64,000 nt of DNA from Bacteroidota bacterium (GTDB taxonomy: Bacteria; Bacteroidota; Bacteroidia; B-17B0; Aurantibacillaceae). The stretch lies in the NCBI GenBank assembly GCA_021156365.1, contig JAJNDK010000009.1, positions 62,001 through 126,000 on the forward strand, written 5' to 3'. This document shows positions 1 through 64,000 of this stretch, piece after piece. The first letter of the stretch is position 1. The number at the start of each line of letters is the position of its first letter. The translations under genes were made by a program, and so were the position numbers. Below the pieces are notes generated by a model. That model was given only the letters and a program-made list of their open reading frames with translations, ran no database searches and was not told where the DNA came from.

Positions 1-381
1 ACGGATCTGCCCAACTGGACCCTCGCCCAACTGGAACTGTTTACAGAAGCCATCATGGGCGGTTATCATAGCTATACGGAAAACGGGGTCTATTACGAAC
101 ACTATGATGTAGAGAGCCTGACAAAAACAATTCCGAACCGGCTGAGCTTATTGATCCCGATCCTCCGCATCGAAAAAGAAAGAGGTCCCGGGTACCCTGA
201 GCTATCGATCATCATCCGGCAGAACATTCATTTTATAAATGACCATTTTGATATAGTGCTCCGTAAAAACCCGGAGAACCTGCAAACAATACAACAGATC
301 GTTGAGCTGTCAGGCATTGCCGCATCACAGGATCAGGGGGCCATCGATCTGAAAAATAAAATTAAAAAGGCCGGGAACTAA
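1..381 (+). CDS. C-terminal part of an unidentified protein (5' end outside window)
   Basis: The reading frame is open from the first base to a TAA at 379-381, giving 126 visible codons. The upstream part and start codon lie outside the window. The visible part is soluble-looking, mixed alpha/beta in character, with an aromatic-rich stretch (YHSYTENGVYYEHYD) near residues 22-36 and a Lys-rich C-terminus. I see no membrane segment or known catalytic motif and do not recognise the family. An internal ATG at 55 exists, but the frame continues upstream without a stop, so the gene is more likely truncated by the window edge than short. Confidence 0.6.
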   Translation, partial: TDLPNWTLAQLELFTEAIMGGYHSYTENGVYYEHYDVESLTKTIPNRLSLLIPILRIEKERGPGYPELSIIIRQNIHFINDHFDIVLRKNPENLQTIQQIVELSGIAASQDQGAIDLKNKIKKAGN

Positions 382-412
382 GCGTTATTCCCCCCGCTCC
401 GAGCATGTCCCA

Positions 413-428
413 TCCCGAGGTTTCGGGA
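413..428. repeat. Small palindrome, TCCCGA/TCGGGA arms
   Basis: TCCCGA (413-418), a GGTT loop and TCGGGA (423-428) form a perfect 6-bp inverted repeat between genes. The arms are the same as those of the dispersed CCCGATAGCTATCGGG palindrome found elsewhere in the window (10565, 39938, 53476), so this is probably a variant of that family. Confidence 0.5.
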
Positions 429-462
429 GGCAATGCTGCGGAATATCCGGGATCGCTACCCT

Positions 463-496
463 TTTTTATCGCAAAAAATTGGTATATATTTACATA
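463..496 (+). promoter_or_regulatory. Upstream element shared by the two reductase paralogues
   Basis: This AT-rich block closely matches the block at 1536-1572 in front of the second reductase: a TTTTTATCG segment, a few bases, then AATTGG and ATATATTTACATAA. TATATTTA resembles the Bacteroidota -7 box TAnnTTTG. It lies about 114 bp before the ATG at 610. Confidence 0.5.
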
Positions 497-609
497 AGTC
501 AATTTCGTTTATCCGGCCAATGGAGTGTATAAGCGATTTTTATTGCGGATATACAGTATTAGCGTCATTAAAAGATGTTCGCAGGTAACCAACAATGAAC
601 AGATAAGAT

Positions 610-1170
610 ATGAGAAAGATAATTGCAGCAATCAATATAACAATTGATGGATTTTGCGATCACACGGCAGGATTGCCGGACGAAGAAATACATCAACACT
701 ATACAGATCTGATAAGTAATGCAGATACGATCCTCTACGGCAGAACAACCTATCAGCTTATGCAATACTGGCAAACGCTGATAAAAAATCCTTCAGGCGA
801 AAAAACAATGAACGACTTCGCTGTGGCTATAGACAAGATCCCGAAAATTGTCTTCTCGCATACACTGAAAAATACCGGATGGGACAGCGCGAAGCTGGCA
901 GGTCAGTCTCTTGAAGAAACGGTTGCAGCATTAAAGCGGTCCGGCAATAGCGGGAGCAGAGACATTTTGATCGGCAGCCCGAGTCTGATCGTACAACTGG
1001 CAAACCTTCATTTAATTGATGAATACCAGCTTTGTATTCATCCTGTCATCATAGGAAAAGGTTTGTCATTATTTGAAAACATAAACGACAGGACTGTTTT
1101 TAAGCTCCTAAAGACTAAAACCTTTAGTAATGGTGCAGTGCTCCATTACTATGAACCGAAAAAAGAATAA
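610..1170 (+). CDS. Dihydrofolate reductase family protein (RibD C-terminal type)
   Basis: A 186-residue protein of the RibD_C/DHFR-like fold, the group that includes YyaP/YwjB-type proteins. Visible family features are the N-terminal strand followed by a TIDGF segment (residues 12-16), ADTILYGRTTYQLM near residues 38-51, a DILIGSPSLIVQL stretch near residues 118-130 and a C-terminal HPVIIGKGLSLF segment near 142-153, typical of the NADPH-binding half. Cytoplasmic, no signal peptide. The substrate is unknown; members of this group are often called pterin or riboflavin-type reductases without proof. A paralogue lies at 1586-2158 with a similar upstream element. Confidence 0.8.
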   Translation: MRKIIAAINITIDGFCDHTAGLPDEEIHQHYTDLISNADTILYGRTTYQLMQYWQTLIKNPSGEKTMNDFAVAIDKIPKIVFSHTLKNTGWDSAKLAGQSLEETVAALKRSGNSGSRDILIGSPSLIVQLANLHLIDEYQLCIHPVIIGKGLSLFENINDRTVFKLLKTKTFSNGAVLHYYEPKKE

Positions 1171-1247
1171 GAATCACTAACTCTCTGATCCAATAGCACA
1201 CTCCTGCTCTGCACCCCAACTCCTTCCAATCCCGAAACCCTAACCCA

Positions 1248-1460
1248 TTAGGTATTCTTCCTGGCGATCACCACGCATGCGATCCCGGCAACCAGGGCAA
1301 GTCCCCCGGCATACAGTGGCCAGCTTACCGTCTTTGTTTCTTCTTTATTGATCTCCAGCCGGCCCAGGTCCACAACTTTTTCCTTTTGGGTATAATTCAC
1401 CCCACGGATGATCAGCATGACCAGCCCTATAACGATTAAAATAATTCCGAACGTTCTCAT
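1248..1460 (-). CDS. Small two-helix membrane protein
   Basis: A 70-residue protein with hydrophobic helices at about residues 4-20 and 49-65, separated by a charged loop (KVVDLGRLEINKEE). The loop placed between two helices is characteristic of a conserved small Bacteroidota and proteobacterial membrane protein family (DUF3185-like). No enzymatic motif is present. It is transcribed opposite to both flanking reductase genes and starts with ATG at 1460. Function unknown. Confidence 0.7.
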   Translation of the reverse strand: MRTFGIILIVIGLVMLIIRGVNYTQKEKVVDLGRLEINKEETKTVSWPLYAGGLALVAGIACVVIARKNT

Positions 1461-1535
1461 AGTATTTGTATTTAGCTCAGGTACATTTAAAAATCATACC
1501 AGCTCATTCCCTGCCCGGTCCGCGCATCGCTCTCT

Positions 1536-1572
1536 CTTTTTATCGTAGAATAATTGGCATATATTTACATAA
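1536..1572 (+). promoter_or_regulatory. Promoter-like element of the second reductase gene
   Basis: Counterpart of the block at 463-496. It contains AATTGGCATATATTTACAT; TATATTTA at about 1560-1567 resembles the TAnnTTTG -7 box, which would put transcription start only some 12-15 nt before the ATG at 1586. Confidence 0.5.
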
Positions 1573-1585
1573 AAAACAGAACCCT

Positions 1586-2158
1586 ATGAGAAAAATAATT
1601 TCATTTATGCACCTATCGCTCGACGGTTTTGTAGCAGGACCGAAGGGAGAAATGGACTGGATCAAAGTTGACCAGGAAATTTTTGATCATGTCGGCAAGC
1701 GGATAAGCGAAGGCGACACTGCATTGTATGGACGGGTAACTTACGGGATGATGGAAAATTACTGGCCTACCGCAGGAGACAAGCCGGAAGCTACCCGGCA
1801 CGACATTGAACATTCAAAGTGGTATAACAAGGTTCACAAAGTTGTTTTATCAAAAACAATGAAAGACGAGGGTTTGACTAACACCACAATTATCAGCGAC
1901 AAGCTTTCGGACAGCATAAATGAACTAAAACGCTCCGGGAGTAAAGACATCCTGCTTTTTGGCAGCCCCACAGCAACACATTCACTTATGCAGCTGAGTT
2001 TAATTGACGGCTACTGGCTGTTTGTGAATCCAATTATTCTCGGGCAGGGAATTCCGTTGTTTACAGACATCAAAGACAAAATAAAACTAAACCTGGTGAC
2101 TACCCGACCATTTACCTGCGGGGTAACTGAGCTGAATTACACGGTGGACAGGCAATAA
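1586..2158 (+). CDS. Dihydrofolate reductase family protein (RibD C-terminal type), paralogue
   Basis: A 190-residue protein with the same fold signature as 610-1170: MRKIISFMHLSLDGFVAG at the N-terminus, DTALYGRVTYGMME near residues 49-62, KDILLFGSPTATHSL near 127-141 and NPIILGQGIPLF near 154-165. I chose the ATG at 1586 because the frame upstream runs through the promoter-like element, and because the MRKII start matches the paralogue. Cytoplasmic and probably NAD(P)H-dependent by family; substrate unknown. Pairing with 610-1170 and the shared upstream sequence suggest an old local duplication, although the proteins have diverged strongly. Confidence 0.82.
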   Translation: MRKIISFMHLSLDGFVAGPKGEMDWIKVDQEIFDHVGKRISEGDTALYGRVTYGMMENYWPTAGDKPEATRHDIEHSKWYNKVHKVVLSKTMKDEGLTNTTIISDKLSDSINELKRSGSKDILLFGSPTATHSLMQLSLIDGYWLFVNPIILGQGIPLFTDIKDKIKLNLVTTRPFTCGVTELNYTVDRQ

Positions 2159-2191
2159 CAAGGAAGCGCTTAATTCATAAGAGATAAAACT

Positions 2192-2644
2192 ATGACAAAA
2201 AGTAAATTACTGCGAATGGACAATGTCGGCATCGTGGTGGAATCCCTCGATGAGGTGATTTCTTTTTTCGAAGAGCTGGGCCTGAAGCTCGAAGGGCGGG
2301 CCACGATCGAAGGTGAATGGGCGGGGCGTGTCACCGGGCTGGGCAACCAGCACGTCGAGATCGCTATGATGGTCACCCCCGATGGACACAGCCGGCTCGA
2401 GCTTTCACGGTTTCTCACACCGGCTGTAATTGCCGATCACCGGAACGCTCCTGTGAATGCGCTCGGATACCTGCGCGTTATGTTCGCTGTGAGCAACCTC
2501 GACGAGCTGCTCGGCAGGCTTTACAAGAGCGGTGCGCAGCTCGCAGGCGAAGTGGTCCAATACGAGAATGCATATCGGCTCTGCTATGTCCGCGGACCGG
2601 AAGGACTTCTCATCGGGCTGGCAGAACAACTCGGTACTAAATGA
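2192..2644 (+). CDS. VOC (glyoxalase/bleomycin resistance) family protein
   Basis: A 150-residue vicinal-oxygen-chelate protein made of two beta-alpha-beta-beta-beta modules. Visible signs are LLRMDNVGIVVESLDEVISFFEELGL at the start of module 1, a metal-type Glu in VEIAMM and SRLELS, and module 2 beginning GYLRVMFAVSNLDELL and ending YVRGPEGLLIGLAEQL. Members are metal-dependent lyases, dioxygenases or drug-binding proteins; the substrate cannot be told. Followed after 9 bp by a DoxX gene, likely the same operon. The stretch is clearly GC-richer than its surroundings: my hand count for 2281-2340 is 41/60 G+C against 26/60 for 1861-1920. This suggests transfer. Confidence 0.85.
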   Translation: MTKSKLLRMDNVGIVVESLDEVISFFEELGLKLEGRATIEGEWAGRVTGLGNQHVEIAMMVTPDGHSRLELSRFLTPAVIADHRNAPVNALGYLRVMFAVSNLDELLGRLYKSGAQLAGEVVQYENAYRLCYVRGPEGLLIGLAEQLGTK

Positions 2645-2653
2645 GGCAATAGA

Positions 2654-3373
2654 ATGCTCGGCAAGCTCTCCAACTTCTACCACGAAGCAAAAGCCAACCG
2701 CTGGTTTCGGCTCTTCACGGTTTTTTGCCGGGTGGTGCTCGCTTTGGGATTTATTCCATCCGGCTATGTAAAAGTGGCGGGTGAGCGCTTCACCGGTTTG
2801 TCTTCCAATCATCCCCTTGGGCATTATTTCGATGCCCTGCATGATACGGGTTTCTATTATACCTTCATCGGGCTCGGACAGCTGCTCATTGCGCTCTTGT
2901 TGCTAATTCCGAGGACAGCGCTTTTGGGCGCCATTCTTTATCTGCCTGTTATCCTCAACATCTGTGTGCTGGCGTATGCAACCCGCTTCGAAGGAACACG
3001 GATCACTACGGTGATGGTATTGGCTAATCTCTACCTGCTCTGCTGGGATGCTGATCGCTTAAAACACCTCTTGCTTTTTAAACGATCCGGTGCAGAGACC
3101 GACACCACACCAAAGAAACCACTGAGCAACAAATTTCCCTTTGCGTTTTTTGGCGCTGTGGCTGTGGCCGTAGCTTTGGTCATTGCCCTCAATTTTTTAT
3201 ACGAGATCCGTCCCGGCAATTCCCCGGGCGACTGCAGGAGCGGATGCCCGGACAGCAGCTATCCGAAGGCCTGCGAAGGATTTTGTGATTGCATTCATAA
3301 GGAGGGCAAAGCGCTGGATAAATGCCTGGAGGAATATGAGCAGGCAAAAGGGAGAGAAAAGGCAGCGCAATAA
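2654..3373 (+). CDS. DoxX-like membrane protein with Cys-rich C-terminal tail
   Basis: A 239-residue integral membrane protein. Hydrophobic segments lie at about residues 20-40, 68-87, 88-107 and 113-130, matching the four-helix DoxX fold, with the typical FCRVVLALGFIPSGYVKV opening. A fifth hydrophobic segment at about 163-182 leads into a C-terminal tail of about 55 residues with six cysteines (CRSGC, ACEGFCDC, DKC pattern). The tail is not part of the usual DoxX core and may be a disulfide-stabilised or metal-binding domain. DoxX proteins are linked to respiratory or redox membrane complexes, but this one has no proven role. It shares the raised GC content of the VOC gene before it. Confidence 0.75.
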   Translation: MLGKLSNFYHEAKANRWFRLFTVFCRVVLALGFIPSGYVKVAGERFTGLSSNHPLGHYFDALHDTGFYYTFIGLGQLLIALLLLIPRTALLGAILYLPVILNICVLAYATRFEGTRITTVMVLANLYLLCWDADRLKHLLLFKRSGAETDTTPKKPLSNKFPFAFFGAVAVAVALVIALNFLYEIRPGNSPGDCRSGCPDSSYPKACEGFCDCIHKEGKALDKCLEEYEQAKGREKAAQ

Positions 3374-3445
3374 AGTCCGCCTCTTCAATTTACATGCAAA
3401 TAATCTCCCGCTCCGAAGCATCACCAATCTTTGATCCATATCACC

Positions 3446-3823
3446 CTGTCTTCCATTGCATGTATGCTATCCCGATCAAAATCGCCGCTATCTTCCAACA
3501 TACTACCGCTATCGTGAACAGGATTTACGCTGTCTCCTTCAGGATCACCGCTATCGTGAACACGATTTACGCTGTCTTGTTCAGGATCGCTGCTATCGTG
3601 AACAGGATTTACGCTGTCTCGTTCAGGATCACTGCTATCGTGAACATGATTTACGCTGTCTCCTTCAGGATCGCTGCTATCGTGAACATGATTTACGCTG
3701 TCTCCTTCAGGATCACTGCTATCGTGAACAGGATTTACGCTGTCTCGTTCAGTGTCACCGCTATCTTTTAACAGATCACAGCTATTGTGGGCAGGGCAAC
3801 GTTTATTTTCGGAAAGATCGGCG
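3446..3823. repeat. Tandem array of about 18 monomers of 21 bp (42-bp higher-order unit)
   Basis: Monomers begin with CTRTC at 3446, 3467, 3488, 3509 and then every 21 bp to 3782, with a decayed copy at 3803-3823. Neighbouring monomers alternate between two types (CTATCGTGAACA..., CTGTCTCCTTCA...), giving a 42-bp unit whose CTATCGTGAACA start recurs at 3509, 3551, 3593, 3635, 3677 and 3719. Because 42 is a multiple of 3, several frames stay open on both strands across the array, including a 198-codon minus frame with acidic 14-residue repeats. None has a credible start, signal or family match, so I treat it as non-coding. There are no unique spacers, so it is not a CRISPR array. It fills most of the 3374-4153 gene-free stretch; I see nothing clear in 3830-4150. 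Confidence 0.9.
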
Positions 3824-4153
3824 TTCCCGTATGCCGTTTTTGTTTTGGGCCATACAGCCGGCTTCCGCCACTTTTCGAAAAAATCCAACCACTTATCGGA
3901 TAAAAATAACCACCTGCAAAATCGCTGTAACTTTTGCGAAACCCTGTGCGTTATACTTATCAAAAAACAACCACAGCTGTCGCCCCGGCGCCGGCTCCAA
4001 AAAAAGGACACAGGCATGAAACACTACAGCCATCTTCTTTACCTCTCCTGTAGTATGCAGGGATAGATCGCAGGGACGGACACCTGCAGGACAGGTAAAA
4101 CAGCTTAACAGCGCAAACAGGTCCCGCAAAAAAATCTTTAATACTTAGAAATA

Positions 4154-4759
4154 ATGAGACAGAATAAAATACGGGTGGCCCTGTACATGGCAAACATGTC
4201 GGTACCCGAAAAACTTAAAAAATCAAAAAGAGTGGAAGGTGCCATTCTTGGTAATCCATCCATATTCGTATCGCCTGGAACCGCGCTGAGTGATATGACC
4301 AACGCCGCTGCCGCCCTCGAAACGGCATGGAACAATACAGAGGACGGGGGAAAAAGCCTCACTGCTATCATGCGCAACAAGGAAGAGCTCTTCGACGCGG
4401 CTATGCTGCAACTGGCAATATACGTGGAACTGACGGCTGCAGGCGATCCTGAAGTGATCTACCTCGCGGGACTGGATGTACGTCCGCTACCTGCTACACA
4501 TGCGCAGGCAAACTTCGAAGCGAAACACGGGAACGGAACCGGCCTCGTTCAGCTAAAAACAAAAGCGGTGAAAGGTGTCAGCTACGACTGGCAATACAGC
4601 AACGATAATGTAAACTGGACGGATGCGGGCGCCAGCTTACAGAGCCGGAAAATGCTGGAAGGCCTCAGCCCCGGTACACGCTACTGGTTCCGATTCGCTG
4701 TGATCGACAAAAACGGTCAACAGCCCTGGTCGGAGCCGGTGAGCCTGATCGTTGTGTAG
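4154..4759 (+). CDS. Fibronectin type III domain protein (Bacteroidota hypothetical family)
   Basis: A 201-residue protein without signal peptide. The first 110 residues are mostly helical and Ala-rich (NAAAALETAWNN, AAMLQLAIYVEL). From about residue 115 a fibronectin type III fold can be followed: YDWQYSNDNVNW, then LSPGTRYWFRFAVI and PWSEPVSLIVV as the last strands. Proteins of this layout are common in environmental Bacteroidota and have no known function; the FnIII part suggests protein or glycan binding. Stand-alone gene ending in a hairpin terminator at 4776-4804. Confidence 0.8.
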   Translation: MRQNKIRVALYMANMSVPEKLKKSKRVEGAILGNPSIFVSPGTALSDMTNAAAALETAWNNTEDGGKSLTAIMRNKEELFDAAMLQLAIYVELTAAGDPEVIYLAGLDVRPLPATHAQANFEAKHGNGTGLVQLKTKAVKGVSYDWQYSNDNVNWTDAGASLQSRKMLEGLSPGTRYWFRFAVIDKNGQQPWSEPVSLIVV

Positions 4760-4775
4760 GTTTTCTGAAGAGGAA

Positions 4776-4804
4776 AAAAAGGGCTGTGCACGGCTCTTTT
4801 TTTA
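4776..4804 (+). terminator. Rho-independent terminator after 4154-4759
   Basis: AAAAAGGGC and GCTCTTTTT form the stem around a TGTGCACG loop, followed by T residues. A nearly identical copy, including the TTTCTGAAGAGGAA lead-in, lies at 5584-5632. Confidence 0.8.
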
Positions 4805-4859
4805 GTCTTATTCGGCCAAACCTGAGGTATAAGCTTAGGCGCAATAGTTATATAAAACC

Positions 4860-4881
4860 ATGTGCCTCATACGAGGCACAT
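4860..4881. terminator. Perfect 9-bp hairpin followed by TTTT
   Basis: ATGTGCCTC, loop ATAC, GAGGCACAT, then TTTTC. It sits just before the degenerate reading frame at 4913. It may be a second terminator or an isolated palindromic element. Confidence 0.5.
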
Positions 4882-4912
4882 TTTCAAATTTGGTTATTAA
4901 TTTGTATCTTCA

Positions 4913-5066
4913 ATGAGTGAAACAGCCGAAAAAATATCTTCTTGACTTTCATATCGACAAATTGACAAACTCGATTGAAAACGTCATTACAAAAGACAGT
5001 TTTAAAACCGACATTTTACCATTAACACTTATCCGGTCTGGTCTGAATGTAACCACAGACACTTAA
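4913..5066 (+). pseudogene. Decayed gene fragment (DFHIDKLTNSIEN motif), frameshifted
   Basis: An ATG at 4913 opens MSETAEKISS and then stops at a TGA. One base out of frame, from 4944, the sequence continues DFHIDKLTNSIEN, VITKDSFKTD and ILPLT before a TAA at 5064-5066. The DFHIDKLTNSIEN..GDSF wording resembles the start of a widespread short bacterial protein family that I recall but cannot name securely. The break between the two frames and the missing remainder point to a remnant of about 50 codons. A -7-like TATCTT precedes the ATG. Confidence 0.5.
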
Positions 5067-5108
5067 AACTATTGTCAATGCTTAGTTCCACGGATGGCAG
5101 AGATTCAT

Positions 5109-5116
5109 TAACTTTG
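5109..5116 (+). promoter_or_regulatory. Bacteroidota -7 box (TAACTTTG)
   Basis: Matches TAnnTTTG and ends 8 nt before the ATG at 5125, implying a leader of only a few nucleotides. Confidence 0.5.
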
Positions 5117-5124
5117 TCATACGA

Positions 5125-5571
5125 ATGAAAAAGATCATCATTATCCTGCTTTGCATACTTACCAGGGCATACGGACAACAAGACACACTGGCCTGGCGAT
5201 CGGAATTGCTCAGTTCCGGTTTCAAGTTATTTGCAAAACACACTGACATAGATCCGGCTATATTGTCGCAGATCCCGAACCTGAAAAAAATGGCAAATGT
5301 AAAGGGGAAATTTAACGCGACGGATGTAGGTAATCGTGATCCGACAAGGCGGCTTTTTTTTGCGGCAAGCTCCGGCAATAAATGGATAATAAGCTATGAG
5401 CATGGAGGCATAGGCTATCACACCCACTGTTTGTTTATCACGATCGATACGGATAAAACGATCACTATTAAAGATACCTGGCGCGAATTCACTTCATTGA
5501 GCGGACTAAAAGAATATGCAGCCAAACAAGCGATCCCGATTAATAAGGATACCGGATATTCGGAATATTAG
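5125..5571 (+). CDS. Small exported protein, unknown function
   Basis: A 148-residue protein with a signal peptide (MKKIIIILLCILTRAYGQ, probable cleavage after YGQ). The mature part is polar with an IILSQIPNLKKM-like helix and beta-rich second half (KWIISYEHGG, THCLFITIDTDKTITIKDTW). No known motif. The signal peptide is strikingly like that of the gene at 5673, and both genes are associated with copies of the same terminator block, suggesting a local duplication of flanking sequence or shared origin. Start chosen at the ATG just after the -7 box. Confidence 0.65.
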   Translation: MKKIIIILLCILTRAYGQQDTLAWRSELLSSGFKLFAKHTDIDPAILSQIPNLKKMANVKGKFNATDVGNRDPTRRLFFAASSGNKWIISYEHGGIGYHTHCLFITIDTDKTITIKDTWREFTSLSGLKEYAAKQAIPINKDTGYSEY

Positions 5572-5603
5572 TTAAAGCAGTGTATAGGTTTCTGAAGAGG
5601 AAG

Positions 5604-5632
5604 AAAGAAGGGCTGTGCACGGCTCTTTTTTT
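5604..5632 (+). terminator. Rho-independent terminator, copy of 4776-4804
   Basis: GAAGGGCTGTGCACGGCTC followed by seven T. With the preceding TTTCTGAAGAGGAA it repeats the block after the gene at 4154-4759 almost exactly. Confidence 0.8.
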
Positions 5633-5672
5633 ATGGGAGGAATGGCAGATTTTTTTTTAATTTAGTATTCCA

Positions 5673-6032
5673 ATGAAAAACATCATCCTGTGCCTGTTTT
5701 GCATCCTGACGAAAGCCTATGCACAAAATCCGCAATTAGAGCTCCTGCGGAATAAGACATTCAAAGTCATACAAACAGACAAAGATCATCCTCAGTTCAA
5801 AGACACATATTTTATCTTCAGGAATTCAGATACCTTACTGGTGAAAAAAGATAACACGTTTTACAAATGCGCGTATTGGGATGGCGATGGCTATGTCATA
5901 GTACTGACCGACCTGCCTCACAACAAAGGAACAATAAGCTCTACCGATTATCTTGTTGTAAAAAAGCTGAAGAAGAACATGATTTCCTTAACAGACAGCT
6001 TACTGCTGATGAGAGTGAACAAGATAGAATAA
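5673..6032 (+). CDS. Small exported protein, unknown function
   Basis: A 119-residue protein with signal peptide MKNIILCLFCILTKAYAQ (cleavage after YAQ). The remainder is beta-rich with KTFKVIQTDK, DTYFIFRNSDTLLV and YKCAYWDGDGYVIVLTD strands, reminiscent of a small lipocalin-like or beta-sandwich domain, though I cannot assign a family. Likely periplasmic. It is followed after 12 bp by a membrane protein gene and may form an operon with it. Confidence 0.65.
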   Translation: MKNIILCLFCILTKAYAQNPQLELLRNKTFKVIQTDKDHPQFKDTYFIFRNSDTLLVKKDNTFYKCAYWDGDGYVIVLTDLPHNKGTISSTDYLVVKKLKKNMISLTDSLLLMRVNKIE

Positions 6033-6044
6033 GAAGATACTATA

Positions 6045-6434
6045 ATGAAATCATTTTTCAGTAACACCTATCCTTATAAGCACTGGCTGACTTCATTAGT
6101 GATCGTCCCCTTCATTCTGTTGATCGGAGATCTTATTTCCGGTAACAATACTCTAAACAATGCGCTTGCTGTCTTTGTCTTATTTATTCTTTTCGGATTG
6201 GTATGTTCATTTCCTGTATTTGCAATATACCTTTTAGTGTTTAATGTATTGATCCGAAAAACGAATTCCGTATTTATTATTAAAGCGATTCTTAACGTAA
6301 TTACAATTGCAGGTGTTTTTATTACCGTTAAATTGATCGGCGGAACAATGATGACAGTTGTATTGGCCGCATACTATTCGGGCGCTATCATTATTTGCAG
6401 TCTTTTCTACAAAATAAAAAAACAAACTACATAG
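6045..6434 (+). CDS. Small four-helix membrane protein, unknown function
   Basis: A 129-residue protein with hydrophobic segments near residues 17-31, 40-70 (long, with a possible break), 75-97 and 102-121, and short charged ends (KIKKQTT at the C-terminus). No motif recognised. It lies 12 bp after the exported protein gene at 5673-6032 and may be cotranscribed. Confidence 0.6.
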   Translation: MKSFFSNTYPYKHWLTSLVIVPFILLIGDLISGNNTLNNALAVFVLFILFGLVCSFPVFAIYLLVFNVLIRKTNSVFIIKAILNVITIAGVFITVKLIGGTMMTVVLAAYYSGAIIICSLFYKIKKQTT

Positions 6435-6530
6435 GCAATGTTGAACCCCCATCAACTCATACTCCATTGTAACCGTAAAAAAATGGTCCAACCCTTATAT
6501 GGGTCAAATAATATGCATTTCTATTTTCCG

Positions 6531-6538
6531 TATATTTG
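6531..6538 (+). promoter_or_regulatory. -7 box TATATTTG
   Basis: Perfect TAnnTTTG match 15 nt before the ATG at 6554. It argues against the in-frame TTG at 6536, which overlaps the box. Confidence 0.6.
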
Positions 6539-6553
6539 ATAGTTAGTCAAAGC

Positions 6554-7075
6554 ATGCAACCAAAAAAACGAATATGGAAAAAACACTATTGGCTGATCCT
6601 TTGTTCAGCTATTACTCTTGCCGGTGTGTTTATTTTCACCGTTTACGGACAAGGATACAAGCGGGATACAATTAGATTCCTATCCTTTTTGATGGTGCTT
6701 TCTTTGCCCTTTTGCTTATACATTCTTTATTTTCAATTTAACTCAAAAAGGTGGTATGCGAAAATTGTGGATACATTCGTGATGGTTGTTTATGTAGCAC
6801 CGTTTTTCGGAGGGCTTGTATTAGTACATAATTATTACGAGGAATTTCATCTTAAAAATTATCCGGCAACTGTTTTTGCAAAAAAAACCGGAACGGAGTC
6901 TGAAAGGACACGACATGGTAATGTTTATCATTACTCAACTTTTGAATACAGCTATGGGAGTAGCATATACAAACTAAGACTAAGCGATGGAAATTCCAAC
7001 TACAAAATGGGCGACAGCATAAAGCTAGAAATTTCGTATAGAAACCCGGAAGTATATAAAGTTGAAGAGAAATAA
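6554..7075 (+). CDS. Membrane protein with C-terminal DUF3592-like domain
   Basis: A 173-residue protein with three hydrophobic segments at about residues 13-30, 40-55 and 68-90, then a soluble domain of about 80 residues. The domain pattern (TYHYSTFEYSYGSSIYKLRLSDG, then GDSIKLEISYRNPEVYKVEE) resembles DUF3592, where a beta-rich domain ends in a xNPxxxKV segment. Function unknown. The start at 6554 was chosen from the -7 box just upstream. A related layout is seen at 24177-24956. Confidence 0.65.
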   Translation: MQPKKRIWKKHYWLILCSAITLAGVFIFTVYGQGYKRDTIRFLSFLMVLSLPFCLYILYFQFNSKRWYAKIVDTFVMVVYVAPFFGGLVLVHNYYEEFHLKNYPATVFAKKTGTESERTRHGNVYHYSTFEYSYGSSIYKLRLSDGNSNYKMGDSIKLEISYRNPEVYKVEEK

Positions 7076-7087
7076 TACGCTGTAAAA

Positions 7088-8008
7088 ATGAATAAAAAAA
7101 CCACAGTCCTCATCATTTCAATTCTCTTTGCAGTGATCGGTTTCCTGTCCTGGAAGCTGTATTCGGTAAGTCGTACTGATACCTGCGTAGCATTGCCCCG
7201 CGAAACTGAACAACCACAATTCTTCGCTTTATCCGTCATCGACACCATCGCTTCCAAAGAGCTGAACGAGACCCGCACCATCAATGTATACCTGCCGGAA
7301 GGTTATTCTCCGGATTCAGCTGCTACCTACCCGGTGATCTATCTCTTAGATGGCGGTATCGGAGAAGATTTCGTTCACATCACCGGCATTGTGCGTCACA
7401 ATACACAACCCTGGATAGCCCGCTTCCCCCGTTCGATCGTAGTAGGGATTGAGAATACCCTGCGAAGAAGGGATTTCACCTTCGCCGTTCCAAATCTTGA
7501 TTTTCTGGAACCGGCCGGTTTCAAAAAAGAGCAGTTCCCTGCTTATGGCGGCTCTGCAAAATTCATTTCTTTCATAGAAAAAGAATTGCAACCTTTTATA
7601 GAGAAGAAATACAAAACAAATGCGGGCAAAACGATCACAGGTGAATCATTAGGCGGGCTGTTAGCTACCGAGATCTTATTAAAACACCGGCACCTGTTCG
7701 ACACCTATATCATTATAAGCCCGAGCCTCTGGTGGAATAACCAATCATTGCTGGCGGAAGCACCGGATCTGCTAAACAAGGGAACAGATAAAAAAGTGAA
7801 AGTGTATATTGCCGCCGCCAATAAAGACGAAAACAAAGGCATGTATGACGATGCTGTTTTCCTGGACCAGCTGCTGAAAAAACACGCAGGAAAAAACCTG
7901 CAGGTGCATTTCGATTACCTGTCTGATGAAACACATGCCACCATTTTCCACCAGGCCGTCTACAATGCTTTCAGGACGCTCTATCCCAAAACAGCTGTAA
8001 ATAAATAA
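7088..8008 (+). CDS. Alpha/beta-hydrolase esterase (esterase D / Fes-like)
   Basis: A 306-residue membrane-anchored or exported hydrolase. Residues 6-27 are a signal anchor. The serine-hydrolase nucleophile elbow GESLGG places the catalytic Ser at 187, and DETHAT supplies a likely catalytic His at 283; an Asp or Glu around 247-257 could complete the triad. TRTINVYLPEGY and YPVIYLLDGG are typical of the putative-esterase family that includes S-formylglutathione hydrolase-like and enterochelin-esterase-like enzymes. Substrate unknown. It starts 12 bp after the DUF3592-like gene and may be cotranscribed with it. Confidence 0.82.
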   Translation: MNKKTTVLIISILFAVIGFLSWKLYSVSRTDTCVALPRETEQPQFFALSVIDTIASKELNETRTINVYLPEGYSPDSAATYPVIYLLDGGIGEDFVHITGIVRHNTQPWIARFPRSIVVGIENTLRRRDFTFAVPNLDFLEPAGFKKEQFPAYGGSAKFISFIEKELQPFIEKKYKTNAGKTITGESLGGLLATEILLKHRHLFDTYIIISPSLWWNNQSLLAEAPDLLNKGTDKKVKVYIAAANKDENKGMYDDAVFLDQLLKKHAGKNLQVHFDYLSDETHATIFHQAVYNAFRTLYPKTAVNK

Positions 8009-8038
8009 TGAGATCACGCAAAGGAATCAACTGTGTTG

Positions 8039-8977
8039 TTAATTCCTGATCAGCTTACCCTTCTTTATCGTCTTGTTTTTATTTCTCACTTTATAAAAAT
8101 AAACGCCTTTTTCCAGGAATGTTACATTTATTGAAGCAGTACCGGATACTGTAGTTTTCAATACCTCTTCTCCCATCAGGTTGTGCAAGATCAGTTCGCT
8201 TGTTTCTTCAATGCCGGTCGAAATATTCAGCTGATCCGTAAAAGGATTGGGGAATACCGTGACATTCGTTCCGGCATGTATTGCATTGATCCCCACGAAT
8301 GGCGGACAATTCTCTGCATCGGCAATCAATGAAACATCATCTATATAAATATACGAACGTGGATAATCGAAGGCTCCGCTGCCTGCACTTACGATAGCGG
8401 TATTTGCATCATCGGAAAAGTTTCCGATAGAGATATACGCATACCCCGAATCGGCAACAAAACAATATGAAAATGCTGTCCAGGACGTTTTATTCGTGAT
8501 AAAATTACCGGCAGTGTTCGACACCTGCGGCGTTTGTGTAAAAGGCAAATTGTCGTTTCTTGAAATCGGAACGGTGCTGAATAATGCACCAATAGCATCG
8601 GATCCGCATTTCGATTCATCAGCGAGGCTCACATACATGGTAAGAGCATATGTTTCACCAATCACCAATGGACTTATCAGCTGGGACCGGATATATTCTC
8701 TCCACTCAGCCATCGTACCGCCTGAATTCTTAATGATCATGCCATAGTATGCATTCCCGGAATGCGGGGCCTGGCTGCCCGCAAAATTAGAAGGCGTAGC
8801 AAAAAATGTATTTGAATTACAGGCTTGCATATAATCAGGTGTTCCCAAGGTAGGACTTATCCAGTTCAGGGCAGAATTGCAGGCCGAATTAGCTTCAAAA
8901 TCGCCATTGGCAATCAGGTTTTGTGCGGAAATGAATTTGCCGGAGAATAAAAACAATAGGATCAATAACCTGTTCAT
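8039..8977 (-). CDS. T9SS type A sorting domain protein, secreted
   Basis: A 312-residue exported protein. It has a signal peptide (MNRLLILLFLFSGKFISAQ), an NLIANGDFEANSACN opening that resembles carbohydrate-binding-like jelly-roll domains, and a C-terminal T9SS sorting domain from about residue 240 (VFPNPFTDQLNIS, LHNLMGEEVLK, FLEKGVYFYKV, KKGKLIRN). The cargo is expected to cross the outer membrane through the type IX system and be attached to or released from the surface. The frame is open further upstream, but the ATG at 8977 directly begins the signal peptide, so I chose it. Confidence 0.88.
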   Translation of the reverse strand: MNRLLILLFLFSGKFISAQNLIANGDFEANSACNSALNWISPTLGTPDYMQACNSNTFFATPSNFAGSQAPHSGNAYYGMIIKNSGGTMAEWREYIRSQLISPLVIGETYALTMYVSLADESKCGSDAIGALFSTVPISRNDNLPFTQTPQVSNTAGNFITNKTSWTAFSYCFVADSGYAYISIGNFSDDANTAIVSAGSGAFDYPRSYIYIDDVSLIADAENCPPFVGINAIHAGTNVTVFPNPFTDQLNISTGIEETSELILHNLMGEEVLKTTVSGTASINVTFLEKGVYFYKVRNKNKTIKKGKLIRN

Positions 8978-9027
8978 TTTGTGCCTGTTTTTATGGCAAA
9001 TATATCCTTTTACTTCATAAGATTGTG

Positions 9028-9035
9028 TACATTTG
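9028..9035 (+). promoter_or_regulatory. -7 box TACATTTG
   Basis: Perfect TAnnTTTG match ending 6 nt before the ATG at 9042, so the transcript would be leaderless or nearly so. Confidence 0.6.
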
Positions 9036-9041
9036 GTTCCT

Positions 9042-9470
9042 ATGCATACACAAAAACTAACTATATCCGACCTTTCTACCCTTCGTTTCATTTCCGAATA
9101 TCTGATCGACGGCGACGAAAAACCTTCTTTCGAACACCTCAGCAAACTCCTGGAAGACGACCGCACGTACATCTTTGCGGCTATCGACGATGAAACAGTG
9201 ATCGGCTATGCAGTGGCTTATCGTTTTCCTTCTCTCTACGAAACGGCACAGCTCGCTTATCTCTACGATATCGAAGTGGTGGAAGCTTTCAGGAAAAAAG
9301 GCGCAGGAAAAATGTTAGTGAATGCTGTGCGCGAAAAGCTGAAAGCAGAAGGCGTGACTGAGATCTGGCTGGGCACGGGAACCGATAATGCCGGAGGTCA
9401 GGCATTGTTTGCAGCTACCGGCGGCATCCGCTCCGGTGAGACCTTCAATGACTTTACCTTTACGCTGTAG
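9042..9470 (+). CDS. GNAT family N-acetyltransferase
   Basis: A 142-residue acetyltransferase. The GNAT core is visible as TYIFAAIDDETVIGYAVAYRF (strands 2-4), YLYDIEVVEAFRKKGAGKMLVNAVREKLKAEG (motif A with the acetyl-CoA pyrophosphate loop RKKGAGK) and LGTGTDNAGGQALFAATGG (motif B). The closest familiar pattern is that of AAC(3)-I-type and related small GNATs, but resistance activity cannot be inferred. I chose ATG 9042 because the longer frame starting at TTG 9033 begins inside the -7 box. Divergent from the T9SS cargo gene, with only 64 bp between them. Confidence 0.85.
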   Translation: MHTQKLTISDLSTLRFISEYLIDGDEKPSFEHLSKLLEDDRTYIFAAIDDETVIGYAVAYRFPSLYETAQLAYLYDIEVVEAFRKKGAGKMLVNAVREKLKAEGVTEIWLGTGTDNAGGQALFAATGGIRSGETFNDFTFTL

Positions 9471-9579
9471 GTTTACCTTATCCAAAGAGCTGTTCACCTC
9501 ATTCTGTCTTTATTAGCCGGATTAGTAGCTAACTTCAACGGAGTTACAACAATTCTCTAATCCATAAAAACAGGAAATC

Positions 9580-9768
9580 ATGAAAGCCATCAAATTCACC
9601 ATAGCATCTTTACTTATTTCCTTCCTCCTTGTTCCCCAGCTGTCCTGCATAGTGACGACCAGGCATGACAATGGCAAACACAAAGGCTGGTATAAGAACC
9701 CGAACAATCCCCACAACCCGAACACTACAAACCCGGGAAAAACCAAAGGGAAATCAAAAGGAAAATAG
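9580..9768 (+). CDS. Small lipoprotein, Lys/Asn/Gly-rich
   Basis: A 62-residue protein with a lipoprotein signal peptide ending LSC (lipidated Cys at about 23). The mature part is a short basic, Asn/Pro/Gly-rich tail: HDNGKHKGWYKN, then NNPHNPNTTNPGK and KGKSKGK. The HDNGKHKGWYKN phrase recurs in small Bacteroidota proteins often auto-labelled as quinol oxidase subunit 4, a name I consider unsupported. Envelope-located; function unknown. Confidence 0.7.
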   Translation: MKAIKFTIASLLISFLLVPQLSCIVTTRHDNGKHKGWYKNPNNPHNPNTTNPGKTKGKSKGK

Positions 9769-9876
9769 AGCGGAGTAAATCCTGCTCAGGATCATTCATA
9801 CCATATAAATACAGCGCAAAATAAACCGGATTTTCTCTCTCCGATAATTCTGTTATATTAGCTAAAAAAATAAACT

Positions 9877-10386
9877 ATGGTAAAATTTAACTTTCTTATT
9901 TTATTAGCGGCAGCAGTGATCCCGCTGATCATCGGATTTATCTGGTATCATCCAAAAGTGTTCGGAACCGCATGGATGAAAACAACAGGTGTAACGCCTG
10001 AAGACGGAAAAAAAATGAATATGCCATTGGTATTCGGTCTTACCTTTCTGTTTAGCTTTTTGATCGCCTTCGGTATGCAATTCGTGGTGATCCACCAGAT
10101 GTCGGTATTCTCCGTTCTTGCCAACGAACCGGGCATTATGGATCCGAATTCGGAAATGGGTAGCTGGCTGGTGAATTTCATGGCGAAGTACGGCAACAAT
10201 TTCCGCACTTTCAAACACGGTATGCTGCATGGAACTGTTTTCGGAATAATGTTCGTAACGCCGCTCATTGCCATCAATGCGATGTTCGAGCGCAAAGGCT
10301 TTAAATACATTGCGATCAATGCAGGTTACTGGATCGTGAGTCTGATGCTGATGGGAGGCCTGATCAGCGCTTGCCCGGGAAGCTAA
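9877..10386 (+). CDS. DUF1761 family membrane protein
   Basis: A 169-residue integral membrane protein with hydrophobic segments at about residues 6-23, 48-70, 110-130 and 138-158. The GFIWYHPKVFGTAWMKTTG motif after helix 1 and the HGMLHGTVFGIMFVTP region near residue 112 are the marks of DUF1761. Function unknown. It ends in Cys-Pro-Gly-Ser and is followed by a clear hairpin terminator at 10408-10456. Confidence 0.85.
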   Translation: MVKFNFLILLAAAVIPLIIGFIWYHPKVFGTAWMKTTGVTPEDGKKMNMPLVFGLTFLFSFLIAFGMQFVVIHQMSVFSVLANEPGIMDPNSEMGSWLVNFMAKYGNNFRTFKHGMLHGTVFGIMFVTPLIAINAMFERKGFKYIAINAGYWIVSLMLMGGLISACPGS

Positions 10387-10407
10387 TTAAAAAAATAGTT
10401 CTAAGAG

Positions 10408-10456
10408 AAAAGCCCCATGACAGTCCTGATAGCTATCGGGAGTCATGGGCTTTTTT
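10408..10456 (+). terminator. Terminator carrying a copy of the GATAGCTATC palindrome in its loop
   Basis: AAAAGCCCCATGAC and GTCATGGGCTTTTTT pair as a stem ending in a T run. The loop contains CCTGATAGCTATCGGG, a one-mismatch copy of the dispersed 16-bp palindrome, which suggests that the palindrome inserted into the loop of an existing terminator. Confidence 0.8.
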
Positions 10457-10515
10457 ATGCTTAACCCGCAATAATATTGTTTGCCAAAACTACTCTCAGC
10501 CAAAAGCTGCTGACA

Positions 10516-10611
10516 CCCTTCTCCCTGCGGGAGAAGGGGCGCGAAGACAGTGTGAAGGCCAGGTCCCGATAGCTATCGGGGGAGGGAGTACACCCAAACC
10601 CTGCGGCCTTC
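10516..10611. repeat. Composite intergenic palindromic element
   Basis: It contains three nested structures. CCCTTCTCCC-TGC-GGGAGAAGGG is a perfect 10-bp stem at 10516-10538. GAAGGCC (10554-10560) pairs with GGCCTTC (10605-10611). Inside that pair lies a perfect CCCGATAGCTATCGGG palindrome at 10565-10580. It occupies most of the gap between the DUF1761 and acyl-CoA dehydrogenase genes. Confidence 0.7.
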
Positions 10612-10630
10612 CATGTTAAAGAGCGTACAA

Positions 10631-10660
10631 CAAAAAAGCCCTCCGATCAGAGGGCTTCTT
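10631..10660 (-). terminator. Terminator of the acyl-CoA dehydrogenase gene
   Basis: Read on the minus strand: GAAGCCCTC, loop TGATCG, GAGGGCTTTTTTG. It lies 21 bp after the stop codon at 10681. Confidence 0.85.
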
Positions 10661-10680
10661 AATAAATATATGCAAGAATA

Positions 10681-11820
10681 TTAAGCCAATACCGATCTCG
10701 AGATCACGATCCTTTGAACTTCCGAAGTACCTTCATAGATCTGTGTGATCTTCGCATCGCGCATCAAACGCTCTACATGATACTCCTTCACATAGCCGTA
10801 ACCACCATGCACCTGCACCGCTTCCGTAGTTACCCACATCGCAGTTTCGGATGCAAATACTTTTGCCATGGCACTTGCCTGGTCAAAATTCATATGCTGG
10901 TCTTTCATCCATGCCGCTTTCAGGCACATCAGGCGCGAAGCCTCGATACGTGTAGCCATATCCGCTAATTTGAACTGGATCGCCTGGTGCTTGCAGATCT
11001 CTTTCCCGAAAGCTTTACGCTCTTTGGAATAAGCCAGCGCCAATTCGTAGGCGCCGCTTGCAATACCCAATGCCTGGGAAGCGATACCGATACGTCCTCC
11101 GGACAATACTTTCATCGCGAATTTGAAACCGAAGCCTTCTTCGCCAATGCGGTTTGCTTTCGGCACTTTCACATTGCTGAACATCAGTGAATGGGTGTCC
11201 GAAGCGCGGATGCCCATTTTATTTTCTTTTGGTCCTACAACGAAGCCTTCCATTCCTTTTTCAAGGATCAGGCAGTTGATGCCTTTGTGCCCCAATTCCA
11301 CATTTGTCTGAACCATTACGAGGTAAACAGAAGCACTGTTCCCGTTCGTGATCCAGTTTTTAGTCCCGTTCACGAGGTAGTGATCGCCCATATCGATACC
11401 GGTGGTACGCTGGGAAGTGGCATCCGATCCTGCTTCCGGTTCCGACAGGCAGAACGCGCCGATGATCTCACCTTTGGCCAGGGGCACTAAATATTTTTGT
11501 TTTTGTTCTTCGGTTCCGAAATATTCGAGACCCCAGCATACGAGTGAATTGTTCACGCTCATCACAACCGAGCAGGAAGCATCCACTTTGGAGATCTCTT
11601 CCATCGCGAGTACGTAAGAGATCGCATCCATTCCGCCTCCGCCGTATTTAGGATCTACCATCATACCCAGGAAACCAAGCTCGCCTAATTTTTTGATTTG
11701 TTCGGTCGGGAATTTCTGCAGCTCATCACGTTCGATCACACCGGGTTTCAATTCATTCTGTGCGAAATCACGCGCCGCTTTCTGGATCATTAAATGCTCT
11801 TCTGATAACTCAAATAACAT
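10681..11820 (-). CDS. Acyl-CoA dehydrogenase (short/medium-chain type)
   Basis: A 379-residue FAD enzyme, the usual family length. It oxidises acyl-CoA to trans-2-enoyl-CoA in beta-oxidation or branched-chain amino acid breakdown and passes electrons to ETF. Visible features are the N-terminal helical domain, CLSEPEAGSDA near residue 123 (flavin and substrate contact), WITNG near 156, the ERKAFGK motif near 270, HGGYGY near 340 and YEGTSEVQR at the end, in which Glu363 is in the position of the catalytic base of the butyryl/short-chain class. Single gene, divergent from anmK, with its own terminator. Confidence 0.92.
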   Translation of the reverse strand: MLFELSEEHLMIQKAARDFAQNELKPGVIERDELQKFPTEQIKKLGELGFLGMMVDPKYGGGGMDAISYVLAMEEISKVDASCSVVMSVNNSLVCWGLEYFGTEEQKQKYLVPLAKGEIIGAFCLSEPEAGSDATSQRTTGIDMGDHYLVNGTKNWITNGNSASVYLVMVQTNVELGHKGINCLILEKGMEGFVVGPKENKMGIRASDTHSLMFSNVKVPKANRIGEEGFGFKFAMKVLSGGRIGIASQALGIASGAYELALAYSKERKAFGKEICKHQAIQFKLADMATRIEASRLMCLKAAWMKDQHMNFDQASAMAKVFASETAMWVTTEAVQVHGGYGYVKEYHVERLMRDAKITQIYEGTSEVQRIVISRSVLA

Positions 11821-11856
11821 GGTCTTATATTTTTAATTATAAAAATCTTGAAGCCT

Positions 11857-11864
11857 CAAAAATA
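11857..11864 (-). promoter_or_regulatory. -7 box TATTTTTG for the acyl-CoA dehydrogenase gene
   Basis: Perfect TAnnTTTG on the minus strand, giving a leader of about 30 nt before the ATG at 11820. Confidence 0.5.
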
Positions 11865-11908
11865 GCCGATTTTCCCAAATAAAAAAACGGATACAGCGCG
11901 TAAATAAA

Positions 11909-11916
11909 TATATTTG
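11909..11916 (+). promoter_or_regulatory. -7 box TATATTTG, abutting the anmK start
   Basis: Perfect match ending 3 nt before the ATG at 11920; the in-frame TTG at 11914 lies inside the box. It suggests a leaderless transcript. Confidence 0.6.
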
Positions 11917-11919
11917 CAT

Positions 11920-12999
11920 ATGCCTTCCATCAAACGAAAAACAGCAGGATTCACCGTTATCGGCTTAATGTCAGGAACTTCACTCGACGGGCTGGACATT
12001 GCCTGCTGCGAATTCACGCGGAAGGGCAAAACCTGGAATTTCGATATAAAGGCCGCCGATACCATTCAATACAGCATTTCATTAGCTGAAAAGCTGGCAA
12101 AAGCGCACCTTATGCCTGCAGAGGAATTCTGGAGAACACATGTGGAATTCGGGCAATTCTGCGGAACGGAAGTAAAAAAATTCATACAGGCCAAACGGCT
12201 GAAACCAATGCTGGTAGCTTCTCACGGCCACACTGTCTTTCATCAGCCGGAGAATGGCTTTACCTGCCAGATCGGCGACGGAGCACAAATAGCAGTGCAT
12301 TCGGGACTTCTCACCATATGCGATTTCCGCAGCACCGATCTTGCATTAGGCGGACAAGGTGCTCCGCTCGTGCCCATCGGTGATACACAGCTCTTTTCGG
12401 AATACGATGCCTGCCTGAACATCGGTGGCATTGCCAACATCTCTTTCGTGAAAAGGAACAAAGTGCTGGCTTTCGATATCTGCCCGACTAATTTCCTGTT
12501 CAATTTTTACGCTGCTAGACAGGGAAAGAAATTCGACCGCGATGGTGAAATGGCGCGTGCAGGAAGAGTTTATAAAATGGTCCTGAACCAAATGGATAAG
12601 CTGGACTACTACCACACCGAAGGCTACAAATCCATCGGCCGGGAGTGGATAGAGCAGGAAGTGATCAGCCTGCTCGAAAGGAACGGACTGTCCATAGAAG
12701 ACAAACAGGCCACCTGCGTGGAACATGCCGCGCAACAGATTGCGAAGGTGCTGAATACACATAAGATCAAAAGACTTTTGATAACCGGAGGCGGCGCTTA
12801 CCACAGCTTCCTGCTCGAACGGATAAAGGCCTACACAAAATGCAGGCTGATACTCCCCGATAAAAAGATCATCGAATACAAAGAGGCCCTTATCTTTGCT
12901 TTCCTGGGCCTGCTCCGATACGAGAACAAGGTCAATTGCCTGAGCAGCGTTACCGGCGCCAAAAAGGACAATAGCGGCGGGGCTGTTTACCTGCCTTAA
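11920..12999 (+). CDS. anmK: Anhydro-N-acetylmuramic acid kinase
   Basis: A 359-residue kinase of the actin/Hsp70 ATPase superfamily. It phosphorylates and opens 1,6-anhydro-MurNAc from peptidoglycan turnover to MurNAc-6-phosphate in the cytoplasm. Diagnostic motifs are GLMSGTSLDGLDIACCEF at residues 14-31 (phosphate-1 loop), VASHGHTVFHQP near 94-105, GQGAPLVPIGD near 145-155, LNIGGIANIS near 168-177 and LLITGGGAYH near 288-297. The start at ATG 11920 follows from the -7 box. Its link to wall recycling is compatible with mltG at 22158, though the two are not in one operon. Confidence 0.93.
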   Translation: MPSIKRKTAGFTVIGLMSGTSLDGLDIACCEFTRKGKTWNFDIKAADTIQYSISLAEKLAKAHLMPAEEFWRTHVEFGQFCGTEVKKFIQAKRLKPMLVASHGHTVFHQPENGFTCQIGDGAQIAVHSGLLTICDFRSTDLALGGQGAPLVPIGDTQLFSEYDACLNIGGIANISFVKRNKVLAFDICPTNFLFNFYAARQGKKFDRDGEMARAGRVYKMVLNQMDKLDYYHTEGYKSIGREWIEQEVISLLERNGLSIEDKQATCVEHAAQQIAKVLNTHKIKRLLITGGGAYHSFLLERIKAYTKCRLILPDKKIIEYKEALIFAFLGLLRYENKVNCLSSVTGAKKDNSGGAVYLP

Positions 13000-13521
13000 A
13001 TTATCCAGGCTTTTTTTTGACGAACAGCAAATAATACAGCCAGCTTTCGGAACGATAAATCCTGCATACAACTACACCTTTTGGTGTAGCAACAAATACA
13101 CCCTTCACTGTATTTGTCGGTACAGGCGGTTTATTTATTTTTGAACCGGACTAAGCGGGACCCGGTTAAAGCTCCTTAGCTTACCAGCATTGTATCTTAT
13201 TCCGGAAAATACGTTATGGAAATTGACGGTTAAGTTATGGAAAGCCGGGGCTAAAAACGTCTCATCTACGTATGAAGCTAATCAAATGGATCGGCTGAAA
13301 GTGTTATTTATTGAGTAAACGGCGGAAAAAAGCCCTGAACAATTTGTACATTTATATAAGATCATAACCGGAAAGAAAAGGGGATAACCTCCTGATCTGA
13401 AAAAGTATAGAGAAAACTGTTACCGGAATTTGTTATATAGTGCAGGAACTACTTCATAGAAACAATTACAGACAAAGAATCTCCATAAACCAATAATTTA
13501 CTAATCAAAAAAATCAGAAGC
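13000..13521. other. Gene-free stretch with one small hairpin
   Basis: No reading frame of note in 522 bp. The one clear structure is CTACACC-TTTT-GGTGTAG at 13072-13089, a perfect 7-bp stem. The rest is AT-rich and probably holds the promoter and leader of the T9SS cargo gene at 13522, but no convincing -7/-33 pair is visible. Confidence 0.5.
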
Positions 13522-14535
13522 ATGAAAAAACGATTACTCTTTATCAGTTCAACCCTTGTTTGCCTCGCAGGAAGCCTGGCAGCGCAAACACTCACCGCCA
13601 CCGGCACCAATCCTGTAGTAGGAGATGTGTATATAATGAATGTAGGTAGCTATACCAGTCCGGGAACTGCGGGCGCCAATCAAACCTGGAACCTGAGCGC
13701 TATCGGAACAGGTACGGCACAAACCACCAACATGGTTACTCCTGCCTCTACTCCCGGAGGAAGCTCATTCCCGGGAACCAATGTATGTGCAAGTGCAGGC
13801 TCCGGTTATTATTCCTACTATACAACCTCCGCTTCGGCCTGGCAAAACGGTGGTGTATTGGGCACAAACGGTACAATTCCTTATTCCGACAAGGAAGACC
13901 TGATGCGCTTTCCTTTCAGTTATACGAACACCTACACAGATCCCTTTGCTGCTACCTGGGTATCAAGTGGAGGCTATACCACTTATCGTTCCGGCTCTGT
14001 AACGGTTACAGCGGACGGTTACGGAACATTAACGACCCTGGCAGGAACATTCAGCAACGTAATGCGGGTACATTTTCATGAGGTTTACCAGGATTCCACC
14101 GATTTCGGAGGCTTTCCGTATGTGATCGAATACGATAATGATGAATACATGTGGTACCTCAATGGTAACCGCGGACCCATTGCAGCGGTGTATACGATCA
14201 TGGTCAACGGAAGCCCTTCTACTGTTGGTTTGTATAAACCTACTGTGGCTGTCGGCATAGATGAGAACACGGAGAACGACCAGTTGTTCACACTTTTCCC
14301 GTCTCCTGCAAGTGACCAGGTATCTATCCGCACAAAAGGATTGAACGATGTGGAAACCATCCGGATCAGTTCTATCTCCGGTGCAGGAGTAGCACAAATG
14401 AATGCCGCAGAGGTTTTCACAACAAACGGAAATTATACGCTTGATGTATCCACATTGCCTTCCGGAATTTACTTTGTAGAGCTGACAAATAAAGAAGGTG
14501 TTTCGGCCAGGAAGAAATTAGTCGTTACAAAATAA
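13522..14535 (+). CDS. T9SS type A sorting domain protein, secreted
   Basis: A 337-residue exported protein. Signal peptide MKKRLLFISSTLVCLAGSLAAQ; a Thr/Ser/Gly-rich beta domain of about 230 residues (for example SGYYSYYTTSASAW, TLTTLAGTFSNVMRVHFHEVY) of unknown function; then a C-terminal sorting domain from about residue 258 (TLFPSPASDQVSIR, ISSISGAG, LPSGIYFVELTNKEG, ARKKLVVTK). FPSPASD replaces the commoner YPNP motif. Expected at the cell surface or in the medium via T9SS. Monocistronic with a strong terminator at 14558. Confidence 0.85.
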   Translation: MKKRLLFISSTLVCLAGSLAAQTLTATGTNPVVGDVYIMNVGSYTSPGTAGANQTWNLSAIGTGTAQTTNMVTPASTPGGSSFPGTNVCASAGSGYYSYYTTSASAWQNGGVLGTNGTIPYSDKEDLMRFPFSYTNTYTDPFAATWVSSGGYTTYRSGSVTVTADGYGTLTTLAGTFSNVMRVHFHEVYQDSTDFGGFPYVIEYDNDEYMWYLNGNRGPIAAVYTIMVNGSPSTVGLYKPTVAVGIDENTENDQLFTLFPSPASDQVSIRTKGLNDVETIRISSISGAGVAQMNAAEVFTTNGNYTLDVSTLPSGIYFVELTNKEGVSARKKLVVTK

Positions 14536-14557
14536 TTTTTTCTTCTCCTTTTTCCTG

Positions 14558-14593
14558 ATCCCCGGTCCTCTTATCAGGAACCGGGGATTTTTT
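14558..14593 (+). terminator. Terminator of the T9SS cargo gene at 13522
   Basis: ATCCCCGGT and ACCGGGGAT form a perfect 9-bp stem, followed by a T run. Confidence 0.88.
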
Positions 14594-14635
14594 ATTATTT
14601 TTGGACATACGGAACAATAAATTCCGGATCGGCAA

Positions 14636-14998
14636 ATGAACCTGGTGTATGTTTTTATAGGCGGCGGTATCGGCAGTGTATGCAGGTGGGGCATTTCACT
14701 CGGCCTTAAAAATATGCCTGTTTCACTTCCCTGGGCAACGCTGATCGCCAATGTGGTTGCCTGTATTGTTTTTGCAGGCGTCATTGTATTCTACAAAAAC
14801 CAGTCTTTCACTTCCGATAGCTACAAGCTGATCCTGCTCACCGGTTTTTGCGGCGGCCTGAGCACCTTCTCCACCTTCAGCTATGAAACGATGGAGCTGA
14901 TGAAAGCAGGAAGCTATCTGTATGCAGGCATCAATGTCGCAGCCAACATCCTGCTTTGTTTCCTGTGCTTTTATTTCATCGGTTTTAACAAATCCTGA
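14636..14998 (+). CDS. crcB: Fluoride exporter CrcB/Fluc
   Basis: A 120-residue channel protein with four membrane helices, the standard length. Fluc forms antiparallel dimers that let fluoride leave the cytoplasm. The family motifs are present: GGGIGSVCRW at residues 9-18 (usual GGxxGAxxRY), LIANVVACIVFAG with the pore Asn, and GFCGGLSTFSTFSYE near 78-92 containing the Phe-box. A -7 box TATTTTTG at 14596-14603, overlapping the tail of the preceding terminator, gives a leader of about 30 nt; I did not recognise a fluoride riboswitch in it. Confidence 0.93.
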   Translation: MNLVYVFIGGGIGSVCRWGISLGLKNMPVSLPWATLIANVVACIVFAGVIVFYKNQSFTSDSYKLILLTGFCGGLSTFSTFSYETMELMKAGSYLYAGINVAANILLCFLCFYFIGFNKS

Positions 14999-15026
14999 GC
15001 CCCTGATATTTGTGTCCCTGTGGGTG

Positions 15027-15056
15027 TTGTAGCCAGCAATTAATTCCTTATTTTTG
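15027..15056 (+). promoter_or_regulatory. Promoter of lgt (TTG, 19 bp, TATTTTTG)
   Basis: TTG at 15027-15029 and TATTTTTG at 15049-15056 fit the Bacteroidota -33/-7 arrangement. The -7 box ends 6 nt before the ATG at 15063, implying a leaderless or near-leaderless transcript. Confidence 0.65.
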
Positions 15057-15062
15057 GGGCTT

Positions 15063-16184
15063 ATGAGTAACCATTTATTGTATACCCTTTGGAATGTTGC
15101 GCCGGAAATGTTCACCATTCCGGGAATTGATTGGCCGGTGCGTTGGTATGGCTTCCTGTTTGCCATGGCATTCGTAGGCAGCCAGTTTGTAATGAACAAA
15201 GTATACAAGACCGAGCTTCGTCCACAAAAACACCTCGATATACTTACCTTGTACATCATCCTCGGAACCGTGTTAGGCGCCCGTCTCGGGCATATGATCT
15301 TCTACGAGCCGAAAACATTGCTCGAAAATCCGTTAGAAGTGGTGAAGATCTGGAACGGCGGGCTGGCAAGTCATGGCGGCGCTATCGGAATTCTGATCGC
15401 GATGTGGCTGTATTGTCGTAAAACAAAAGAGAACTGGCGCTGGATCTTCGACCGGCTTATAATTGTGGTTGCTTTATCAGGTATGTGCATTCGTACAGGA
15501 AATCTTATGAACTCCGAGATCATTGGTAAGCCGACCGATTCTTCAATAGGTGTGGTCTTCATCAACCCAATGGACGGCTACCTGAAAGAAAAGCTGGAAA
15601 ACATAAAAGACATTCATTACAATTTTGCCAACCGCGATACTGTTATTCAGAACACACCTGTCACTGCCATTAATATGACAGTGGATATCAAAGAAGCGAT
15701 GCCTCCCGGACATGCTGCTGTGATAGCGGAAGAGATCGGTGAATACAGCACCTATCTGCAGGGCGATGAAAGACACGTGCTCCTAAACAATGCCGATCTT
15801 ATTTCCTCCACCAACAAAACGGCGGGCACACAGTTTAAATTTACCATTTACGGAGTTCCGCGGCATGCTGCACAAATGTACGAGGCTTTTTATTGCCTGT
15901 TCCTTTTCATTCTCTTCTTCTGGTTATGGAAATACAAACGCGATAAATTCCCGCAGCTCTTTTTATTCGGGCTTTTCTGCGTATTACTATTCACCGAGCG
16001 CTTCTTTGATGAAATGCTGAAGGAGAACCAGGTAGGCTTTGAAGACAACATGGGGCTGAACATGGGACAGATCCTCAGCATTCCTTTTGTTCTTGCCGGC
16101 ATCATCATGATGATCTGGAGCAAACGTAAAAATATCTATCACCAATTGCCTCCGGCAGAAAAAGAAAAAGAAAAAAATGGATAA
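15063..16184 (+). CDS. lgt: Prolipoprotein diacylglyceryl transferase
   Basis: A 373-residue inner-membrane enzyme that transfers diacylglycerol from phosphatidylglycerol to the lipobox Cys of prolipoproteins. Catalytic landmarks are visible: HGG at 104-106, the signature R144-T-G-N147-x-x-N150-S-E152 and RHAAQMYEA (usually RHPSQLYEA) before the last helices. The protein is about 100 residues longer than many Lgt because of an insertion at about 170-270 (NPMDGYLKEKLENIKD to NKTAGTQFKFTIYG) placed in the periplasmic part, a form seen in Bacteroidota. The 3' end overlaps the DsbA-like gene by 8 bp. I chose ATG 15063 because the upstream TTG lies in the -7 box. Confidence 0.93.
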   Translation: MSNHLLYTLWNVAPEMFTIPGIDWPVRWYGFLFAMAFVGSQFVMNKVYKTELRPQKHLDILTLYIILGTVLGARLGHMIFYEPKTLLENPLEVVKIWNGGLASHGGAIGILIAMWLYCRKTKENWRWIFDRLIIVVALSGMCIRTGNLMNSEIIGKPTDSSIGVVFINPMDGYLKEKLENIKDIHYNFANRDTVIQNTPVTAINMTVDIKEAMPPGHAAVIAEEIGEYSTYLQGDERHVLLNNADLISSTNKTAGTQFKFTIYGVPRHAAQMYEAFYCLFLFILFFWLWKYKRDKFPQLFLFGLFCVLLFTERFFDEMLKENQVGFEDNMGLNMGQILSIPFVLAGIIMMIWSKRKNIYHQLPPAEKEKEKNG

Positions 16185-16848
16185 ACCGAGGATCTTATAT
16201 GTGCAGGATGCGATGTGTGGCTGGTGTTATGCCTTCGGAGGCATTATGGACGAGATGCAGCAGCAATACGGAGACTACTTCGATTTCATTGCCGTGAGTG
16301 GCGGAATGGTTGTTGGCGAACGTATCGGGCCCATCGGGAAACTGAAGGATTTCCTGAAAACAGCTATGCCCCGTGTGGAAGAACACACCGGAGTAAAATT
16401 CGGAGAGAAATACCTGGCGCTACTGGAAGAAGGTTCATACATGAACAACTCCATCAAACCTGCCATTGCACTCAGCGCTTTCAAATCCATGCTTCCTTTT
16501 AAAAGTGTGGAGTTTGCACACGATATGCAGTTCGAACATTTCTACAACGGAAAAGACCTGAACGAAAAAGAAGTATACATCGGGCTCGCTGCTCAATTCA
16601 ACATCGATGCAAATGAGCTCCTGGCACGGATGAACAATGAGCAGTTCCACCAGTTCGCAAAAGATGATTTTGAATTTGTAAAAAAGCTGGGCATCAGCGG
16701 TTTTCCATGTGTGCTGGGCGAAACCTCCAAGGGCATGTATATGCTGGCAAACGGATATGTGCCGGAAGAGCAGATGGACGGGATCCTGCAGGCCTTCCGG
16801 AAAACGATCGAAGAGGGTGAAAAAGAAATTGAGCTCAACACCAATTAA
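16177..16848 (+). CDS. DsbA family thioredoxin-fold protein (FrnE-like)
   Basis: A 223-residue protein with a thioredoxin fold and inserted helical domain. The redox motif C14-G-W-C17 follows the first strand and GFPC near residue 187 contains the cis-Pro. No signal peptide is present, so it is probably cytoplasmic, unlike classical DsbA, and like the FrnE/2-hydroxychromene-isomerase branch. The CGWC centre favours thiol oxidoreductase or isomerase activity. It overlaps lgt by 8 bp, and the next gene starts directly after its stop codon, so the genes are translationally coupled. Confidence 0.87.
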   Translation: MDKPRILYVQDAMCGWCYAFGGIMDEMQQQYGDYFDFIAVSGGMVVGERIGPIGKLKDFLKTAMPRVEEHTGVKFGEKYLALLEEGSYMNNSIKPAIALSAFKSMLPFKSVEFAHDMQFEHFYNGKDLNEKEVYIGLAAQFNIDANELLARMNNEQFHQFAKDDFEFVKKLGISGFPCVLGETSKGMYMLANGYVPEEQMDGILQAFRKTIEEGEKEIELNTN

Positions 16849-17787
16849 ATGCAAAAAAAGAAACTGCATATACTGTCACTTTTCCTGGTGCTTTTTTGCA
16901 GTGGACTCCTTGCACAGCCTTATGTAGATCTTATCAATTTCAATTACCAGTCGGTGCGCACCGATTATTCGGATACTTTCAAAGGACAGAACAAAGTAGA
17001 TAATTATGTGCTCAACCTCACGGCACCCATTAAGCTCGATTCGCAGAACACCATTATCATTCGCTGGTTCGGTGAGATCCTGAATACGTCCACTACTGTT
17101 AAAACCAACACGGAAGTTCCTTTCGCAAACGTAACTGCCAATAATGATGTTACCTACAGCAACAGCTTTTATGCAAGTATCCTCCCGATAGGACTACAGC
17201 ACGAAACAAAAAGCAAAAAATGGAAATACCTGCTGTTAGCTATGCCCAAGATCGCGGGTACCTATGGAGAAAAACTAAGCTCGTATAATTTTCAACCGGG
17301 CGTATTTGCATTGGCAACGCGTAAGATCAACGAGAACCTGTCTATCAAAGGAGGTCTGTTCTATAACCGTGAATTTTTCGGTAATTTTTTTGTGCCCATC
17401 ATCAGCGCCGACTGGAAAGTGAATGATCGCCTCCGGATGTATGGCACCTTCCCTACTTTCTATAAAGTGGAATACCAGCTCTGCCGCCAGAAAGTATACA
17501 CCGGTCTTGCCTACCGGTCCTATACGCGGTCGTTCCTGCTGCCCGGTGAGGCGCACAATTACATAAAGATGAACGATATGAGCGTGAAGCTTTTCGTAGA
17601 CTTCTATATTAAGAAAAAGATCTTCCTTTTTGCAGAAGTGGGACATATGATCAATTACAGCCTGCTTGACTACAGCTATAAGACCAGGGATGAGATAAAA
17701 ACAAGCGTGCTGTATCGCAAAGACAAAATGCCTGTTTTTTTCAATTGCGGGATAGCGTACCGCATCCGTTTTGATTTTGATAAATAA
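16849..17787 (+). CDS. Outer-membrane beta-barrel protein (DUF6268-like)
   Basis: A 312-residue exported protein with signal peptide (LHILSLFLVLFCSGLLAQ, cleavage after LAQ) and a series of alternating amphipathic strands ending in IRFDFDK, a pattern of outer-membrane barrels. NFNYQSVRTDYSDTFKGQNKVDNY at the start of the mature part and repeated Tyr/Phe strands (GGLFYNREFFGNFFVPI, YGTFPTFYKVEYQL) fit DUF6268. Its ATG follows the stop of the DsbA-like gene with no spacing, so it belongs to the lgt operon. Transported substrate or role unknown. Confidence 0.75.
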   Translation: MQKKKLHILSLFLVLFCSGLLAQPYVDLINFNYQSVRTDYSDTFKGQNKVDNYVLNLTAPIKLDSQNTIIIRWFGEILNTSTTVKTNTEVPFANVTANNDVTYSNSFYASILPIGLQHETKSKKWKYLLLAMPKIAGTYGEKLSSYNFQPGVFALATRKINENLSIKGGLFYNREFFGNFFVPIISADWKVNDRLRMYGTFPTFYKVEYQLCRQKVYTGLAYRSYTRSFLLPGEAHNYIKMNDMSVKLFVDFYIKKKIFLFAEVGHMINYSLLDYSYKTRDEIKTSVLYRKDKMPVFFNCGIAYRIRFDFDK

Positions 17788-17795
17788 TAATCCTT

Positions 17796-18587
17796 ATGCA
17801 AAACATTCGTATCAGTATCATTCAAACACACCTGCACTGGGAAAACACGGATGCCAACCTCGGACATTTCTCTAAAAAGCTGGACGCTATTACCGAAGCC
17901 ACTGATGTCATCGTATTGCCCGAAATGTTCACTACCGGTTTTTCCATCCACAGGGAACATACTGCCGAAGAACAGGGAGGAAAGGGCCTGCAGTGGATGT
18001 TGCAAAAAGCGAAGGAAAAAAACTGCGACATTACCGGCAGCATCGCTGTGAAAGAAGGAGGCAACTTATTCAATCGTCTCTACTGGGTGAAAGCTAACGG
18101 TTCTTTTCAACAGTACGACAAGCGTCACCTGTTTGCCATGGCAGGCGAGGATAAACACTTCACGGCAGGAACAAAAAAAATAATTGTTGATGTAAAAGGC
18201 TGGAAGATCTGCCCGCTCATCTGCTATGACCTTCGTTTTCCTGTGTGGAGCAGGAATGCATGGAAAAACAAGGAAGCGCAATATGACGTACTGCTGTATG
18301 TGGCCAACTGGCCGGAGGTACGTTCCTATCCATGGAAACAACTGCTGATCGCGCGTGCCATCGAAAACCAGGCATATGTGATCGGAGTGAACCGCATCGG
18401 TGAGGATGGGAATAAATTTCCTCATAGCGGCGATAGTGCTGTTATCAACCCGCGCGGAGAGATCCTGAGCAAAGCAAATGCCAATGAGGATCGTATTGAA
18501 ACACTGGAGCTGAGCTACGACTACCTGCAGGAATTCAGGAAACTATTTCCTGTTGGCATGGATGCTGATGCCTTTACTTTGGACTGA
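17796..18587 (+). CDS. Nitrilase-superfamily amidohydrolase (omega-amidase type)
   Basis: A 263-residue cytoplasmic enzyme with the complete nitrilase triad: E43 in LPEMFTTGF, K109 in YDKRHLF and C143 in LICYDLRFPVW. The length and the PEMFTTGFS, AGEDKHFTAG and NRIGEDGN sequences fit the YafV/Nit2 omega-amidase group, which hydrolyses alpha-ketoglutaramate and alpha-ketosuccinamate in glutamine and methionine salvage. It starts 8 bp after the barrel gene and probably ends the lgt operon. Confidence 0.88.
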   Translation: MQNIRISIIQTHLHWENTDANLGHFSKKLDAITEATDVIVLPEMFTTGFSIHREHTAEEQGGKGLQWMLQKAKEKNCDITGSIAVKEGGNLFNRLYWVKANGSFQQYDKRHLFAMAGEDKHFTAGTKKIIVDVKGWKICPLICYDLRFPVWSRNAWKNKEAQYDVLLYVANWPEVRSYPWKQLLIARAIENQAYVIGVNRIGEDGNKFPHSGDSAVINPRGEILSKANANEDRIETLELSYDYLQEFRKLFPVGMDADAFTLD

Positions 18588-18613
18588 GATTTTGGTATAA
18601 ACGGTATTTTTTG

Positions 18614-18621
18614 TATCTTCG
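18614..18621 (+). promoter_or_regulatory. -7-like box TATCTTCG
   Basis: One mismatch to TAnnTTTG, about 46 bp before the ATG at 18668, with a TTTGG about 20 bp further upstream. Confidence 0.45.
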
Positions 18622-18667
18622 ACGGTACCTTACGTTAAGGATTTATTAATTTTTAAAAATCAAAAAC

Positions 18668-20074
18668 ATGAAAAAACTTTTACTTTCAGCAAGTTTAGTA
18701 GCTGCATGCATTTCGGCGGATGCACAGTACTGGAACCCCTACTTCGCCAACCTGGATACCACCTGGGGAGTTAGATACATGTCCGCAGTAGATACAAATA
18801 TCGTTTGGGCGGTAGGGTATGACGGAACGTTCCCGAGCAGGACCTCCAATAAATTCACACGCACCACTGACGGGATGGTTTTTACACCTGGTACCTTTTA
18901 TGCGGATACAAACAGCTTTTCGCCTTCCAACATCAGCGCTGTGAATGATACGATGGCATACATTGCTACCTACTTTAAATCAGGAGCCGGAACTCCCGGA
19001 CAGATCCTGAAAACAGTGGATGGTGGTGTTACCTGGAACAACGTGGCAACTGCCAACATGTTCAACTCTGCAGCGAACTTCCCGAACGTTGTACACTTCT
19101 GGGATACCGATCACGGTTGGGCACAGGGAGATCCGAACAATACATTCGGATCGGGAAATGAGTTCGAATTATGGAAAACATCGGACGGTGGAGTTACCTG
19201 GGCACGTACACCCGGCGCAAACATTCCTAACCCTACTACAGGTGAATACGGCACAGTAGATATCTACTCTGTTTACGGAAGCAAATGGATGTGGTACGGA
19301 ACCAACAAAGGACGTATGTTTGCATCTGTAGATACAGGTAATACCTGGACAGCAGTGCAGATCCCGGGTATGTTAGGCGGCGTGATCTCCATGTCATTCA
19401 GCGATTCATTGCACGGTTTGGTATTGGGCGATGCGACTGCTTCTACCGCTACCACTACATATATGCTGCAGGCTACTGCCGATGGAGGCGCTACCTGGAC
19501 TAACCTTACAGGCACAGGATCTGTGAGCAGCGATTTTGGAAGATTTGACCTGGATGCGATCCCGGGTGTTGGCCAAATGTATATGTCTGTCGGTATCAAC
19601 CTCGCCCAGAATCAATACGTAACTTCTGTGACGTATGATAACGGAGCTAACTGGATGGTGCTTGAAAGCGGGATCACTGATATCGAACGCGTGATCGAGA
19701 TCGATGCAGTTGATTCATTGCACGTATGGGCCGGAGCTTTTTCCGACAATGTACTTCCGTATGGTACCGGTGGTATCCGTAAAAACTGGGGCGCTGCTAC
19801 CATAGGTCTGAAGCCGCTTGCAGAAACAAACAAATACGTAGTGTATCCTAACCCGGGGAATGGCCAGGTGTCTGTTCGTTTGCACAAAGCTCTGACAGGA
19901 ACAACTATCAAAGTAACGGATATGTTAGGTAAAGTAGTGTACTCAACAGTGTTGAAAATGGATTACCTGAATCAGGAATTGCACCTGGATCTTTCCGGTA
20001 ATGCAAAAGGTATTTACCTGATGCAGATCACCAACGGAAAAAACAATGAAGTGCAAAAACTGATCATCGAATAA
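18668..20074 (+). CDS. T9SS type A sorting domain protein with YCF48/sialidase-like propeller
   Basis: A 468-residue secreted protein. Signal peptide MKKLLLSASLVAACISADAQ. Residues 25-375 carry repeated Asp-box-like units: TTDGMVFTPG, TVDGGVTWNN, TSDGGVTWAR, SVDTGNTWTA, TADGGATWTN and YDNGANWMV, the mark of a beta-propeller of the YCF48/BNR type. The C-terminal sorting domain follows (VVYPNPGNGQVSVR, VTDMLGKVVY, NAKGIYLMQI, EVQKLIIE). Probably a surface-exposed binding protein; ligand unknown. It is monocistronic with a strong terminator. Confidence 0.9.
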   Translation: MKKLLLSASLVAACISADAQYWNPYFANLDTTWGVRYMSAVDTNIVWAVGYDGTFPSRTSNKFTRTTDGMVFTPGTFYADTNSFSPSNISAVNDTMAYIATYFKSGAGTPGQILKTVDGGVTWNNVATANMFNSAANFPNVVHFWDTDHGWAQGDPNNTFGSGNEFELWKTSDGGVTWARTPGANIPNPTTGEYGTVDIYSVYGSKWMWYGTNKGRMFASVDTGNTWTAVQIPGMLGGVISMSFSDSLHGLVLGDATASTATTTYMLQATADGGATWTNLTGTGSVSSDFGRFDLDAIPGVGQMYMSVGINLAQNQYVTSVTYDNGANWMVLESGITDIERVIEIDAVDSLHVWAGAFSDNVLPYGTGGIRKNWGAATIGLKPLAETNKYVVYPNPGNGQVSVRLHKALTGTTIKVTDMLGKVVYSTVLKMDYLNQELHLDLSGNAKGIYLMQITNGKNNEVQKLIIE

Positions 20075-20094
20075 ACGATACGATAAATTAATAA

Positions 20095-20137
20095 AAAATC
20101 CCCGTCCTCTTCGACAAGAGTGACGGGGATTTTTTTT
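20095..20137. terminator. Bidirectional terminator between convergent genes
   Basis: AAAAAATCCCCGTC and GACGGGGATTTTTTTT flank a 15-nt loop that itself has a CTCTT/AAGAG pairing. A runs on one side and T runs on the other serve both the propeller gene and the EamA gene. Confidence 0.88.
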
Positions 20138-20152
20138 GACTAAATTCGAAAT

Positions 20153-21094
20153 TTATTCCGTTGGAACAGGACTGCTCTGCTTCTTTTTATTGATCAGCCA
20201 GACGCCTGTAAGGATAACCACAATAGCAACCAGCTGCTGCCAGACAATATTCTCATGATCGAACAGTCCCCAGAAAACAGCCACTACCGGGATCAGGTAG
20301 GTGCAGGAGGCTGCAAAAACAGGATTGGATAGTTTGATCAGTATATTAAAAAGTATCACCGAGATGGCAGATCCGAGGATCGCAAGAATACTTATATACA
20401 TCAACGCAGTCCATGCACCGGGTGTGTTGGAAAGACGATAAAAAACATCCGGCCACAAATGCGTCTGACTTTGCGCGGGTAAAAAAATATCGATCACAAA
20501 AGGAGCGATAAAAGCAATGAGCCCGATAAAGGTAAACGACCATACCGTAGCTGTGATGGAATTTACATCACTCAGGAATTTCTTGATGCTGTTCACGCTT
20601 ATAGCATAACAAAAAGTGGCAAGTGCTACCATCAGTGCATACCATATGTTATTGCTTCCTTCCTTTGCATTGTCATCAAATAGTACCAGCATCAGCGCAC
20701 CTGCAAATCCGATCAATACGCCGGTTACTTGGTTCCGGCCCGTTTTCATGCGGAACAAAGCCACACCTACCATAATGGCAAAAAGCGGCGTCAATGCATT
20801 CAGCATACCTGCCAGTGAGCTGGTGATACCGGTTTCTGCTTTGGTGAATAAAAAAGCCGGGAAGAGATTTCCGAAACAGCCCATCAGCAAAAGACCTTTC
20901 CAGTATTTTCGCAAATTGATCTTATAATGTTTTACCATCAAAGGCAACAGAAAGAGGAATGCAATGCCGATGCGGAGGGCTGCTACCTGCTCACTGGAAA
21001 ATACTTCCATGCCTCGTTTCATCAGGATAAAAGAGCTTCCCCAGATAAGAGAAAGAAGAATGAGCAGGAACCAGGAGAGTACGTTTTTCGACAT
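20153..21094 (-). CDS. EamA/DMT superfamily transporter
   Basis: A 313-residue inner-membrane protein with ten predicted helices in two EamA repeats. The repeat starts are recognisable (LSLIWGSSFILMKRGMEVFSSEQVAALRI and YISILAILGSAISVILFNILIKLSNPVFAA). The second half carries the typical PVVAVFWGLFDHENI segment. Members export metabolites or amino acids; substrate unknown. Its ATG overlaps the TGA of the 21094-21336 gene by one base, indicating a two-gene operon. Confidence 0.9.
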   Translation of the reverse strand: MSKNVLSWFLLILLSLIWGSSFILMKRGMEVFSSEQVAALRIGIAFLFLLPLMVKHYKINLRKYWKGLLLMGCFGNLFPAFLFTKAETGITSSLAGMLNALTPLFAIMVGVALFRMKTGRNQVTGVLIGFAGALMLVLFDDNAKEGSNNIWYALMVALATFCYAISVNSIKKFLSDVNSITATVWSFTFIGLIAFIAPFVIDIFLPAQSQTHLWPDVFYRLSNTPGAWTALMYISILAILGSAISVILFNILIKLSNPVFAASCTYLIPVVAVFWGLFDHENIVWQQLVAIVVILTGVWLINKKKQSSPVPTE

Positions 21095-21336
21095 CAGTGT
21101 TTGCTTAAATTGAGTTTGAAAAGTCCGAGCAAAGCCACGATCGCCCAGATCCCCTCGAGGATCGTAAAGGGAATGGAGTGAATGAGGATACTGCCATAAC
21201 AGGCCATTGCACCGCCAATGATATTGAGGATAAAATAGATTTTTGCATCCTGCCGGATCAGCTTAAATGTTGAAAGAAAAAAAGCAGCCAGGATAAACGT
21301 TACACCAATGCCACTGATAATATCTGCGTATTCCAT
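21094..21336 (-). CDS. Small membrane protein, CBU_0592 type
   Basis: An 80-residue protein with three hydrophobic stretches (about 5-25, 33-50 and 55-73). The pattern GIGVTFILAAFF, YFILNIIGGAMACYGS and FTILEGIWAIVALLGL is that of the CBU_0592-like small membrane family. No known activity. It overlaps the start of the EamA transporter gene by one base and may be a partner of the transporter. Confidence 0.75.
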   Translation of the reverse strand: MEYADIISGIGVTFILAAFFLSTFKLIRQDAKIYFILNIIGGAMACYGSILIHSIPFTILEGIWAIVALLGLFKLNLSKH

Positions 21337-21392
21337 TCCTTATGTTTGTTGAAGCGAAATTACGCTTTTGATCGACACCCTGCACTCCAAAA

Positions 21393-21425
21393 TAAAAAAG
21401 CCCACCCGCACAAGGCGGACAGGCT
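21393..21425 (-). terminator. Terminator of the yceI-like gene
   Basis: Read on the minus strand, AAAGCC and GGCTTT close a structure with inner CCGC/GCGG pairing, followed by TTTTATTTT. Confidence 0.7.
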
Positions 21426-21450
21426 TTCTCACTATAACAAACAAACTATA

Positions 21451-22041
21451 TTATTTTACTAATTCGATCGCACACTCAATTTTCACCTCTTCGCTAACTG
21501 CAACCCCACCTGCTTCCAGCGTAGCATTCCATGCCAAACCGAAGTCTTTGCGGTTAATAGTTGCCTGTGCCAGGAATCCGGTGCGTGTTTTTCCGTATGG
21601 GTCTTTTACAACTTTTCCATTGGTAACTGCCTGGAACGTAACCGGCTTTGTAACACCTTTCATAGTAAGGTCGCCAACCAGTATATACGTCCCTTTTGCT
21701 TTCCCTTTTTTCATGGAAGTCGATTTGAACGTGATCTTCGGATGTTTCTCTGCATCGAAGAAATCAGCGCTTTTCAAATGTCCGTCGCGTTTGTCATCAT
21801 CCGTATCAATGCTGCTTGCATCTACAGAGAACTCAACAGTAGCATCAGTGAAGTCAGCGTCCGTTTTGGATGACACCTTTCCATCATAAATCTTGAATTT
21901 CCCTTCGGTCTCAGACACCATCATATGCGTCACTTTGAAACCTAATTTACTGTGAGACGCATCTACGCCCCAGTTTGTTTGTGCAAGCATCGAGCTGGCC
22001 ATCAGGGCCAGTGCTGCGAATGTTAGTTGTATTTTTTTCAT
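21451..22041 (-). CDS. YceI family periplasmic protein
   Basis: A 196-residue exported lipocalin-like protein. Signal peptide MKKIQLTFAALALMASSMLAQ, then the YceI pattern: WGVDASHSKLGFKVTHMMVSETEGKF, DATVEFSVDASSIDTDDDKRDGHLKSADFFDAEKHPKITFKS and LTMKGVTKPVTF. Family members bind isoprenoid or polyisoprenoid ligands in an extended barrel; the actual ligand here is unknown. A TATATTTG -7 box at 22077-22070 gives a leader of about 25 nt. Confidence 0.92.
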   Translation of the reverse strand: MKKIQLTFAALALMASSMLAQTNWGVDASHSKLGFKVTHMMVSETEGKFKIYDGKVSSKTDADFTDATVEFSVDASSIDTDDDKRDGHLKSADFFDAEKHPKITFKSTSMKKGKAKGTYILVGDLTMKGVTKPVTFQAVTNGKVVKDPYGKTRTGFLAQATINRKDFGLAWNATLEAGGVAVSEEVKIECAIELVK

Positions 22042-22069
22042 TGTTTTTTGTTTAATAAATTTCGTAGAG

Positions 22070-22077
22070 CAAATATA
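22070..22077 (-). promoter_or_regulatory. -7 box TATATTTG for the YceI-type gene
   Basis: Perfect TAnnTTTG match on the minus strand, 28 bp before the ATG at 22041. Confidence 0.55.
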
Positions 22078-22157
22078 TGTCTATAAATTAGATGTCTATA
22101 CAGTTAATTTGTTAAGAAAGATTATGCTACTGATAATTAGCAAGATATAATACAAGA

Positions 22158-23216
22158 TTAACGTTTAATTCCCCGCCTGTCCATTTCTTTCTGGTAGGCT
22201 GCAGCAAATTTCTGATGCTGTTCGTAGGTAGCCGAAAAATCCGAATAACCCGACAGGTCCGGTTTCGCACAAAAGAAGATGTAATTGTGTTTGGTGTAAG
22301 CCAGCACCGCATCGATCGTTTTAATATAGGGCAGGCAAATGGGGCCCGGTGGCAGTCCGCGATACCGATAGGTATTGTAGGGGGAATTGATGTCTTTATC
22401 GCCGTTGCGTACACGTTGTATAGTGAAATCACCCAGCGCATAGATCAGGGTAGGATCAGCCTGCAAGGGCATTTCCTTTTTAATACGGTTCAGGTATACA
22501 CCTGCTATTTTTGTCTGCTCGCTGCCAATGCCCGACTCACATTGCACTACAGAGGCCAGGATGCTCACTTCCGATTGCGAGAGATTTAGCTTTTTTGCTT
22601 TTGCTTTGCGCTCCTCCGTCCATACTTTTTTATACTCCGCCTGCATCAGCGCAAGGAATTCGTCAAAATGCGTAGTCCATTCCAGCTCGTAAGTGCCGGG
22701 GATAAAAAGTGTGCGTACGGTCTCTTCGTTCAGGCCCGTGCGGTCATTGATCATCGTTTCGTCGTCGAAAAATTCTTCCAGCTCGTCCTTTTCTATTTCC
22801 AGCTTGTTCGAGATCTTTTCTATCAATTGCCCGCTTGTCCGGTCAGAAGGAAGCAGCGTAAGCTTTACTTTTTCCTGTTTGCCGTATTTCAGCAAATTGA
22901 TGAACTCACGGTTGCTCATATTGGCCAGTATGCGGTACCTTCCCGGCTTGAAATTGTTTTTCAGGTCCATACGCCCGGCCAGCCATTCGAAAGAAGCATG
23001 ATCTACGATCGTATTCTGCTCGTACAGCTCTGCTATCATGTCTTCATACGTAGAGCCGGTACGTATATATACGATCTTCGATTTTTTTCCGTCGAGGTAT
23101 ACATTGCTTTTGAAAATGGTCTTGTATGCATAATACCCCGCAACCGCAGCTACAAGCAGGAAGATGATCAGGAATGATTTGAATACTTTGGAACCGAAAG
23201 AAGAATTTTTTGCCAA
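22158..23216 (-). CDS. mltG: Endolytic transglycosylase MltG
   Basis: A 352-residue inner-membrane enzyme that cuts nascent glycan strands and sets their length. It has an N-terminal anchor (about residues 12-33), a LysM-like region and the YceG domain. E227 in VVQCESG is the catalytic Glu (often VEKETG), followed by GVYLNRIKKEMPLQADPT and the PYNTYRYRGLPPGPICLP segment typical of the family. The start codon is TTG at 23216; no ATG is available before residue 60, and the membrane anchor requires this start. A perfect TATTTTTG box lies 19 nt upstream of it. Confidence 0.93.
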   Translation of the reverse strand: MAKNSSFGSKVFKSFLIIFLLVAAVAGYYAYKTIFKSNVYLDGKKSKIVYIRTGSTYEDMIAELYEQNTIVDHASFEWLAGRMDLKNNFKPGRYRILANMSNREFINLLKYGKQEKVKLTLLPSDRTSGQLIEKISNKLEIEKDELEEFFDDETMINDRTGLNEETVRTLFIPGTYELEWTTHFDEFLALMQAEYKKVWTEERKAKAKKLNLSQSEVSILASVVQCESGIGSEQTKIAGVYLNRIKKEMPLQADPTLIYALGDFTIQRVRNGDKDINSPYNTYRYRGLPPGPICLPYIKTIDAVLAYTKHNYIFFCAKPDLSGYSDFSATYEQHQKFAAAYQKEMDRRGIKR

Positions 23217-23235
23217 GGGTTGTTTATTTACACTA

Positions 23236-23243
23236 CAAAAATA
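23236..23243 (-). promoter_or_regulatory. -7 box TATTTTTG for mltG
   Basis: Perfect match on the minus strand. It supports the TTG start at 23216 with a leader of about 15 nt. Confidence 0.55.
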
Positions 23244-23301
23244 GATTTAAAATCTGTTCGTGCTAACAATGGATGCGGGTTTTTCACCCAAGCTGTTTGT
23301 T

Positions 23302-23450
23302 CGCCGCAGATTTACGCGGATTACGCAGATCATTTTTAGCGTTCAGTCGTATCTTAAACATCTTCCTGTTATTAGCTATTCTGCAAAGCCGGAATGTTTT
23401 AACTTACTCAACAATGATGACATCTGCGAAATCCGCGCTAATCTGCGGCG
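23302..23450. repeat. Long inverted repeat (CGCAGAT family)
   Basis: Arms of 29 bp at 23302-23330 and 23422-23450 pair with about two mismatches; key words are CCGCAGATTTACGCGGA and its complement ATCCGCGCTAATCTGCGG. The 91-bp interval between the arms is unique. A shorter relative is at 32821-32884. It occupies the 400-bp gap between mltG and the hsp20 gene; the rest of that gap shows nothing definite. Confidence 0.8.
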
Positions 23451-23616
23451 GTCTTTTGGCCATCCCTCTCTGAATTTTTGACTTAAAGAACAGTTCTTCC
23501 CCGACGGAATTACAGTTAAAATTTGTAAAAACAGCCAGAATGACCTGATTTCAGGGCAAAACACCAAAGGGAACAAGACTTGATATACCTGTACCAAACC
23601 TTTAAAAATAAAAATT

Positions 23617-24066
23617 ATGACACTCGTAAAAGTAAACAACCCGCAAAAATCAAGAAACGGCTTTGGCCTTTCTCCTCTGTTTGATGAAGTTTTCAATGAC
23701 CTGATCCACGGAGGTTCCAGCTTCAAATCTGCTCTCGCAAAAAATGTAGCTGTAAATATCCAGGAGAATGAAAGCGATTTTCAATTGGAATTTGCTGCAC
23801 CCGGTTTCGACAAGGCAGATTTTAAGATCAATATCGACAATAAAAACCTGACCGTTTCTGCAGAGAAAAAAACAGAAGTAACGGAGAAAGAAAAGAATTA
23901 CTCCCGCAAAGAGTTCTCGTACAATTCTTTCAGCCGCAACTTCACCTTGCCGGAAAACATCAATGAAGAAGGCATCAAGGCAGAATACAAAAACGGGATC
24001 TTATTTGTTGAACTCCCAAAATTAACGGAGGCTAAAAAAGCAGTGAAAGAGATCAGTGTGGCGTAA
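23617..24066 (+). CDS. Small heat-shock protein, Hsp20/alpha-crystallin family
   Basis: A 149-residue ATP-independent chaperone that holds unfolded proteins. The alpha-crystallin domain spans about residues 40-140: VAVNIQENESDFQLEFAAPGFDKADFKINIDNKNLTVSAEKK, then FSYNSFSRNFTLPENINEEGIKAEYKNGILFVELPK with the conserved A-x-x-x-N-G-I-L motif. The N-terminal region (GFGLSPLFDEVFNDL) is also typical. Monocistronic with terminator at 24136-24172. I could not identify a heat-shock promoter. Confidence 0.93.
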   Translation: MTLVKVNNPQKSRNGFGLSPLFDEVFNDLIHGGSSFKSALAKNVAVNIQENESDFQLEFAAPGFDKADFKINIDNKNLTVSAEKKTEVTEKEKNYSRKEFSYNSFSRNFTLPENINEEGIKAEYKNGILFVELPKLTEAKKAVKEISVA

Positions 24067-24135
24067 CGAACGGTTTAGCGATGATAAGTGGGGAAGCTGA
24101 TCCCGGATACGGTTAATCGTATGATTCAATAAAGA

Positions 24136-24172
24136 AAGAGCGGTTTCTGCCTATGGTGGAGCCGCTTTTTTT
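24136..24172 (+). terminator. Terminator of the hsp20 gene
   Basis: AGCGG and CCGCT with inner TC/GA and CC/GG pairing, followed by TTTTTTT. Confidence 0.75.
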
Positions 24173-24176
24173 GATA

Positions 24177-24956
24177 TTACGTTATATTCCAACCGTATTT
24201 TTTGTTTTCTAAAGCTGGAACAAGACTTGTTCTTTTCCCGTTTGAAGAAACAAAAACCCTGACAGTATTCCCTGCTTTAATATATAACAATAAAAAATCC
24301 CATTCCGTAGATACTCCAATTTCTTTAGCCCCCGAATTTCCAATATACGAATAGCTAAAAATAATTCTTTCCCCAATATTACCGATTGGCAATCCTGATT
24401 TTTCCTCCACAGAAATAATAGTTGCATCCTTTACTTCGCCATTTTTATAAAGTAGGTATCTTTTCAGGGATGAAATGAAGAACAGTAGAAAAAATGGCAG
24501 CACCAAAATTATAAATAACAATGGCACAGCATAAAACACAATGTATGGGTAGTTAAATTTGTTCAGTCCCTGGATCACAGATTTACCATTCAGGTGTTTT
24601 ATAATTACCGTGCTTCCTTTCCATGGACTATTGATTCTATCCAGATCAAATGTTTCAAATTTGTCCACAACCCTTTTTCCGTTGCTACTATATTCATATG
24701 TTATGCTCACCGGGCTTTCTCCTCCAACAGATACATTCATTGTATCAATAGTCCTGATTTTTGCTTTGGCAGCCATTCCATTCACGCTAATATCTTCGTA
24801 ATCATACTTCTCATGTTTGTCCTTTTGGATATTAACGACAAAAGCAATAATCGGGATAATGATTAAGGTGGGAAATAATGTACATATAATAATGAGATAC
24901 GAGAATGGTTTCTCTATAAATAGCTTCGTTAATACTGCAAATGGTACTTTTCTCAT
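24177..24956 (-). CDS. Membrane protein with two DUF3592-like domains
   Basis: A 259-residue protein with hydrophobic segments at about residues 18-42 and 132-165. Two extracytoplasmic-type beta domains follow the helices: residues 60-130 (SITYEYSSNGKRVVDKF, GSTVIIKHLNGKSVIQGLN) and 170-255 (ATIISVEEKSGLPIG, IIFSYSYIGNSGAKEIGVS, GNTVRVFVSSNGKRTSLV). The repeated layout resembles DUF3592 pairs. No known activity. Its start overlaps the 3' end of the gene at 24953-25180 by 4 bp (ATGA). Confidence 0.65.
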   Translation of the reverse strand: MRKVPFAVLTKLFIEKPFSYLIIICTLFPTLIIIPIIAFVVNIQKDKHEKYDYEDISVNGMAAKAKIRTIDTMNVSVGGESPVSITYEYSSNGKRVVDKFETFDLDRINSPWKGSTVIIKHLNGKSVIQGLNKFNYPYIVFYAVPLLFIILVLPFFLLFFISSLKRYLLYKNGEVKDATIISVEEKSGLPIGNIGERIIFSYSYIGNSGAKEIGVSTEWDFLLLYIKAGNTVRVFVSSNGKRTSLVPALENKKYGWNIT

Positions 24957-25180
24957 AGATTCGATTCGTTACTGGTCTTGTTTAACCGATCCGGTAGCGG
25001 CCTGTTCATTGATTTCAATAACAGTGCCCATAAGAACGGCAGAAGCCAGATCAGGATAAGATGAATGGTTTTTTGTCTTTTTGAGTAGAATGTATCCGTT
25101 TTATAAAACTCCTGCGAATATTTCAAGGAGTAAATAAAATACACTGCCAGCAATCCGCATAGCACTATTTCGTTCATCAT
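24953..25180 (-). CDS. Small membrane protein
   Basis: A 75-residue protein with hydrophobic helices at about residues 4-20 and 40-58 and a charged middle (EFYKTDTFYSKRQKT). No family recognised. It precedes and overlaps the DUF3592-like gene by 4 bp, so the two are probably translated together. Confidence 0.6.
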   Translation of the reverse strand: MMNEIVLCGLLAVYFIYSLKYSQEFYKTDTFYSKRQKTIHLILIWLLPFLWALLLKSMNRPLPDRLNKTSNESNL

Positions 25181-25213
25181 CGCGGGATTTATTTATTAAA
25201 GATAGTATTAATG

Positions 25214-26011
25214 TCAGAATTTAATCTTCACCCCTTTAAATTCCGCCTTCATTTTTTTCTGCGTAGCTTTGTCAACATTCACTTTATACAAAGACACTTT
25301 TTTCAGTTTCTTACAATCAGCGAGCACCGACGGATACACCACAAGGGTGTTTTTGCAAGACAATTTGCCATCAAGGGACTGCGGGGCCGTTTCTGCATTA
25401 TTCATATCCAGGTACAACAACCCTTTTACTTCGGCAATCTGTTTCGGGATTTCCGCAAAACAATTATTAGTCAGATCTATTTCTTTCAGGCTTGTCATTT
25501 CTCCGATATTATCGGGTAAACCGGAAATAAAATTCATACTTACATTCAGAAACTCCAATTGTTTCAGGCCGAGAATGGAGACCGGAACGCTTGTTAATTC
25601 ACAGGCATCCAGATCCAGGTATTTCAAATGGCTGAGCTCATTCAATTTATCAAACTTAAGCGAAGGAAGACAATAGACCTGCAGAAATTCGAGTTCCTTA
25701 AATACAGAAAGATCTGGGTTTGCCGGCAATTTGAGCCGATACCACCGGTTATCAATGATCAGCTTTCGCAGAGCTGTAAACTTTGAATGATTATCAACGA
25801 ATTTCTGATAATTGAGTCCGTCTTTGTCTACTGTCAATTCAAGGTATTGTATCTCACCCGGACTGAGCAATGCTTCTTCGATACTTTTGAATTTCTTCGC
25901 TTTCCGGCAGACGTCGGAATAGTTGATTTTTTTGCCCAAAGAAGAATAGTCCTGTGCTTGCATATTTCTCACAAGGAGAGAAACTAATAGTATCAGGATA
26001 ATTCTCATCAT
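25214..26011 (-). CDS. Exported leucine-rich repeat protein
   Basis: A 265-residue protein with signal peptide (MMRIILILLVSLLVRNMQAQ) and about six leucine-rich repeats of about 23 residues from residue 60 on, with units such as LKYLDLDACELTSVPVSILGL, LEFLNVSMNFISGLPDNIGEM and LKEIDLTNNCFAEIPKQIAEV. This is the ribonuclease-inhibitor-like or bacterial LRR type used for protein recognition. Either of two adjacent Met codons (26011 or 26008) can be the start; I used the first. The frame is open to 26056, but that part precedes the signal peptide. Divergent from menG. Confidence 0.85.
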   Translation of the reverse strand: MMRIILILLVSLLVRNMQAQDYSSLGKKINYSDVCRKAKKFKSIEEALLSPGEIQYLELTVDKDGLNYQKFVDNHSKFTALRKLIIDNRWYRLKLPANPDLSVFKELEFLQVYCLPSLKFDKLNELSHLKYLDLDACELTSVPVSILGLKQLEFLNVSMNFISGLPDNIGEMTSLKEIDLTNNCFAEIPKQIAEVKGLLYLDMNNAETAPQSLDGKLSCKNTLVVYPSVLADCKKLKKVSLYKVNVDKATQKKMKAEFKGVKIKF

Positions 26012-26053
26012 AGATTGTCGTTGATCCGAAAATATTCCATTTTGGAAGCCCTG

Positions 26054-26061
26054 CAAAGATA
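26054..26061 (-). promoter_or_regulatory. -7 box TATCTTTG for the LRR gene
   Basis: Perfect TAnnTTTG on the minus strand, about 42 bp upstream of the start at 26011; back to back with the menG promoter. Confidence 0.5.
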
Positions 26062-26105
26062 CTCATTTATTAGAAGAGCTCTCATCGGACATATGCCTTA
26101 TTTTC

Positions 26106-26113
26106 CTACCTTT
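26106..26113 (+). promoter_or_regulatory. -7 box TACCTTTG for menG
   Basis: Perfect TAnnTTTG match. It places transcription start between the box and the ATG at 26133 and excludes the in-frame TTG at 26112. Confidence 0.6.
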
Positions 26114-26132
26114 GCAGCCAATTATTTCCGCT

Positions 26133-26861
26133 ATGTCCCAGACACCCGTTACTCCATATAATTCAACAAACGAATCCAAAAAAGAGCAGGTTGCACATAT
26201 GTTCAACAACATTGCCAACCGATACGATACGCTCAACCAAGTGATGTCGGTGGGCATTCATCACAAATGGAGAAAAAAAGCGGTGGATCTGTTCGTGAAC
26301 AACAAACCGGAATATGTACTCGACATTGCGACCGGTACCGGTGACTTTGCTATCGAAGCCCTGAGAGCCCATCCTAAAAAAGTAACAGGTGTGGATATTT
26401 CGGAAGGCATGCTGAAATACGGGGTAGAAAAGATCCAAAAAGCCGGTCTGCAGGATAAAATAGAGCTGAAATTGGGAGATGCTGAGAAGTTAGATTTTCC
26501 CGATAATACCTTTGATGCAATCACGGTTGGTTTTGGTGTACGTAACTTTGAGAACCTCGAATTAGGACTCAGCAATATGCTCCGTGTACTGAAACCGGGC
26601 GGAAAAGTAGTGATCCTCGAATTCTCCAATCCACGTGGTTTTTTCAAATACTTTTATAAGATCTATTTCAAAGGCATATTGCCTCTTATTGGCAGGATCT
26701 TCTCAAAAGACAACGCTGCTTACACTTATCTGCCCGATTCGGTGCAGGCATTTCCTGATTTTGAAAATTTCACCGCTATTTTAAGTAAAGTTGGCTATAA
26801 ACAGGCCGCATATAGGCAACTTACCTTTGGGGTAGCCTGCATTTACACCGCAACAAAATAA
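26133..26861 (+). CDS. menG: Demethylmenaquinone methyltransferase (MenG/UbiE)
   Basis: A 242-residue SAM-dependent class I methyltransferase that makes menaquinone from demethylmenaquinone; Bacteroidota use menaquinone, so I use the menG name. Motifs: VAHMFNNIANRYDTLNQVMS near residues 20-39 (UbiE signature 1), VLDIATGTGDFAIEA near 65-79 (SAM loop), VTGVDISEGML, FDAITVGFGVRNFEN near 137-151 and VLKPGGKVVILEFSNP near 162-177. The porT homologue follows, as in other Bacteroidota genomes. ATG 26133 was chosen on the -7 box. Confidence 0.93.
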   Translation: MSQTPVTPYNSTNESKKEQVAHMFNNIANRYDTLNQVMSVGIHHKWRKKAVDLFVNNKPEYVLDIATGTGDFAIEALRAHPKKVTGVDISEGMLKYGVEKIQKAGLQDKIELKLGDAEKLDFPDNTFDAITVGFGVRNFENLELGLSNMLRVLKPGGKVVILEFSNPRGFFKYFYKIYFKGILPLIGRIFSKDNAAYTYLPDSVQAFPDFENFTAILSKVGYKQAAYRQLTFGVACIYTATK

Positions 26862-26866
26862 TTTCG

Positions 26867-26874
26867 TATTTTTG
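26867..26874 (+). promoter_or_regulatory. -7 box TATTTTTG for porT
   Basis: Perfect TAnnTTTG match just after the menG stop codon, so the porT homologue probably has a separate promoter. Confidence 0.5.
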
Positions 26875-26899
26875 CCGTTCTATTCTTCCAAATACGGAA

Positions 26900-27667
26900 T
26901 TGCGCTTGAGGCAGATACATACATACTTTTTAAAGCTGACATGCATTGCATTGCTGCTGTCCTCTGCTTCAGGTTTTGCGCAGTGGGGACGCGGTGACCA
27001 GGGCGGCAACCTGCCAAAATTCTATAAACAGCATATTCATTTCGGATTCGGGCTTGGCGTAAACAGCACGGATTTCCGCGTACATACCGTTCCCAATTCC
27101 CAGTTGTATACCGACATGCGGGATACGATCAATTATCCCAAGGATACCCTTAGCCTGAAAGCCATTTCCACCAAGCCCGAAAAGGGCTTTAACCTGGGGA
27201 TCATCTGTGATGTGCGTTTGCAGGAATACATCCGTCTGCGTTTTCTTCCCAATATTGCCTTTGGTTCACGCCAGCTGAAATATTCATTTACAGGCACGGA
27301 TACCTTCACCGTTACCAAAAAAGTAGAGTCCACCTTTATTAATTTCCCGGTTGATCTGAAAGTCCAGTCCAAACGATTGGGCAATTTCGGAGCTTATGTG
27401 TTAGGTGGCGGAAATTACAGCATCGATCTTGCTTCCCAGAAAAAACAGAAAGCCGATGACCAGGTAGTGCGTCTCAAATCAAATGATATTTATTACGAAG
27501 CAGGCGGTGGAGTGGATTTTTATCTTCCATATTTCAAGCTTTCACTGGAAGGCAAAGTAATGGTAGGTGTCAAGAACATTCTCATACAGGACAATAAGCT
27601 CTTCACGAAACCCATAGACAAGCTCAATTCGCACATATTTTTATTTTCAATGACATTTGAAGGATAG
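26900..27667 (+). CDS. porT: PorT-like T9SS outer-membrane beta-barrel protein
   Basis: A 255-residue exported barrel required for type IX secretion in bacteria where it has been tested. Signal peptide near residues 10-28 (ending FAQ); the mature part has the PorT pattern: QHIHFGFGLGVNSTDF, KGFNLGIICDVRLQEYIRLRFLPNIAFGSRQLKY, FINFPVDLKVQSKRLGNF, YVLGGGNYSIDL and a last strand HIFLFSMTFEG. Position behind menG is the known Bacteroidota synteny. The start is TTG at 26900; no in-frame ATG precedes the signal peptide. It fits the presence of three T9SS cargo proteins in this window. Confidence 0.85.
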   Translation: MRLRQIHTYFLKLTCIALLLSSASGFAQWGRGDQGGNLPKFYKQHIHFGFGLGVNSTDFRVHTVPNSQLYTDMRDTINYPKDTLSLKAISTKPEKGFNLGIICDVRLQEYIRLRFLPNIAFGSRQLKYSFTGTDTFTVTKKVESTFINFPVDLKVQSKRLGNFGAYVLGGGNYSIDLASQKKQKADDQVVRLKSNDIYYEAGGGVDFYLPYFKLSLEGKVMVGVKNILIQDNKLFTKPIDKLNSHIFLFSMTFEG

Positions 27668-27682
27668 ATCCCTTTCCATGCT

Positions 27683-29263
27683 ATGATAAAAGAACTCAAC
27701 CTGGTAACGGAACCGTCCGTAGCCTTTACCGAAACGCTCCTGAAAGAACTGGTAGCAGAGGAATTAGGCCTTCGTCCTTCCGACACACTTTCTGTAAAAC
27801 TTCTCAAACGCTCTATCGATGCCCGCAACCGCAGGGTTAAGATCAATATCCGCTTGCATGCTTTCGTTAACGAGCCGCTGAAAGAAACGGAGCTGAACAT
27901 TCACTACCAAAATGTAGAGGGAAAGCCTGTAGTGCACATCATTGGTGCGGGACCTGCAGGATTGTTTGCCGCCCTGCGTTGCCTGGAATTAGGCTTCAAA
28001 CCGGTCATTTACGAGCGCGGGAAAGATGTGAAAGCACGTCGTCGGGATCTGGCAGCTATCAACAAGGATCATTATGTGAATCCCGAATCGAATTATTGTT
28101 TCGGTGAAGGAGGAGCGGGAACCTACAGCGATGGGAAACTATACACACGTTCCGGGAAAAGAGGTAATATCGACAAGATCCTGAAAGCCTTTGTATATCA
28201 TGGCGCCAAAGATGAGATATTAGTAGATGCGCATCCGCACATTGGCACCAACAAACTGCCGCAGATCATCGAAGGCATGCGCGAAACCATTCTTAAATAC
28301 GGCGGTGAAGTGCATTTCGAAACAAAGCTGACCGATATCGAAACAAAGAATGACACGCTTGTTTCCATTACCCTGCAAAATGAGAAACAGGAAACCCGTG
28401 TTGTTGCCATAAAAAAACTCATCCTTGCCACCGGGCATTCCGCGCGGGATATATTCGAATTGCTGCACGCAAAAAAGATCACCATTGAAGCCAAAGCCTT
28501 TGCTATGGGCGTTCGGGCCGAGCACCCACAGGAGATCATCGACAGTGTGCAGTATCATTGCGGTACACACGATGAGCTGATCGCCAAACGAACGTTTTTA
28601 CCTGCTGCTTCCTACAGTCTTGTGAGCCAGGTAGGTGATCGTGGCGTGTATTCATTCTGCATGTGTCCGGGCGGGATCATTGCACCCTGCGCCACCGGCC
28701 CCGAACAGGTAGTGACCAATGGCTGGAGCCCCTCCAAACGAAATAATCCGTATGCCAATTCAGGCATTGTAACAGAAATAAAGCTTACCGATCTGAAAGA
28801 AGATCCGATCAAAAATCCATTAGCCGCACTCAATTTTCAGCGTGAGCTGGAGCATTCGGCCTGGATGAGTGGAGGCGGAACACAAACGGCACCGGCCCAG
28901 CGACTGATGGATTTCCTGAATCAGCGCATCAGCACCGATCTGCCGGAATGCTCGTATCAACCCGGTCTCAAGTCCATTCCGATGGAAATTGTTTTAGGAC
29001 CATTAATTGGCAAAGCATTGAAACAGGGCTTCAAAGGATTCGGTGAAAAAATGCGCCCGTATCTTACCAATGATGCCGTGATCGTGGGTGTGGAATCACG
29101 CACCTCCACTCCTGTACGTGTTCCCCGTGATCCGGAGACACTCGAGCATATTCATCTCAAAGGCCTGTATCCTTGCGGAGAAGGCGCAGGATATGCAGGT
29201 GGTATCGTTTCTGCTGCTATGGATGGTGAGCGCTGCGCAGAAATGGCAGTAGCAGGTCTTTGA
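27683..29263 (+). CDS. FAD-dependent dehydrogenase (COG2509 type)
   Basis: A 526-residue flavoprotein. An N-terminal domain of about 90 residues (LRPSDTLSVKLLKRSIDARNRR) precedes the FAD-binding site IIGAGPAGLFAALRCLELG near 92-110 and YERGKDVKARRRD. Family marks of COG2509 are NPESNYCFGEGGAGTYSDGKLYTR near 135-160, FCMCPGGIIAPC near 327-338 and a C-terminal GLYPCGEGAGYAGGIVSAAMDGE with the second FAD contact. Often annotated as uncharacterised FAD-dependent dehydrogenase or oxidoreductase. The start at 27683 follows the porT stop by 15 bp, so cotranscription is possible. Confidence 0.88.
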   Translation: MIKELNLVTEPSVAFTETLLKELVAEELGLRPSDTLSVKLLKRSIDARNRRVKINIRLHAFVNEPLKETELNIHYQNVEGKPVVHIIGAGPAGLFAALRCLELGFKPVIYERGKDVKARRRDLAAINKDHYVNPESNYCFGEGGAGTYSDGKLYTRSGKRGNIDKILKAFVYHGAKDEILVDAHPHIGTNKLPQIIEGMRETILKYGGEVHFETKLTDIETKNDTLVSITLQNEKQETRVVAIKKLILATGHSARDIFELLHAKKITIEAKAFAMGVRAEHPQEIIDSVQYHCGTHDELIAKRTFLPAASYSLVSQVGDRGVYSFCMCPGGIIAPCATGPEQVVTNGWSPSKRNNPYANSGIVTEIKLTDLKEDPIKNPLAALNFQRELEHSAWMSGGGTQTAPAQRLMDFLNQRISTDLPECSYQPGLKSIPMEIVLGPLIGKALKQGFKGFGEKMRPYLTNDAVIVGVESRTSTPVRVPRDPETLEHIHLKGLYPCGEGAGYAGGIVSAAMDGERCAEMAVAGL

Positions 29264-29459
29264 TCCTATACTGCAACCATTGCTAGCGCTGCTTTTGAGT
29301 AGTAATCACTATGCTTCCAACAAAACTTATATGCCCTTATATGTCTTCGCGAAACCTCGCGATGGTTCAAATAGCCCTTTAAACGAATTGATTTAACGTA
29401 TCCTCATTTCATGTAAACTATCCGGAATTTTTACTATTTTTAATTTTAAATCCGAACAC

Positions 29460-29924
29460 ATGAAAACGCTTAGTGTACTTTTTGCTGCATGTATCCTTTT
29501 TTCGTCTTTTAGTATAGACGATGCCAAGTGTGTGGAAATAAAAGGGAATGTATTTGACAAGAGTAAAAAACTGGACAAGCTACAGGTAACCCTGTTTGAA
29601 GACGGAAAAGAAGTTCAGAAACTGGAGAATGCCAAATGTCCCTTAAAATTTGAGCTTCCCCGCAATCATTATTACAGCCTCGAAATAAAAAAAGAAGGTT
29701 TCCTTCCCACTATTATGATCATCAACACCGAGGTGCCAAGAGCAAAGGAATGCAATTATCATTTCCAGTTTGATTATGACATGCGTCCTGAAAGCAATAC
29801 CTATAACAAAGAATATGTAGATTACCCGGTAGCGATCATTAAATATATCAAATCGACCGACGAGTTCCTGATCAACGAAAAATACAGTGCGTACATCAAA
29901 AAGATGACAACGCCGGCTAAGTAA
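29460..29924 (+). CDS. Exported protein with carboxypeptidase-regulatory-like beta domain
   Basis: A 154-residue protein with a signal peptide (MKTLSVLFAACILFSSFS). Residues 25-105 read as a small beta-sandwich of the carboxypeptidase-regulatory or transthyretin type: CVEIKGNVFDKSKKLDKLQVTLFEDGKEV, KFELPRNHYYSLEIKKEGFLPTIMIINTE. The rest is polar with a Lys-rich end. Found in many Bacteroidota as short secreted proteins of unknown role. No operon partner. A TATTTTTA box about 20-30 bp upstream is a weak -7 candidate. Confidence 0.7.
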   Translation: MKTLSVLFAACILFSSFSIDDAKCVEIKGNVFDKSKKLDKLQVTLFEDGKEVQKLENAKCPLKFELPRNHYYSLEIKKEGFLPTIMIINTEVPRAKECNYHFQFDYDMRPESNTYNKEYVDYPVAIIKYIKSTDEFLINEKYSAYIKKMTTPAK

Positions 29925-29939
29925 ATATCAAAACCATTT

Positions 29940-30362
29940 TTAATCAATAGTAGCGATCACCTTCAGCTCGATAGCAATAGGCGTTGGCAGGCAATTGATC
30001 TCAATAGTCGTTCTGCACGGAGGATTTTCTTTAAAGTATTCCGCCCACAGCTTGTTGTATTTCGGGAAATCATCTTTCATGTTGGTAAGGAATACCTGCA
30101 CATCCACGATCTTATCCCAGCTGCTACCGGCATCTTCGAGGATATACTTGATATTGCGGAACACACTGTGACATTGTGCCTCGATATCATAGGAAACAAT
30201 ACTTCCTTTTTCATCCAGCTCCACACCCGGAATTTTTTTGGTTCCGCGCTCCCGTGGCCCCACTCCCGAAAGGAATAAAAGATTTCCCACTTTGCGCGCA
30301 TGCGGATATAAACCTACCGGCTCCGGCGCTTTTGATGATTCTATTGAATTCTTATTCTCCAT
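29940..30362 (-). CDS. RidA family deaminase (2-aminomuconate deaminase-like)
   Basis: A 140-residue YjgF/YER057c/UK114-type trimeric protein. RidA members deaminate reactive enamine/imine intermediates. The Arg and Glu centre appears as CRTTIEINCLPTPIAIELKVIA near residues 115-136, and LFLSGVGPRERGTKKIPGVELDE near 29-51 resembles the subgroup that acts as 2-aminomuconate deaminase in tryptophan or aminobenzoate degradation. I am sure of the family and less sure of the subgroup. Located between an exported protein and tex; no aminophenol or kynurenine pathway genes are nearby. Confidence 0.87.
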   Translation of the reverse strand: MENKNSIESSKAPEPVGLYPHARKVGNLLFLSGVGPRERGTKKIPGVELDEKGSIVSYDIEAQCHSVFRNIKYILEDAGSSWDKIVDVQVFLTNMKDDFPKYNKLWAEYFKENPPCRTTIEINCLPTPIAIELKVIATID

Positions 30363-30414
30363 CGTTTTGTATAGAATTTAATTTACAGGTTCTAATATCT
30401 GTACCCTATTTGAT

Positions 30415-30481
30415 AATTTGAAGATTTGAAAATGTGCTAATGATTTATCTTCAAATCGGGACATTTTCAAATCTTCAAATT
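30415..30481. repeat. Perfect 21-bp inverted repeat, TTTGAAGATTTGAAAATG family
   Basis: The arms at 30415-30435 and 30461-30481 are exact complements around a 25-bp spacer. The left arm begins AATTTGAAGATTTGAAAATG, which recurs exactly at 62358-62377. The right arm touches the tex stop codon. It is AT-rich and probably forms a strong hairpin in either transcript. Confidence 0.8.
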
Positions 30482-32728
30482 TTACTTCCCGAATTTCTGC
30501 TTCAAAGCCGCCAGCGCCGAATTCATATCACCACTGTCGTATTTGATCTCTTCTTTTTTCGGAGCCGAGCTTCCCTTAATTCCAACGGAATCCGGATCTG
30601 ATTTCATAGACAAGGCGATGCGGTTACGCTTCAGGTCCAGTTCTGTCACCGTCACCGTTACCTGTTGTGCCACCTTTACCACTTTATTCGGATCATCCAC
30701 AAAGGTATCGGAAAGCTGCGAAATATGCACAAGGCCGTCCTGGTGAACACCCACATCCACAAAAGCGCCGAAGTTAGTAACATTGGTTACGATACCCGGC
30801 AACTTCATCCCGATACGCAGATCTTCCGGTTTGTCAATTCCTTCTGTAAACGAAAAGGCTTCGAATGTTTTACGCGGATCCCTGCCCGGTTTTTCCAGCT
30901 CTTTCATAATATCCTGCAGCGTTGGTAAACCTACACTGTCCGTTACGTAATTCACCAGCTTGATCTGTTTCCGCTGCTCTTTGCTGTTCATTAATTCTTC
31001 AATGCTGCAACCCAGATCAGCAGCCATTTTTTCCACTACATGATACGTCTCCGGATGGACAGCACTTTTATCAAGCGGATTCACTGCATCGCGGATACGT
31101 AAGAAACCTGCTGCCTGTTCAAATACTTTTTCGCCCATACGGGCTACTTTCATCAGCTCTTTACGTGTTTTAAAGGCACCGTGCTCATTCCGGTACTCTA
31201 CAATGTTTTGTGCCAGTGTGGGACCAAGACCGGAAACATAGGTCAGCAATTGTTTACTTGCCGTGTTCAGTTCAACTCCTACTGCATTCACACAACTACT
31301 TACTACCTCATCCAGTTTGCTCTTTAATAAGACCTGGTCCACATCATGCTGGTACTGCCCTACTCCAATCGATTTTGCATCGATCTTCACTAATTCCGCC
31401 AGCGGATCAGCCAAACGGCGACCGATACTAACGGAGCCTCTTACCGTGAGATCATAATTAGGAAATTCTTCGCGTGCCACATCCGAAGCGGAATACACCG
31501 ATGCACCGCTTTCATTTACCATGATCACATTAATTTCTTTCGGCAATACATCTATCTTTCTTACGAATGCCTCTGTTTCCCTTCCGGCGGTTCCATTTCC
31601 GATAGCAATGGCCTCGATATCGTATTTAGCGCACATGGCGAGTATTGTATGCTCTGCATCCATTGCTTTGCGTGGCTCATGCGGATATATAACGGAATCC
31701 TCCATTAGTTTGCCCTGCCTGTTCAATGCCACTACTTTACAACCGGTGCGGAATCCCGGGTCAATAGCAAGGATGGCTTTTTGCCCGAGTGGCGAGGCAA
31801 GCAACAGCTCGCGCAGGTTATCTGCGAATACCTGGATAGCTTTTACATCGGCCAGCTCTTTGTGCTGCACACGCATTTCTGCTTCTATGGAAGGCTGCAA
31901 CAAGCGGTGATACGAATCCTCTACTGCCTGCGCAACCTGTTTGCTGCAATCGTTATTGGCCGTAACAAAATGTTTGTTCAATAACTCAATGGCGTCTTCG
32001 CTTGCCGGCTGAATATCAATGATCAGGAAATCTTCTTTCTCTCCCCTGCGCATTGCCAGCATCCGGTGCGACGGACATTGAGAAAGTGGTTCTTCCCATT
32101 CAAAATAATCCTTGAATTTCTCTCCTTCCTCCTCTTTGCCTTTTATCACACGGCTTTTGATCGTTGCAGCTTTTTTATACAGGTTCCGAAGCTTCTCACG
32201 TGCTTCTGCATTCTCACTCACCATCTCCGCTACAATATCACGTGCACCCTGCAGAGCTTCCTTTGGACTTCCAACCTCTTTTTCTTCATTTACAAAGCTC
32301 ATCGCTTCTGCATCCAGGTCAATGTTCTTTTGCTCCATGAGCATCAAAGCAAGCGGTTCCAGGCCTTTTTCACGGGCAATGGTTGCTTTGGTACGGCGTT
32401 TCGGTTTATACGGCAAATACAGATCTTCCAACTGGCTCAGCGTTTCCGCATCCATAATTTTATCTTTCAGCTCATCGCTCAGTTTGCCCTGGCTGTCAAT
32501 ACTTTTCAGGATACTTTCCCTGCGTGATTCCAGCTGGCGTAGTCGTTCGATCTCATCCCGGATCTGCATTACCTGCACCTCATCCAGGCTGCCCGTTACT
32601 TCTTTCCGGTACCGGGAAATAAAAGGAATAGTGGCTCCTTCATCCAACAATCCAACGGTTGCCGTAACCTGTTTGGAATCAATTTTTAGCTTATCCGCTA
32701 TCTTAAAAAACAATCTCACTTCACTCAT
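30482..32728 (-). CDS. tex: RNA-binding transcriptional accessory protein Tex
   Basis: A 748-residue protein, family length. Tex contains an N-terminal helical and helix-turn-helix region, a YqgF-like RNase-H-like fold (LAIDPGFRTGCKVVAL near 325-340), helix-hairpin-helix repeats (NIVEYRNEHGAFKTRKELM) and a C-terminal S1 domain at about residues 645-715 (LPGIVTNVTNFGAFVDVGVHQDGLVHISQL). It binds nucleic acid and is linked to toxin expression and stress in other bacteria. A perfect -7 box ends 5 nt before the ATG at 32728, suggesting a leaderless transcript. Confidence 0.94.
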   Translation of the reverse strand: MSEVRLFFKIADKLKIDSKQVTATVGLLDEGATIPFISRYRKEVTGSLDEVQVMQIRDEIERLRQLESRRESILKSIDSQGKLSDELKDKIMDAETLSQLEDLYLPYKPKRRTKATIAREKGLEPLALMLMEQKNIDLDAEAMSFVNEEKEVGSPKEALQGARDIVAEMVSENAEAREKLRNLYKKAATIKSRVIKGKEEEGEKFKDYFEWEEPLSQCPSHRMLAMRRGEKEDFLIIDIQPASEDAIELLNKHFVTANNDCSKQVAQAVEDSYHRLLQPSIEAEMRVQHKELADVKAIQVFADNLRELLLASPLGQKAILAIDPGFRTGCKVVALNRQGKLMEDSVIYPHEPRKAMDAEHTILAMCAKYDIEAIAIGNGTAGRETEAFVRKIDVLPKEINVIMVNESGASVYSASDVAREEFPNYDLTVRGSVSIGRRLADPLAELVKIDAKSIGVGQYQHDVDQVLLKSKLDEVVSSCVNAVGVELNTASKQLLTYVSGLGPTLAQNIVEYRNEHGAFKTRKELMKVARMGEKVFEQAAGFLRIRDAVNPLDKSAVHPETYHVVEKMAADLGCSIEELMNSKEQRKQIKLVNYVTDSVGLPTLQDIMKELEKPGRDPRKTFEAFSFTEGIDKPEDLRIGMKLPGIVTNVTNFGAFVDVGVHQDGLVHISQLSDTFVDDPNKVVKVAQQVTVTVTELDLKRNRIALSMKSDPDSVGIKGSSAPKKEEIKYDSGDMNSALAALKQKFGK

Positions 32729-32733
32729 AAAAG

Positions 32734-32741
32734 CAAATATA
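32734..32741 (-). promoter_or_regulatory. -7 box TATATTTG for tex
   Basis: Perfect match on the minus strand ending 5 nt before the ATG at 32728. Confidence 0.55.
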
Positions 32742-32820
32742 CAGGTTGCTTAAAAGCTTTGCTAATCGGAGTTTTCAACAGATCGTGAATAAAATTTAGA
32801 GCAGATTGTAAGAGAGTTAG

Positions 32821-32884
32821 CCGCAGATTTTCGCAGATTACATGGATTTTACTATTGTGGAGACTTTATCTGCGAAATCTGCGG
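32821..32884. repeat. Inverted repeat of the CGCAGAT family, short copy
   Basis: CCGCAGATTTTCGCAGAT (32821-32838) pairs with ATCTGCGAAATCTGCGG (32868-32884) with one base difference in length. The arms share the CCGCAGATTT and ATCTGCGAAATC words with the longer element at 23302-23450, and GGCGG follows on the right in both. Confidence 0.75.
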
Positions 32885-32901
32885 TAATCCGCGGCGGAAG
32901 C

Positions 32902-33495
32902 TTACCCCTTTTTCAACTTCTTCAATTCCTCATCCGTGAAATTCTTTACCGACTTTTCCTGTGCGAATTTCTTCGCGTTGTAATCACCGGATTTGTTCTT
33001 AGGGATCGATAGGCTATTCCATTCGGTTTTCTTCAGCATTTTTGCAATGTATACGATCTGCCCGATATGATAAGGATAATGGGCCAGCTGGCGGTTGATC
33101 GCTTCCACTACCGTATGACCTTCATTACGGATATAGATAATGGTCAGCATGTCTTCGGGCTTTAATGAATTCAATGTATCCAGGAAGCATTTCCAGCCTT
33201 CGTTCCATATTTGCAGGAGCGCTTCCTTTGTTTGTCGCGAGGCTTCGGGATCATTCTCAAATTCCGCGTCACGGTTACGTGTGGGCTTTTCACCATCTGT
33301 GGTCAGAAAGTCCGTCCAGCGCGAAAGCATATTTCCGTGAAGATGTTTTACAATAACAGCAATACTGTTGGAATCTTCGTTCGGGGCTATGAACAATTGT
33401 TCCGGCTCCAACTGATCTATGGATCGTTCTCCCAACGTTTTATAATAGAGAAATTGCTTTTTTACACTTTCGAGGTATTGTTGGTTCAGTTCCAT
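32902..33495 (-). CDS. DUF1572/DinB-like protein
   Basis: A 197-residue helical protein. N-terminal QYLESVKKQFLYYKTLGERSIDQL, SNSIAVIVKHLHGNMLSRWTDFLTTDGEKPTRNRDAEF near 43-80, and AINRQLAHYPYHIGQIVYIAKML near 134-156 match DUF1572 (DinB superfamily). The His residues of HLHGN and HYPYHIGQ fit the metal-binding triad of the fold. Enzymatic role unknown. A TATATTTG box lies 19 bp upstream of the start. Confidence 0.87.
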   Translation of the reverse strand: MELNQQYLESVKKQFLYYKTLGERSIDQLEPEQLFIAPNEDSNSIAVIVKHLHGNMLSRWTDFLTTDGEKPTRNRDAEFENDPEASRQTKEALLQIWNEGWKCFLDTLNSLKPEDMLTIIYIRNEGHTVVEAINRQLAHYPYHIGQIVYIAKMLKKTEWNSLSIPKNKSGDYNAKKFAQEKSVKNFTDEELKKLKKG

Positions 33496-33514
33496 AATTA
33501 AGAGAATTGATATA

Positions 33515-33522
33515 CAAATATA
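33515..33522 (-). promoter_or_regulatory. -7 box TATATTTG for the DUF1572 gene
   Basis: Perfect TAnnTTTG match on the minus strand. Confidence 0.5.
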
Positions 33523-33543
33523 AGATGAACTTTCCGGCGACTA

Positions 33544-36180
33544 TCAAAAATCATCGTCTTCTTCCTCTTCCTTCTTCTTCTTTTTTGGTTTCGGATCATC
33601 ACCTGTATCGATAATGAATTTCTGATCCGCCTTTTTTTGTTCTTCCTTTTTGTGGAGAAGAGTGGTATCCTTTTTAAACAAACCGAATTCCTCTTTCAGT
33701 ATACTTTTCAGGTTTTGTTTCTCGGCTTTGATGTCTTCTTTTACTTTCTCTTTCATCGCTTTCCGGTCGTATTTGATCACAGGATTATCAATACTTCCTG
33801 TCATCAGGATAAATACACAGCGTTTGTTGTCCGGATCGTTCTCCACCAGCGAGAGTTCTTCATCAAGCTGTTTGTTCTTACCCGGTTTTTTAGCTAACAG
33901 ATCACTCAGTAATAATTTGATGTGGTAATCGATCCTATTATCGAATGTATGTGAGCCATAGAAATCCACATTAAGCGCCGAGTTCTGGATCGCTGTTTTG
34001 GAAATAGAAATAACCTGGTTCCTTATCTCCAAATGGCTTTGCAGGGTATTGAAGCGAATGTGCTTCAACTCTTTCATTTCTACAAATTTAGCAAGGCTCT
34101 CGAGTGGTTTATAGTTGTTCAGCTCGCCCTGCTCCAGTGTAATATCGGATGCCACCACAATGCTGTTATAGTCACAAACAAATTTCCGGTCCCAAAGTGT
34201 GGAGAAATCAAAAGAGCAGGTGCCAATACCTTTGATGTGTTTATCCGTGATCGCCTCCTGCGAAAAATTGTTCATCTCTACCATCATCCGGTTCACATCA
34301 ATATTCACTAACTTTGCAGAACCCGTGATCCGGAGCTTTTCATTGGTTGCATCCAGGATCCCCGATAAAGCCACATCTCCGCCCATGCTTTCGAAAGAAA
34401 GATTGTCGCTGAACAACTGTTTGTTTTTTAAGGTCATTTTTCCTGCTATGTTTTTTGCGCTGAACTTGCCCAGTGCGATCGATGCTATGTTCAGACTGAG
34501 CTGCATGGAAATATTCTCCGGAAGATCAAAATTAGAAGAAGAAGCTGTTGTCGCACTTGCTGACAGGTCAGAGCTCATCAGCTCATCGAGTGAAACAAAG
34601 GAAGAGTAATAGCTGGCCTGCACACCCAAGGGCTCATTCTTCCGCAGCACCCACGGAACAAAGTTCACCAGCTCGCCGGAGATACGTGCATCACTCGAAC
34701 CGAGCTTTATATTCAGGCTGTCGGTCCTTACATCTTTTCCATTCAGCGTAAAAGAACCTGAAGGAATATTGATCAGCTTTTTATCGTTTTTAAATTGAAG
34801 CAGGATATCCGAAACCCTTGCCATTCCTTTAGCATAGTTGGCCGAGCCCGAAAAATCCTTTTTCAGGTCTTCCAGCCTGCCTTTTATCTCTGCTTCTAAC
34901 TGCATTTTACCTGAGAGCTTTGCAATCGTATCGATCGGGTAAAAAGAAATAACATCAGCCAGTTCTGCATTGGTTTTGAAATCAACATCCAGCCATGGAT
35001 CGGAAAAATTGACCATTCGATAATTCCCTTCGATCCGGTTACTCTTCAACGAGGCGTGTATTCCTTTCAAATCAAGGCTTTCCTCACCATGCATGTTTTT
35101 ATAAGCACCCGTAAGGTTTACCTGCTCCAGTGTCACATTGTTTGGTTTGTAAGTGATCCTTGCATTTTTCACTCCAAAGTCTGCGCTGATCTCCGGTATT
35201 TCATCTGCATTCAGGATACCTTTCAAAATACCTTTTGCATAAAACTCGCCTTCGCTTTCATACTCCTTTATTTTGTTCTGCGCACTTTCGGGCAATAATG
35301 ACATCGCCGTCTTTACATCGAGGTTCTTTCCCTCAAAAGCTATATCTGCAAACAGCAGGGAGTCTACCTGCCAGAATTTCCCCTGCGTGTTCAGCTCCAC
35401 TTCATTCACTTTCACTTCGGCTGTCTTAATGATGTATCGTTTGGTACCCATTTCCAGGTTCACTGCATACCGGATCTTTTTATTGTTCAGGTAATTTCGT
35501 TCTTTGAATACGATCGTCTCTGCATGGATAAAACCGTTGCTTTTCAGCTCATAGTCCTTTTCATTGAACTTTCCTGAAAAGGTGGCATCTGCCAAGGTAA
35601 AGACCAGCTTTGTTTTATTCTGTTTGTTGCGGTAGGAGACTTTGATGCCGGAAAGATTGATCCTTTCCAGTGCAAAGCTTACAGCACCGGATGTATCGCT
35701 TCCTTTACTTTCCTTCCAGATGATATAATTCTCTTTTCCTTTTTTATCCACCTTCAGCCGGAGATCAACCTCCTTTAGATCGATCCGTTTGATATCGTAC
35801 TTCTTCTGAAAGAGATCCATCAGGTTAAACTGTAGCGAAATTCGCTGAGCGGTAAAAAGCGTATCCCGTTCTTTTTTATCCAGAGCTTCATAACACATGG
35901 CATCTGTAAAATCGATAGAAGCATTCGGGAAGCTCCGGATCAGCGTAAGGTCAATATTCTCCGGGGCAATTTTGATCTCTGCGTTGAGATGTTTGTTCAG
36001 CTCATCCACCATGATCTGTTTCACCTCGTCTTCGTAAATAAAAACAAGAGCGATCGCAGTAGTAAAAAGAACTACCACACTAACGAACAGCCACAATATC
36101 GTCTTCAACAGAAAACGAAACAAACGGATCCCGAATGATCCTGGGATCTTTTCTTCAACTGGCAACGGCTGCGTCTCCAT
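33544..36180 (-). CDS. AsmA-like family protein
   Basis: An 878-residue envelope protein with one N-terminal membrane helix (about residues 24-50) and a long beta-rich repeating-groove region to about residue 790, including the N-terminal AsmA segment and the C-terminal AsmA_2 region (SFDFSTLWDRKFVCDYNSIVVASDITLEQGELNNYKPLESLAKFV). Such proteins are thought to move phospholipids between membranes. The tail is unusual: a run of Lys, then Glu and Asp (KKKKK, EEEE, DDDF) at the very end, in a disordered region. It starts at ATG 36180. Confidence 0.85.
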   Translation of the reverse strand: METQPLPVEEKIPGSFGIRLFRFLLKTILWLFVSVVVLFTTAIALVFIYEDEVKQIMVDELNKHLNAEIKIAPENIDLTLIRSFPNASIDFTDAMCYEALDKKERDTLFTAQRISLQFNLMDLFQKKYDIKRIDLKEVDLRLKVDKKGKENYIIWKESKGSDTSGAVSFALERINLSGIKVSYRNKQNKTKLVFTLADATFSGKFNEKDYELKSNGFIHAETIVFKERNYLNNKKIRYAVNLEMGTKRYIIKTAEVKVNEVELNTQGKFWQVDSLLFADIAFEGKNLDVKTAMSLLPESAQNKIKEYESEGEFYAKGILKGILNADEIPEISADFGVKNARITYKPNNVTLEQVNLTGAYKNMHGEESLDLKGIHASLKSNRIEGNYRMVNFSDPWLDVDFKTNAELADVISFYPIDTIAKLSGKMQLEAEIKGRLEDLKKDFSGSANYAKGMARVSDILLQFKNDKKLINIPSGSFTLNGKDVRTDSLNIKLGSSDARISGELVNFVPWVLRKNEPLGVQASYYSSFVSLDELMSSDLSASATTASSSNFDLPENISMQLSLNIASIALGKFSAKNIAGKMTLKNKQLFSDNLSFESMGGDVALSGILDATNEKLRITGSAKLVNIDVNRMMVEMNNFSQEAITDKHIKGIGTCSFDFSTLWDRKFVCDYNSIVVASDITLEQGELNNYKPLESLAKFVEMKELKHIRFNTLQSHLEIRNQVISISKTAIQNSALNVDFYGSHTFDNRIDYHIKLLLSDLLAKKPGKNKQLDEELSLVENDPDNKRCVFILMTGSIDNPVIKYDRKAMKEKVKEDIKAEKQNLKSILKEEFGLFKKDTTLLHKKEEQKKADQKFIIDTGDDPKPKKKKKEEEEDDDF

Positions 36181-36293
36181 ACAACAAAAATGCTGATTAT
36201 ATGAACGGGAAATACCTTACTGTAATACGCGATTTAAACAGGGAAAGCCTGAAAACTATGTTAAGATTTCACAAATGCAGTCCATGCTCTGCG

Positions 36294-36301
36294 TACTTTT
36301 G
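36294..36301 (+). promoter_or_regulatory. -7 box TACTTTTG
   Basis: Perfect TAnnTTTG ending 8 nt before the ATG at 36310; the leader would be at most a few bases. Confidence 0.5.
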
Positions 36302-36309
36302 ATGCACCG

Positions 36310-36885
36310 ATGGACAATTTCGATTATTTCAACTGGATCATTTTACCGCTGATGATCTGCCTCTCCCGCCTTGGAGATGTGACACTTGCAACGCTACGAC
36401 ATATTTTTGTTTCGAAAGGATATAAAAAGATCGTTCCCTTTTTAGGATTTTTCGAAGTGCTGATCTGGCTTATTGCTATGCGGCAGGTGTTCAGTAATAT
36501 GAATAATATTGCCTGCTTCATTGCCTGGGCTGGAGGTTTTGCATTGGGCACCTATTGCGGAATGCTGATAGAAGAAAAGCTGGCTTTGGGAATGCAGATC
36601 ATCCGGATCATCACCGACAAAGATCCCGGTCCGATGATCGATAAGTTCAGAGCGCTCAAACAAGGCGTAACAATCGTAAACGGTGAAGGAGCGCAGGGAC
36701 CGGTGAAGCTCATCTTTACCGTAGTGAACCGGGTTCACAAAAAAGAGATCATCCGGATCATCCATGATTACAATCCGAATGCCTTTTATAGCATCGAAGA
36801 TGTAAAAAGCTCCAGTCATGGTGTATTCAGCGACCGGGAGCAGTTGTCGTATATACGGAGGCTGTTTCCTGAAAAGAGTAAATAA
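36310..36885 (+). CDS. DUF2179/UPF0316-type membrane protein
   Basis: A 191-residue protein with three N-terminal helices (about residues 10-27, 40-58 and 62-85) and a C-terminal DUF2179 domain at about 95-175 (QIIRIITDKDPGPMIDKFRALKQGVTIVNGEGAQGPVKLIFTVVNRVHKKEIIRIIHDYNPNAFYSIEDV). The order matches UPF0316/DUF5698 proteins. Function unproven. The gene ends directly against the stop codon of the acyltransferase gene on the other strand, with no base between. Confidence 0.88.
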   Translation: MDNFDYFNWIILPLMICLSRLGDVTLATLRHIFVSKGYKKIVPFLGFFEVLIWLIAMRQVFSNMNNIACFIAWAGGFALGTYCGMLIEEKLALGMQIIRIITDKDPGPMIDKFRALKQGVTIVNGEGAQGPVKLIFTVVNRVHKKEIIRIIHDYNPNAFYSIEDVKSSSHGVFSDREQLSYIRRLFPEKSK

Positions 36886-37752
36886 TTACTTATCCTTCAC
36901 AAACTCTTCGAAAGAAGGAGCCTGGCTGTTCCTTCCCATCTCATATACATAAGCTTTCACCAGCTGCGCCCATTCGAGGTGGTTGTGACGTTTATCGAGC
37001 AATTCATAACTGAAGGGTTTGCCAACTTTCACATGAATAACCTTATTGTTTTGCTTCATCATCTCATCCGCCAGAAAAAACATTTCGATATTGGTTTTTA
37101 TTCCGAGGCGTTTCCTCCACAAAGCAAAATTGTAAAAGAACTTCGAATTTTGCCCATCGATAAAGACAGGTACAATAGTTCGTTGGTGTTTGATCGATTG
37201 TGTGATAAAACTCTTTTTCCACTGGAGATCCTTTATTACGCCTTGTTGTTTCCGCGATACCAAACCCGCCGGGAACACCAGCAATGCATGTTCCGAAGAA
37301 TACATCTCGTCGATCACTTTCAATGCATCCGCGCCGGTTTTACCCATTTTATTGACACCAACAAACAGATCCCGGAAATTGACCAGCTTCAATAAAATAT
37401 CGTTCACCAAAAAACGGACATCCTTGCGCACATTGCTCACTGCCTTTATCAAAGCCATCCCGTCGAGGCCACCAAGCGGGTGGTTGCTCGCAATGATCAC
37501 ACCTCCGGTTGCAGGTAAATTTTCCAGGCCTTCCCAGGTAACTTTCGCACCTACATAATTAAGAGCCGCCTCATTAAAATCATGCTCATATACATCTTTA
37601 TAGATCTCAATTCCTGCATTGATCTTATCCTGGTGGACCTTTCTTTTGATCCAATTCAGGATAAAACGAGGTAAAATTTTGAATAATCCGGGGTTTTTCT
37701 CCCGAATAACACCCTCAACATCAATAAATTTCTTCGTTTTTGCTTCTTCCAT
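36886..37752 (-). CDS. Lysophospholipid acyltransferase family protein
   Basis: A 288-residue peripheral membrane enzyme of the PlsC/LPLAT superfamily. The acceptor motif is SNHPLGGLDGM, with His91 and Asp97 (H-x5-D instead of the usual H-x4-D); this spacing accompanies a GG turn in this subgroup. Other landmarks are FPAGLVSRKQQGVIKD near 158-173 and KSFITQSIKHQRTIVPVFIDGQNS near 179-202. Acylates a lysolipid or ornithine/glycine lipid precursor; the substrate is not clear. Convergent and abutting with 36310-36885. Confidence 0.87.
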   Translation of the reverse strand: MEEAKTKKFIDVEGVIREKNPGLFKILPRFILNWIKRKVHQDKINAGIEIYKDVYEHDFNEAALNYVGAKVTWEGLENLPATGGVIIASNHPLGGLDGMALIKAVSNVRKDVRFLVNDILLKLVNFRDLFVGVNKMGKTGADALKVIDEMYSSEHALLVFPAGLVSRKQQGVIKDLQWKKSFITQSIKHQRTIVPVFIDGQNSKFFYNFALWRKRLGIKTNIEMFFLADEMMKQNNKVIHVKVGKPFSYELLDKRHNHLEWAQLVKAYVYEMGRNSQAPSFEEFVKDK

Positions 37753-37918
37753 CGGATTTTCACCTGTTAAAAACGTGTTAATAGCTTTGTCCTTAAAAAC
37801 TGCTTTTTTATCGACTGAAAATCAACACATAGCCACAAAAATAAGCAATTCCCGCAGTACAAAGCACTAAAAAAATACGAATAAAAAAATGCCTTTCCAA
37901 GCCGAGTTTTCAACAAAG

Positions 37919-37952
37919 TGGGAAAAAATGGTAATCTATGGTAAAATGTGGT
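37919..37952 (+). promoter_or_regulatory. MraZ operator: four TGG(G/T) direct repeats with 10-bp period
   Basis: TGGG at 37919, then TGGT at 37929, 37939 and 37949 are spaced exactly 10 bp apart, one helical turn, and lie just upstream of the mraZ promoter. MraZ of other bacteria binds repeats of TGGGN with 5-bp spacers (10-bp period) before its own gene to repress the dcw operon, so this is the expected autoregulatory site; three of the four copies are TGGT. Confidence 0.82.
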
Positions 37953-37963
37953 AAAATTTGATT

Positions 37964-37971
37964 TATTTTTG
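37964..37971 (+). promoter_or_regulatory. -7 box TATTTTTG of the dcw promoter
   Basis: Perfect TAnnTTTG between the MraZ operator and the mraZ ATG at 37996. The operator overlaps the place expected for the -33 element, which suits repression. Confidence 0.6.
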
Positions 37972-37995
37972 ACAAGTCTTTCGAAAGATAAATTT

Positions 37996-38463
37996 ATGAC
38001 GAGCCTGATTGGTGAATTTGATTGCAAGGTTGACGCAAAGGGGCGTTTTATGTTCCCTGTCAATTTGAAAAAACAGCTGGATGTTGTTTTTGAGAAAGGC
38101 TTTGTCATAAACCGAAACCTGCATCAGAAATGTTTGGTTCTGTACCCGATCGCTGAATGGGACAAACTGAACAGAAAACTGAGCAAACTGAACCGGCTTA
38201 TAAAAGCAAATGATGTTTTTGTAAGAAAGTTCACCGGGGGAGCAACCGGGTGTGAGGCGGATAGTGCCGGAAGGATATTGCTGCCAAAAGCCCTGAACGA
38301 TTATGCGGATATTAAATCCGATATAAAAGTTTTGGGAAGTAACAATGTAATTGAGATCTGGGATAAGAAACTGTATGATGAGTTCCTGAACCAGGATATA
38401 AATATTGAGAAGTTAGCAGAAGACGTGTTGGGAAATTTGGATTTTAATGATGACACCGAATGA
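37996..38463 (+). CDS. mraZ: Transcriptional regulator MraZ
   Basis: A 155-residue DNA-binding protein, made of two SpoVT/AbrB-like halves. The DxxGR motifs DAKGRFMFP (about residues 11-19) and DSAGRILLP (about 93-101) mark the two halves. It represses the dcw cluster by binding the repeats at 37919-37952. I chose ATG 37996 since this gives the usual MTSLIGEFDCKVDAKGR opening; the frame is open upstream into the operator. Its last bases overlap rsmH (ATGA), and it heads the division operon. Confidence 0.94.
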   Translation: MTSLIGEFDCKVDAKGRFMFPVNLKKQLDVVFEKGFVINRNLHQKCLVLYPIAEWDKLNRKLSKLNRLIKANDVFVRKFTGGATGCEADSAGRILLPKALNDYADIKSDIKVLGSNNVIEIWDKKLYDEFLNQDINIEKLAEDVLGNLDFNDDTE

Positions 38464-39359
38464 CCTACCACAACCCCGTTCTTTTAAAAGAGTGTATTGA
38501 AGGATTGAAGATCAGGCCGGATGGAGTTTATGTAGATGTAACATTTGGCGGCGGCGGACATTCGCGGAAAATACTGGAACAATTAGGCGATAAAGGAAAA
38601 CTGATCGCTTTTGACCAGGACAAGGAAGCAATGAAGAACATCCCCGACGACAAACGCATCCTCTTCATCAACCAGAATTTTATGTACCTGCAGAATTCAC
38701 TGCGGATGCATGGGATCGCCAAAGTAGATGGTATACTGGCCGACTTAGGTGTTTCATCGCACCAGTTCGACACCGGCGAAAGAGGTTTCTCCATTCGTTT
38801 TGAAGGTGCACTGGATATGCGGATGAACCAGCAGGCGACTCTGACCGCAGCGAATGTAGTGAACGAGTATGATGGAATGGCACTGTCGAAGATCTTCCGT
38901 TTGTATGGCGAGATCGAAAATTTCAGGAGACTGTCGGACACCATCGTAAATGCCCGCACGGAAAATCCGATCGAAACAACGCTTCAGTTGAAAGAGATCA
39001 TTACCCCGGTAGCCCCGAAGCACGCAGAGCACAAATATTTTGCACGTGTGTTCCAGGCATTGCGGATCGAGGTAAACAAGGAGATGGAAGTGCTGGAAGA
39101 GTTTCTAAAGCAGTCGCTGAATGTGCTGAACAACGAAGGAAGACTGGTAGTGATCAGTTATCATTCGCTGGAAGACAGGCTGGTTAAGAACTTCATAAAG
39201 TCCGGAAATACGGAAGGAGCGATCGAAAAAGATTTCTTCGGCAAGATCACACGGCCGTTTGAGCTGATCAACAAAAAACCGATCGTACCCGGGGAAGAAG
39301 AAATAAATGAAAACAACCGGGCAAGAAGCGCTAAGCTGCGGATTGCCGAGAAGATATAG
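38460..39359 (+). CDS. rsmH: 16S rRNA (cytosine-1402-N4)-methyltransferase
   Basis: A 299-residue SAM-dependent methyltransferase (MraW) that methylates N4 of C1402 in the 30S decoding site. Visible motifs: YHNPVLLKECIEGL at the N-terminus, VDVTFGGGGHSRKIL near residues 24-38 (SAM loop), ADLGVSSHQFD near 94-104, FSIRFEGALDMRMN near 110-123 and VISYHSLEDRLVKNFI near 227-242. Start codon overlaps the mraZ stop by 4 bp. Second gene of the dcw operon, as in most bacteria. Confidence 0.95.
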   Translation: MTYHNPVLLKECIEGLKIRPDGVYVDVTFGGGGHSRKILEQLGDKGKLIAFDQDKEAMKNIPDDKRILFINQNFMYLQNSLRMHGIAKVDGILADLGVSSHQFDTGERGFSIRFEGALDMRMNQQATLTAANVVNEYDGMALSKIFRLYGEIENFRRLSDTIVNARTENPIETTLQLKEIITPVAPKHAEHKYFARVFQALRIEVNKEMEVLEEFLKQSLNVLNNEGRLVVISYHSLEDRLVKNFIKSGNTEGAIEKDFFGKITRPFELINKKPIVPGEEEINENNRARSAKLRIAEKI

Positions 39360-39387
39360 ACACTGATCGTTTCAGTGTCGCAAAGAA

Positions 39388-39822
39388 ATGGCGAATAAGT
39401 TCAGGGAAATACAGGTAGAAGAGGAAGTAGCAGAGCCGGTGATAGAAAAACCAAAAGCTCAGCCGGCACCAAAACCACGTAAAAAAGGCGGTGTGGTGAA
39501 ATCTCTTTCGCTTGTTTTCAGCGGGACTTTTTTGAGCAATGAAAGTGTACTGAAATATATACCCTTTGTGCTTTTCTTGTCGTGCATGGCTGTCGGTTAT
39601 ATTTCCTATAACTACTGGGCCGACGATAAGCTAAGGCAGCAAAGTAAACTTTCATCCGGCAATAAAGAGTTGCGCAGTGAATATATTGCCAGTAAATCGG
39701 ATTTAATGTTTATTAGTAAACAGAGCGAAGTGGCGAAAGCCGTAGAAAGTATGGGACTGAAGGAACCAGTTGTTCCGCCAATGAAGATAGTTGTCCGTCA
39801 GGACTCTGTTAATCAAAAATAG
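39388..39822 (+). CDS. ftsL: FtsL-like division protein
   Basis: A 144-residue bitopic protein. The cytoplasmic part (about 55 residues) is rich in Glu/Pro/Lys (EEEVAEPVIEKPKAQPAPKPRKK), followed by a membrane helix at about residues 58-76 and a periplasmic coiled-coil-like region (KLRQQSKLSSGNKELRSEYIASKSDLMFISKQSEVAKAVESMG). Length, topology and position between rsmH and ftsI fit FtsL; sequence identity is low in this family, so the name rests largely on context. Confidence 0.8.
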   Translation: MANKFREIQVEEEVAEPVIEKPKAQPAPKPRKKGGVVKSLSLVFSGTFLSNESVLKYIPFVLFLSCMAVGYISYNYWADDKLRQQSKLSSGNKELRSEYIASKSDLMFISKQSEVAKAVESMGLKEPVVPPMKIVVRQDSVNQK

Positions 39823-39937
39823 TTTAGAGGCATATACTATGCGTATGTCGATTTGAAAGCATAGCTCTCAATAATGGAAAACGACTCTATTATTGGCTGG
39901 GAAAGGAATGTTCGTTTTAAAAAATGGTTGGTGCCGT

Positions 39938-39953
39938 CCCGATAGCTATCGGG
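39938..39953. repeat. CCCGATAGCTATCGGG palindrome between ftsL and ftsI
   Basis: Exact copy of the 16-bp palindrome in the only sizeable gap in the first half of the dcw operon (39823-39984). It may form a hairpin in the operon transcript just before the ftsI GTG start. Confidence 0.75.
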
Positions 39954-39984
39954 AGGGAAATAAGACACCAATTGAGCAGAAAAA

Positions 39985-42099
39985 GTGGAATATAAAAAAG
40001 ACATACTCTGGAGAACCTATTTAGTATACATACTAATGTTGGTGTTTGCCATTGCCATTGTGTACCGCATTATTGTTGTCCAGTTTGTAGAAGGCGATAA
40101 ATGGCGCGAGAAGGCAAAGCAGCTCACAACCATGTATGTGGATATTGAGGCGGCCCGCGGAAATATTTTCGATGTGAACGGAAATCTTTTAGCTACTTCC
40201 TTGCCCTATTTCGAAGTGGGCATGGATGTGAATGCACCTTCCATCCTAAAAGACACCTTTAACAAATATGCTACACCGCTGGCTGAAGAGCTGGCCAATC
40301 TTTTCAAAGATAAGGACGCGAAAGAATACCGGAAAATGCTTCAGAAAGCCCGGAACAAAAACGACCGCTATATTGTGCTGCACCGCAATGTTTCCTATCG
40401 TGACCTGCAGGTTCTCAAAAAATTCCCGATCCTGAGAAAAGGGAAGCGGGGCGGCCTGGTATATGTGCAAACCAACAAACGCGAGCGCCCTTTTAAAATG
40501 CTGGCTTCGCGTACCATTGGCTATACACAGGACAAGCTGAAAGTAGGGATCGAAGGTGCATACGATACGACTCTCAGAGGTGTAAGCGGAAAACGTTTGA
40601 TGCAAAAGATTGCAGCAGATGTCTGGAGGCCGATCAACGATGAAAATGAAATAGAGCCGAAAGACGGGAATGACATTTACACTACGATCGACATCAATAT
40701 CCAGGATGTGGCGGAGAATGCCTTGTACAAAGCACTGGTAAAGAACAATGCAAGCCACGGCTGTGCGGTTTTAATGGAAGTGAAAACAGGTGAGATAAAA
40801 GCGATCGCCAATCTTACCAAAACGGATTCGGGCATGTATAGCGAGCGTTACAACTACGCGATGGGTTATGCCAGCGAACCGGGTTCTACTTTTAAGCTGG
40901 CTTCGTTACTCGTTGCAATAGACGACGGATATATCGACCTGAATGATGAGTTCCAGGTAGGAAATGGTACTTGTCAGTATTATGACAGGACCATGAAAGA
41001 TTCGCACGAGCCGGAAGCGCCGAAACTGAGTGCTCAACGCATCTTCGAAGTTTCTTCCAATGTGGGAACAAGCCAGATCATATCAAAATACTATTCCAAA
41101 GATCCGCAGAAATTCGTTGATAAACTAAAGACCTTTAACCTGGATAAACCGCTGGGCCTGGGAATTCAGGGAGAAGGGGTGCCCAGGATCAAGAATACAA
41201 AATCCGACGATTGGTATGGTACAACGCTTCCGTGGATGTCTATCGGATATGAAACATCTATTACCCCGCTGCAAACACTTACGCTGTATAATGCCATCGC
41301 CAACAATGGCAGCATGGTAAAACCCCGATTTATCAGAGAGATCCAGCGCAACGGGAAAACCATCCGGAAATTTGAACCGGAGATCATCAATGCAGAGATC
41401 GTAAAACCTTCTACGGTTGTACTAGCAAAAAAAATGCTGGAAGGCGTAGTGGAAAAAGGATCCGGAAAAGGTATCAACATCACTGCATTCAAAGTAGCAG
41501 GTAAAACAGGTACTGCACAGATCGCCATCGGTGGAAAAAGTTACGGAACATCTGGCAATCATGCCTACCAGGCTTCTTTCGTAGGATACTTTCCGGCCGA
41601 CAACCCTTTGTATACCTGCATTGTGATCATATATAATCCTTCGGCGGGAAATTATTACGGTGGTTTGGTAGCAGCTCCTGTATTCAAAGAGATCGCAGAG
41701 AAAGTGTATTCCAACAGCCTCGATTTCCAGCAGGAGATCAACGGCAGGCAGCAGATGTTGACGAAAAATCCTGAGCTGATCAAAACGAAAAAAGAAGATG
41801 CGGAATATGTATTGAATGCATTCAACATCAAATACAAAAATGCAGACAGTGAAGCCGTATGGGTTGCAAAAGGGTCGGATTCCACCTCGATCAAATTAAG
41901 CAGCAGCAATATCGAAGGCACTTTGAAAAAAGGAATGGTCCCTAATCTTTACGGCATGTCGGCGAAAGATGCTTTGTTTCTCTTAGAGAACAACGGCATC
42001 AACGTAAAGCTGCAGGGAATAGGATCGGTGAAGAAACAATCGATAGAAGCAGGCAGCAGATTTTTCAAAGGCTCACTCATTACATTAATACTTGGTTGA
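39985..42099 (+). CDS. ftsI: Penicillin-binding protein, septal transpeptidase FtsI
   Basis: A 704-residue class B PBP. One membrane helix at about residues 9-28, a dimerisation domain, then the transpeptidase domain with S301-T-F-K304 (SxxK), S357-S-N359 (SxN) and K507-T-G-T510 (KTGT). A C-terminal PASTA domain occupies about residues 640-704 (MVPNLYGMSAKDALFLLENNGINVKLQGIGSVKKQSI), a Bacteroidota feature of this enzyme. The start is GTG at 39985, and it is separated from ftsL by 162 bp holding a palindrome. It makes septal cross-links with FtsW. Confidence 0.94.
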   Translation: MEYKKDILWRTYLVYILMLVFAIAIVYRIIVVQFVEGDKWREKAKQLTTMYVDIEAARGNIFDVNGNLLATSLPYFEVGMDVNAPSILKDTFNKYATPLAEELANLFKDKDAKEYRKMLQKARNKNDRYIVLHRNVSYRDLQVLKKFPILRKGKRGGLVYVQTNKRERPFKMLASRTIGYTQDKLKVGIEGAYDTTLRGVSGKRLMQKIAADVWRPINDENEIEPKDGNDIYTTIDINIQDVAENALYKALVKNNASHGCAVLMEVKTGEIKAIANLTKTDSGMYSERYNYAMGYASEPGSTFKLASLLVAIDDGYIDLNDEFQVGNGTCQYYDRTMKDSHEPEAPKLSAQRIFEVSSNVGTSQIISKYYSKDPQKFVDKLKTFNLDKPLGLGIQGEGVPRIKNTKSDDWYGTTLPWMSIGYETSITPLQTLTLYNAIANNGSMVKPRFIREIQRNGKTIRKFEPEIINAEIVKPSTVVLAKKMLEGVVEKGSGKGINITAFKVAGKTGTAQIAIGGKSYGTSGNHAYQASFVGYFPADNPLYTCIVIIYNPSAGNYYGGLVAAPVFKEIAEKVYSNSLDFQQEINGRQQMLTKNPELIKTKKEDAEYVLNAFNIKYKNADSEAVWVAKGSDSTSIKLSSSNIEGTLKKGMVPNLYGMSAKDALFLLENNGINVKLQGIGSVKKQSIEAGSRFFKGSLITLILG

Positions 42100-42107
42100 T
42101 CTTTACT

Positions 42108-43571
42108 ATGAAGTTATTATCAGACATATTATACAAAGCAGGGCTGGAAGAAGTCGTAGGTACCACTAACCTGGCGGTGTCCGGCATCGTGTTCGACTCC
42201 CGGAAAGTGAAAAAAGATTCACTTTTTGTGGCTACACGCGGAACGAATACAGACGGTCATGCTTATATCGACACAGCTATCGAAGCGGGTGCCAATGCGA
42301 TCGTATGCGAGGAATACCCGTTCAACCTGAATGAGAAGATCACCTATGTGAAAGTGAAAGACACTTCTTTCGCACTCGGAATTATTGCTTCCAATTATTT
42401 TGACACTCCTTCCGAAAAATTAAAGCTCGTAGGTGTTACCGGAACGAACGGCAAAACAACGACTGTTACACTTTTATACAACCTCTTCAAACAATTAGGT
42501 TATACCGTTGGTTTATTGTCGACTGTGAAAAATAAGATCCAGAACGAAGTTATTCCTGCCACACACACTACTCCTGATGCCGTTGCGCTGAATGAGCTAC
42601 TTGCAAAAATGGTAGAGAAAGGCTGTCAGTATGCTTTTATGGAAGTAAGCTCTCATGCAGTTGTGCAGCATCGTATCAACGGGATCACATTCTCAGGCGG
42701 TGTGTTTACGAATATCACGCACGATCATTTGGATTACCATAAAACATTCGATGAGTACATCAAAGCGAAAAAAGGATTTTTTGACAAGCTAAACGACGAG
42801 GCTTTTGCGCTTACCAACCGGGATGATGCAAACGGCAAAGTAATGCTGCAGAATACACAGGCAAAAAAACACACCTATGCATTGAAGAATGTGGCTGATT
42901 TTAAATGCCGCATCATTGAGAATCACCTGAGCGGCTTGCTGTTGAATATCGACGGGCAGGAGATCTGGGTGAAGCTGATCGGGAACTTTAATGCCTACAA
43001 TGTGCTGGCGGTATATAGTACAGCTGTTCTGCTAAAACAGGATAAAACAAATGTACTTACCGCATTGAGTACACTGAACGCAGTGGAAGGAAGATTCCAG
43101 CAGATCAAATCCACCAGCGGGATCATCGGGATCGTGGACTATGCACACACACCGGATGCATTGAAAAATGTATTGGAAACCATCAAAAACATTCGTACCG
43201 GCAATGAGCAGGTGATCACGATCGTAGGTTGCGGCGGCGACAGGGATTCAACCAAACGCCCGATCATGGCAAAGATCGCCTGTGAGCTGAGCACGAAGGT
43301 GATCCTCACATCCGACAATCCGCGCAGTGAAGATCCGGAAGAAATATTGAACCAGATGCAAAAAGGAATTGATCCGGTGGATATGAAAAAGACCATGCGT
43401 ATCAGCGACCGCAAAGAAGCGATCCGTACTGCCTGCACATTTGCAAAACCAGGGGATATCATTCTCGTGGCAGGCAAAGGGCATGAGAACTACCAGGAAA
43501 TAAAAGGGGTGAAACATCCCTTCGATGATTTTGAGATTTTGAAAGAAACCATTAAAGAACAAAGTTTATAA
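42108..43571 (+). CDS. murE: UDP-MurNAc-tripeptide synthetase MurE
   Basis: A 487-residue ATP-dependent ligase that adds the third amino acid. P-loop [14 protein letters not shown] near residues 109-122, [12 protein letters not shown] near 183-194 and the substrate-selecting motif DNPRSEDP near 405-412, which is the meso-diaminopimelate type. Start ATG 42108 gives the usual [11 protein letters not shown] opening; a TTG at 42096 overlapping the ftsI stop (TTGA) is an alternative. It ends TAATG with mraY. Confidence 0.94.
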
Positions 43572-44842
43572 TGTTTTATTATCTATTTACATGGCTTGAC
43601 AAGCAGTTCGACTTCCCGGGAGCGGGTGTATTCCAATACATCTCTTTCCGTGCGGCAATGGCAGTGATCGTATCGTTGCTCATCTCCCTCGTATTCGGAA
43701 AGCGCATTATTAATTTTATCCGTCGCAAACAGATCGGTGAAACTGTTCGTGAGCTTGGACTGGAAGGACAAACACAAAAAGCGGGAACACCGACCATGGG
43801 CGGACTGATCATCCTTGCGGCGATCATCATTCCGACTTTGTTGTTTGCAAAGCTGAACAATGTATACATCATCCTGATGCTGGTATCGACTGTATGGTTA
43901 GGCGCTATCGGTTTCCTCGACGATTACATCAAAGTATTCAAAAAGAACAAGGAAGGACTGAAAGGAAAATTCAAAGTGATCGGGCAGGTTGGCATCGGGT
44001 TGATCGTTGGAGCTACTTTGTATTTCCATCCGGATGTAACGACCAAGGAACGGGTTTATACAAGCGGTTCTAATAAAAGCATGTCTTTTGACCCTGCATT
44101 AAATAATCAGGCAGAATACAAAGCACCCAAATATGCAAGTGAAGAGACCAAATCCATCAAAACAACGATCCCTTTCCTGAAGAACAATGAGTTCGATTAC
44201 AATGTGATCGTGAAATGGATTTGCGATGATTGCACCAAATGGGGCTGGATCATTTTTATACCAATGGTGATCCTTATTGTTACAGCCGTCTCGAACGGCG
44301 CCAATATTACGGATGGGATAGACGGGCTTGCTACGGGCACGTCTGCGATCATCGGAACAACGCTCGGTATTCTTGCATATGTATCAGGTAACACGGTGTT
44401 TGCCGATTACCTCAACATCATGTACATACCCCACTCCGGAGAGCTGGTGGTTTTCATTGCAGCCTTTGTAGGAGCATGCATTGGTTTCCTCTGGTACAAT
44501 TCCTTTCCGGCACAGGTGTTCATGGGAGATACGGGAAGTCTTGCCCTGGGTGGGATCATAGCTGTGTTTGCCATAGCCATCCGGAAAGAATTACTGATCC
44601 CGATCCTTTGCGGAATATTCCTGATCGAGAACGTATCGGTGATCATGCAGGTATATTATTTCAAATACCAGAAAAAGAAAAGAGGGCTTGAATTTGCACA
44701 AAAAAACCGCTTGTTCAAAATGGCGCCGCTGCATCATCATTACCAGAAAGTTGGTTTCCATGAGTCCAAGATCGTTTCGCGTTTCTGGATCATCGGGATC
44801 ATGCTGGCAGTATTAACTATCGTAACGCTGAAACTGAGATAA
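43571..44842 (+). CDS. mraY: Phospho-MurNAc-pentapeptide translocase MraY
   Basis: A 423-residue integral membrane enzyme that makes lipid I from UDP-MurNAc-pentapeptide and undecaprenyl phosphate. Ten helices; signature segments [11 protein letters not shown] near residues 75-85, FLDDYIKV near 115-122, [17 protein letters not shown] near 238-254 and [17 protein letters not shown] near 384-400. An insertion of about 55 residues ([20 protein letters not shown] to [10 protein letters not shown]) between helices makes it longer than the usual 360 residues; Bacteroidota MraY proteins carry such an insertion. Start shares one base with the murE stop. Confidence 0.95.
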
Positions 44843-44843
44843 A

Positions 44844-46190
44844 GTGAGCAAACGGATCGTCATACTAGGAAGTGGTGAAAGCGGCGTGGGTGCAGCAGTG
44901 TTGGCGCAGTCCAAAGGTTTCGACGTATTCGTTTCCGACAAAGGTGCGATCAAAGAGAATTATAAAAAGCAACTGAACGAATACAACATTGAATTTGAAG
45001 AATTACAACATACGGAAGAGAAAGTGCTGAATGCCGACGAGGTGATCAAGAGTCCCGGCATACCTGATAAGGCAGAGCTGGTAAAAAAACTGAGAGCGAA
45101 AAACATCCCGGTGATATCGGAGATCGAATTTGCAGGACGTTACACCGATGCAAAAATGATCTGCATTACAGGAAGCAACGGAAAAACTACCACTACCCTG
45201 CTTACGCATCACATCCTGAGCAAAGCAGGATACAATGTAGGACTGGGTGGAAATGTAGGGAAGAGCTTCGCCATGCAGGTGGCAAAAGAGAAGTACGATT
45301 ATTATGTGCTGGAGCTGAGCAGTTTTCAATTGGATGGAATGTATGAGTTCAAAGCAGATGTGGCCGTTCTTTTAAATATAACACCCGATCACCTGGATCG
45401 CTACGACTACAAGTTTGAGAACTACGTGGCTTCCAAATTCCGGATCGCACAAAACCAGACGAAGGCGGATGCTTTTGTGTATTGCACAGATGATGAAGTA
45501 ATAGAAGAATATATGAAGGAGCATGCGTTGGGCGGACAACTGTATCCTTTCTCGATAAAAAAAAAACTGAGTGGCGAATCAGCGTATATGAACGAAGAAG
45601 AAAAAGAAATAATAATTAATATAAACCAAACCCAAATAAATATGACAATCGAACAATTAGCACTACAGGGTAGACATAATGTTTACAATGCAATGGCAGC
45701 ATCTATCGCTTCCCGGATCGTGGATGTGCGCAAAGAAGTAGTACGCGAAAGCCTCACGGATTTTGTGAATGCAGAACACCGACTGGAATTCGTGGCAACC
45801 ATCAATGGCATTGAGTTCATCAACGACTCCAAAGCTACCAATGTAAATTCTGCTTGGTATGCGCTGGAAACAATGGACAAACCTGTGGTATGGGTAGTAG
45901 GCGGAACCGATAAAGGAAATGATTACTCGCAGCTGCATGACCTGGCGAAGTCAAAAGTGAAAGCGATCGTTTGCCTTGGGCTCGATAACCAAAAGATCAT
46001 TGAGAACTTTTCGGGTATCGTAGAAACCATCGTGGAAGCAAAATCAGCTTCTGAAGCAGTAGCACTTTCTTACCAGATCGGTAAAAAAGGTGATGTGGTA
46101 TTGTTATCACCTGCATGTGCAAGCTTCGACCTGTTCGAAAATTACGAAGACAGGGGAATGCAGTTCAAAGCAGCTGTACGCGCCCTGTAA
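44844..46190 (+). CDS. murD: UDP-MurNAc-alanine-D-glutamate ligase MurD
   Basis: A 448-residue cytoplasmic ligase that adds D-Glu to UDP-MurNAc-L-Ala. Nucleotide-binding N-terminus VILGSGESGVGAAVLAQSKG, P-loop ITGSNGKTTTTLLTHHIL near residues 108-125, ELSSFQLDG near 153-161 and NITPDHLDRYDYKFENYVASKF near 175-196 all fit. Start GTG at 44844, one base after the mraY stop. Followed by a 95-bp gap before ftsW. Confidence 0.95.
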   Translation: MSKRIVILGSGESGVGAAVLAQSKGFDVFVSDKGAIKENYKKQLNEYNIEFEELQHTEEKVLNADEVIKSPGIPDKAELVKKLRAKNIPVISEIEFAGRYTDAKMICITGSNGKTTTTLLTHHILSKAGYNVGLGGNVGKSFAMQVAKEKYDYYVLELSSFQLDGMYEFKADVAVLLNITPDHLDRYDYKFENYVASKFRIAQNQTKADAFVYCTDDEVIEEYMKEHALGGQLYPFSIKKKLSGESAYMNEEEKEIIININQTQINMTIEQLALQGRHNVYNAMAASIASRIVDVRKEVVRESLTDFVNAEHRLEFVATINGIEFINDSKATNVNSAWYALETMDKPVVWVVGGTDKGNDYSQLHDLAKSKVKAIVCLGLDNQKIIENFSGIVETIVEAKSASEAVALSYQIGKKGDVVLLSPACASFDLFENYEDRGMQFKAAVRAL

Positions 46191-46285
46191 AAAAAGGAAT
46201 TGGCTTCCTGAAGGTTTTGGGTTCCGAAAGGAAGCCTTGATTCCACCTCTGCCAATGTGTGGAGGAATTAAAATAAAAACAGAAA

Positions 46286-47452
46286 ATGACACGAATATTC
46301 GGATACTTAAAAGGCGACAGGGTAATATGGATGGTGGTTCTGCTGCTGTCCATTATTTCCGTTTTGGTCGTATACAGCTCCAGTAATGCACTTGCCCAGA
46401 AATTCAAGGCAGGGAATACGGAGGCATACCTGATCAAGCATTCGATGTTCATCGTGTTCGGGGTGCTGCTGATGTATTTTGTGCACCGGATCAATTACAA
46501 ATATCTTTCACGCATCTCACAAATTGCATTTATCATTTCCATTCCCCTGCTTGCATTTACTTTATTAAAAGGTGTGAGCGCAGGTGGTGCAAGCAGGTGG
46601 CTGGAGATCCCGGGTATTGGTCTAACATTTCAAACATCTGACTTTGCAAAGATTGCATTGATCATTTATGTGGCGCGGACACTAACGGTTAAACAGGATC
46701 AGCTGGACGATTTTAAAGTGATCATCAAATCCCTGCTGATCCCCATTTCGCTCGTCTGCATATTGATCTTACCGGCCAATTTTTCCACTGCAGCTCTGAT
46801 CTTTGTTACCTGCCTGCTGATCCTTTTTGTAGGAAGAGTTCCGATTCGTTCGATCCTGAAAATACTTGCCGGTTGTGTTATAGTCGGAACGCTCTTCTTT
46901 TCCTGGGTTTGGTTTGCTCCCGAAACGATTCCCGGAGGCAGGGGTACTACCTGGAAAGCGAGGATCGAAGCTTTCCTCAGCGGAGATGCAGAAACCAATT
47001 ACCAGTCGGAACAGGCAAAGATAGCAGTCGCGAAAGGCGGGGCTTTTGGTTTAGGTCCCGGCAATAGCACTACCAAAAATTTTCTTCCACAGTCTGCTTC
47101 CGATTTCATCTTTGCCATTATAATAGAGGAATATGGTTCATTTGTGGGTGTGCTCCTGCTCTTCCTGTATATGATCTTATTTTTCAGGTCTATCCGGATA
47201 TTGAGAAGCTCCGAGAAAACATTTGGCGGTTTGCTTGCTGTCGGGCTTAGTTTCAGCCTGGTATTCCAGGCATTGATCAATATGGCCGTTGCGGTTAATC
47301 TTTTTCCGGTTACAGGTCAACCGCTACCAATGGTCAGTATGGGAGGAACATCGATCTGGATCACCTGTATCACGATCGGGATCATTTTAAGCATCAGTAA
47401 AGAAGCGGAGAATAACGAATCGGAGAAAGAAGTATTACCGGAAGCGATATAA
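46286..47452 (+). CDS. ftsW: Lipid II polymerase FtsW (SEDS family)
   Basis: A 388-residue SEDS glycosyltransferase with about ten membrane helices that polymerises lipid II at the septum with FtsI. Landmarks: KHSMFIVFGVLLMYFVHRINYK near 51-72, GASRWLEIPGIGLTFQTSDFAKIALI near 99-124, VAKGGAFGLGPGNSTTKNFLPQSASDFIFAIIIEEYG near 246-282 (conserved SxxDF and E segment) and VNLFPVTGQPLPMVSMGGTSIW near 336-357. ATG start at 46286. Downstream, murG starts 4 bp after its stop. Confidence 0.94.
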   Translation: MTRIFGYLKGDRVIWMVVLLLSIISVLVVYSSSNALAQKFKAGNTEAYLIKHSMFIVFGVLLMYFVHRINYKYLSRISQIAFIISIPLLAFTLLKGVSAGGASRWLEIPGIGLTFQTSDFAKIALIIYVARTLTVKQDQLDDFKVIIKSLLIPISLVCILILPANFSTAALIFVTCLLILFVGRVPIRSILKILAGCVIVGTLFFSWVWFAPETIPGGRGTTWKARIEAFLSGDAETNYQSEQAKIAVAKGGAFGLGPGNSTTKNFLPQSASDFIFAIIIEEYGSFVGVLLLFLYMILFFRSIRILRSSEKTFGGLLAVGLSFSLVFQALINMAVAVNLFPVTGQPLPMVSMGGTSIWITCITIGIILSISKEAENNESEKEVLPEAI

Positions 47453-47456
47453 ACAG

Positions 47457-48581
47457 GTGAACAAGAAATTAAAAATAATATTAAGCGGTGGTGGAACGGG
47501 AGGACATATCTTTCCGGCTGTAGCCATTGCCAATGAAGTGAAGAAACTGGTACCCGAAGCAGAGGTGCTGTTCGTAGGCGCTTTGGGAAAAATGGAAATG
47601 GAAAAAGTTCCTGCATCCGGATACAAAATTATCGGGGTCCCTATTGCCGGGCTTCAGCGCAGGATCACACTTTCCAATTTCAAATTGCCTTTCCTGATCA
47701 TCCGGAGTATGCTGAAAACAAAAGAGATCATCAGTAATTTTCAACCGGATGTGGTAGTGGGAACAGGTGGCTTTGCATCAGGTCCTATATTGAAGGCTGC
47801 CTGCAACAGAAGGATCCCGGCTTTGATCCAGGAACAGAATTCCTATGCAGGCATCACGAACAAGCTGCTGTCAAAAAAAGTAAACAAGATCTGTGTGGCT
47901 TACGAAGGCATGGAACGTTTCTTCCCGAAAGAAAAGATCCTGATGACAGGCAACCCGGTAAGGCAGGATATTAAAGATGTAAAACAAAAACGCGGAGAGG
48001 CTCTTTCTTTTTTCAAACTGGATCCGGAGAAGAAAACCATGTTAGTGATCGGAGGCAGCTTAGGTGCACGAACCATCAATGAAGCAATGGGACATGGTTT
48101 GCAGGAACTGTCGAACAACAATATTCAGCTGATCTGGCAAACCGGCAAAGGTTATTTTGAAAAAGCAAAAGAACAAACAGCCACTTTTTCCAACAGGAAT
48201 ATTTTTGCATTTGATTTTATTCAGCGGATGGATCTCGCTTATGCAGCAGCCGACATTGTTGTTTCGAGGGCAGGCGCAAGCTCTGTTTCCGAGCTGTGTA
48301 ATATAGGTATGCCCTGTATCCTGATTCCTTCGCCCAATGTAGCAGAAGATCATCAGACCAAAAATGCAATGGCTTTAGTCAATAAGCAGGCAGCCCTATT
48401 GGTAAAAGATACAGAGGCAGGAAAATACCTGGTAGAAACAGCCATCCAATTGATAAATGACACTACCAAACAAAACGAATTAAGCAAACAAATTTCCACG
48501 CTGGCCTTTCATAATTCGGCGAACGTGATAGCGAAAGAAGTATTAAAACTGGCAGGACACAAACTTGATGAACATATTTAA
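47457..48581 (+). CDS. murG: UDP-GlcNAc transferase MurG (lipid II synthase)
   Basis: A 374-residue peripheral GT-B glycosyltransferase adding GlcNAc to lipid I. The N-terminal SGGGTGGHIFPAVAIANEV loop (residues 10-28), GTGGFASGPILKAA near 101-114, QEQNSYAGITNKLL near 125-138 and the UDP-GlcNAc-site SRAGASSVSELCNIGMPCILIPSPNVAEDHQTKNA near 263-297 are typical. Start GTG at 47457. The last 14 bp overlap murC. Confidence 0.95.
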   Translation: MNKKLKIILSGGGTGGHIFPAVAIANEVKKLVPEAEVLFVGALGKMEMEKVPASGYKIIGVPIAGLQRRITLSNFKLPFLIIRSMLKTKEIISNFQPDVVVGTGGFASGPILKAACNRRIPALIQEQNSYAGITNKLLSKKVNKICVAYEGMERFFPKEKILMTGNPVRQDIKDVKQKRGEALSFFKLDPEKKTMLVIGGSLGARTINEAMGHGLQELSNNNIQLIWQTGKGYFEKAKEQTATFSNRNIFAFDFIQRMDLAYAAADIVVSRAGASSVSELCNIGMPCILIPSPNVAEDHQTKNAMALVNKQAALLVKDTEAGKYLVETAIQLINDTTKQNELSKQISTLAFHNSANVIAKEVLKLAGHKLDEHI

Positions 48582-49956
48582 TTATAAGGTTATTTATTTT
48601 TTAGGCATCGGTGGTATCGGTATGAGCGCGCTTGCCCGGTATTTTAATCACTATAAGATCCCGGTGAGTGGCTATGACAAAACGGAAACCGATCTTACAA
48701 GGGAACTGACTAAGGAAGGGATCGCTATTCATTATAAAGAAGACGTAGAAGGACTGAAAAGCCTGCTTCAAAAACATACAAAAGAAGAAGTACTGATCGT
48801 TTATACACCTGCCGTTCCAAAAGAACATACCGAGCTCCTCTACCTGCAACGGGAAAAGTATGCGATCCAAAAACGCTCACAGGTATTGGGTGAGATCAGC
48901 AAACAGTTCAAAACCATTGCCATTGCAGGCACACACGGCAAGACCACTACTTCATCGATGGTAGCGCATATTCTGAAATCGGCCGGACTGAATTGTTTTG
49001 CTTTCCTCGGAGGCATCACTAAAAATTACAATACCAATCTATTGCTGGGTGATGCAAACGATAAAGATGCATACATCGTGGTGGAAGCAGATGAGTACGA
49101 TCGATCCTTCCTTACACTCCATCCCGATATAGCCGTGATCACCAGTGCTGATGCGGATCACCTCGACATCTATGGTGATGAAAAATTCGTTCACGAGAGC
49201 TACACCCTCTTCGCCAACCAGGTAAAAGAGAACGGCGTTTTGATTGTTAACAAAAATGTTGATAAGACATTAAGCCTCAACCGAAAGCGGCTTACGTACG
49301 CAGTATCTTTAGAAGCAGATTATCATGCCGAAAATGTGCACATTGCGCATGCGGATTTTTTTTATGATGTGTCAGCCAAAAGCCTTGATATGAAAGGGAT
49401 ACAACTGGGTATACCGGGAAAGCACAATGTAGAAAATTCAATAGCAGCTATTGCAATTGCAAAACAGATCGGTATCGATAATGAGCAGATTAAAGAGGCA
49501 CTACGTTCTTTCAAAGGTGTGAAACGCAGATTTGATTACCGGATAAAAACGGATCATGTGATATATATTGATGACTATGCACATCATCCCGAAGAATTGA
49601 AGGCAACGATCATTGCTGCCAAAAGTTTGTACCCGGATAAAAAGATCACCGGCATTTTTCAGCCGCACCTGTTCTCACGGACACGGGATTTTGCGGATGA
49701 GTTTGCGGCAAGCCTGGACCTGCTGGACGAAACGATCCTATTGGAGATCTACCCGGCGCGTGAAAAACCGATAGAAGGAGTGAACAGCCAGATGCTGATC
49801 GACCGGATGAAGAGCAGTGATAAACACCTTGTGCAGAAAGAGAACCTGATCGGGTTTTTGAAGAACGAAGATGTACAGGTCTTACTGACGATGGGTGCAG
49901 GAGATATTGACACACAAATCGAACCGATTGAACAACTTTTAAAAAGCCGTTCATGA
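48568..49956 (+). CDS. murC: UDP-MurNAc-alanine ligase MurC
   Basis: A 462-residue ligase that adds the first L-Ala to UDP-MurNAc. N-terminal IYFLGIGGIGMSALARYFNHY, P-loop IAGTHGKTTTSSMVAHIL near residues 116-133, EADEYDRSFL near 171-180, YGDEKFVHESYTLFANQV near 210-227, and IDDYAHHPEELKATIIAA near 333-350. I prefer ATG 48568 over the adjacent TTG. It overlaps murG by 14 bp and ftsQ by 4 bp (ATGA). Confidence 0.95.
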   Translation: MNIFNYKVIYFLGIGGIGMSALARYFNHYKIPVSGYDKTETDLTRELTKEGIAIHYKEDVEGLKSLLQKHTKEEVLIVYTPAVPKEHTELLYLQREKYAIQKRSQVLGEISKQFKTIAIAGTHGKTTTSSMVAHILKSAGLNCFAFLGGITKNYNTNLLLGDANDKDAYIVVEADEYDRSFLTLHPDIAVITSADADHLDIYGDEKFVHESYTLFANQVKENGVLIVNKNVDKTLSLNRKRLTYAVSLEADYHAENVHIAHADFFYDVSAKSLDMKGIQLGIPGKHNVENSIAAIAIAKQIGIDNEQIKEALRSFKGVKRRFDYRIKTDHVIYIDDYAHHPEELKATIIAAKSLYPDKKITGIFQPHLFSRTRDFADEFAASLDLLDETILLEIYPAREKPIEGVNSQMLIDRMKSSDKHLVQKENLIGFLKNEDVQVLLTMGAGDIDTQIEPIEQLLKSRS

Positions 49957-50774
49957 AGAATATAAAATGGAGAAAAATAGGAGTACTCGTTCTTTGGATT
50001 ACTGTAGTTTCAAGTGTTGTTTTCCTGCTGAGCTTTGTGAATGCAGCAGAAAAAAATAATAAAGGGAAGTCTGTCACCGTCAACATCACCAACCAGGATG
50101 AGAACCTGTTCATTGATGAGACAGACATACTGAAATTCCTCGAAGAGCGTAATGATCGGTTGGTAGGGGAAAGTTTTGAGAAGATCAACATCCACGAGAT
50201 CGAAAAAGCGCTGAACACGCATCCGGCTATCGCAAAAGCGGACGTGTCGATGGACATTGACGGGAAGATCGATATCAAAATAACACAGCGAAAACCATTG
50301 GTGCGGATCATCAATGCGGAAGGTGAGAGTTATTACATCGACAATTCCGCTAAGCTGATGCCCCTGTCGGAGAACTATGCTGCCCGCGTGATCATTGCAA
50401 ACGGGAATATTCCCGAAAAGTATGCGATGTACTACGGCACGGAGATAAAAGGAATAGAAGCCGACTCTGCATTGAAAGCGAATTGTGTGCTGGATGATAT
50501 TTATACGGTTTCCGCTTACATTGCTTCGGACAGTTTGCTGAACAGTCTGATCCAGCAGCTTTACATCAACGGGCAGAAAGAGATCGAGATGTATCCGGCT
50601 ATCGGAGGACACAAGATCATCTTCGGCACAACAGAGGATATGGAAGAAAAAATGGAGAAGCTAAAAGTATTTTATAAAGAGGGAATTGGAAGTATTGATA
50701 GCTGGAACAACTATTCGGTCATTAATTTAAAATATAAAAGCCAGGTAGTCTGCGTAAAAAGAAATATTAAATAA
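49953..50774 (+). CDS. ftsQ: Cell division protein FtsQ
   Basis: A 273-residue bitopic division protein. Basic N-terminus, one helix at about residues 9-29, then a POTRA-like domain (SVTVNITNQDENLFIDETDILKFL, NIHEIEKALNTHPAIAKADVSMDIDGKIDIKITQRKPLVRI near 70-110) and the FtsQ beta domain. FtsQ links FtsL/FtsB to FtsA and FtsZ. Position between murC and ftsA and ATGA coupling to murC support the name, which sequence alone would give with less certainty. Confidence 0.9.
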   Translation: MKNIKWRKIGVLVLWITVVSSVVFLLSFVNAAEKNNKGKSVTVNITNQDENLFIDETDILKFLEERNDRLVGESFEKINIHEIEKALNTHPAIAKADVSMDIDGKIDIKITQRKPLVRIINAEGESYYIDNSAKLMPLSENYAARVIIANGNIPEKYAMYYGTEIKGIEADSALKANCVLDDIYTVSAYIASDSLLNSLIQQLYINGQKEIEMYPAIGGHKIIFGTTEDMEEKMEKLKVFYKEGIGSIDSWNNYSVINLKYKSQVVCVKRNIK

Positions 50775-50780
50775 AAGGAA

Positions 50781-52166
50781 ATGGAAGCATCGGACTTTGT
50801 AGTAGGTTTAGACATCGGGACAACAAAAATTGCTGCTATTGTCGGCCGTAAAAATGAATTTGGAAAAATAGAAGTGCTTGCATTGGGCAAAGCGCCTTCT
50901 TTGGGTATTAAGCGCGGTGTAGTGGTTAATATCGAAGAAGCGATCGGTTCCATCAAAGCAGCTATTGCCGATGTATTATCCAAAGATATTACACTGACCA
51001 TCGACGGTAAAGCGCAGACCTATAAAGCAGAACAGGTGATCGACCTGAATGAAGTCGTAGTTGGTATTGCGGGTCAACATATTAAAAGTCTTCAGCACCG
51101 CGGTATGATCACGCGCAAATCGGTGGATGATGAGATCAACCAGATGGATGTGGATATGCTGATCGATAACATGCACCGTTTGGTAATGCAGCCGGGTGAC
51201 GAGATCATCCACGTGATCCCACAGGATTATATTGTAGATCACGAACAGGGCATTCGTAACCCGATCGGTATGGCAGGTGTTCGCCTCGAAGGTAATTTCC
51301 ACATCATCACCGGGCAGGTATCGGCTGTGAAAAACATTTACAAATGTGTGGATCGTTCGGGCCTGAAGGTAGTGGATCTCAATCTGGAGCCGCTTGCTTC
51401 CGCTGATGCTGTTTTGAGTGAAGAAGAAAAAGAAGCAGGTGTAGTATTGGTGGATATCGGTGGTGGCACCACGGATGTAGCGATCTACCACGATAATATC
51501 ATTCGTCATACAGCTGTTATTCCTTTGGGTGGTAATATCATTACAGAAGATATCAAAGTAGGTTGTTCGATCATCAACAACCAGGCTGAGCAGTTGAAAG
51601 TACGTTTCGGATCTGCATTAGCTACGGAGATGCAGGAAAACCAGGTGATCTCGATCCCGGGCCTGCGTGGTCGTCCGCACAAAGAGATCTCGGTGAAAAC
51701 ACTGGCAAACATTATCCAGGCACGTGTGGAAGAGATCCTGGCATTCGTAATGTACGAGATCAAAAATTCCGGTTACGAAAAGAAACTGGCAGGCGGTATC
51801 GTGGTAACAGGCGGTGGCTCTCAATTGAAACACCTTCCGCAGTTAGTGGAATACTTTACCGGGCTGGATTGCCGTATCGGTACACCGAACGAGCACCTGG
51901 CCAAATCATCCGAGAACATTACCAACCCGATGTTCGCTACCGGTATCGGACTGGTGATGATGGGGATCAAAAAAATGGAGAAAGAGATCGCACGCAACGG
52001 ATCCAGCGCTATCAAACAAACAGTGGAAGTGCCGGTACAGGAAGAAAAAGACCAATCGGGGAAGAAAGCAAAGAAACCGGTAGACCACTCCAAACAACCG
52101 AAAGGAAAGTTTTTCGAGAACTTTACCAATAAGGTGAGCGACTGGTTGAAGGATGATATAGATTAA
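50781..52166 (+). CDS. ftsA: Cell division protein FtsA
   Basis: A 461-residue actin-like protein that anchors FtsZ to the membrane. Phosphate-1 motif VGLDIGTTKIAAIVG near residues 8-22, SHS2/1C domain with QHIKSLQHRGMI, phosphate-2 motif VVLVDIGGGTTDVAIYHDN near 222-240, and adenosine motif GGIVVTGGGSQL near 339-350. The C-terminal end FFENFTNKVSDWLKDDID forms the expected amphipathic membrane-targeting helix, after a Lys/Gln-rich linker. ATG at 50781, 6 bp after ftsQ. Confidence 0.95.
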   Translation: MEASDFVVGLDIGTTKIAAIVGRKNEFGKIEVLALGKAPSLGIKRGVVVNIEEAIGSIKAAIADVLSKDITLTIDGKAQTYKAEQVIDLNEVVVGIAGQHIKSLQHRGMITRKSVDDEINQMDVDMLIDNMHRLVMQPGDEIIHVIPQDYIVDHEQGIRNPIGMAGVRLEGNFHIITGQVSAVKNIYKCVDRSGLKVVDLNLEPLASADAVLSEEEKEAGVVLVDIGGGTTDVAIYHDNIIRHTAVIPLGGNIITEDIKVGCSIINNQAEQLKVRFGSALATEMQENQVISIPGLRGRPHKEISVKTLANIIQARVEEILAFVMYEIKNSGYEKKLAGGIVVTGGGSQLKHLPQLVEYFTGLDCRIGTPNEHLAKSSENITNPMFATGIGLVMMGIKKMEKEIARNGSSAIKQTVEVPVQEEKDQSGKKAKKPVDHSKQPKGKFFENFTNKVSDWLKDDID

Positions 52167-52175
52167 TATATTGAT

Positions 52176-52199
52176 TATTTCGGGTTTGAGGTTTCGGGT
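52176..52199. repeat. TTTCGGGTT direct repeat between ftsA and ftsZ
   Basis: Two TTTCGGGTT words (about 52176-52184 and 52190-52198) separated by GAGG-like spacing. A TTTCGGGTTT word also follows the ABC-F gene at 58990. Probably a small dispersed repeat; the 148-bp gap shows no gene. Confidence 0.45.
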
Positions 52200-52314
52200 T
52201 AGTATAATCGAAACAACAAACCAGAAACATGAAACAAAAACCGAATGAATAATTGGAAGTTAAGTGAAAGATAACAGGACCAATTAATTAACGTAGAATT
52301 AAAAACGAAGAACA

Positions 52315-54015
52315 ATGATGCAATTTGATTTACAACAGGATCCGGGCTCGATCATCAAGGTGATCGGTGTTGGCGGTGGCGGAAGCAATGCGGTTAACCA
52401 CATGTTTCGCCAGGGAATAAAAGGTGTGGACTTTATCGTGTGTAATACGGATAAACAAGCGCTGGAAGTTAGCCCTGTTGCTAATAAGATCCAGCTTGGT
52501 TTCCAGCTTACCAAAGGTCTGGGAGCAGGTTCTATCCCCGAAATGGGCAGGAATTCCGCTTTGGAAACGATCGACGATATCCGTAAATATTTATCCGATG
52601 GCACACAGATGGTATTCATCACTGCCGGTTTGGGTGGTGGAACCGGAACAGGTGCTGCTCCTATCATCGCTTCGGTAGCGCGTGAAATGGGTATCCTGAC
52701 GGTAGGTATCGTTACCCTGCCTTTCACTTTCGAAGGGAAAAAACGTAAGCAGCAGGCCGACGCAGGTCTGGAAGAAATGAAGAAGTATGTAGACACCCTG
52801 CTGGTGATCTGCAACGACAAGCTGCGCGAGATCTACGGTAACCTGAAAATGAGCGAGGCTTTCGCACATGCAGATAATGTATTGACCGGTGCTGCCAAAT
52901 CCATTGCAGAGATCATCAGTTTGAACCTGCATATCAACGTTGATTTCAACGATGTGAAAACAGTGATGAAAGACAGCGGTGTGGCCATTATGGGTACTGC
53001 TTCTGCATCCGGTGAAAAACGTGCGATCCGTTCCGTGGAACAGGCATTGAACTCTCCTTTATTAAATGACAACAACATCCGTGGTGCACGCCATGTACTG
53101 TTGAACATCATGAGCGGAAGTGACGATATCTCTATGGACGAATTCACGGAGATCACTGATTATATCCAGGAAGAAAGCGGTTACAGCGCCGAGCTGATCA
53201 CCGGTTACGGTATCGACCAATCCCTGGGTGACAGCGTAAACGTTACGATCATTGCCACAGGTTTCCAAAGCAATGTTCCAATGGGCTTTGAAGCTCCTAA
53301 ACAAGCGGAAAAAGTAGTTAGCGTGCTGGATGAGCAAAAAGAAGTGACCCAGGTAGTGAGCACCGTTCAAACCAGCATCATCGATGAAACAGAAGAGGTT
53401 AAAACAACGAACGAGCCGTATATTATTATTACAAATGCCAAAGAAAATACGATCGAGGCAGTGAACACTTTAGATCCCGATAGCTATCGGGAAGAAAATG
53501 CGTCCGAGCCGGTAGTATCGGATGATTACACACTGGAAACAAAAAGTGAAGAGATCGAAATTCCGGTGGCTAATGCAAATGAGAAAACAGAGGTCTCCTT
53601 TGTAGCAGCGCCTGAAATTTCTTTTGAAAACGATTCCAACAGCCAGCAGAGCGAAGAACCGATCTTTACGGATATCTCTTTCGATACAGAGGAAAACAGC
53701 AGCGACAACGTTGAAACTCCTTCCATGCCGCAGGACCTGACCGTCGAAGAGATTGCACGTTTCGAGCGTGAAGAGAAGATCCGTGCTGCACAGGAGCGTA
53801 TCAAAAAGCTGAAAGATATTTCCCTGAAGCTGAAAAGCCCCGAAGGATTACTGGAATTAGAAAAAGAACCTTCTTTCGTAAGACAGAATATTAAATTGAA
53901 CGATTCCAATTATTCGACAGATTCCAATATTTCCAGATACACCCTTTCCGAAGGTGATGACAAGAAAATGGAGATCAAGCCGAATAATCCTTTCCTGCAC
54001 GATAATGTTGATTAA
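52315..54015 (+). CDS. ftsZ: Cell division protein FtsZ
   Basis: A 566-residue tubulin-like GTPase. N-terminal GVGGGGSNAVNHM near residues 19-31, the tubulin signature ITAGLGGGTGTGAAPIIA near 102-119, and NLHINVDFNDVKTVMKDSGVAIMGTA near 203-228. After about residue 330 a long acidic linker of roughly 200 residues (unusual beside about 60 in E. coli) leads to the conserved C-terminal peptide (NNPFLHDNVD). The linker contains the dispersed palindrome at 53476-53491, encoding P388-D-S-Y-R392. It starts at the first of two ATG codons (52315) and ends the dcw operon. Confidence 0.96.
   Translation: MMQFDLQQDPGSIIKVIGVGGGGSNAVNHMFRQGIKGVDFIVCNTDKQALEVSPVANKIQLGFQLTKGLGAGSIPEMGRNSALETIDDIRKYLSDGTQMVFITAGLGGGTGTGAAPIIASVAREMGILTVGIVTLPFTFEGKKRKQQADAGLEEMKKYVDTLLVICNDKLREIYGNLKMSEAFAHADNVLTGAAKSIAEIISLNLHINVDFNDVKTVMKDSGVAIMGTASASGEKRAIRSVEQALNSPLLNDNNIRGARHVLLNIMSGSDDISMDEFTEITDYIQEESGYSAELITGYGIDQSLGDSVNVTIIATGFQSNVPMGFEAPKQAEKVVSVLDEQKEVTQVVSTVQTSIIDETEEVKTTNEPYIIITNAKENTIEAVNTLDPDSYREENASEPVVSDDYTLETKSEEIEIPVANANEKTEVSFVAAPEISFENDSNSQQSEEPIFTDISFDTEENSSDNVETPSMPQDLTVEEIARFEREEKIRAAQERIKKLKDISLKLKSPEGLLELEKEPSFVRQNIKLNDSNYSTDSNISRYTLSEGDDKKMEIKPNNPFLHDNVD
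53476..53491. repeat. CCCGATAGCTATCGGG palindrome inside ftsZ
   Basis: Exact 16-bp palindrome read in frame as CCC GAT AGC TAT CGG, within the linker region of FtsZ. It is identical to intergenic copies at 10565 and 39938. Confidence 0.85.
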
Positions 54016-54039
54016 AGTTTAGTTAGTTTACTTGAACAC

Positions 54040-54068
54040 AAAAGAGAAGCCTCGTGGCTTCTCTTTTT
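54040..54068 (+). terminator. Terminator of the dcw operon
   Basis: AAAGAGAAGCC and GGCTTCTCTTT form a perfect 11-bp stem with a TCGT loop and extra T residues. Confidence 0.92.
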
Positions 54069-54126
54069 GTTTTATATCTATAATAGAACTTCTTGTTGTA
54101 GAAAAAAGTTGGAATTTTGTAGGCAT

Positions 54127-54219
54127 GTCAGTTCGAGTACCCCGATACTGATGAAAAGAAATGTCTCATCAAATTTTCCGGCATGCTTTAAGTAAATGTA
54201 TCGGGGTACTCGACGTGAC
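54127..54219. repeat. Inverted repeat with CGAGTACCCCGATAC arms
   Basis: GTCAGTTCGAGTACCCCGAT.. (54127-54148) pairs with ..ATCGGGGTACTCGACGTGAC (54198-54219) over 22 bp with about two mismatches. The 49-bp interval is unique. It fills the gap between ftsZ and the LEA2 gene. Confidence 0.75.
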
Positions 54220-54335
54220 AGCTGAATTTATTCTAACCTTTTCCCACAACAGGATATATAGAAAAAGCTAAAAAAACTTATCGCTCTTTTCTATTTCCGC
54301 AACAAAGCGTATACTTATAGTTTCAAAACTGCCTT

Positions 54336-54788
54336 ATGAGAAAAGCATTGATCTTCCCGCTGTTCCTACTTACCTTACTCAGCTCCTGTGTAAAGGATTT
54401 CAAAGATATCACCATCAGCAATATCGATAAGTTTAAGGTAAAACAGCTTACCCGGGAAGGCATAGAAGCGGAAGTGAAAGTCACCATCAACAATCCCAAT
54501 GCTATTGGTTTTACGGTATTCCGCTCCAAATGCGATGTCTATTACGGTGGCGCTTACCTTGGTAAGGCAAAACTGTCGAAAAAAGTAAAAGTAGCACCCA
54601 ACTCCAATGTGGAACATACTTTCTTATTAAGCGGCAAATTCAAGGAAATGTCCTTCGGCGATCTGGGCACCCTCCTGAGTGGAAGGGGGCAGAACCTGGA
54701 GCTGAAAGGCTACCTGAAGGCGGGGAAGTTCTATTATAAAAAGCGTTTCCCGGTAGACCGGAAGGAGAAGCTCAATTTTTCGAAGTAA
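54336..54788 (+). CDS. LEA type 2 domain lipoprotein
   Basis: A 150-residue protein with a lipoprotein signal peptide (LLTLLSSC, lipidated Cys18). Residues 25-145 match the LEA2 (LEA14) beta-sandwich: FKVKQLTREGIEAEVKVTINNPNAIGFTVFRSKCDVYYGGAYLGKAKLSKKVKVAPNSNVEHTFLLSG. Such lipoproteins are common in Bacteroidota; role unknown, probably envelope protection or lipid binding. Stand-alone; no clear terminator follows. Confidence 0.85.
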   Translation: MRKALIFPLFLLTLLSSCVKDFKDITISNIDKFKVKQLTREGIEAEVKVTINNPNAIGFTVFRSKCDVYYGGAYLGKAKLSKKVKVAPNSNVEHTFLLSGKFKEMSFGDLGTLLSGRGQNLELKGYLKAGKFYYKKRFPVDRKEKLNFSK

Positions 54789-55066
54789 GTACCGCCTATT
54801 CCCCAGGGAAGCCTGCGACAAAAAGCACACATATATATAAGTATGGAAACCCGTTGCAGGAAACTACTTTTTTCAGGGTATCAAATGAAAAACCGGATCT
54901 TTGCCAAATGCCTGCTTAGGCTTTAAAATAAGGAGATTTGTCCCTGCTTACGGCTATTTAGTATAAAATACACGTATAGTAAACATTACTTCTTTGATAA
55001 CTTTCACAAATAGTGTAACAATTTCCCCAATCCTTTCGTAAAATTGACTGAACAAATCCTTCAAAC

Positions 55067-55633
55067 ATGTCGGAAGCTGAAATTATAATGCAGTGTCAGC
55101 GCAGTAACAAAGACGCGCAACGTATCTTATTTGAGATGCATTTTGACCGCTTTATGCTGATCAGTATGCGGTATGCAAAAGACAAAAACCAGGCCAAAGA
55201 TATTCTCAACTTTGCTTACGGCCGGATGCTGAACCAGTTGATAGACTTCCAAAAGTCTGAAAAGAGCTTCGAAGACTGGTCCAGGGATCAGTTTATCGAG
55301 CATTCTATCGCTTTCCTGAAAAGTAAAAAGAACGAATACTACGTTACCACCACTGTACGGGTTACGGAAACCAAACCCAATAATGATCTGTTCAATACAC
55401 TCCTCGACGAAGACAATTATGATGATGTCGACGGCCCTGAGCTGCTAAAAGCCATTCAACACCTGCCTCCTTCCTTCCGCGCTACCTATAATATGTGTAT
55501 GATCGACGGCTTTGATTACAAAAAAGCCAGCAATTACCTCGAAGTGAGCGAAGACACCGCACGTTTCAATCTCGAAAAAGCTAACTACCACCTGCACCAG
55601 AATATTCAACAATTTCAAAAAGGATACAAATGA
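55067..55633 (+). CDS. Sigma-70 family (ECF-like) RNA polymerase sigma factor
   Basis: A 188-residue protein with region 2 (MHFDRFMLISMRYAKDKNQAKDILNFAYGRMLNQL near residues 25-59) and region 4 (AIQHLPPSFRATYNMCMIDGFDYKKASNYLEVSEDTARFNLEKANYHLHQNI near 130-182). The layout is that of ECF sigma factors found in Bacteroidota, with a divergent linker of about 70 residues. Its last 4 bp overlap the start of the downstream membrane protein gene (ATGA), which is typical of sigma/anti-sigma operons. Confidence 0.85.
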   Translation: MSEAEIIMQCQRSNKDAQRILFEMHFDRFMLISMRYAKDKNQAKDILNFAYGRMLNQLIDFQKSEKSFEDWSRDQFIEHSIAFLKSKKNEYYVTTTVRVTETKPNNDLFNTLLDEDNYDDVDGPELLKAIQHLPPSFRATYNMCMIDGFDYKKASNYLEVSEDTARFNLEKANYHLHQNIQQFQKGYK

Positions 55634-56280
55634 GTACAAAAACTACCTATGTATTGAGCAAAGAGGAGATTGTTTCCAGACTGGAGAGCCTGCATTTTTC
55701 CTTTGAGGAACATCATTGGGAATCGTTCCAGCAGTCCTTCCAGGAGGTGAAAGTACAGCACCCTGCAAACGCGTCCAAAATTTCCGCCAAACTTATTGCT
55801 ATCCCTGCTTTTGTGGTACTTGCAGGCGTTATCATTTATTTCAGTATCAATACGCTGAAGTCGCAGAACAATACTTCTGACGATACAAAAGTGAACATCG
55901 AAACGGCAAGCACAGGTACCATGCCCAGTGAGGAGCTGAAACCGGAGGTCGCCAAAAACGAAGCGATCCCTGAAAAGAAGACGGAGACAATTGCTGCCCC
56001 GGTAGTAAAAGCGCCGGCGCCAAAAACCATTACCACTGTTCCGGTTCAGCCGAACAATGTGGCTAAAACGGCAGTAGTCAACCAGGTGCCGGAAACTCCG
56101 GCCAACAATACGGCAAAAGTGATCGCTGCACCGCAAACTTCGACCGTAACAGCCTCCGGTGCGCCCGTTCAGAACCAGGTAAAACCTTATCGCGTTTTCC
56201 GTAAAACCGCCGCTAAAACCGTCCCTGCCGAGCTTGTTCCAAACCCGGAAGAAGATGAAGTGGTGATCCCGGAAAACTAA
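55630..56280 (+). CDS. Single-pass membrane protein, putative sigma-factor partner
   Basis: A 216-residue protein with an N-terminal cytoplasmic segment of about 55 residues (LSKEEIVSRLESLHFSFEEHHWESFQQSFQEVKV), one membrane helix at about 57-77 (LIAIPAFVVLAGVIIYFSI) and a Pro/Ala/Val/Thr-rich outside part that looks disordered (APVVKAPAPKTITTVPVQPNN) ending in acidic residues. Overlap with the sigma gene and topology are those of an anti-sigma factor. The conserved anti-sigma fold is not evident, so the role is an inference. Confidence 0.6.
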   Translation: MSTKTTYVLSKEEIVSRLESLHFSFEEHHWESFQQSFQEVKVQHPANASKISAKLIAIPAFVVLAGVIIYFSINTLKSQNNTSDDTKVNIETASTGTMPSEELKPEVAKNEAIPEKKTETIAAPVVKAPAPKTITTVPVQPNNVAKTAVVNQVPETPANNTAKVIAAPQTSTVTASGAPVQNQVKPYRVFRKTAAKTVPAELVPNPEEDEVVIPEN

Positions 56281-56296
56281 GCCCTGCAGATCTTTC

Positions 56297-56788
56297 ATGT
56301 CCCTTTTTACATCGAAAAAGCCATTCAGCCTCCACGACAATAAGCGAACAGCTTTCTTCATATTGCTTTTTGCATTTGGACTGCTGTCCACGGTTATCCT
56401 TTATCCGCATACGATGATGTCTTTTAAAGAAGTGGTGATCCTGTCCCTGCTTTTTCTCTCTGTCGACATCCTGGTCTTAAAGCTGAAAACCCCGCTCAAA
56501 GAGCTTCCTGCCTTCATTGGGCTTTGTATTTCCATCCTGCTTTCACAAATGGCCGTGCTCTTCTGGCTCAACAGCGTTCCCTTAGGGAAACATACGGAGA
56601 AACACAAGGTAGTGGGCACTAAAAATTTCGATTACGGCATCCTGCTTCAGTTGGAGGACAATGCTTACGCCGATTATTTTGCCATCCGTTTCATGCCCAG
56701 TAAAGCGGGGCTGCACCACAGGGACACGGTGGTCTATCATTTCTCCGATGGTTTGCTTGGCTTTAAGATCATTGATAAAGTGGAGTGA
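56297..56788 (+). CDS. Membrane protein, unknown function
   Basis: A 163-residue protein with hydrophobic segments at about residues 16-35, 45-60 and 72-93, followed by a C-terminal soluble region (KHTEKHKVVGTKNFDYGILLQLEDNAYADYFAIRF) that resembles the small beta domain of the DUF3592-type proteins elsewhere in this window. It begins 16 bp after the single-pass protein gene and may be the third gene of the sigma operon. Confidence 0.6.
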   Translation: MSLFTSKKPFSLHDNKRTAFFILLFAFGLLSTVILYPHTMMSFKEVVILSLLFLSVDILVLKLKTPLKELPAFIGLCISILLSQMAVLFWLNSVPLGKHTEKHKVVGTKNFDYGILLQLEDNAYADYFAIRFMPSKAGLHHRDTVVYHFSDGLLGFKIIDKVE

Positions 56789-56809
56789 GTTATTTAAGAA
56801 AACAAACCA

Positions 56810-56932
56810 TTAACCGCAGAGCACGCAAAGATATAGGCAAAGGAACACGAAGAAATCTTGCAATCAAAAGCTTAAACAGACTCATTACACCTCCTCATAC
56901 CCTATGAAAATCTCTGCGTTCTTTGCGGTTAA
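56810..56932. repeat. Inverted repeat, TTAACCGCA / TGCGGTTAA arms
   Basis: TTAACCGCAGAGCACGCAAAGA-type arm (56810-56831) pairs with a TCTCTGCGTTCTTTGCGG-type arm (56911-56932) over 22 bp with three mismatches. It lies in the 255-bp gap before the ABC-F gene. Such arms with an 80-bp interval resemble the CGCAGAT elements. Confidence 0.75.
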
Positions 56933-57043
56933 ACCTCACTAAAATCGCCCCCTTAACTTTTCTTAGCCCGCATTTCGACCAAAATTTCCCATCTTTTCAA
57001 TAAAACCGTATCTTTGCGCTCCTTTATAAGAGCCTAATTTACA

Positions 57044-58987
57044 ATGATCTCAGTTAATAATATTACCGTTGCCTTTGGCGGCACAGCACTGTTCGAAAAC
57101 ATCAGCTTCCTGATCAATCCTAAAGACCGTATGGGCCTTGCCGGTAAGAACGGCGCAGGCAAATCCACCATGCTCAAACTGCTGGCCCTGGAGCAATCCC
57201 CTACCAAAGGTGATATTTCCAAACCCAACGAATGCAAGATCGGTTACCTGCCGCAGGACATGCGCCATCAATCGGGTCGTACAGTAATGGAAGAGATCCT
57301 GACCGCTTTTACGGAGATCCAGGAAATGGAAAAACGCCTGGACCATATCAATAAAGAGCTGGAAACACGCACCGATTATGAAAGCGATGCCTATTCCAAG
57401 CTGATCACCGACCTTACCGATATTCATGCCCGCCTTGATATTGTAGGTGCAGGCAGCAGGGAAGAAGAAGTGGAAAAAGTACTGAGAGGACTTGGTTTCG
57501 ACCGCAATGAATTTAACCGCCAGACCTCCGAATTAAGCGGTGGCTGGAGAATGCGGATCGAGCTGGGAAAATTATTGTTGCAGAAACCCGATGTGTTGTT
57601 GCTCGATGAGCCTACCAATCACCTCGATATCGAAGCTATTCAGTGGCTGGAAGAATACATGGATACCTATCACGGGGCCGTGGTCCTCATTTCCCACGAT
57701 AAACAATTCCTCGACAATGTAACAACCCGCACCATAGAGATCGTAAACAGGCGTATATACGATTACAAAGCCAATTATTCAAAATACATAATGCTGCGTG
57801 CCGAGCGGATGGAATCGCAGGAGAATGCCGCCAAGAACCAGCAGAAGATCATTGACCAGACAGAGGTGCTGATCGATAAATACCGCGCCAAGGCAAGTAA
57901 AGCTGCCTTCGCACAATCCCTTATCAAAAAACTGGATCGTATGGAGCGCGTGGAAGTGGACGAAACTGATAATACCGTTATTCGTTTCAAATTCCCGCCG
58001 CCGGCTCATTCCGGGAAGATCGTTCTCACGGTAGAAAATGCAGGAAAAGAATACGATGGCAAGCGTATTTTTAAAGATGCGAATTTCATTATTACCAAAG
58101 GTGAAAAGATCGGTTTGGTAGGAAGGAACGGAGAAGGAAAATCGACGATGATGAAAATGATCGCTCACAAAGTGTCTTTCGAAGGAACCGTGCAGCTGGG
58201 ACATGCAGTAATGCCGGGTTATTTTGAGCAGGACCAGGAAGAAAAACTGGACCAGGAGAAAACCGTTTTCGAGACCATCGATGAACTGGCAGTGGGCGAT
58301 GTACGCAGGCAGGTACGCGGCCTTTTAGGATCTTTCCTTTTCCAGAACGATGATATCGATAAGAAAGTAAAAGTGCTGAGTGGTGGAGAGCGTGGACGTC
58401 TGGCACTTTGCAAACTATTATTGGAGCCATACAATTTGCTGATGCTCGATGAGCCAACCAATCACTTAGACATCCGTTCGAAAGAGGTATTGAAAAAAGC
58501 CCTGATGGAATACGAAGGCGCGATGATCATCGTAAGCCACGACAGGGATTTCCTCAAAGGCATGTGCGACAAGCTGTATGAATTCCGCGAAGGGCATGTG
58601 AAAGAGCATTTGTGTGACATTACCGAATTCATGGAGCTGCGTAAATTAGAGCGTTTGGCCGAATTGAAATCCGCTGCCCCCGTAGTGAAAGAAGTTCCGG
58701 TAGCTAAAGTAAAACCGACAGTGAACGAGGAAGCATCCCGATCGCTATCGGGAGAAAAAGAAAAGCTGCAAAAGCTGATCAAAGGTCGTATCAGTAAATC
58801 GGAAAAGGAAATAGAAGAACTCGAAAAACAGATCGCTGATATAGATGCCAAACTATCCGATCCTGCAGAATACGATAAAGCCAGCAAAGAGCCGGGCTTC
58901 TTCGACAAATACAATATGCTGAAGAAAAAGCTGGACACACAGATGGAAGAGTGGGAAAAACTGGCTGAAGAGCTGAAGAATATTTAG
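57044..58987 (+). CDS. ABC-F family ATPase (ribosome-associated type)
   Basis: A 647-residue protein with two ABC domains and no membrane segment. Walker A sites GKNGAGKST (about 36-44) and GRNGEGKST (about 360-368), signatures LSGGW (about 165) and LSGGERGR (about 447), and Walker B with LLLDEPTNHLDIE and LMLDEPTNHLDIR. Between the domains is the linker helix pair typical of EttA/YdiF-like factors that act on the ribosomal E site. After about residue 545 there is a disordered linker and a coiled-coil C-terminal domain. The linker encodes SRSLSG from a palindrome at 58737-58752. Start ATG 57044. Confidence 0.92.
   Translation: MISVNNITVAFGGTALFENISFLINPKDRMGLAGKNGAGKSTMLKLLALEQSPTKGDISKPNECKIGYLPQDMRHQSGRTVMEEILTAFTEIQEMEKRLDHINKELETRTDYESDAYSKLITDLTDIHARLDIVGAGSREEEVEKVLRGLGFDRNEFNRQTSELSGGWRMRIELGKLLLQKPDVLLLDEPTNHLDIEAIQWLEEYMDTYHGAVVLISHDKQFLDNVTTRTIEIVNRRIYDYKANYSKYIMLRAERMESQENAAKNQQKIIDQTEVLIDKYRAKASKAAFAQSLIKKLDRMERVEVDETDNTVIRFKFPPPAHSGKIVLTVENAGKEYDGKRIFKDANFIITKGEKIGLVGRNGEGKSTMMKMIAHKVSFEGTVQLGHAVMPGYFEQDQEEKLDQEKTVFETIDELAVGDVRRQVRGLLGSFLFQNDDIDKKVKVLSGGERGRLALCKLLLEPYNLLMLDEPTNHLDIRSKEVLKKALMEYEGAMIIVSHDRDFLKGMCDKLYEFREGHVKEHLCDITEFMELRKLERLAELKSAAPVVKEVPVAKVKPTVNEEASRSLSGEKEKLQKLIKGRISKSEKEIEELEKQIADIDAKLSDPAEYDKASKEPGFFDKYNMLKKKLDTQMEEWEKLAEELKNI
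58737..58752. repeat. CCCGATCGCTATCGGG palindrome inside the ABC-F gene
   Basis: One-base variant (A to C at position 7) of the 16-bp palindrome, in frame as tCC CGA TCG CTA TCG GGa (S565-R-S-L-S-G570), a different reading phase from the copy in ftsZ. Confidence 0.75.
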
Positions 58988-59002
58988 TATTTCGGGTTTC
59001 TT

Positions 59003-59033
59003 GTCGCGAGGTAGCGAGGCTTCGCTACGCGAC
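59003..59033. repeat. Palindromic element after the ABC-F gene
   Basis: GTCGCG and TAGCGA pair with TCGCTA and CGCGAC around a GGCT loop, with one AGG bulge. A TTTCGGGTTT word precedes it, as in the ftsA-ftsZ gap. It lacks the T run of a terminator. Confidence 0.65.
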
Positions 59034-59079
59034 GGGTTTATTCTGGTTAAATTATTGAATTTTATCATACTAACCTTCA

Positions 59080-59265
59080 ATGGAAAACGATCCGAAATCA
59101 AAAACAGATGGCCCATCCGATGAAGAGATCCGACGGCTACAGCAGTTTATAGATAGCGGCGGTTTGAAAAAAATGGCAAAGCACAGCTCGCGAATGTTCT
59201 GGATGAGTATAGTGCTTACTTTGTGCCTGGTGATTTTGACCATTCTGCTCACTGTTTTTATGTAA
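59080..59265 (+). CDS. Small single-helix membrane protein
   Basis: A 61-residue protein with a charged N-terminus (MENDPKSKTDGPSDEEIRRLQQFIDSGG) and a membrane helix at about residues 40-60 near the C-terminus. No known motif; the layout is that of a tail-anchored or bitopic accessory protein. Unknown function. Confidence 0.6.
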   Translation: MENDPKSKTDGPSDEEIRRLQQFIDSGGLKKMAKHSSRMFWMSIVLTLCLVILTILLTVFM

Positions 59266-59346
59266 ACCCCGGACCTGAGCTTTCTTAAGATTTCATTTCT
59301 TTAACGGAAAACCGGGAAAGGACTTCCTGTAATACTACAAATTTTG

Positions 59347-59354
59347 TAAATTTG
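59347..59354 (+). promoter_or_regulatory. -7 box TAAATTTG
   Basis: Perfect TAnnTTTG that ends 5 nt before the ATG at 59360. Confidence 0.55.
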
Positions 59355-59359
59355 TGTAT

Positions 59360-59611
59360 ATGCCTAAAGCTATACCAGACGAAAGAGGCTTCAAATTCAG
59401 GTTTTTTTCGAATGAAAGCCATGAGCCACCTCATGTCCATGTTTTTAAAGGAAATGGAGATTTTCCAAAAGCAAAGTGGTGGCTCCTGCCAAAACCGGAA
59501 TTAGAGTATTCAGACGGATTTACAGTACAGGAACACCGGATAATAGAGGAGATAATCCAGACCAGGTATAAAGACATGGTGAAAAAATGGAAGGAACATT
59601 TTAAGCATTAA
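59360..59611 (+). CDS. DUF4160 domain protein
   Basis: An 83-residue protein: FKFRFFSNESHEPPHVHVFKGNGDFPKAKWWLLPKPELEYSDGFTVQEHRIIEEIIQ is the DUF4160 signature (EPPHVHV and a conserved Lys-Trp segment). Members are usually encoded next to a DUF2442 gene, as here (59619, 7 bp downstream). The pair is often listed as a putative toxin-antitoxin-like module, though activity is unproven. ATG 59360 was chosen because the GTG at 59354 lies in the -7 box. Confidence 0.85.
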   Translation: MPKAIPDERGFKFRFFSNESHEPPHVHVFKGNGDFPKAKWWLLPKPELEYSDGFTVQEHRIIEEIIQTRYKDMVKKWKEHFKH

Positions 59612-59618
59612 ACAAATT

Positions 59619-60173
59619 ATGGCAGCAGTTAAAAAAAAATATCCCGAGCAGAAAGATAAGTTGATCGCAGCAGCAGAAGCATCTGCTGTATATACGATGC
59701 TTACCAAAAAAGAACAGGAGCTCCTGAATGCTATCCAGGCCAAACCGACTTTTACATCCATAAATGTACTTGAAACCAATAACAGCGGGTTGAAGAAAAT
59801 CTTAAAAAAAATAACCAAAGCATTAACCGGTAAGCAATCCATCGATATTCCTTCGAAGGATTATGTAGATCAGTTTATTGATAAAGAAAAACTCCAGATT
59901 ACAACTATTGTTATTGACAAAAGTCACGACCGTATGCTTTTCCTTCTAAACAATGGAGCCACTCTTCAGGAAAAAATATCCAGGTACCCGCTCTTAAATA
60001 AGGCAAGTGAGAAGAAACTCAAAAATTATGGCCTGTATGCAGGAAATACATGTGTTGAATGGACAGAGTTGGATGAGGATCTATCGCTCCGTGGATTATT
60101 GAAAGATATTGTATTCGATCCATTGGTAAAATCTTTAAGAGGGCGGGAAGGCTTTGTTTTATCTAACGGCTAA
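59619..60173 (+). CDS. DUF2442 domain protein with N-terminal extension
   Basis: A 184-residue protein. The C-terminal 80 residues (ITTIVIDKSHDRMLFLLNNGATLQEKISRYPLLNKASEKKLKNYGLYAGNTCVEWTELDEDLSLRGLL) are the DUF2442 fold. The N-terminal 95 residues are an extension: Lys/Ala-rich helices and a segment resembling a DNA-binding or coiled-coil region (YTMLTKKEQELLNAIQ, GLKKILKKITKALTGK). DUF2442 alone is about 80 residues, so the fusion is notable. It lies 7 bp after the DUF4160 gene. Confidence 0.8.
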   Translation: MAAVKKKYPEQKDKLIAAAEASAVYTMLTKKEQELLNAIQAKPTFTSINVLETNNSGLKKILKKITKALTGKQSIDIPSKDYVDQFIDKEKLQITTIVIDKSHDRMLFLLNNGATLQEKISRYPLLNKASEKKLKNYGLYAGNTCVEWTELDEDLSLRGLLKDIVFDPLVKSLRGREGFVLSNG

Positions 60174-60243
60174 GCAATGTTTTCTTTCCTTTCGCCTTTT
60201 CACGTTTCTATCAGGATCTATTAAGTCCGCATACGGCACGAAC

Positions 60244-60651
60244 TTATGCCGCATACTGACCAATCAGCTCCACCCCACTGATCTTTACAAACCGATTCTT
60301 ATAAAATGCCTTGGCGATCGTAGGTACATTGTTCTCAAAATACACATGCACGAGCTCGATGGGCAAACCGGAATTCATAATGGCATTTATCTTTGGCAGC
60401 AGCTCCTTTTTATAGACCAGGTCCCTGTAAAACACATTGCCGCCACCGGTATCAGGCTGTAATGTAAGATGGATCTTATCGTGCAGCACTTCAATTTTTG
60501 CCCGGAAGCTTTCATCGGGGTATTTGGTAAGCAGCTCTTCAAACGGTTTAACAGCCGGGTAGCGTGAGCTGTATTTGATCCCGATACGGGATGCTCTGTC
60601 CTGGTATTGCTTTATCAGTAGTTCCATGTTCGGTTTATAAAAGGTGGCCAT
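60244..60651 (-). CDS. Small soluble protein, unknown family
   Basis: A 135-residue cytoplasmic protein with no signal peptide or membrane segment. A helical start (ELLIKQYQDRASRIGI) is followed by beta-rich parts (AKIEVLHDKIHLTLQPDTGGGNVFYRDLVYKKELLPKINAIMNSGLPIELVHVYFENNVPTIAKAFYKNRFVKISGVELIGQY). I do not recognise the family. ATG at 60651 is used; Met9 (60627) is another possible start. It points towards the DUF4160/DUF2442 pair. Confidence 0.65.
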   Translation of the reverse strand: MATFYKPNMELLIKQYQDRASRIGIKYSSRYPAVKPFEELLTKYPDESFRAKIEVLHDKIHLTLQPDTGGGNVFYRDLVYKKELLPKINAIMNSGLPIELVHVYFENNVPTIAKAFYKNRFVKISGVELIGQYAA

Positions 60652-60788
60652 TGGGAATAGGTGGACTACAAAATTAGGGCCTTCCTGAAGGATTGATGGC
60701 TACGATTTATAGCAAGATGTGTTAAAAACAGGGGGAGTTGAAAACTTTCTATCCCGGAAAAAAAACAGGCATTTCCGACCTATAAGAT

Positions 60789-61140
60789 CCGGTTGGCGCG
60801 TTGACCATTGCTACTTAGCCTGTTGAGCACCGCTGGTTAGCCCGTTGACTGCTGCTCACAGGATGGCCTACCACTGCTACTTAGCCTGTTGAGCACCACT
60901 ACTTACCCCGTTGACTACTGCTCATAGGATAGCCTACCACTGCTACTTGCCCTGTTGAGCACCACTGGTTACCCCGTTGACTACTGCTCGTAGGATAGCC
61001 TACCACTGCTACTTACCCTGTTGAGCACCACTGATAGGATAGGAAACAAGCACCGGTAGGCAAGCCGACCACCACTGATAGGCCTGTTGAGCACTGCTAC
61101 TTGCCTTGTTTATCACACCTGGTAAGCAGGATGATCAGTC
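60789..61140. repeat. Tandem array: 16 monomers of 22 bp in 66-bp higher-order units
   Basis: Monomers start at 60789, 60811, 60833, 60855 and then every 22 bp to 61119, mostly beginning CT and sharing words such as CCTGTTGAGCACC, CCCCGTTGACTACTG and GGATAGCCTACCACTG. In the centre three monomer types repeat in fixed order, giving a 66-bp unit with ctacttagcc-like starts at 60811, 60877, 60943 and 61009. The outer monomers are decayed. All frames contain stops on both strands. The flanking sequence 60652-60788 and 61141-61274 has no gene that I can support. Confidence 0.9.
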
Positions 61141-61274
61141 CTTATCAAATGCGACAGATAGGGCTTTAGAAATGGATATAAGAGTTACTTCAATTGTTGC
61201 CCTGGTCTTGCCCGATGCCCTTCTACCGACAGGTAGAGCACAGAGGTAGCTACAGGGGGAGATTTTTATCCGGT

Positions 61275-62354
61275 TCAGATAAGCAGACTGAACTCCTTCT
61301 TCCCCATCGGTTTCCCGTTCACCATGATCTCTACCGCGTGCTTCCCTGCATGGTGCTTACGGGTGGTGAAATCCTTCAGCACCTGCGACTTTTTGATAAG
61401 CTCTGTTTTGCCTGGCTGCAGGTTCAGTTCTTTCAGCTTAAAGACTTTCGGAGATAGCTCCCCACCTTTCTTTACGTAGTGGATCACATAATCAACCACT
61501 AACTTCTGAGTAGTTTTCTTTTCGGAAGTAATACCGAACTCAAAGGCAAGTGTATCGCCCAATTGTAGTTTTGTTTTGTTCAACTTCAGGTTGTCGATCC
61601 GTACTTTTACGTTTTTTTCAAAGTCAAAGACCGAAAGCGAATCGGCATTTCCTTTTTTGATAAGACTGCGGCTGGCATGTTTCACGATCCAGGCCGTGTG
61701 GGGATTGCTCTTGTCCCAGGCTTTTACCATCGTCAGCATCTTGTCCGGGTTGTCTTTGGAAATATCGTTCAGGTGATTGGCCACTGATTTTTTCACATAC
61801 AGCTCCGTATCCGACCTCAGCTTTTCCAATATGTTGGCTGTTACCTGCGGGTTCTTTATAACCTCATCCAGCTTGAAAGACCAGGGCAGGCGCGGTCTCG
61901 AACCCTCTGATGCAAGACGGCGCACATGATGGTTTTTATCTTCCGCCCATTTCTCCATCACTTTGATCGTACGTTTGAAATCCTTTTTCAGGAATTCACG
62001 GATCGCAAATTCGGAAGAACCGAAAGTAGTAAAATACTTCAGAGCATCCAGCGAGGTATCGAAATCCTCCTTGCCATACAAGCCGGTAAAATCAGGGAAC
62101 ACCAGCGATACATAACCTCTCTGCACATCCGGGATCACCTTCCGGCAAAGCTCTATTTGTTTTTCAAAGGTATAGGGTAAGTGTTTGTGCAGCACCACCG
62201 ATGTATTCCGCATACGCTGGTTCAGAGAAAGATCAGCCAGACCTGTGGTGACCTCCTTTACAAATTTGTCGGCATGAAAATTCTTATCTGCCTTTGAAAA
62301 TGCTACTGCAAAGTGCCGGTAGAAAGCAGGATTGAACATGTCTCTTAATTCCAT
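61275..62354 (-). CDS. alkC: DNA alkylation repair protein, AlkC type
   Basis: A 359-residue HEAT-like repeat glycosylase that removes alkylated bases such as 3-methyladenine without flipping in the usual way. The family pattern VKKSVANHLNDISKDNPDKMLTMVKAWDKSNPHTAWIVKHASRSLIKKGN (about residues 188-238) and the ASEGSRPRLPWSFKLDEVIKNP segment near 146-168 match AlkC. A C-terminal immunoglobulin-like domain (residues about 250-359) follows, as in AlkC proteins of other bacteria. Start ATG 62354, just downstream of a dispersed repeat (62358-62377). Confidence 0.87.
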   Translation of the reverse strand: MELRDMFNPAFYRHFAVAFSKADKNFHADKFVKEVTTGLADLSLNQRMRNTSVVLHKHLPYTFEKQIELCRKVIPDVQRGYVSLVFPDFTGLYGKEDFDTSLDALKYFTTFGSSEFAIREFLKKDFKRTIKVMEKWAEDKNHHVRRLASEGSRPRLPWSFKLDEVIKNPQVTANILEKLRSDTELYVKKSVANHLNDISKDNPDKMLTMVKAWDKSNPHTAWIVKHASRSLIKKGNADSLSVFDFEKNVKVRIDNLKLNKTKLQLGDTLAFEFGITSEKKTTQKLVVDYVIHYVKKGGELSPKVFKLKELNLQPGKTELIKKSQVLKDFTTRKHHAGKHAVEIMVNGKPMGKKEFSLLI

Positions 62355-62357
62355 AGT

Positions 62358-62377
62358 AATTTGAAGATTTGAAAATG
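62358..62377. repeat. Copy of the AATTTGAAGATTTGAAAATG repeat
   Basis: Exact 20-mer also at 30415-30434, here directly before the alkC start codon. A partial complement (ATTTTCAAATT) lies at about 62425-62435, inside the 3' end of comB, so the two form an imperfect inverted repeat. Confidence 0.7.
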
Positions 62378-62417
62378 AATATAGAAAAATTAGTAAAACA
62401 ATTAGTAAATCATCAAA

Positions 62418-63134
62418 TTAACTAATTTTCAAATTGACCAGGTACTTTCCTTCCAACACGGGGATCACCGGGGCTGTATTCGGGCTGAGGCAATAGCGGA
62501 TATCTTTCTTCAGGTTCAGCTTCACGAGACGTTCTTTATGTGAAGCGTGGTTGAGGAATTTCATCGGATCATTCTTCGCCATTTCATACAGGTATTGCAG
62601 GGCAAGACATCCATCACCTAAGGCCACTTCTTTCGTGCGCTTACAGATCTCTTGCGTTACGGCACCTGCATACAAAGAATCTTCGAGATTGAATTTATTT
62701 TTCCAGCCGGAGCAAAGAAGCAGCACAGGCCGGTTCTGTTTTACGAGCCAGTCGCACAGCACATCGATATTAAGAAAAGAGCCTATTACCACTTTATATG
62801 CATTGCGTGCAGCTTCTATTGCCTGGGTTCCGTTGGTGGTAGTGAGTGCAATGGTTTGCCCTTTCACATGATCACCCATATAATCGTAAGGAGAATTCCC
62901 GAAATCAAAACCTTCTATTTTTATCGCATCACGCTCCGCGCCGGCCAGGAAACCCTGCTTTTTGTATTCCAGCGCCTCTTCCACTTTTGCTACCGGGATC
63001 ATGCGTTCCGCCCCATTGTGAAAGGCTACACATATGGCTGATGTAGCGCGCAGCACATCAATGATCACTACAATACTTTCGGCATCTTCGTAAACGGGGT
63101 ATAAAGCGGGGGAAAAACAAGCGTCGATTTTCAT
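62418..63134 (-). CDS. comB: 2-phosphosulfolactate phosphatase ComB
   Basis: A 238-residue enzyme hydrolysing 2-phosphosulfolactate to sulfolactate, known from coenzyme M biosynthesis. Family marks are CFSPALYPVYEDAESIVVIIDVLRATSAI near the start, FLAGAERDAIKIEGFDFGNSPYDY near 62-85, ALTTTNGTQAI near 96-106, IGSFLNIDVLCDWL and LLLCSGWKNKFNLEDSLYAGAV near 138-159. In Bacteroidota its role may be in making sulfonated lipids or sulfolactate rather than coenzyme M; no partner gene (comA, comC) is nearby. A TATCTTTG -7 box lies 17 nt upstream. Confidence 0.9.
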   Translation of the reverse strand: MKIDACFSPALYPVYEDAESIVVIIDVLRATSAICVAFHNGAERMIPVAKVEEALEYKKQGFLAGAERDAIKIEGFDFGNSPYDYMGDHVKGQTIALTTTNGTQAIEAARNAYKVVIGSFLNIDVLCDWLVKQNRPVLLLCSGWKNKFNLEDSLYAGAVTQEICKRTKEVALGDGCLALQYLYEMAKNDPMKFLNHASHKERLVKLNLKKDIRYCLSPNTAPVIPVLEGKYLVNLKIS

Positions 63135-63151
63135 ATAGCAGGAATGAGGAG

Positions 63152-63159
63152 CAAAGATA
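63152..63159 (-). promoter_or_regulatory. -7 box TATCTTTG for comB
   Basis: Perfect TAnnTTTG match on the minus strand. Confidence 0.5.
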
Positions 63160-63324
63160 CTATTTTACAGAAAAACTGTAAGGAATAAGTTTACCGGCTT
63201 TAATACATCTGTAGAAGATACAGGCATCTCAGGAAGTATTTCTCAGCTGGCAAACAAAATCATTCCATGCTGCGGGATACAGACATATACTTATAACTAA
63301 AAATTTGGTGGTAAAAAAAGATGC

Positions 63325-63771
63325 TTACTTCAGCATAATCCTTTTGATATGCCCTTCAATTCCCTGATCCACTATAGGCAGCAGATCTTTATCGATAAAG
63401 AAACTTTTTCTTTCATAACCAGGATAATTGATCTCGAAGAACATATTATCCTTTACGAGACTCTCCGGAATAGAAAAAAGATACAAACCATATGCATCCG
63501 TTACAACGCCCACAGAAGTACCCTTCATGGTGATCCGCGCGCCTTTTACAGGAAGATTGGTTTGGATGTCCGTGATAGAACCCCTGAAAACATATTTCTT
63601 TGCTTTGGAAGAAGAAATGATCTTACCAACAAGAAGTTTCGGAGCAGGGCTCGGATCTTCCACATTCGGCTTGTCGCCAACACCGTCAGCTTTTGCATTC
63701 ATTGCAAGCACGAAACAAAATACAAATACCGAAAGCATCGATACCACTTTGTTATGTTGGTTTACCTTCAT
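63325..63771 (-). CDS. Exported carboxypeptidase-regulatory-like domain protein
   Basis: A 148-residue protein with a signal peptide (about residues 1-28, VVSMLSVFVFCFVLAMNAKA) and one carboxypeptidase-regulatory-like beta domain from about residue 60: FRGSITDIQTNLPVKGARITMKGTSVGVVTDAYGLYLFSIPESL, as at the N-terminus of SusC-like receptors but stand-alone. The first 30 mature residues are polar and Pro-rich (KPNVEDPSPAPK). ATG 63771 was chosen over the preceding in-frame TTG. Envelope-located, role unknown. Confidence 0.8.
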   Translation of the reverse strand: MKVNQHNKVVSMLSVFVFCFVLAMNAKADGVGDKPNVEDPSPAPKLLVGKIISSSKAKKYVFRGSITDIQTNLPVKGARITMKGTSVGVVTDAYGLYLFSIPESLVKDNMFFEINYPGYERKSFFIDKDLLPIVDQGIEGHIKRIMLK

Positions 63772-63819
63772 GATCAAAAAGCTTTGATTTTGAGCAACTA
63801 AGGTAGCAAAAAAAAACTA

Positions 63820-64000
63820 TTATTTCTTCAAAAAGGGAATTTTAACAACTTTGGCTTTTATGGCTTTGTCCCTGATCTGTATGAAGATATCGCTGTCGGC
63901 TTTGGAATAAGCGGTTTCCACATACCCCATCCCGATCGCTTTGTTCAGCGTAGGCGACTGAGTGCCCGAAGTTACTTTTCCTATCACTTTGCCGGCCGCA
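63820..64000 (-). CDS. gcvT: Glycine cleavage system T protein, C-terminus (partial)
   Basis: On the minus strand the window ends inside a gene whose last 60 codons read about ...[54 protein letters not shown] and LKK before TAA at 63822-63820. [21 protein letters not shown] is typical of the GcvT C-terminal barrel, the aminomethyltransferase that passes the methylene group to tetrahydrofolate. The N-terminal part and start are outside the window. Confidence 0.85.

Follow-up and report, generated by a model that had tools for sequence, protein, structure and literature searches.

The 64,000-nucleotide stretch of Bacteroidota DNA analysed here, hereafter the window, contains two gene-free tandem arrays built of monomers of two helical turns, raising the question of whether such arrays are isolated curiosities or members of a class of locus, and of what role they could play. 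The second of them (A2) had been described in an initial annotation of the window as 16 monomers of 22 bp with a 66-bp higher-order period, built on the same plan as the first (A1) and independent of it in sequence. This architecture was recovered with 15 clean monomers and one degenerate (Table 1), the a-b-c order of the 66-bp unit being lost past ~61034 and the monomer at 61023 joining a b-like half to a c-like half. Self-match over 60789-61140 reached 0.73 at period 66 and 0.52 at period 22 (best periods: 66, 132, 110, 44, 88 and 22), against a maximum of 0.368 at any period of 12-139 in 300 dinucleotide-preserving shuffles. TRF delimited A2 at 60804-61033 (period 66, 3.5 copies, 91% matches, score 376), and among the 30 rows obtained for the window at a minimum score of 30, A1 and A2 alone exceeded 50. 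A1, whose degenerate monomers span about 3471-3830, follows the same plan with a higher-order unit of two monomers.

A2 carries stops in all six frames, and no second copy was detected in its own genome at E<=0.001. It was likewise unmatched in two further genomes of the genus, of which one is only 66% complete, and the region 59000-62500 had no Rfam match at E<=1. The CRISPR plan of identical repeats with unique spacers was not met. A plasmid origin of A2 was rejected in the absence of any match between its DNA and plasmids.

Table 1 Features of the window (window positions) and rows of the array scan dropped outside long open frames (positions in the numbered stretches)
Feature	Position	Strand	Description
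Array A1	3508..3765	.	21-bp monomers, 42-bp higher-order unit; TRF period 42, score 425
Three CCACTT/CCACCT boxes	3868, 3889, 3910 (3868..3915)	+	Exactly 21 bp apart
Promoter-like block GTAACTTTT..CGTTATA	3927..3955	+	
F2-family gene	4154..4759	+	201 aa, weak fn3-like C-terminus, 3' of A1
DUF4160 gene	59354..59611	+	
DUF2442 gene	59619..60173	+	
135-aa gene	60244..60651	-	Start codon 151 bp from A2; between DUF pair and A2; no Pfam match
Degenerate edge monomer of A2	60781..60802	.	Judged by eye
Array A2	60803..61132	.	15 clean 22-bp monomers; 66-bp higher-order unit to ~61034, irregular beyond
alkC-like gene (Pfam DNA_alkylation)	61275..62354	-	3' end 142 bp from A2
Dropped rows outside long frames, first part	L012 19484, L016 3767, L027 14790, L028 3924, L030 6264, L057 12954, L114 4849		Best periods of all 13: 12 to 129
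Dropped rows outside long frames, second part	L117 10043, L131 13818, L132 11891, L143 558, L150 3124, L153 5856		

The window and 93 further stretches, totalling 1,916,451 bases (1.92 Mb, 36% of the 5.31-Mb genome), were scanned for tandem repeats, the class being defined by units of 20.75-22 bp or by multiples of that length. At a threshold of 0.52, the first 1.116 Mb yielded 43 rows, of which 11 were kept as arrays by inspection; at 0.50, a further 0.8 Mb yielded 22 rows and 3 kept arrays (14/65 in all). Of the 51 dropped rows, 38 lay inside open frames of at least 1000 nt and the other 13 did not. The 21- or 22-bp period was directly visible in 11 of the kept arrays, two being kept at 43 bp and one at 84 bp; only the 43-bp period was seen in A7 and A10, and A8 was retained despite a 1923-nt frame covering it and a weak 21-bp sub-period (0.32). 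Twelve arrays with a 21-bp unit or a 43- or 84-bp multiple hence stand besides A1 and A2, and non-coding arrays of other periods were weak in the sample. A tandem-repeat search showing only the two initial arrays, or random periods, would have refuted the suggestion of a class, and neither outcome was met in the sampled 1.92 Mb: these arrays are a class of locus and not two curiosities. By simple proportion, we infer that ~39 arrays are to be expected genome-wide. Four of the 14 lie within ~200 bp of a contig end (L006, L021, L023 and L025), which suggests that the assembly tends to break off at arrays and that their count is too low.

The total length of about 350 bp initially attributed to the design was not sustained, arrays ranging from roughly 210 to 670 bp, and unit lengths (mostly 21 bp, 22 bp in A2, otherwise 43, 83 and 104 bp) are not tied to codons and fall near whole helical turns. 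Sequence independence, noted for A1 and A2, was the rule among 19 arrays of the genome (the 14 and five more), A11 and A14 being the one related pair at E<=1e-4. These two (L057:14953-15317 and L119:182-551; 79 bp, 92%) stand in opposite orientation, apparently between convergent genes, and have in common a coding-like frame of 7-residue repeats. In A7 (L026:1739-2144), the 43-bp units carry a AAGTCAAA..TTTGACTT dyad, single units displaying paired changes (AAGTCAG..CTGACTT).

Genes flanking several arrays defined two protein families, F1 (231 aa) and F2 (201 aa), one of which is encoded directly 3' of 6 of the 14 arrays. For the eight others no F gene was detected nearby, both flanks being covered for only three of them (A2, A10 and A11). 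Pfam and NCBIfam contained no family for F1 and only a sub-threshold fn3 match, at the fn3-like C-terminal end, for F2; PADLOC returned nothing for the tested F proteins. Searches of the PDB gave nothing useful for F1 and only fn3-type chains for F2 (best E 1.4e-6), whose weak phage tail matches stem from the same fn3-like end, and single-sequence structure prediction of F2 was unusable (mean pLDDT 31.5). A profile comparison did not show F1 and F2 to be a single family. A plasmid or phage origin was rejected, F1 being unmatched in plasmids and phages and F2 in plasmids, and F2 had no match in viral contigs either. The entire genome contains three F1 genes and 10 F2 rows, read as nine genes because two adjacent rows resemble one frameshifted gene. 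The F2-like gene beside A8 (L031:14834-15247 and upstream) is split over two frames, as is the F2 gene at G000:C16:335086. Within the bacterial class, F1 was present in 26 and F2 in 48 of 295 genomes, including the present one.

All ten F genes of the genome with 700 bp of upstream sequence have an array on their 5' side, with self-matches of 0.59-0.95 compared with shuffle maxima of up to 0.45. Five of these loci (L154, L155, L156, L157 and L159) had led to the families; arrays were equally found at the five that had not (5/5), two of which are weak F2 matches (E 5e-5 and 2e-4). The two remaining F genes are cut by contig ends, and no array is visible in their 108 and 226 bp of upstream sequence. 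For relatives, 28 F1 loci were cut from 67 F1 rows in 25 other genomes, four with under 100 bp upstream and 24 with 700 bp. Self-match was at least 0.5 in 18 of these 24, and in 17 of the 19 encoding at least 150 aa, a cut that was set afterwards; these cover eight families besides that of the window. The two misses were L169, with a 138-bp period instead, and L173 (0.46). L179 and L194 are apparently one locus in two genomes, and L188, a 52-aa fragment, scored 0.65 owing to an A+T-rich 14-bp repeat. On the 3' side, only 3 of 39 loci (own and relatives) reached 0.5. This flank comparison was confined to multiples of 20-23 bp; when periods of 12-159 were scanned without that restriction, the same arrays came out, at 21, 42, 63, 84, 104 or 105 bp. 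On visual inspection, the arrays of relatives consist of successive 21-bp units whose letters differ widely: the period is kept and the sequence is private to each locus. The question of a shared position relative to genes, raised initially, was thus answered positively by the six F genes directly 3' of arrays and by F1 relatives of eight other families, on the same side. Because no F2 loci of relatives were cut, the F2 association is known only for the genome of the window.

Distances to the gene varied, arrays ending no more than 90 bp from the start codon at 15 of the 17 relatives' loci and 171-374 bp from it in the own genome (extents approximate). No array was kept from the small samples taken of G001, which belongs to the same genus (0.34 Mb), or of G006 and G009, two members of the same family (0.2 Mb apiece); weak or other-period non-coding rows were seen at L066 880, L070 4877, L075 6693, L104 5699 (20 bp) and L104 6252 (24 bp). 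F genes are few in these genomes (one weak F2 in G001, one F1 and one weak F2 in G006, none in G009), a scarcity that agrees, weakly, with the missing arrays. The location of arrays 5' of two uncharacterised families points to either a control element not yet described or a system made up of array and protein. A feature conserved in period and free in sequence is hard to find by homology and easily overlooked; its tie to two families of no assigned function makes it testable, every F gene predicting an adjacent array.

Two or three CCACTT-type boxes at 21 or 22 bp occur in seven of the ten own F loci, and a promoter-like GTAACTT..CGTTATA block lies between array and gene in five. Across the sample, CCACTT-type pairs numbered 24 at 21 bp versus 1-7 at any other spacing, including places without an array. 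Repeats exactly 21 bp apart were noted in the window (3868-3915) and at L006 3395, L007 13336, L009 7497, L017 3557, L044 868, L054 5756, L114 874, L120 9526 and L124 8732. LytTR proteins recognise direct repeats of 8-9 bp spaced by two helical turns (PMC11347149), and LytTR-type operators (RcoM1, CoxC) resemble the CCACTT triplets in being direct repeats at two-turn intervals beside a promoter. The genome encodes 46 LytTR genes versus 26, 24 and 15 in three relatives. The recurrent CCACTT repeats probably serve a single global regulator as its operator, which resembles LytTR sites in spacing, an assignment made without binding data. No CCACTT pair was found in the relatives' upstream regions (0/17), and because it is absent there and present at non-array places, we do not regard this operator as part of the class. 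Own F2 paralogues (L158, L160, L161 and the window at ~3980-4150) also have a conserved, apparently structured leader (CTCCTGTAGTATGCAGG.. motif) between the promoter-like block and the gene.

The units themselves were compared with column-permuted controls. Self-complementarity was above these controls to a similar extent on either strand (mean z -2.26 and -2.31; 22 F arrays), dyad scores had p<=0.05 in 19 of 30 arrays, and inverted 6-mers numbered 628 versus 204. The dyad signal is weaker than it appears, because coding arrays used as a control gave a nearly equal mean z (2.09, driven by one array, vs 2.33), with p<=0.05 in 4 of 13. Hairpin covariation was looked for and not found, within-unit covariation at the dyad being not positive (mean z -0.52), and the sense strand had no G-U excess (54 GT vs 82 AC). 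Curvature as a selected property was rejected (mean z for bending 0.03, s.e. 0.17, 30 arrays; wedge parameters taken from general knowledge), and no single LytTR-like core of 8-9 bp emerged. Taken together, the both-strand fold signal and the lack of covariation, G-U excess, bending excess and single core favour, without proving, a DNA-level feature over an array of RNA hairpins.

Starting from what is observed, namely the period, the class, the 5' association with F genes, the private sequences and the CCACTT phasing, we tentatively prefer to read the class of A2 as cis-acting arrays that act as a phased protein-binding platform controlling the gene on their 3' side, without holding this reading to be established; binding, regulation and the identity of the binder are all inferred. 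Each array offers ~10 to 32 units of two helical turns apiece, so that equivalent points of every unit lie on the same face of the DNA. The period is the conserved feature, to which many arrays would add an imperfect dyad per unit, the letters remaining private to the locus. A dimeric or filament-forming DNA-binding protein could then assemble on the array and control the 3' gene, usually F1 or F2, and in the own genome the array leads into the CCACTT direct repeats at 21-bp spacing beside a promoter-like block, as in LytTR-type operators. Arrays would grow and turn over by the copying of higher-order units (42, 63, 84 or 105 bp). If regulatory, they would constitute a control element read by its spacing and not by its letters. 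Several points speak against such a platform: A2 has no F gene, no CCACTT pair, only a borderline dyad score and no excess foldability; the dyad signal is weakened by the coding control and unaccompanied by positive covariation; CCACTT pairs are missing in relatives and no single core stands out; and array position differs between the relatives and the own genome.

It is also possible, with less confidence on our part, that the arrays and the F proteins belong to a single system in which every F paralogue recognises its own two-turn array as DNA or transcript. The pair would co-evolve, with a period fixed by protein geometry and a free sequence, and orphans such as A2 would be solitary elements. 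Joint action would make this a novel type of paired locus within a major class of bacteria, one present in at least nine families and with paralogues numbering up to ten or more in a genome.

That the arrays are neutral minisatellites, generated by slippage or unequal exchange, with copying favouring two-turn units and persistence where they are harmless, appears unlikely without being negligible. Decayed outer monomers and higher-order units are the traces that tandem duplication would leave, and the arrays without a detected F gene, as well as bending no greater than in permuted arrays, are in keeping with neutrality. Such an origin does not account for the strict 5' placement beside F1 or F2 genes in nine families of the class, five independently found own genes included, nor for the weakness of non-coding arrays of other periods.

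A serious rival, to which we nonetheless give a low likelihood, is a pair resembling type III toxin-antitoxin systems, in which transcribed array units would bind and neutralise the F protein encoded 3', private sequences would ensure pair specificity, and orphan arrays would be solitary antitoxins. In type III loci (ToxIN, CptIN, TenpIN) a tandem array lies directly 5' of a small-protein gene, a plan met by the F loci (10/10 own, 17/19 in relatives) and also by A2 before its 135-aa neighbour. The presence in a genome of several paralogues that each have a different array sequence, the proximity of array and start codon in 15 of 17 relatives and the self-complementary units would fit as well. 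However, known type III repeats are longer than ~21 nt and come in few copies, unlike the ~10-32 units of ~21 nt found here, and the F loci differ from type III loci in protein family too, no toxin family having been recognised among the tested F proteins (Pfam, NCBIfam, PADLOC). Folding without strand preference and without sense-strand G-U excess argues likewise against a transcribed antitoxin. A terminator-like stem directly follows A1 (3819-3836), none is suitably placed at A2, and one such site is at the level of shuffles (mean 0.7).

Less probable still is a structured 5' leader, the array lying within the F messenger and its hairpins controlling translation or stability. Start-codon proximity in relatives, foldability, and a TAnnTTTG box that precedes the array by no more than 150 bp in 3 of 15 relatives are compatible with it; the promoter-like block separating array from gene in half of the own loci, a fold signal equal on both strands with no compensatory pattern, and a two-turn spacing left unexplained are not. 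Finally, we consider it very doubtful that the class is a mixture in which part of the members are coding repeats of 7-residue units, either broken or short, as the coding-like frame common to the related A11 and A14 and the one frame left open in several 21-bp arrays could suggest, given the stops in six frames and 22-bp unit of A2 and the existence of 43-, 83- and 104-bp arrays, which are not multiples of 3.

None of the known kinds of repeat that were compared fits these arrays. Plasmid iterons are direct repeats of ~20-22 bp at two-turn spacing, whereas A2 lies on a contig of chromosomal size, with no replication gene recognised beside it, in a genome holding many unrelated arrays. CRISPR and VNTR minisatellites are tandem intergenic units as well; the present arrays lack unique spacers, and a constant period, associated with gene families, unites arrays of unrelated sequence. 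Direct repeats of the TAACTGA heptamer, reported in Beggiatoaceae, Cyanobacteria and five Bacteroidetes in up to 43 copies, are likewise intergenic, tandem and near start codons (PMC4679880); by contrast, in the part of that source available they consist of one fixed heptamer with no favoured downstream gene, whereas our arrays combine a 21-22-bp period, private sequences and a recurrent gene partner, and no 7-bp unit was met in A2. The 22-bp unit of A2 also satisfies LytTR two-turn spacing, but LytTR operators comprise two or three sites, each built on an 8-9-bp core (PMC11347149), unlike ~10-32 units with private sequences and no single core. Literature searches found no published description of this array class. 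Because no tested known kind fits and no description was found, we call the class new in kind, its mechanism being inferred; ordinary operators, if later shown, would change this label.

A2 itself meets the period test of the class, at 22 and 66 bp, and the non-coding test. No F profile match was found within 2 kb and no CCACTT pair at the array; its dyad score is borderline (p 0.052), its foldability does not exceed that of column-permuted controls, and conservation within the unit is not clustered into an 8-9-bp core (p 0.42). On these grounds A2 is most likely an orphan member of the class, or an array serving the adjacent 135-aa gene, which under the platform reading would be the gene that it controls. 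The 135-aa protein resembles neither F1 nor F2, has no match in viral contigs and only one weak homologue in the other genomes of the 295 (27% identity, E 1e-4), and its single-sequence structure prediction was unusable (mean pLDDT 47.4). The DUF4160/DUF2442 pair and alkC, initially named as neighbours of A2, are in place, the latter as an alkC-like gene. A relevance of alkC found no support, no such array being present at 17 alkC-like loci of relatives (several overlapping or partial). The alkC-like locus is also present on contig C16 of G001 (L036).
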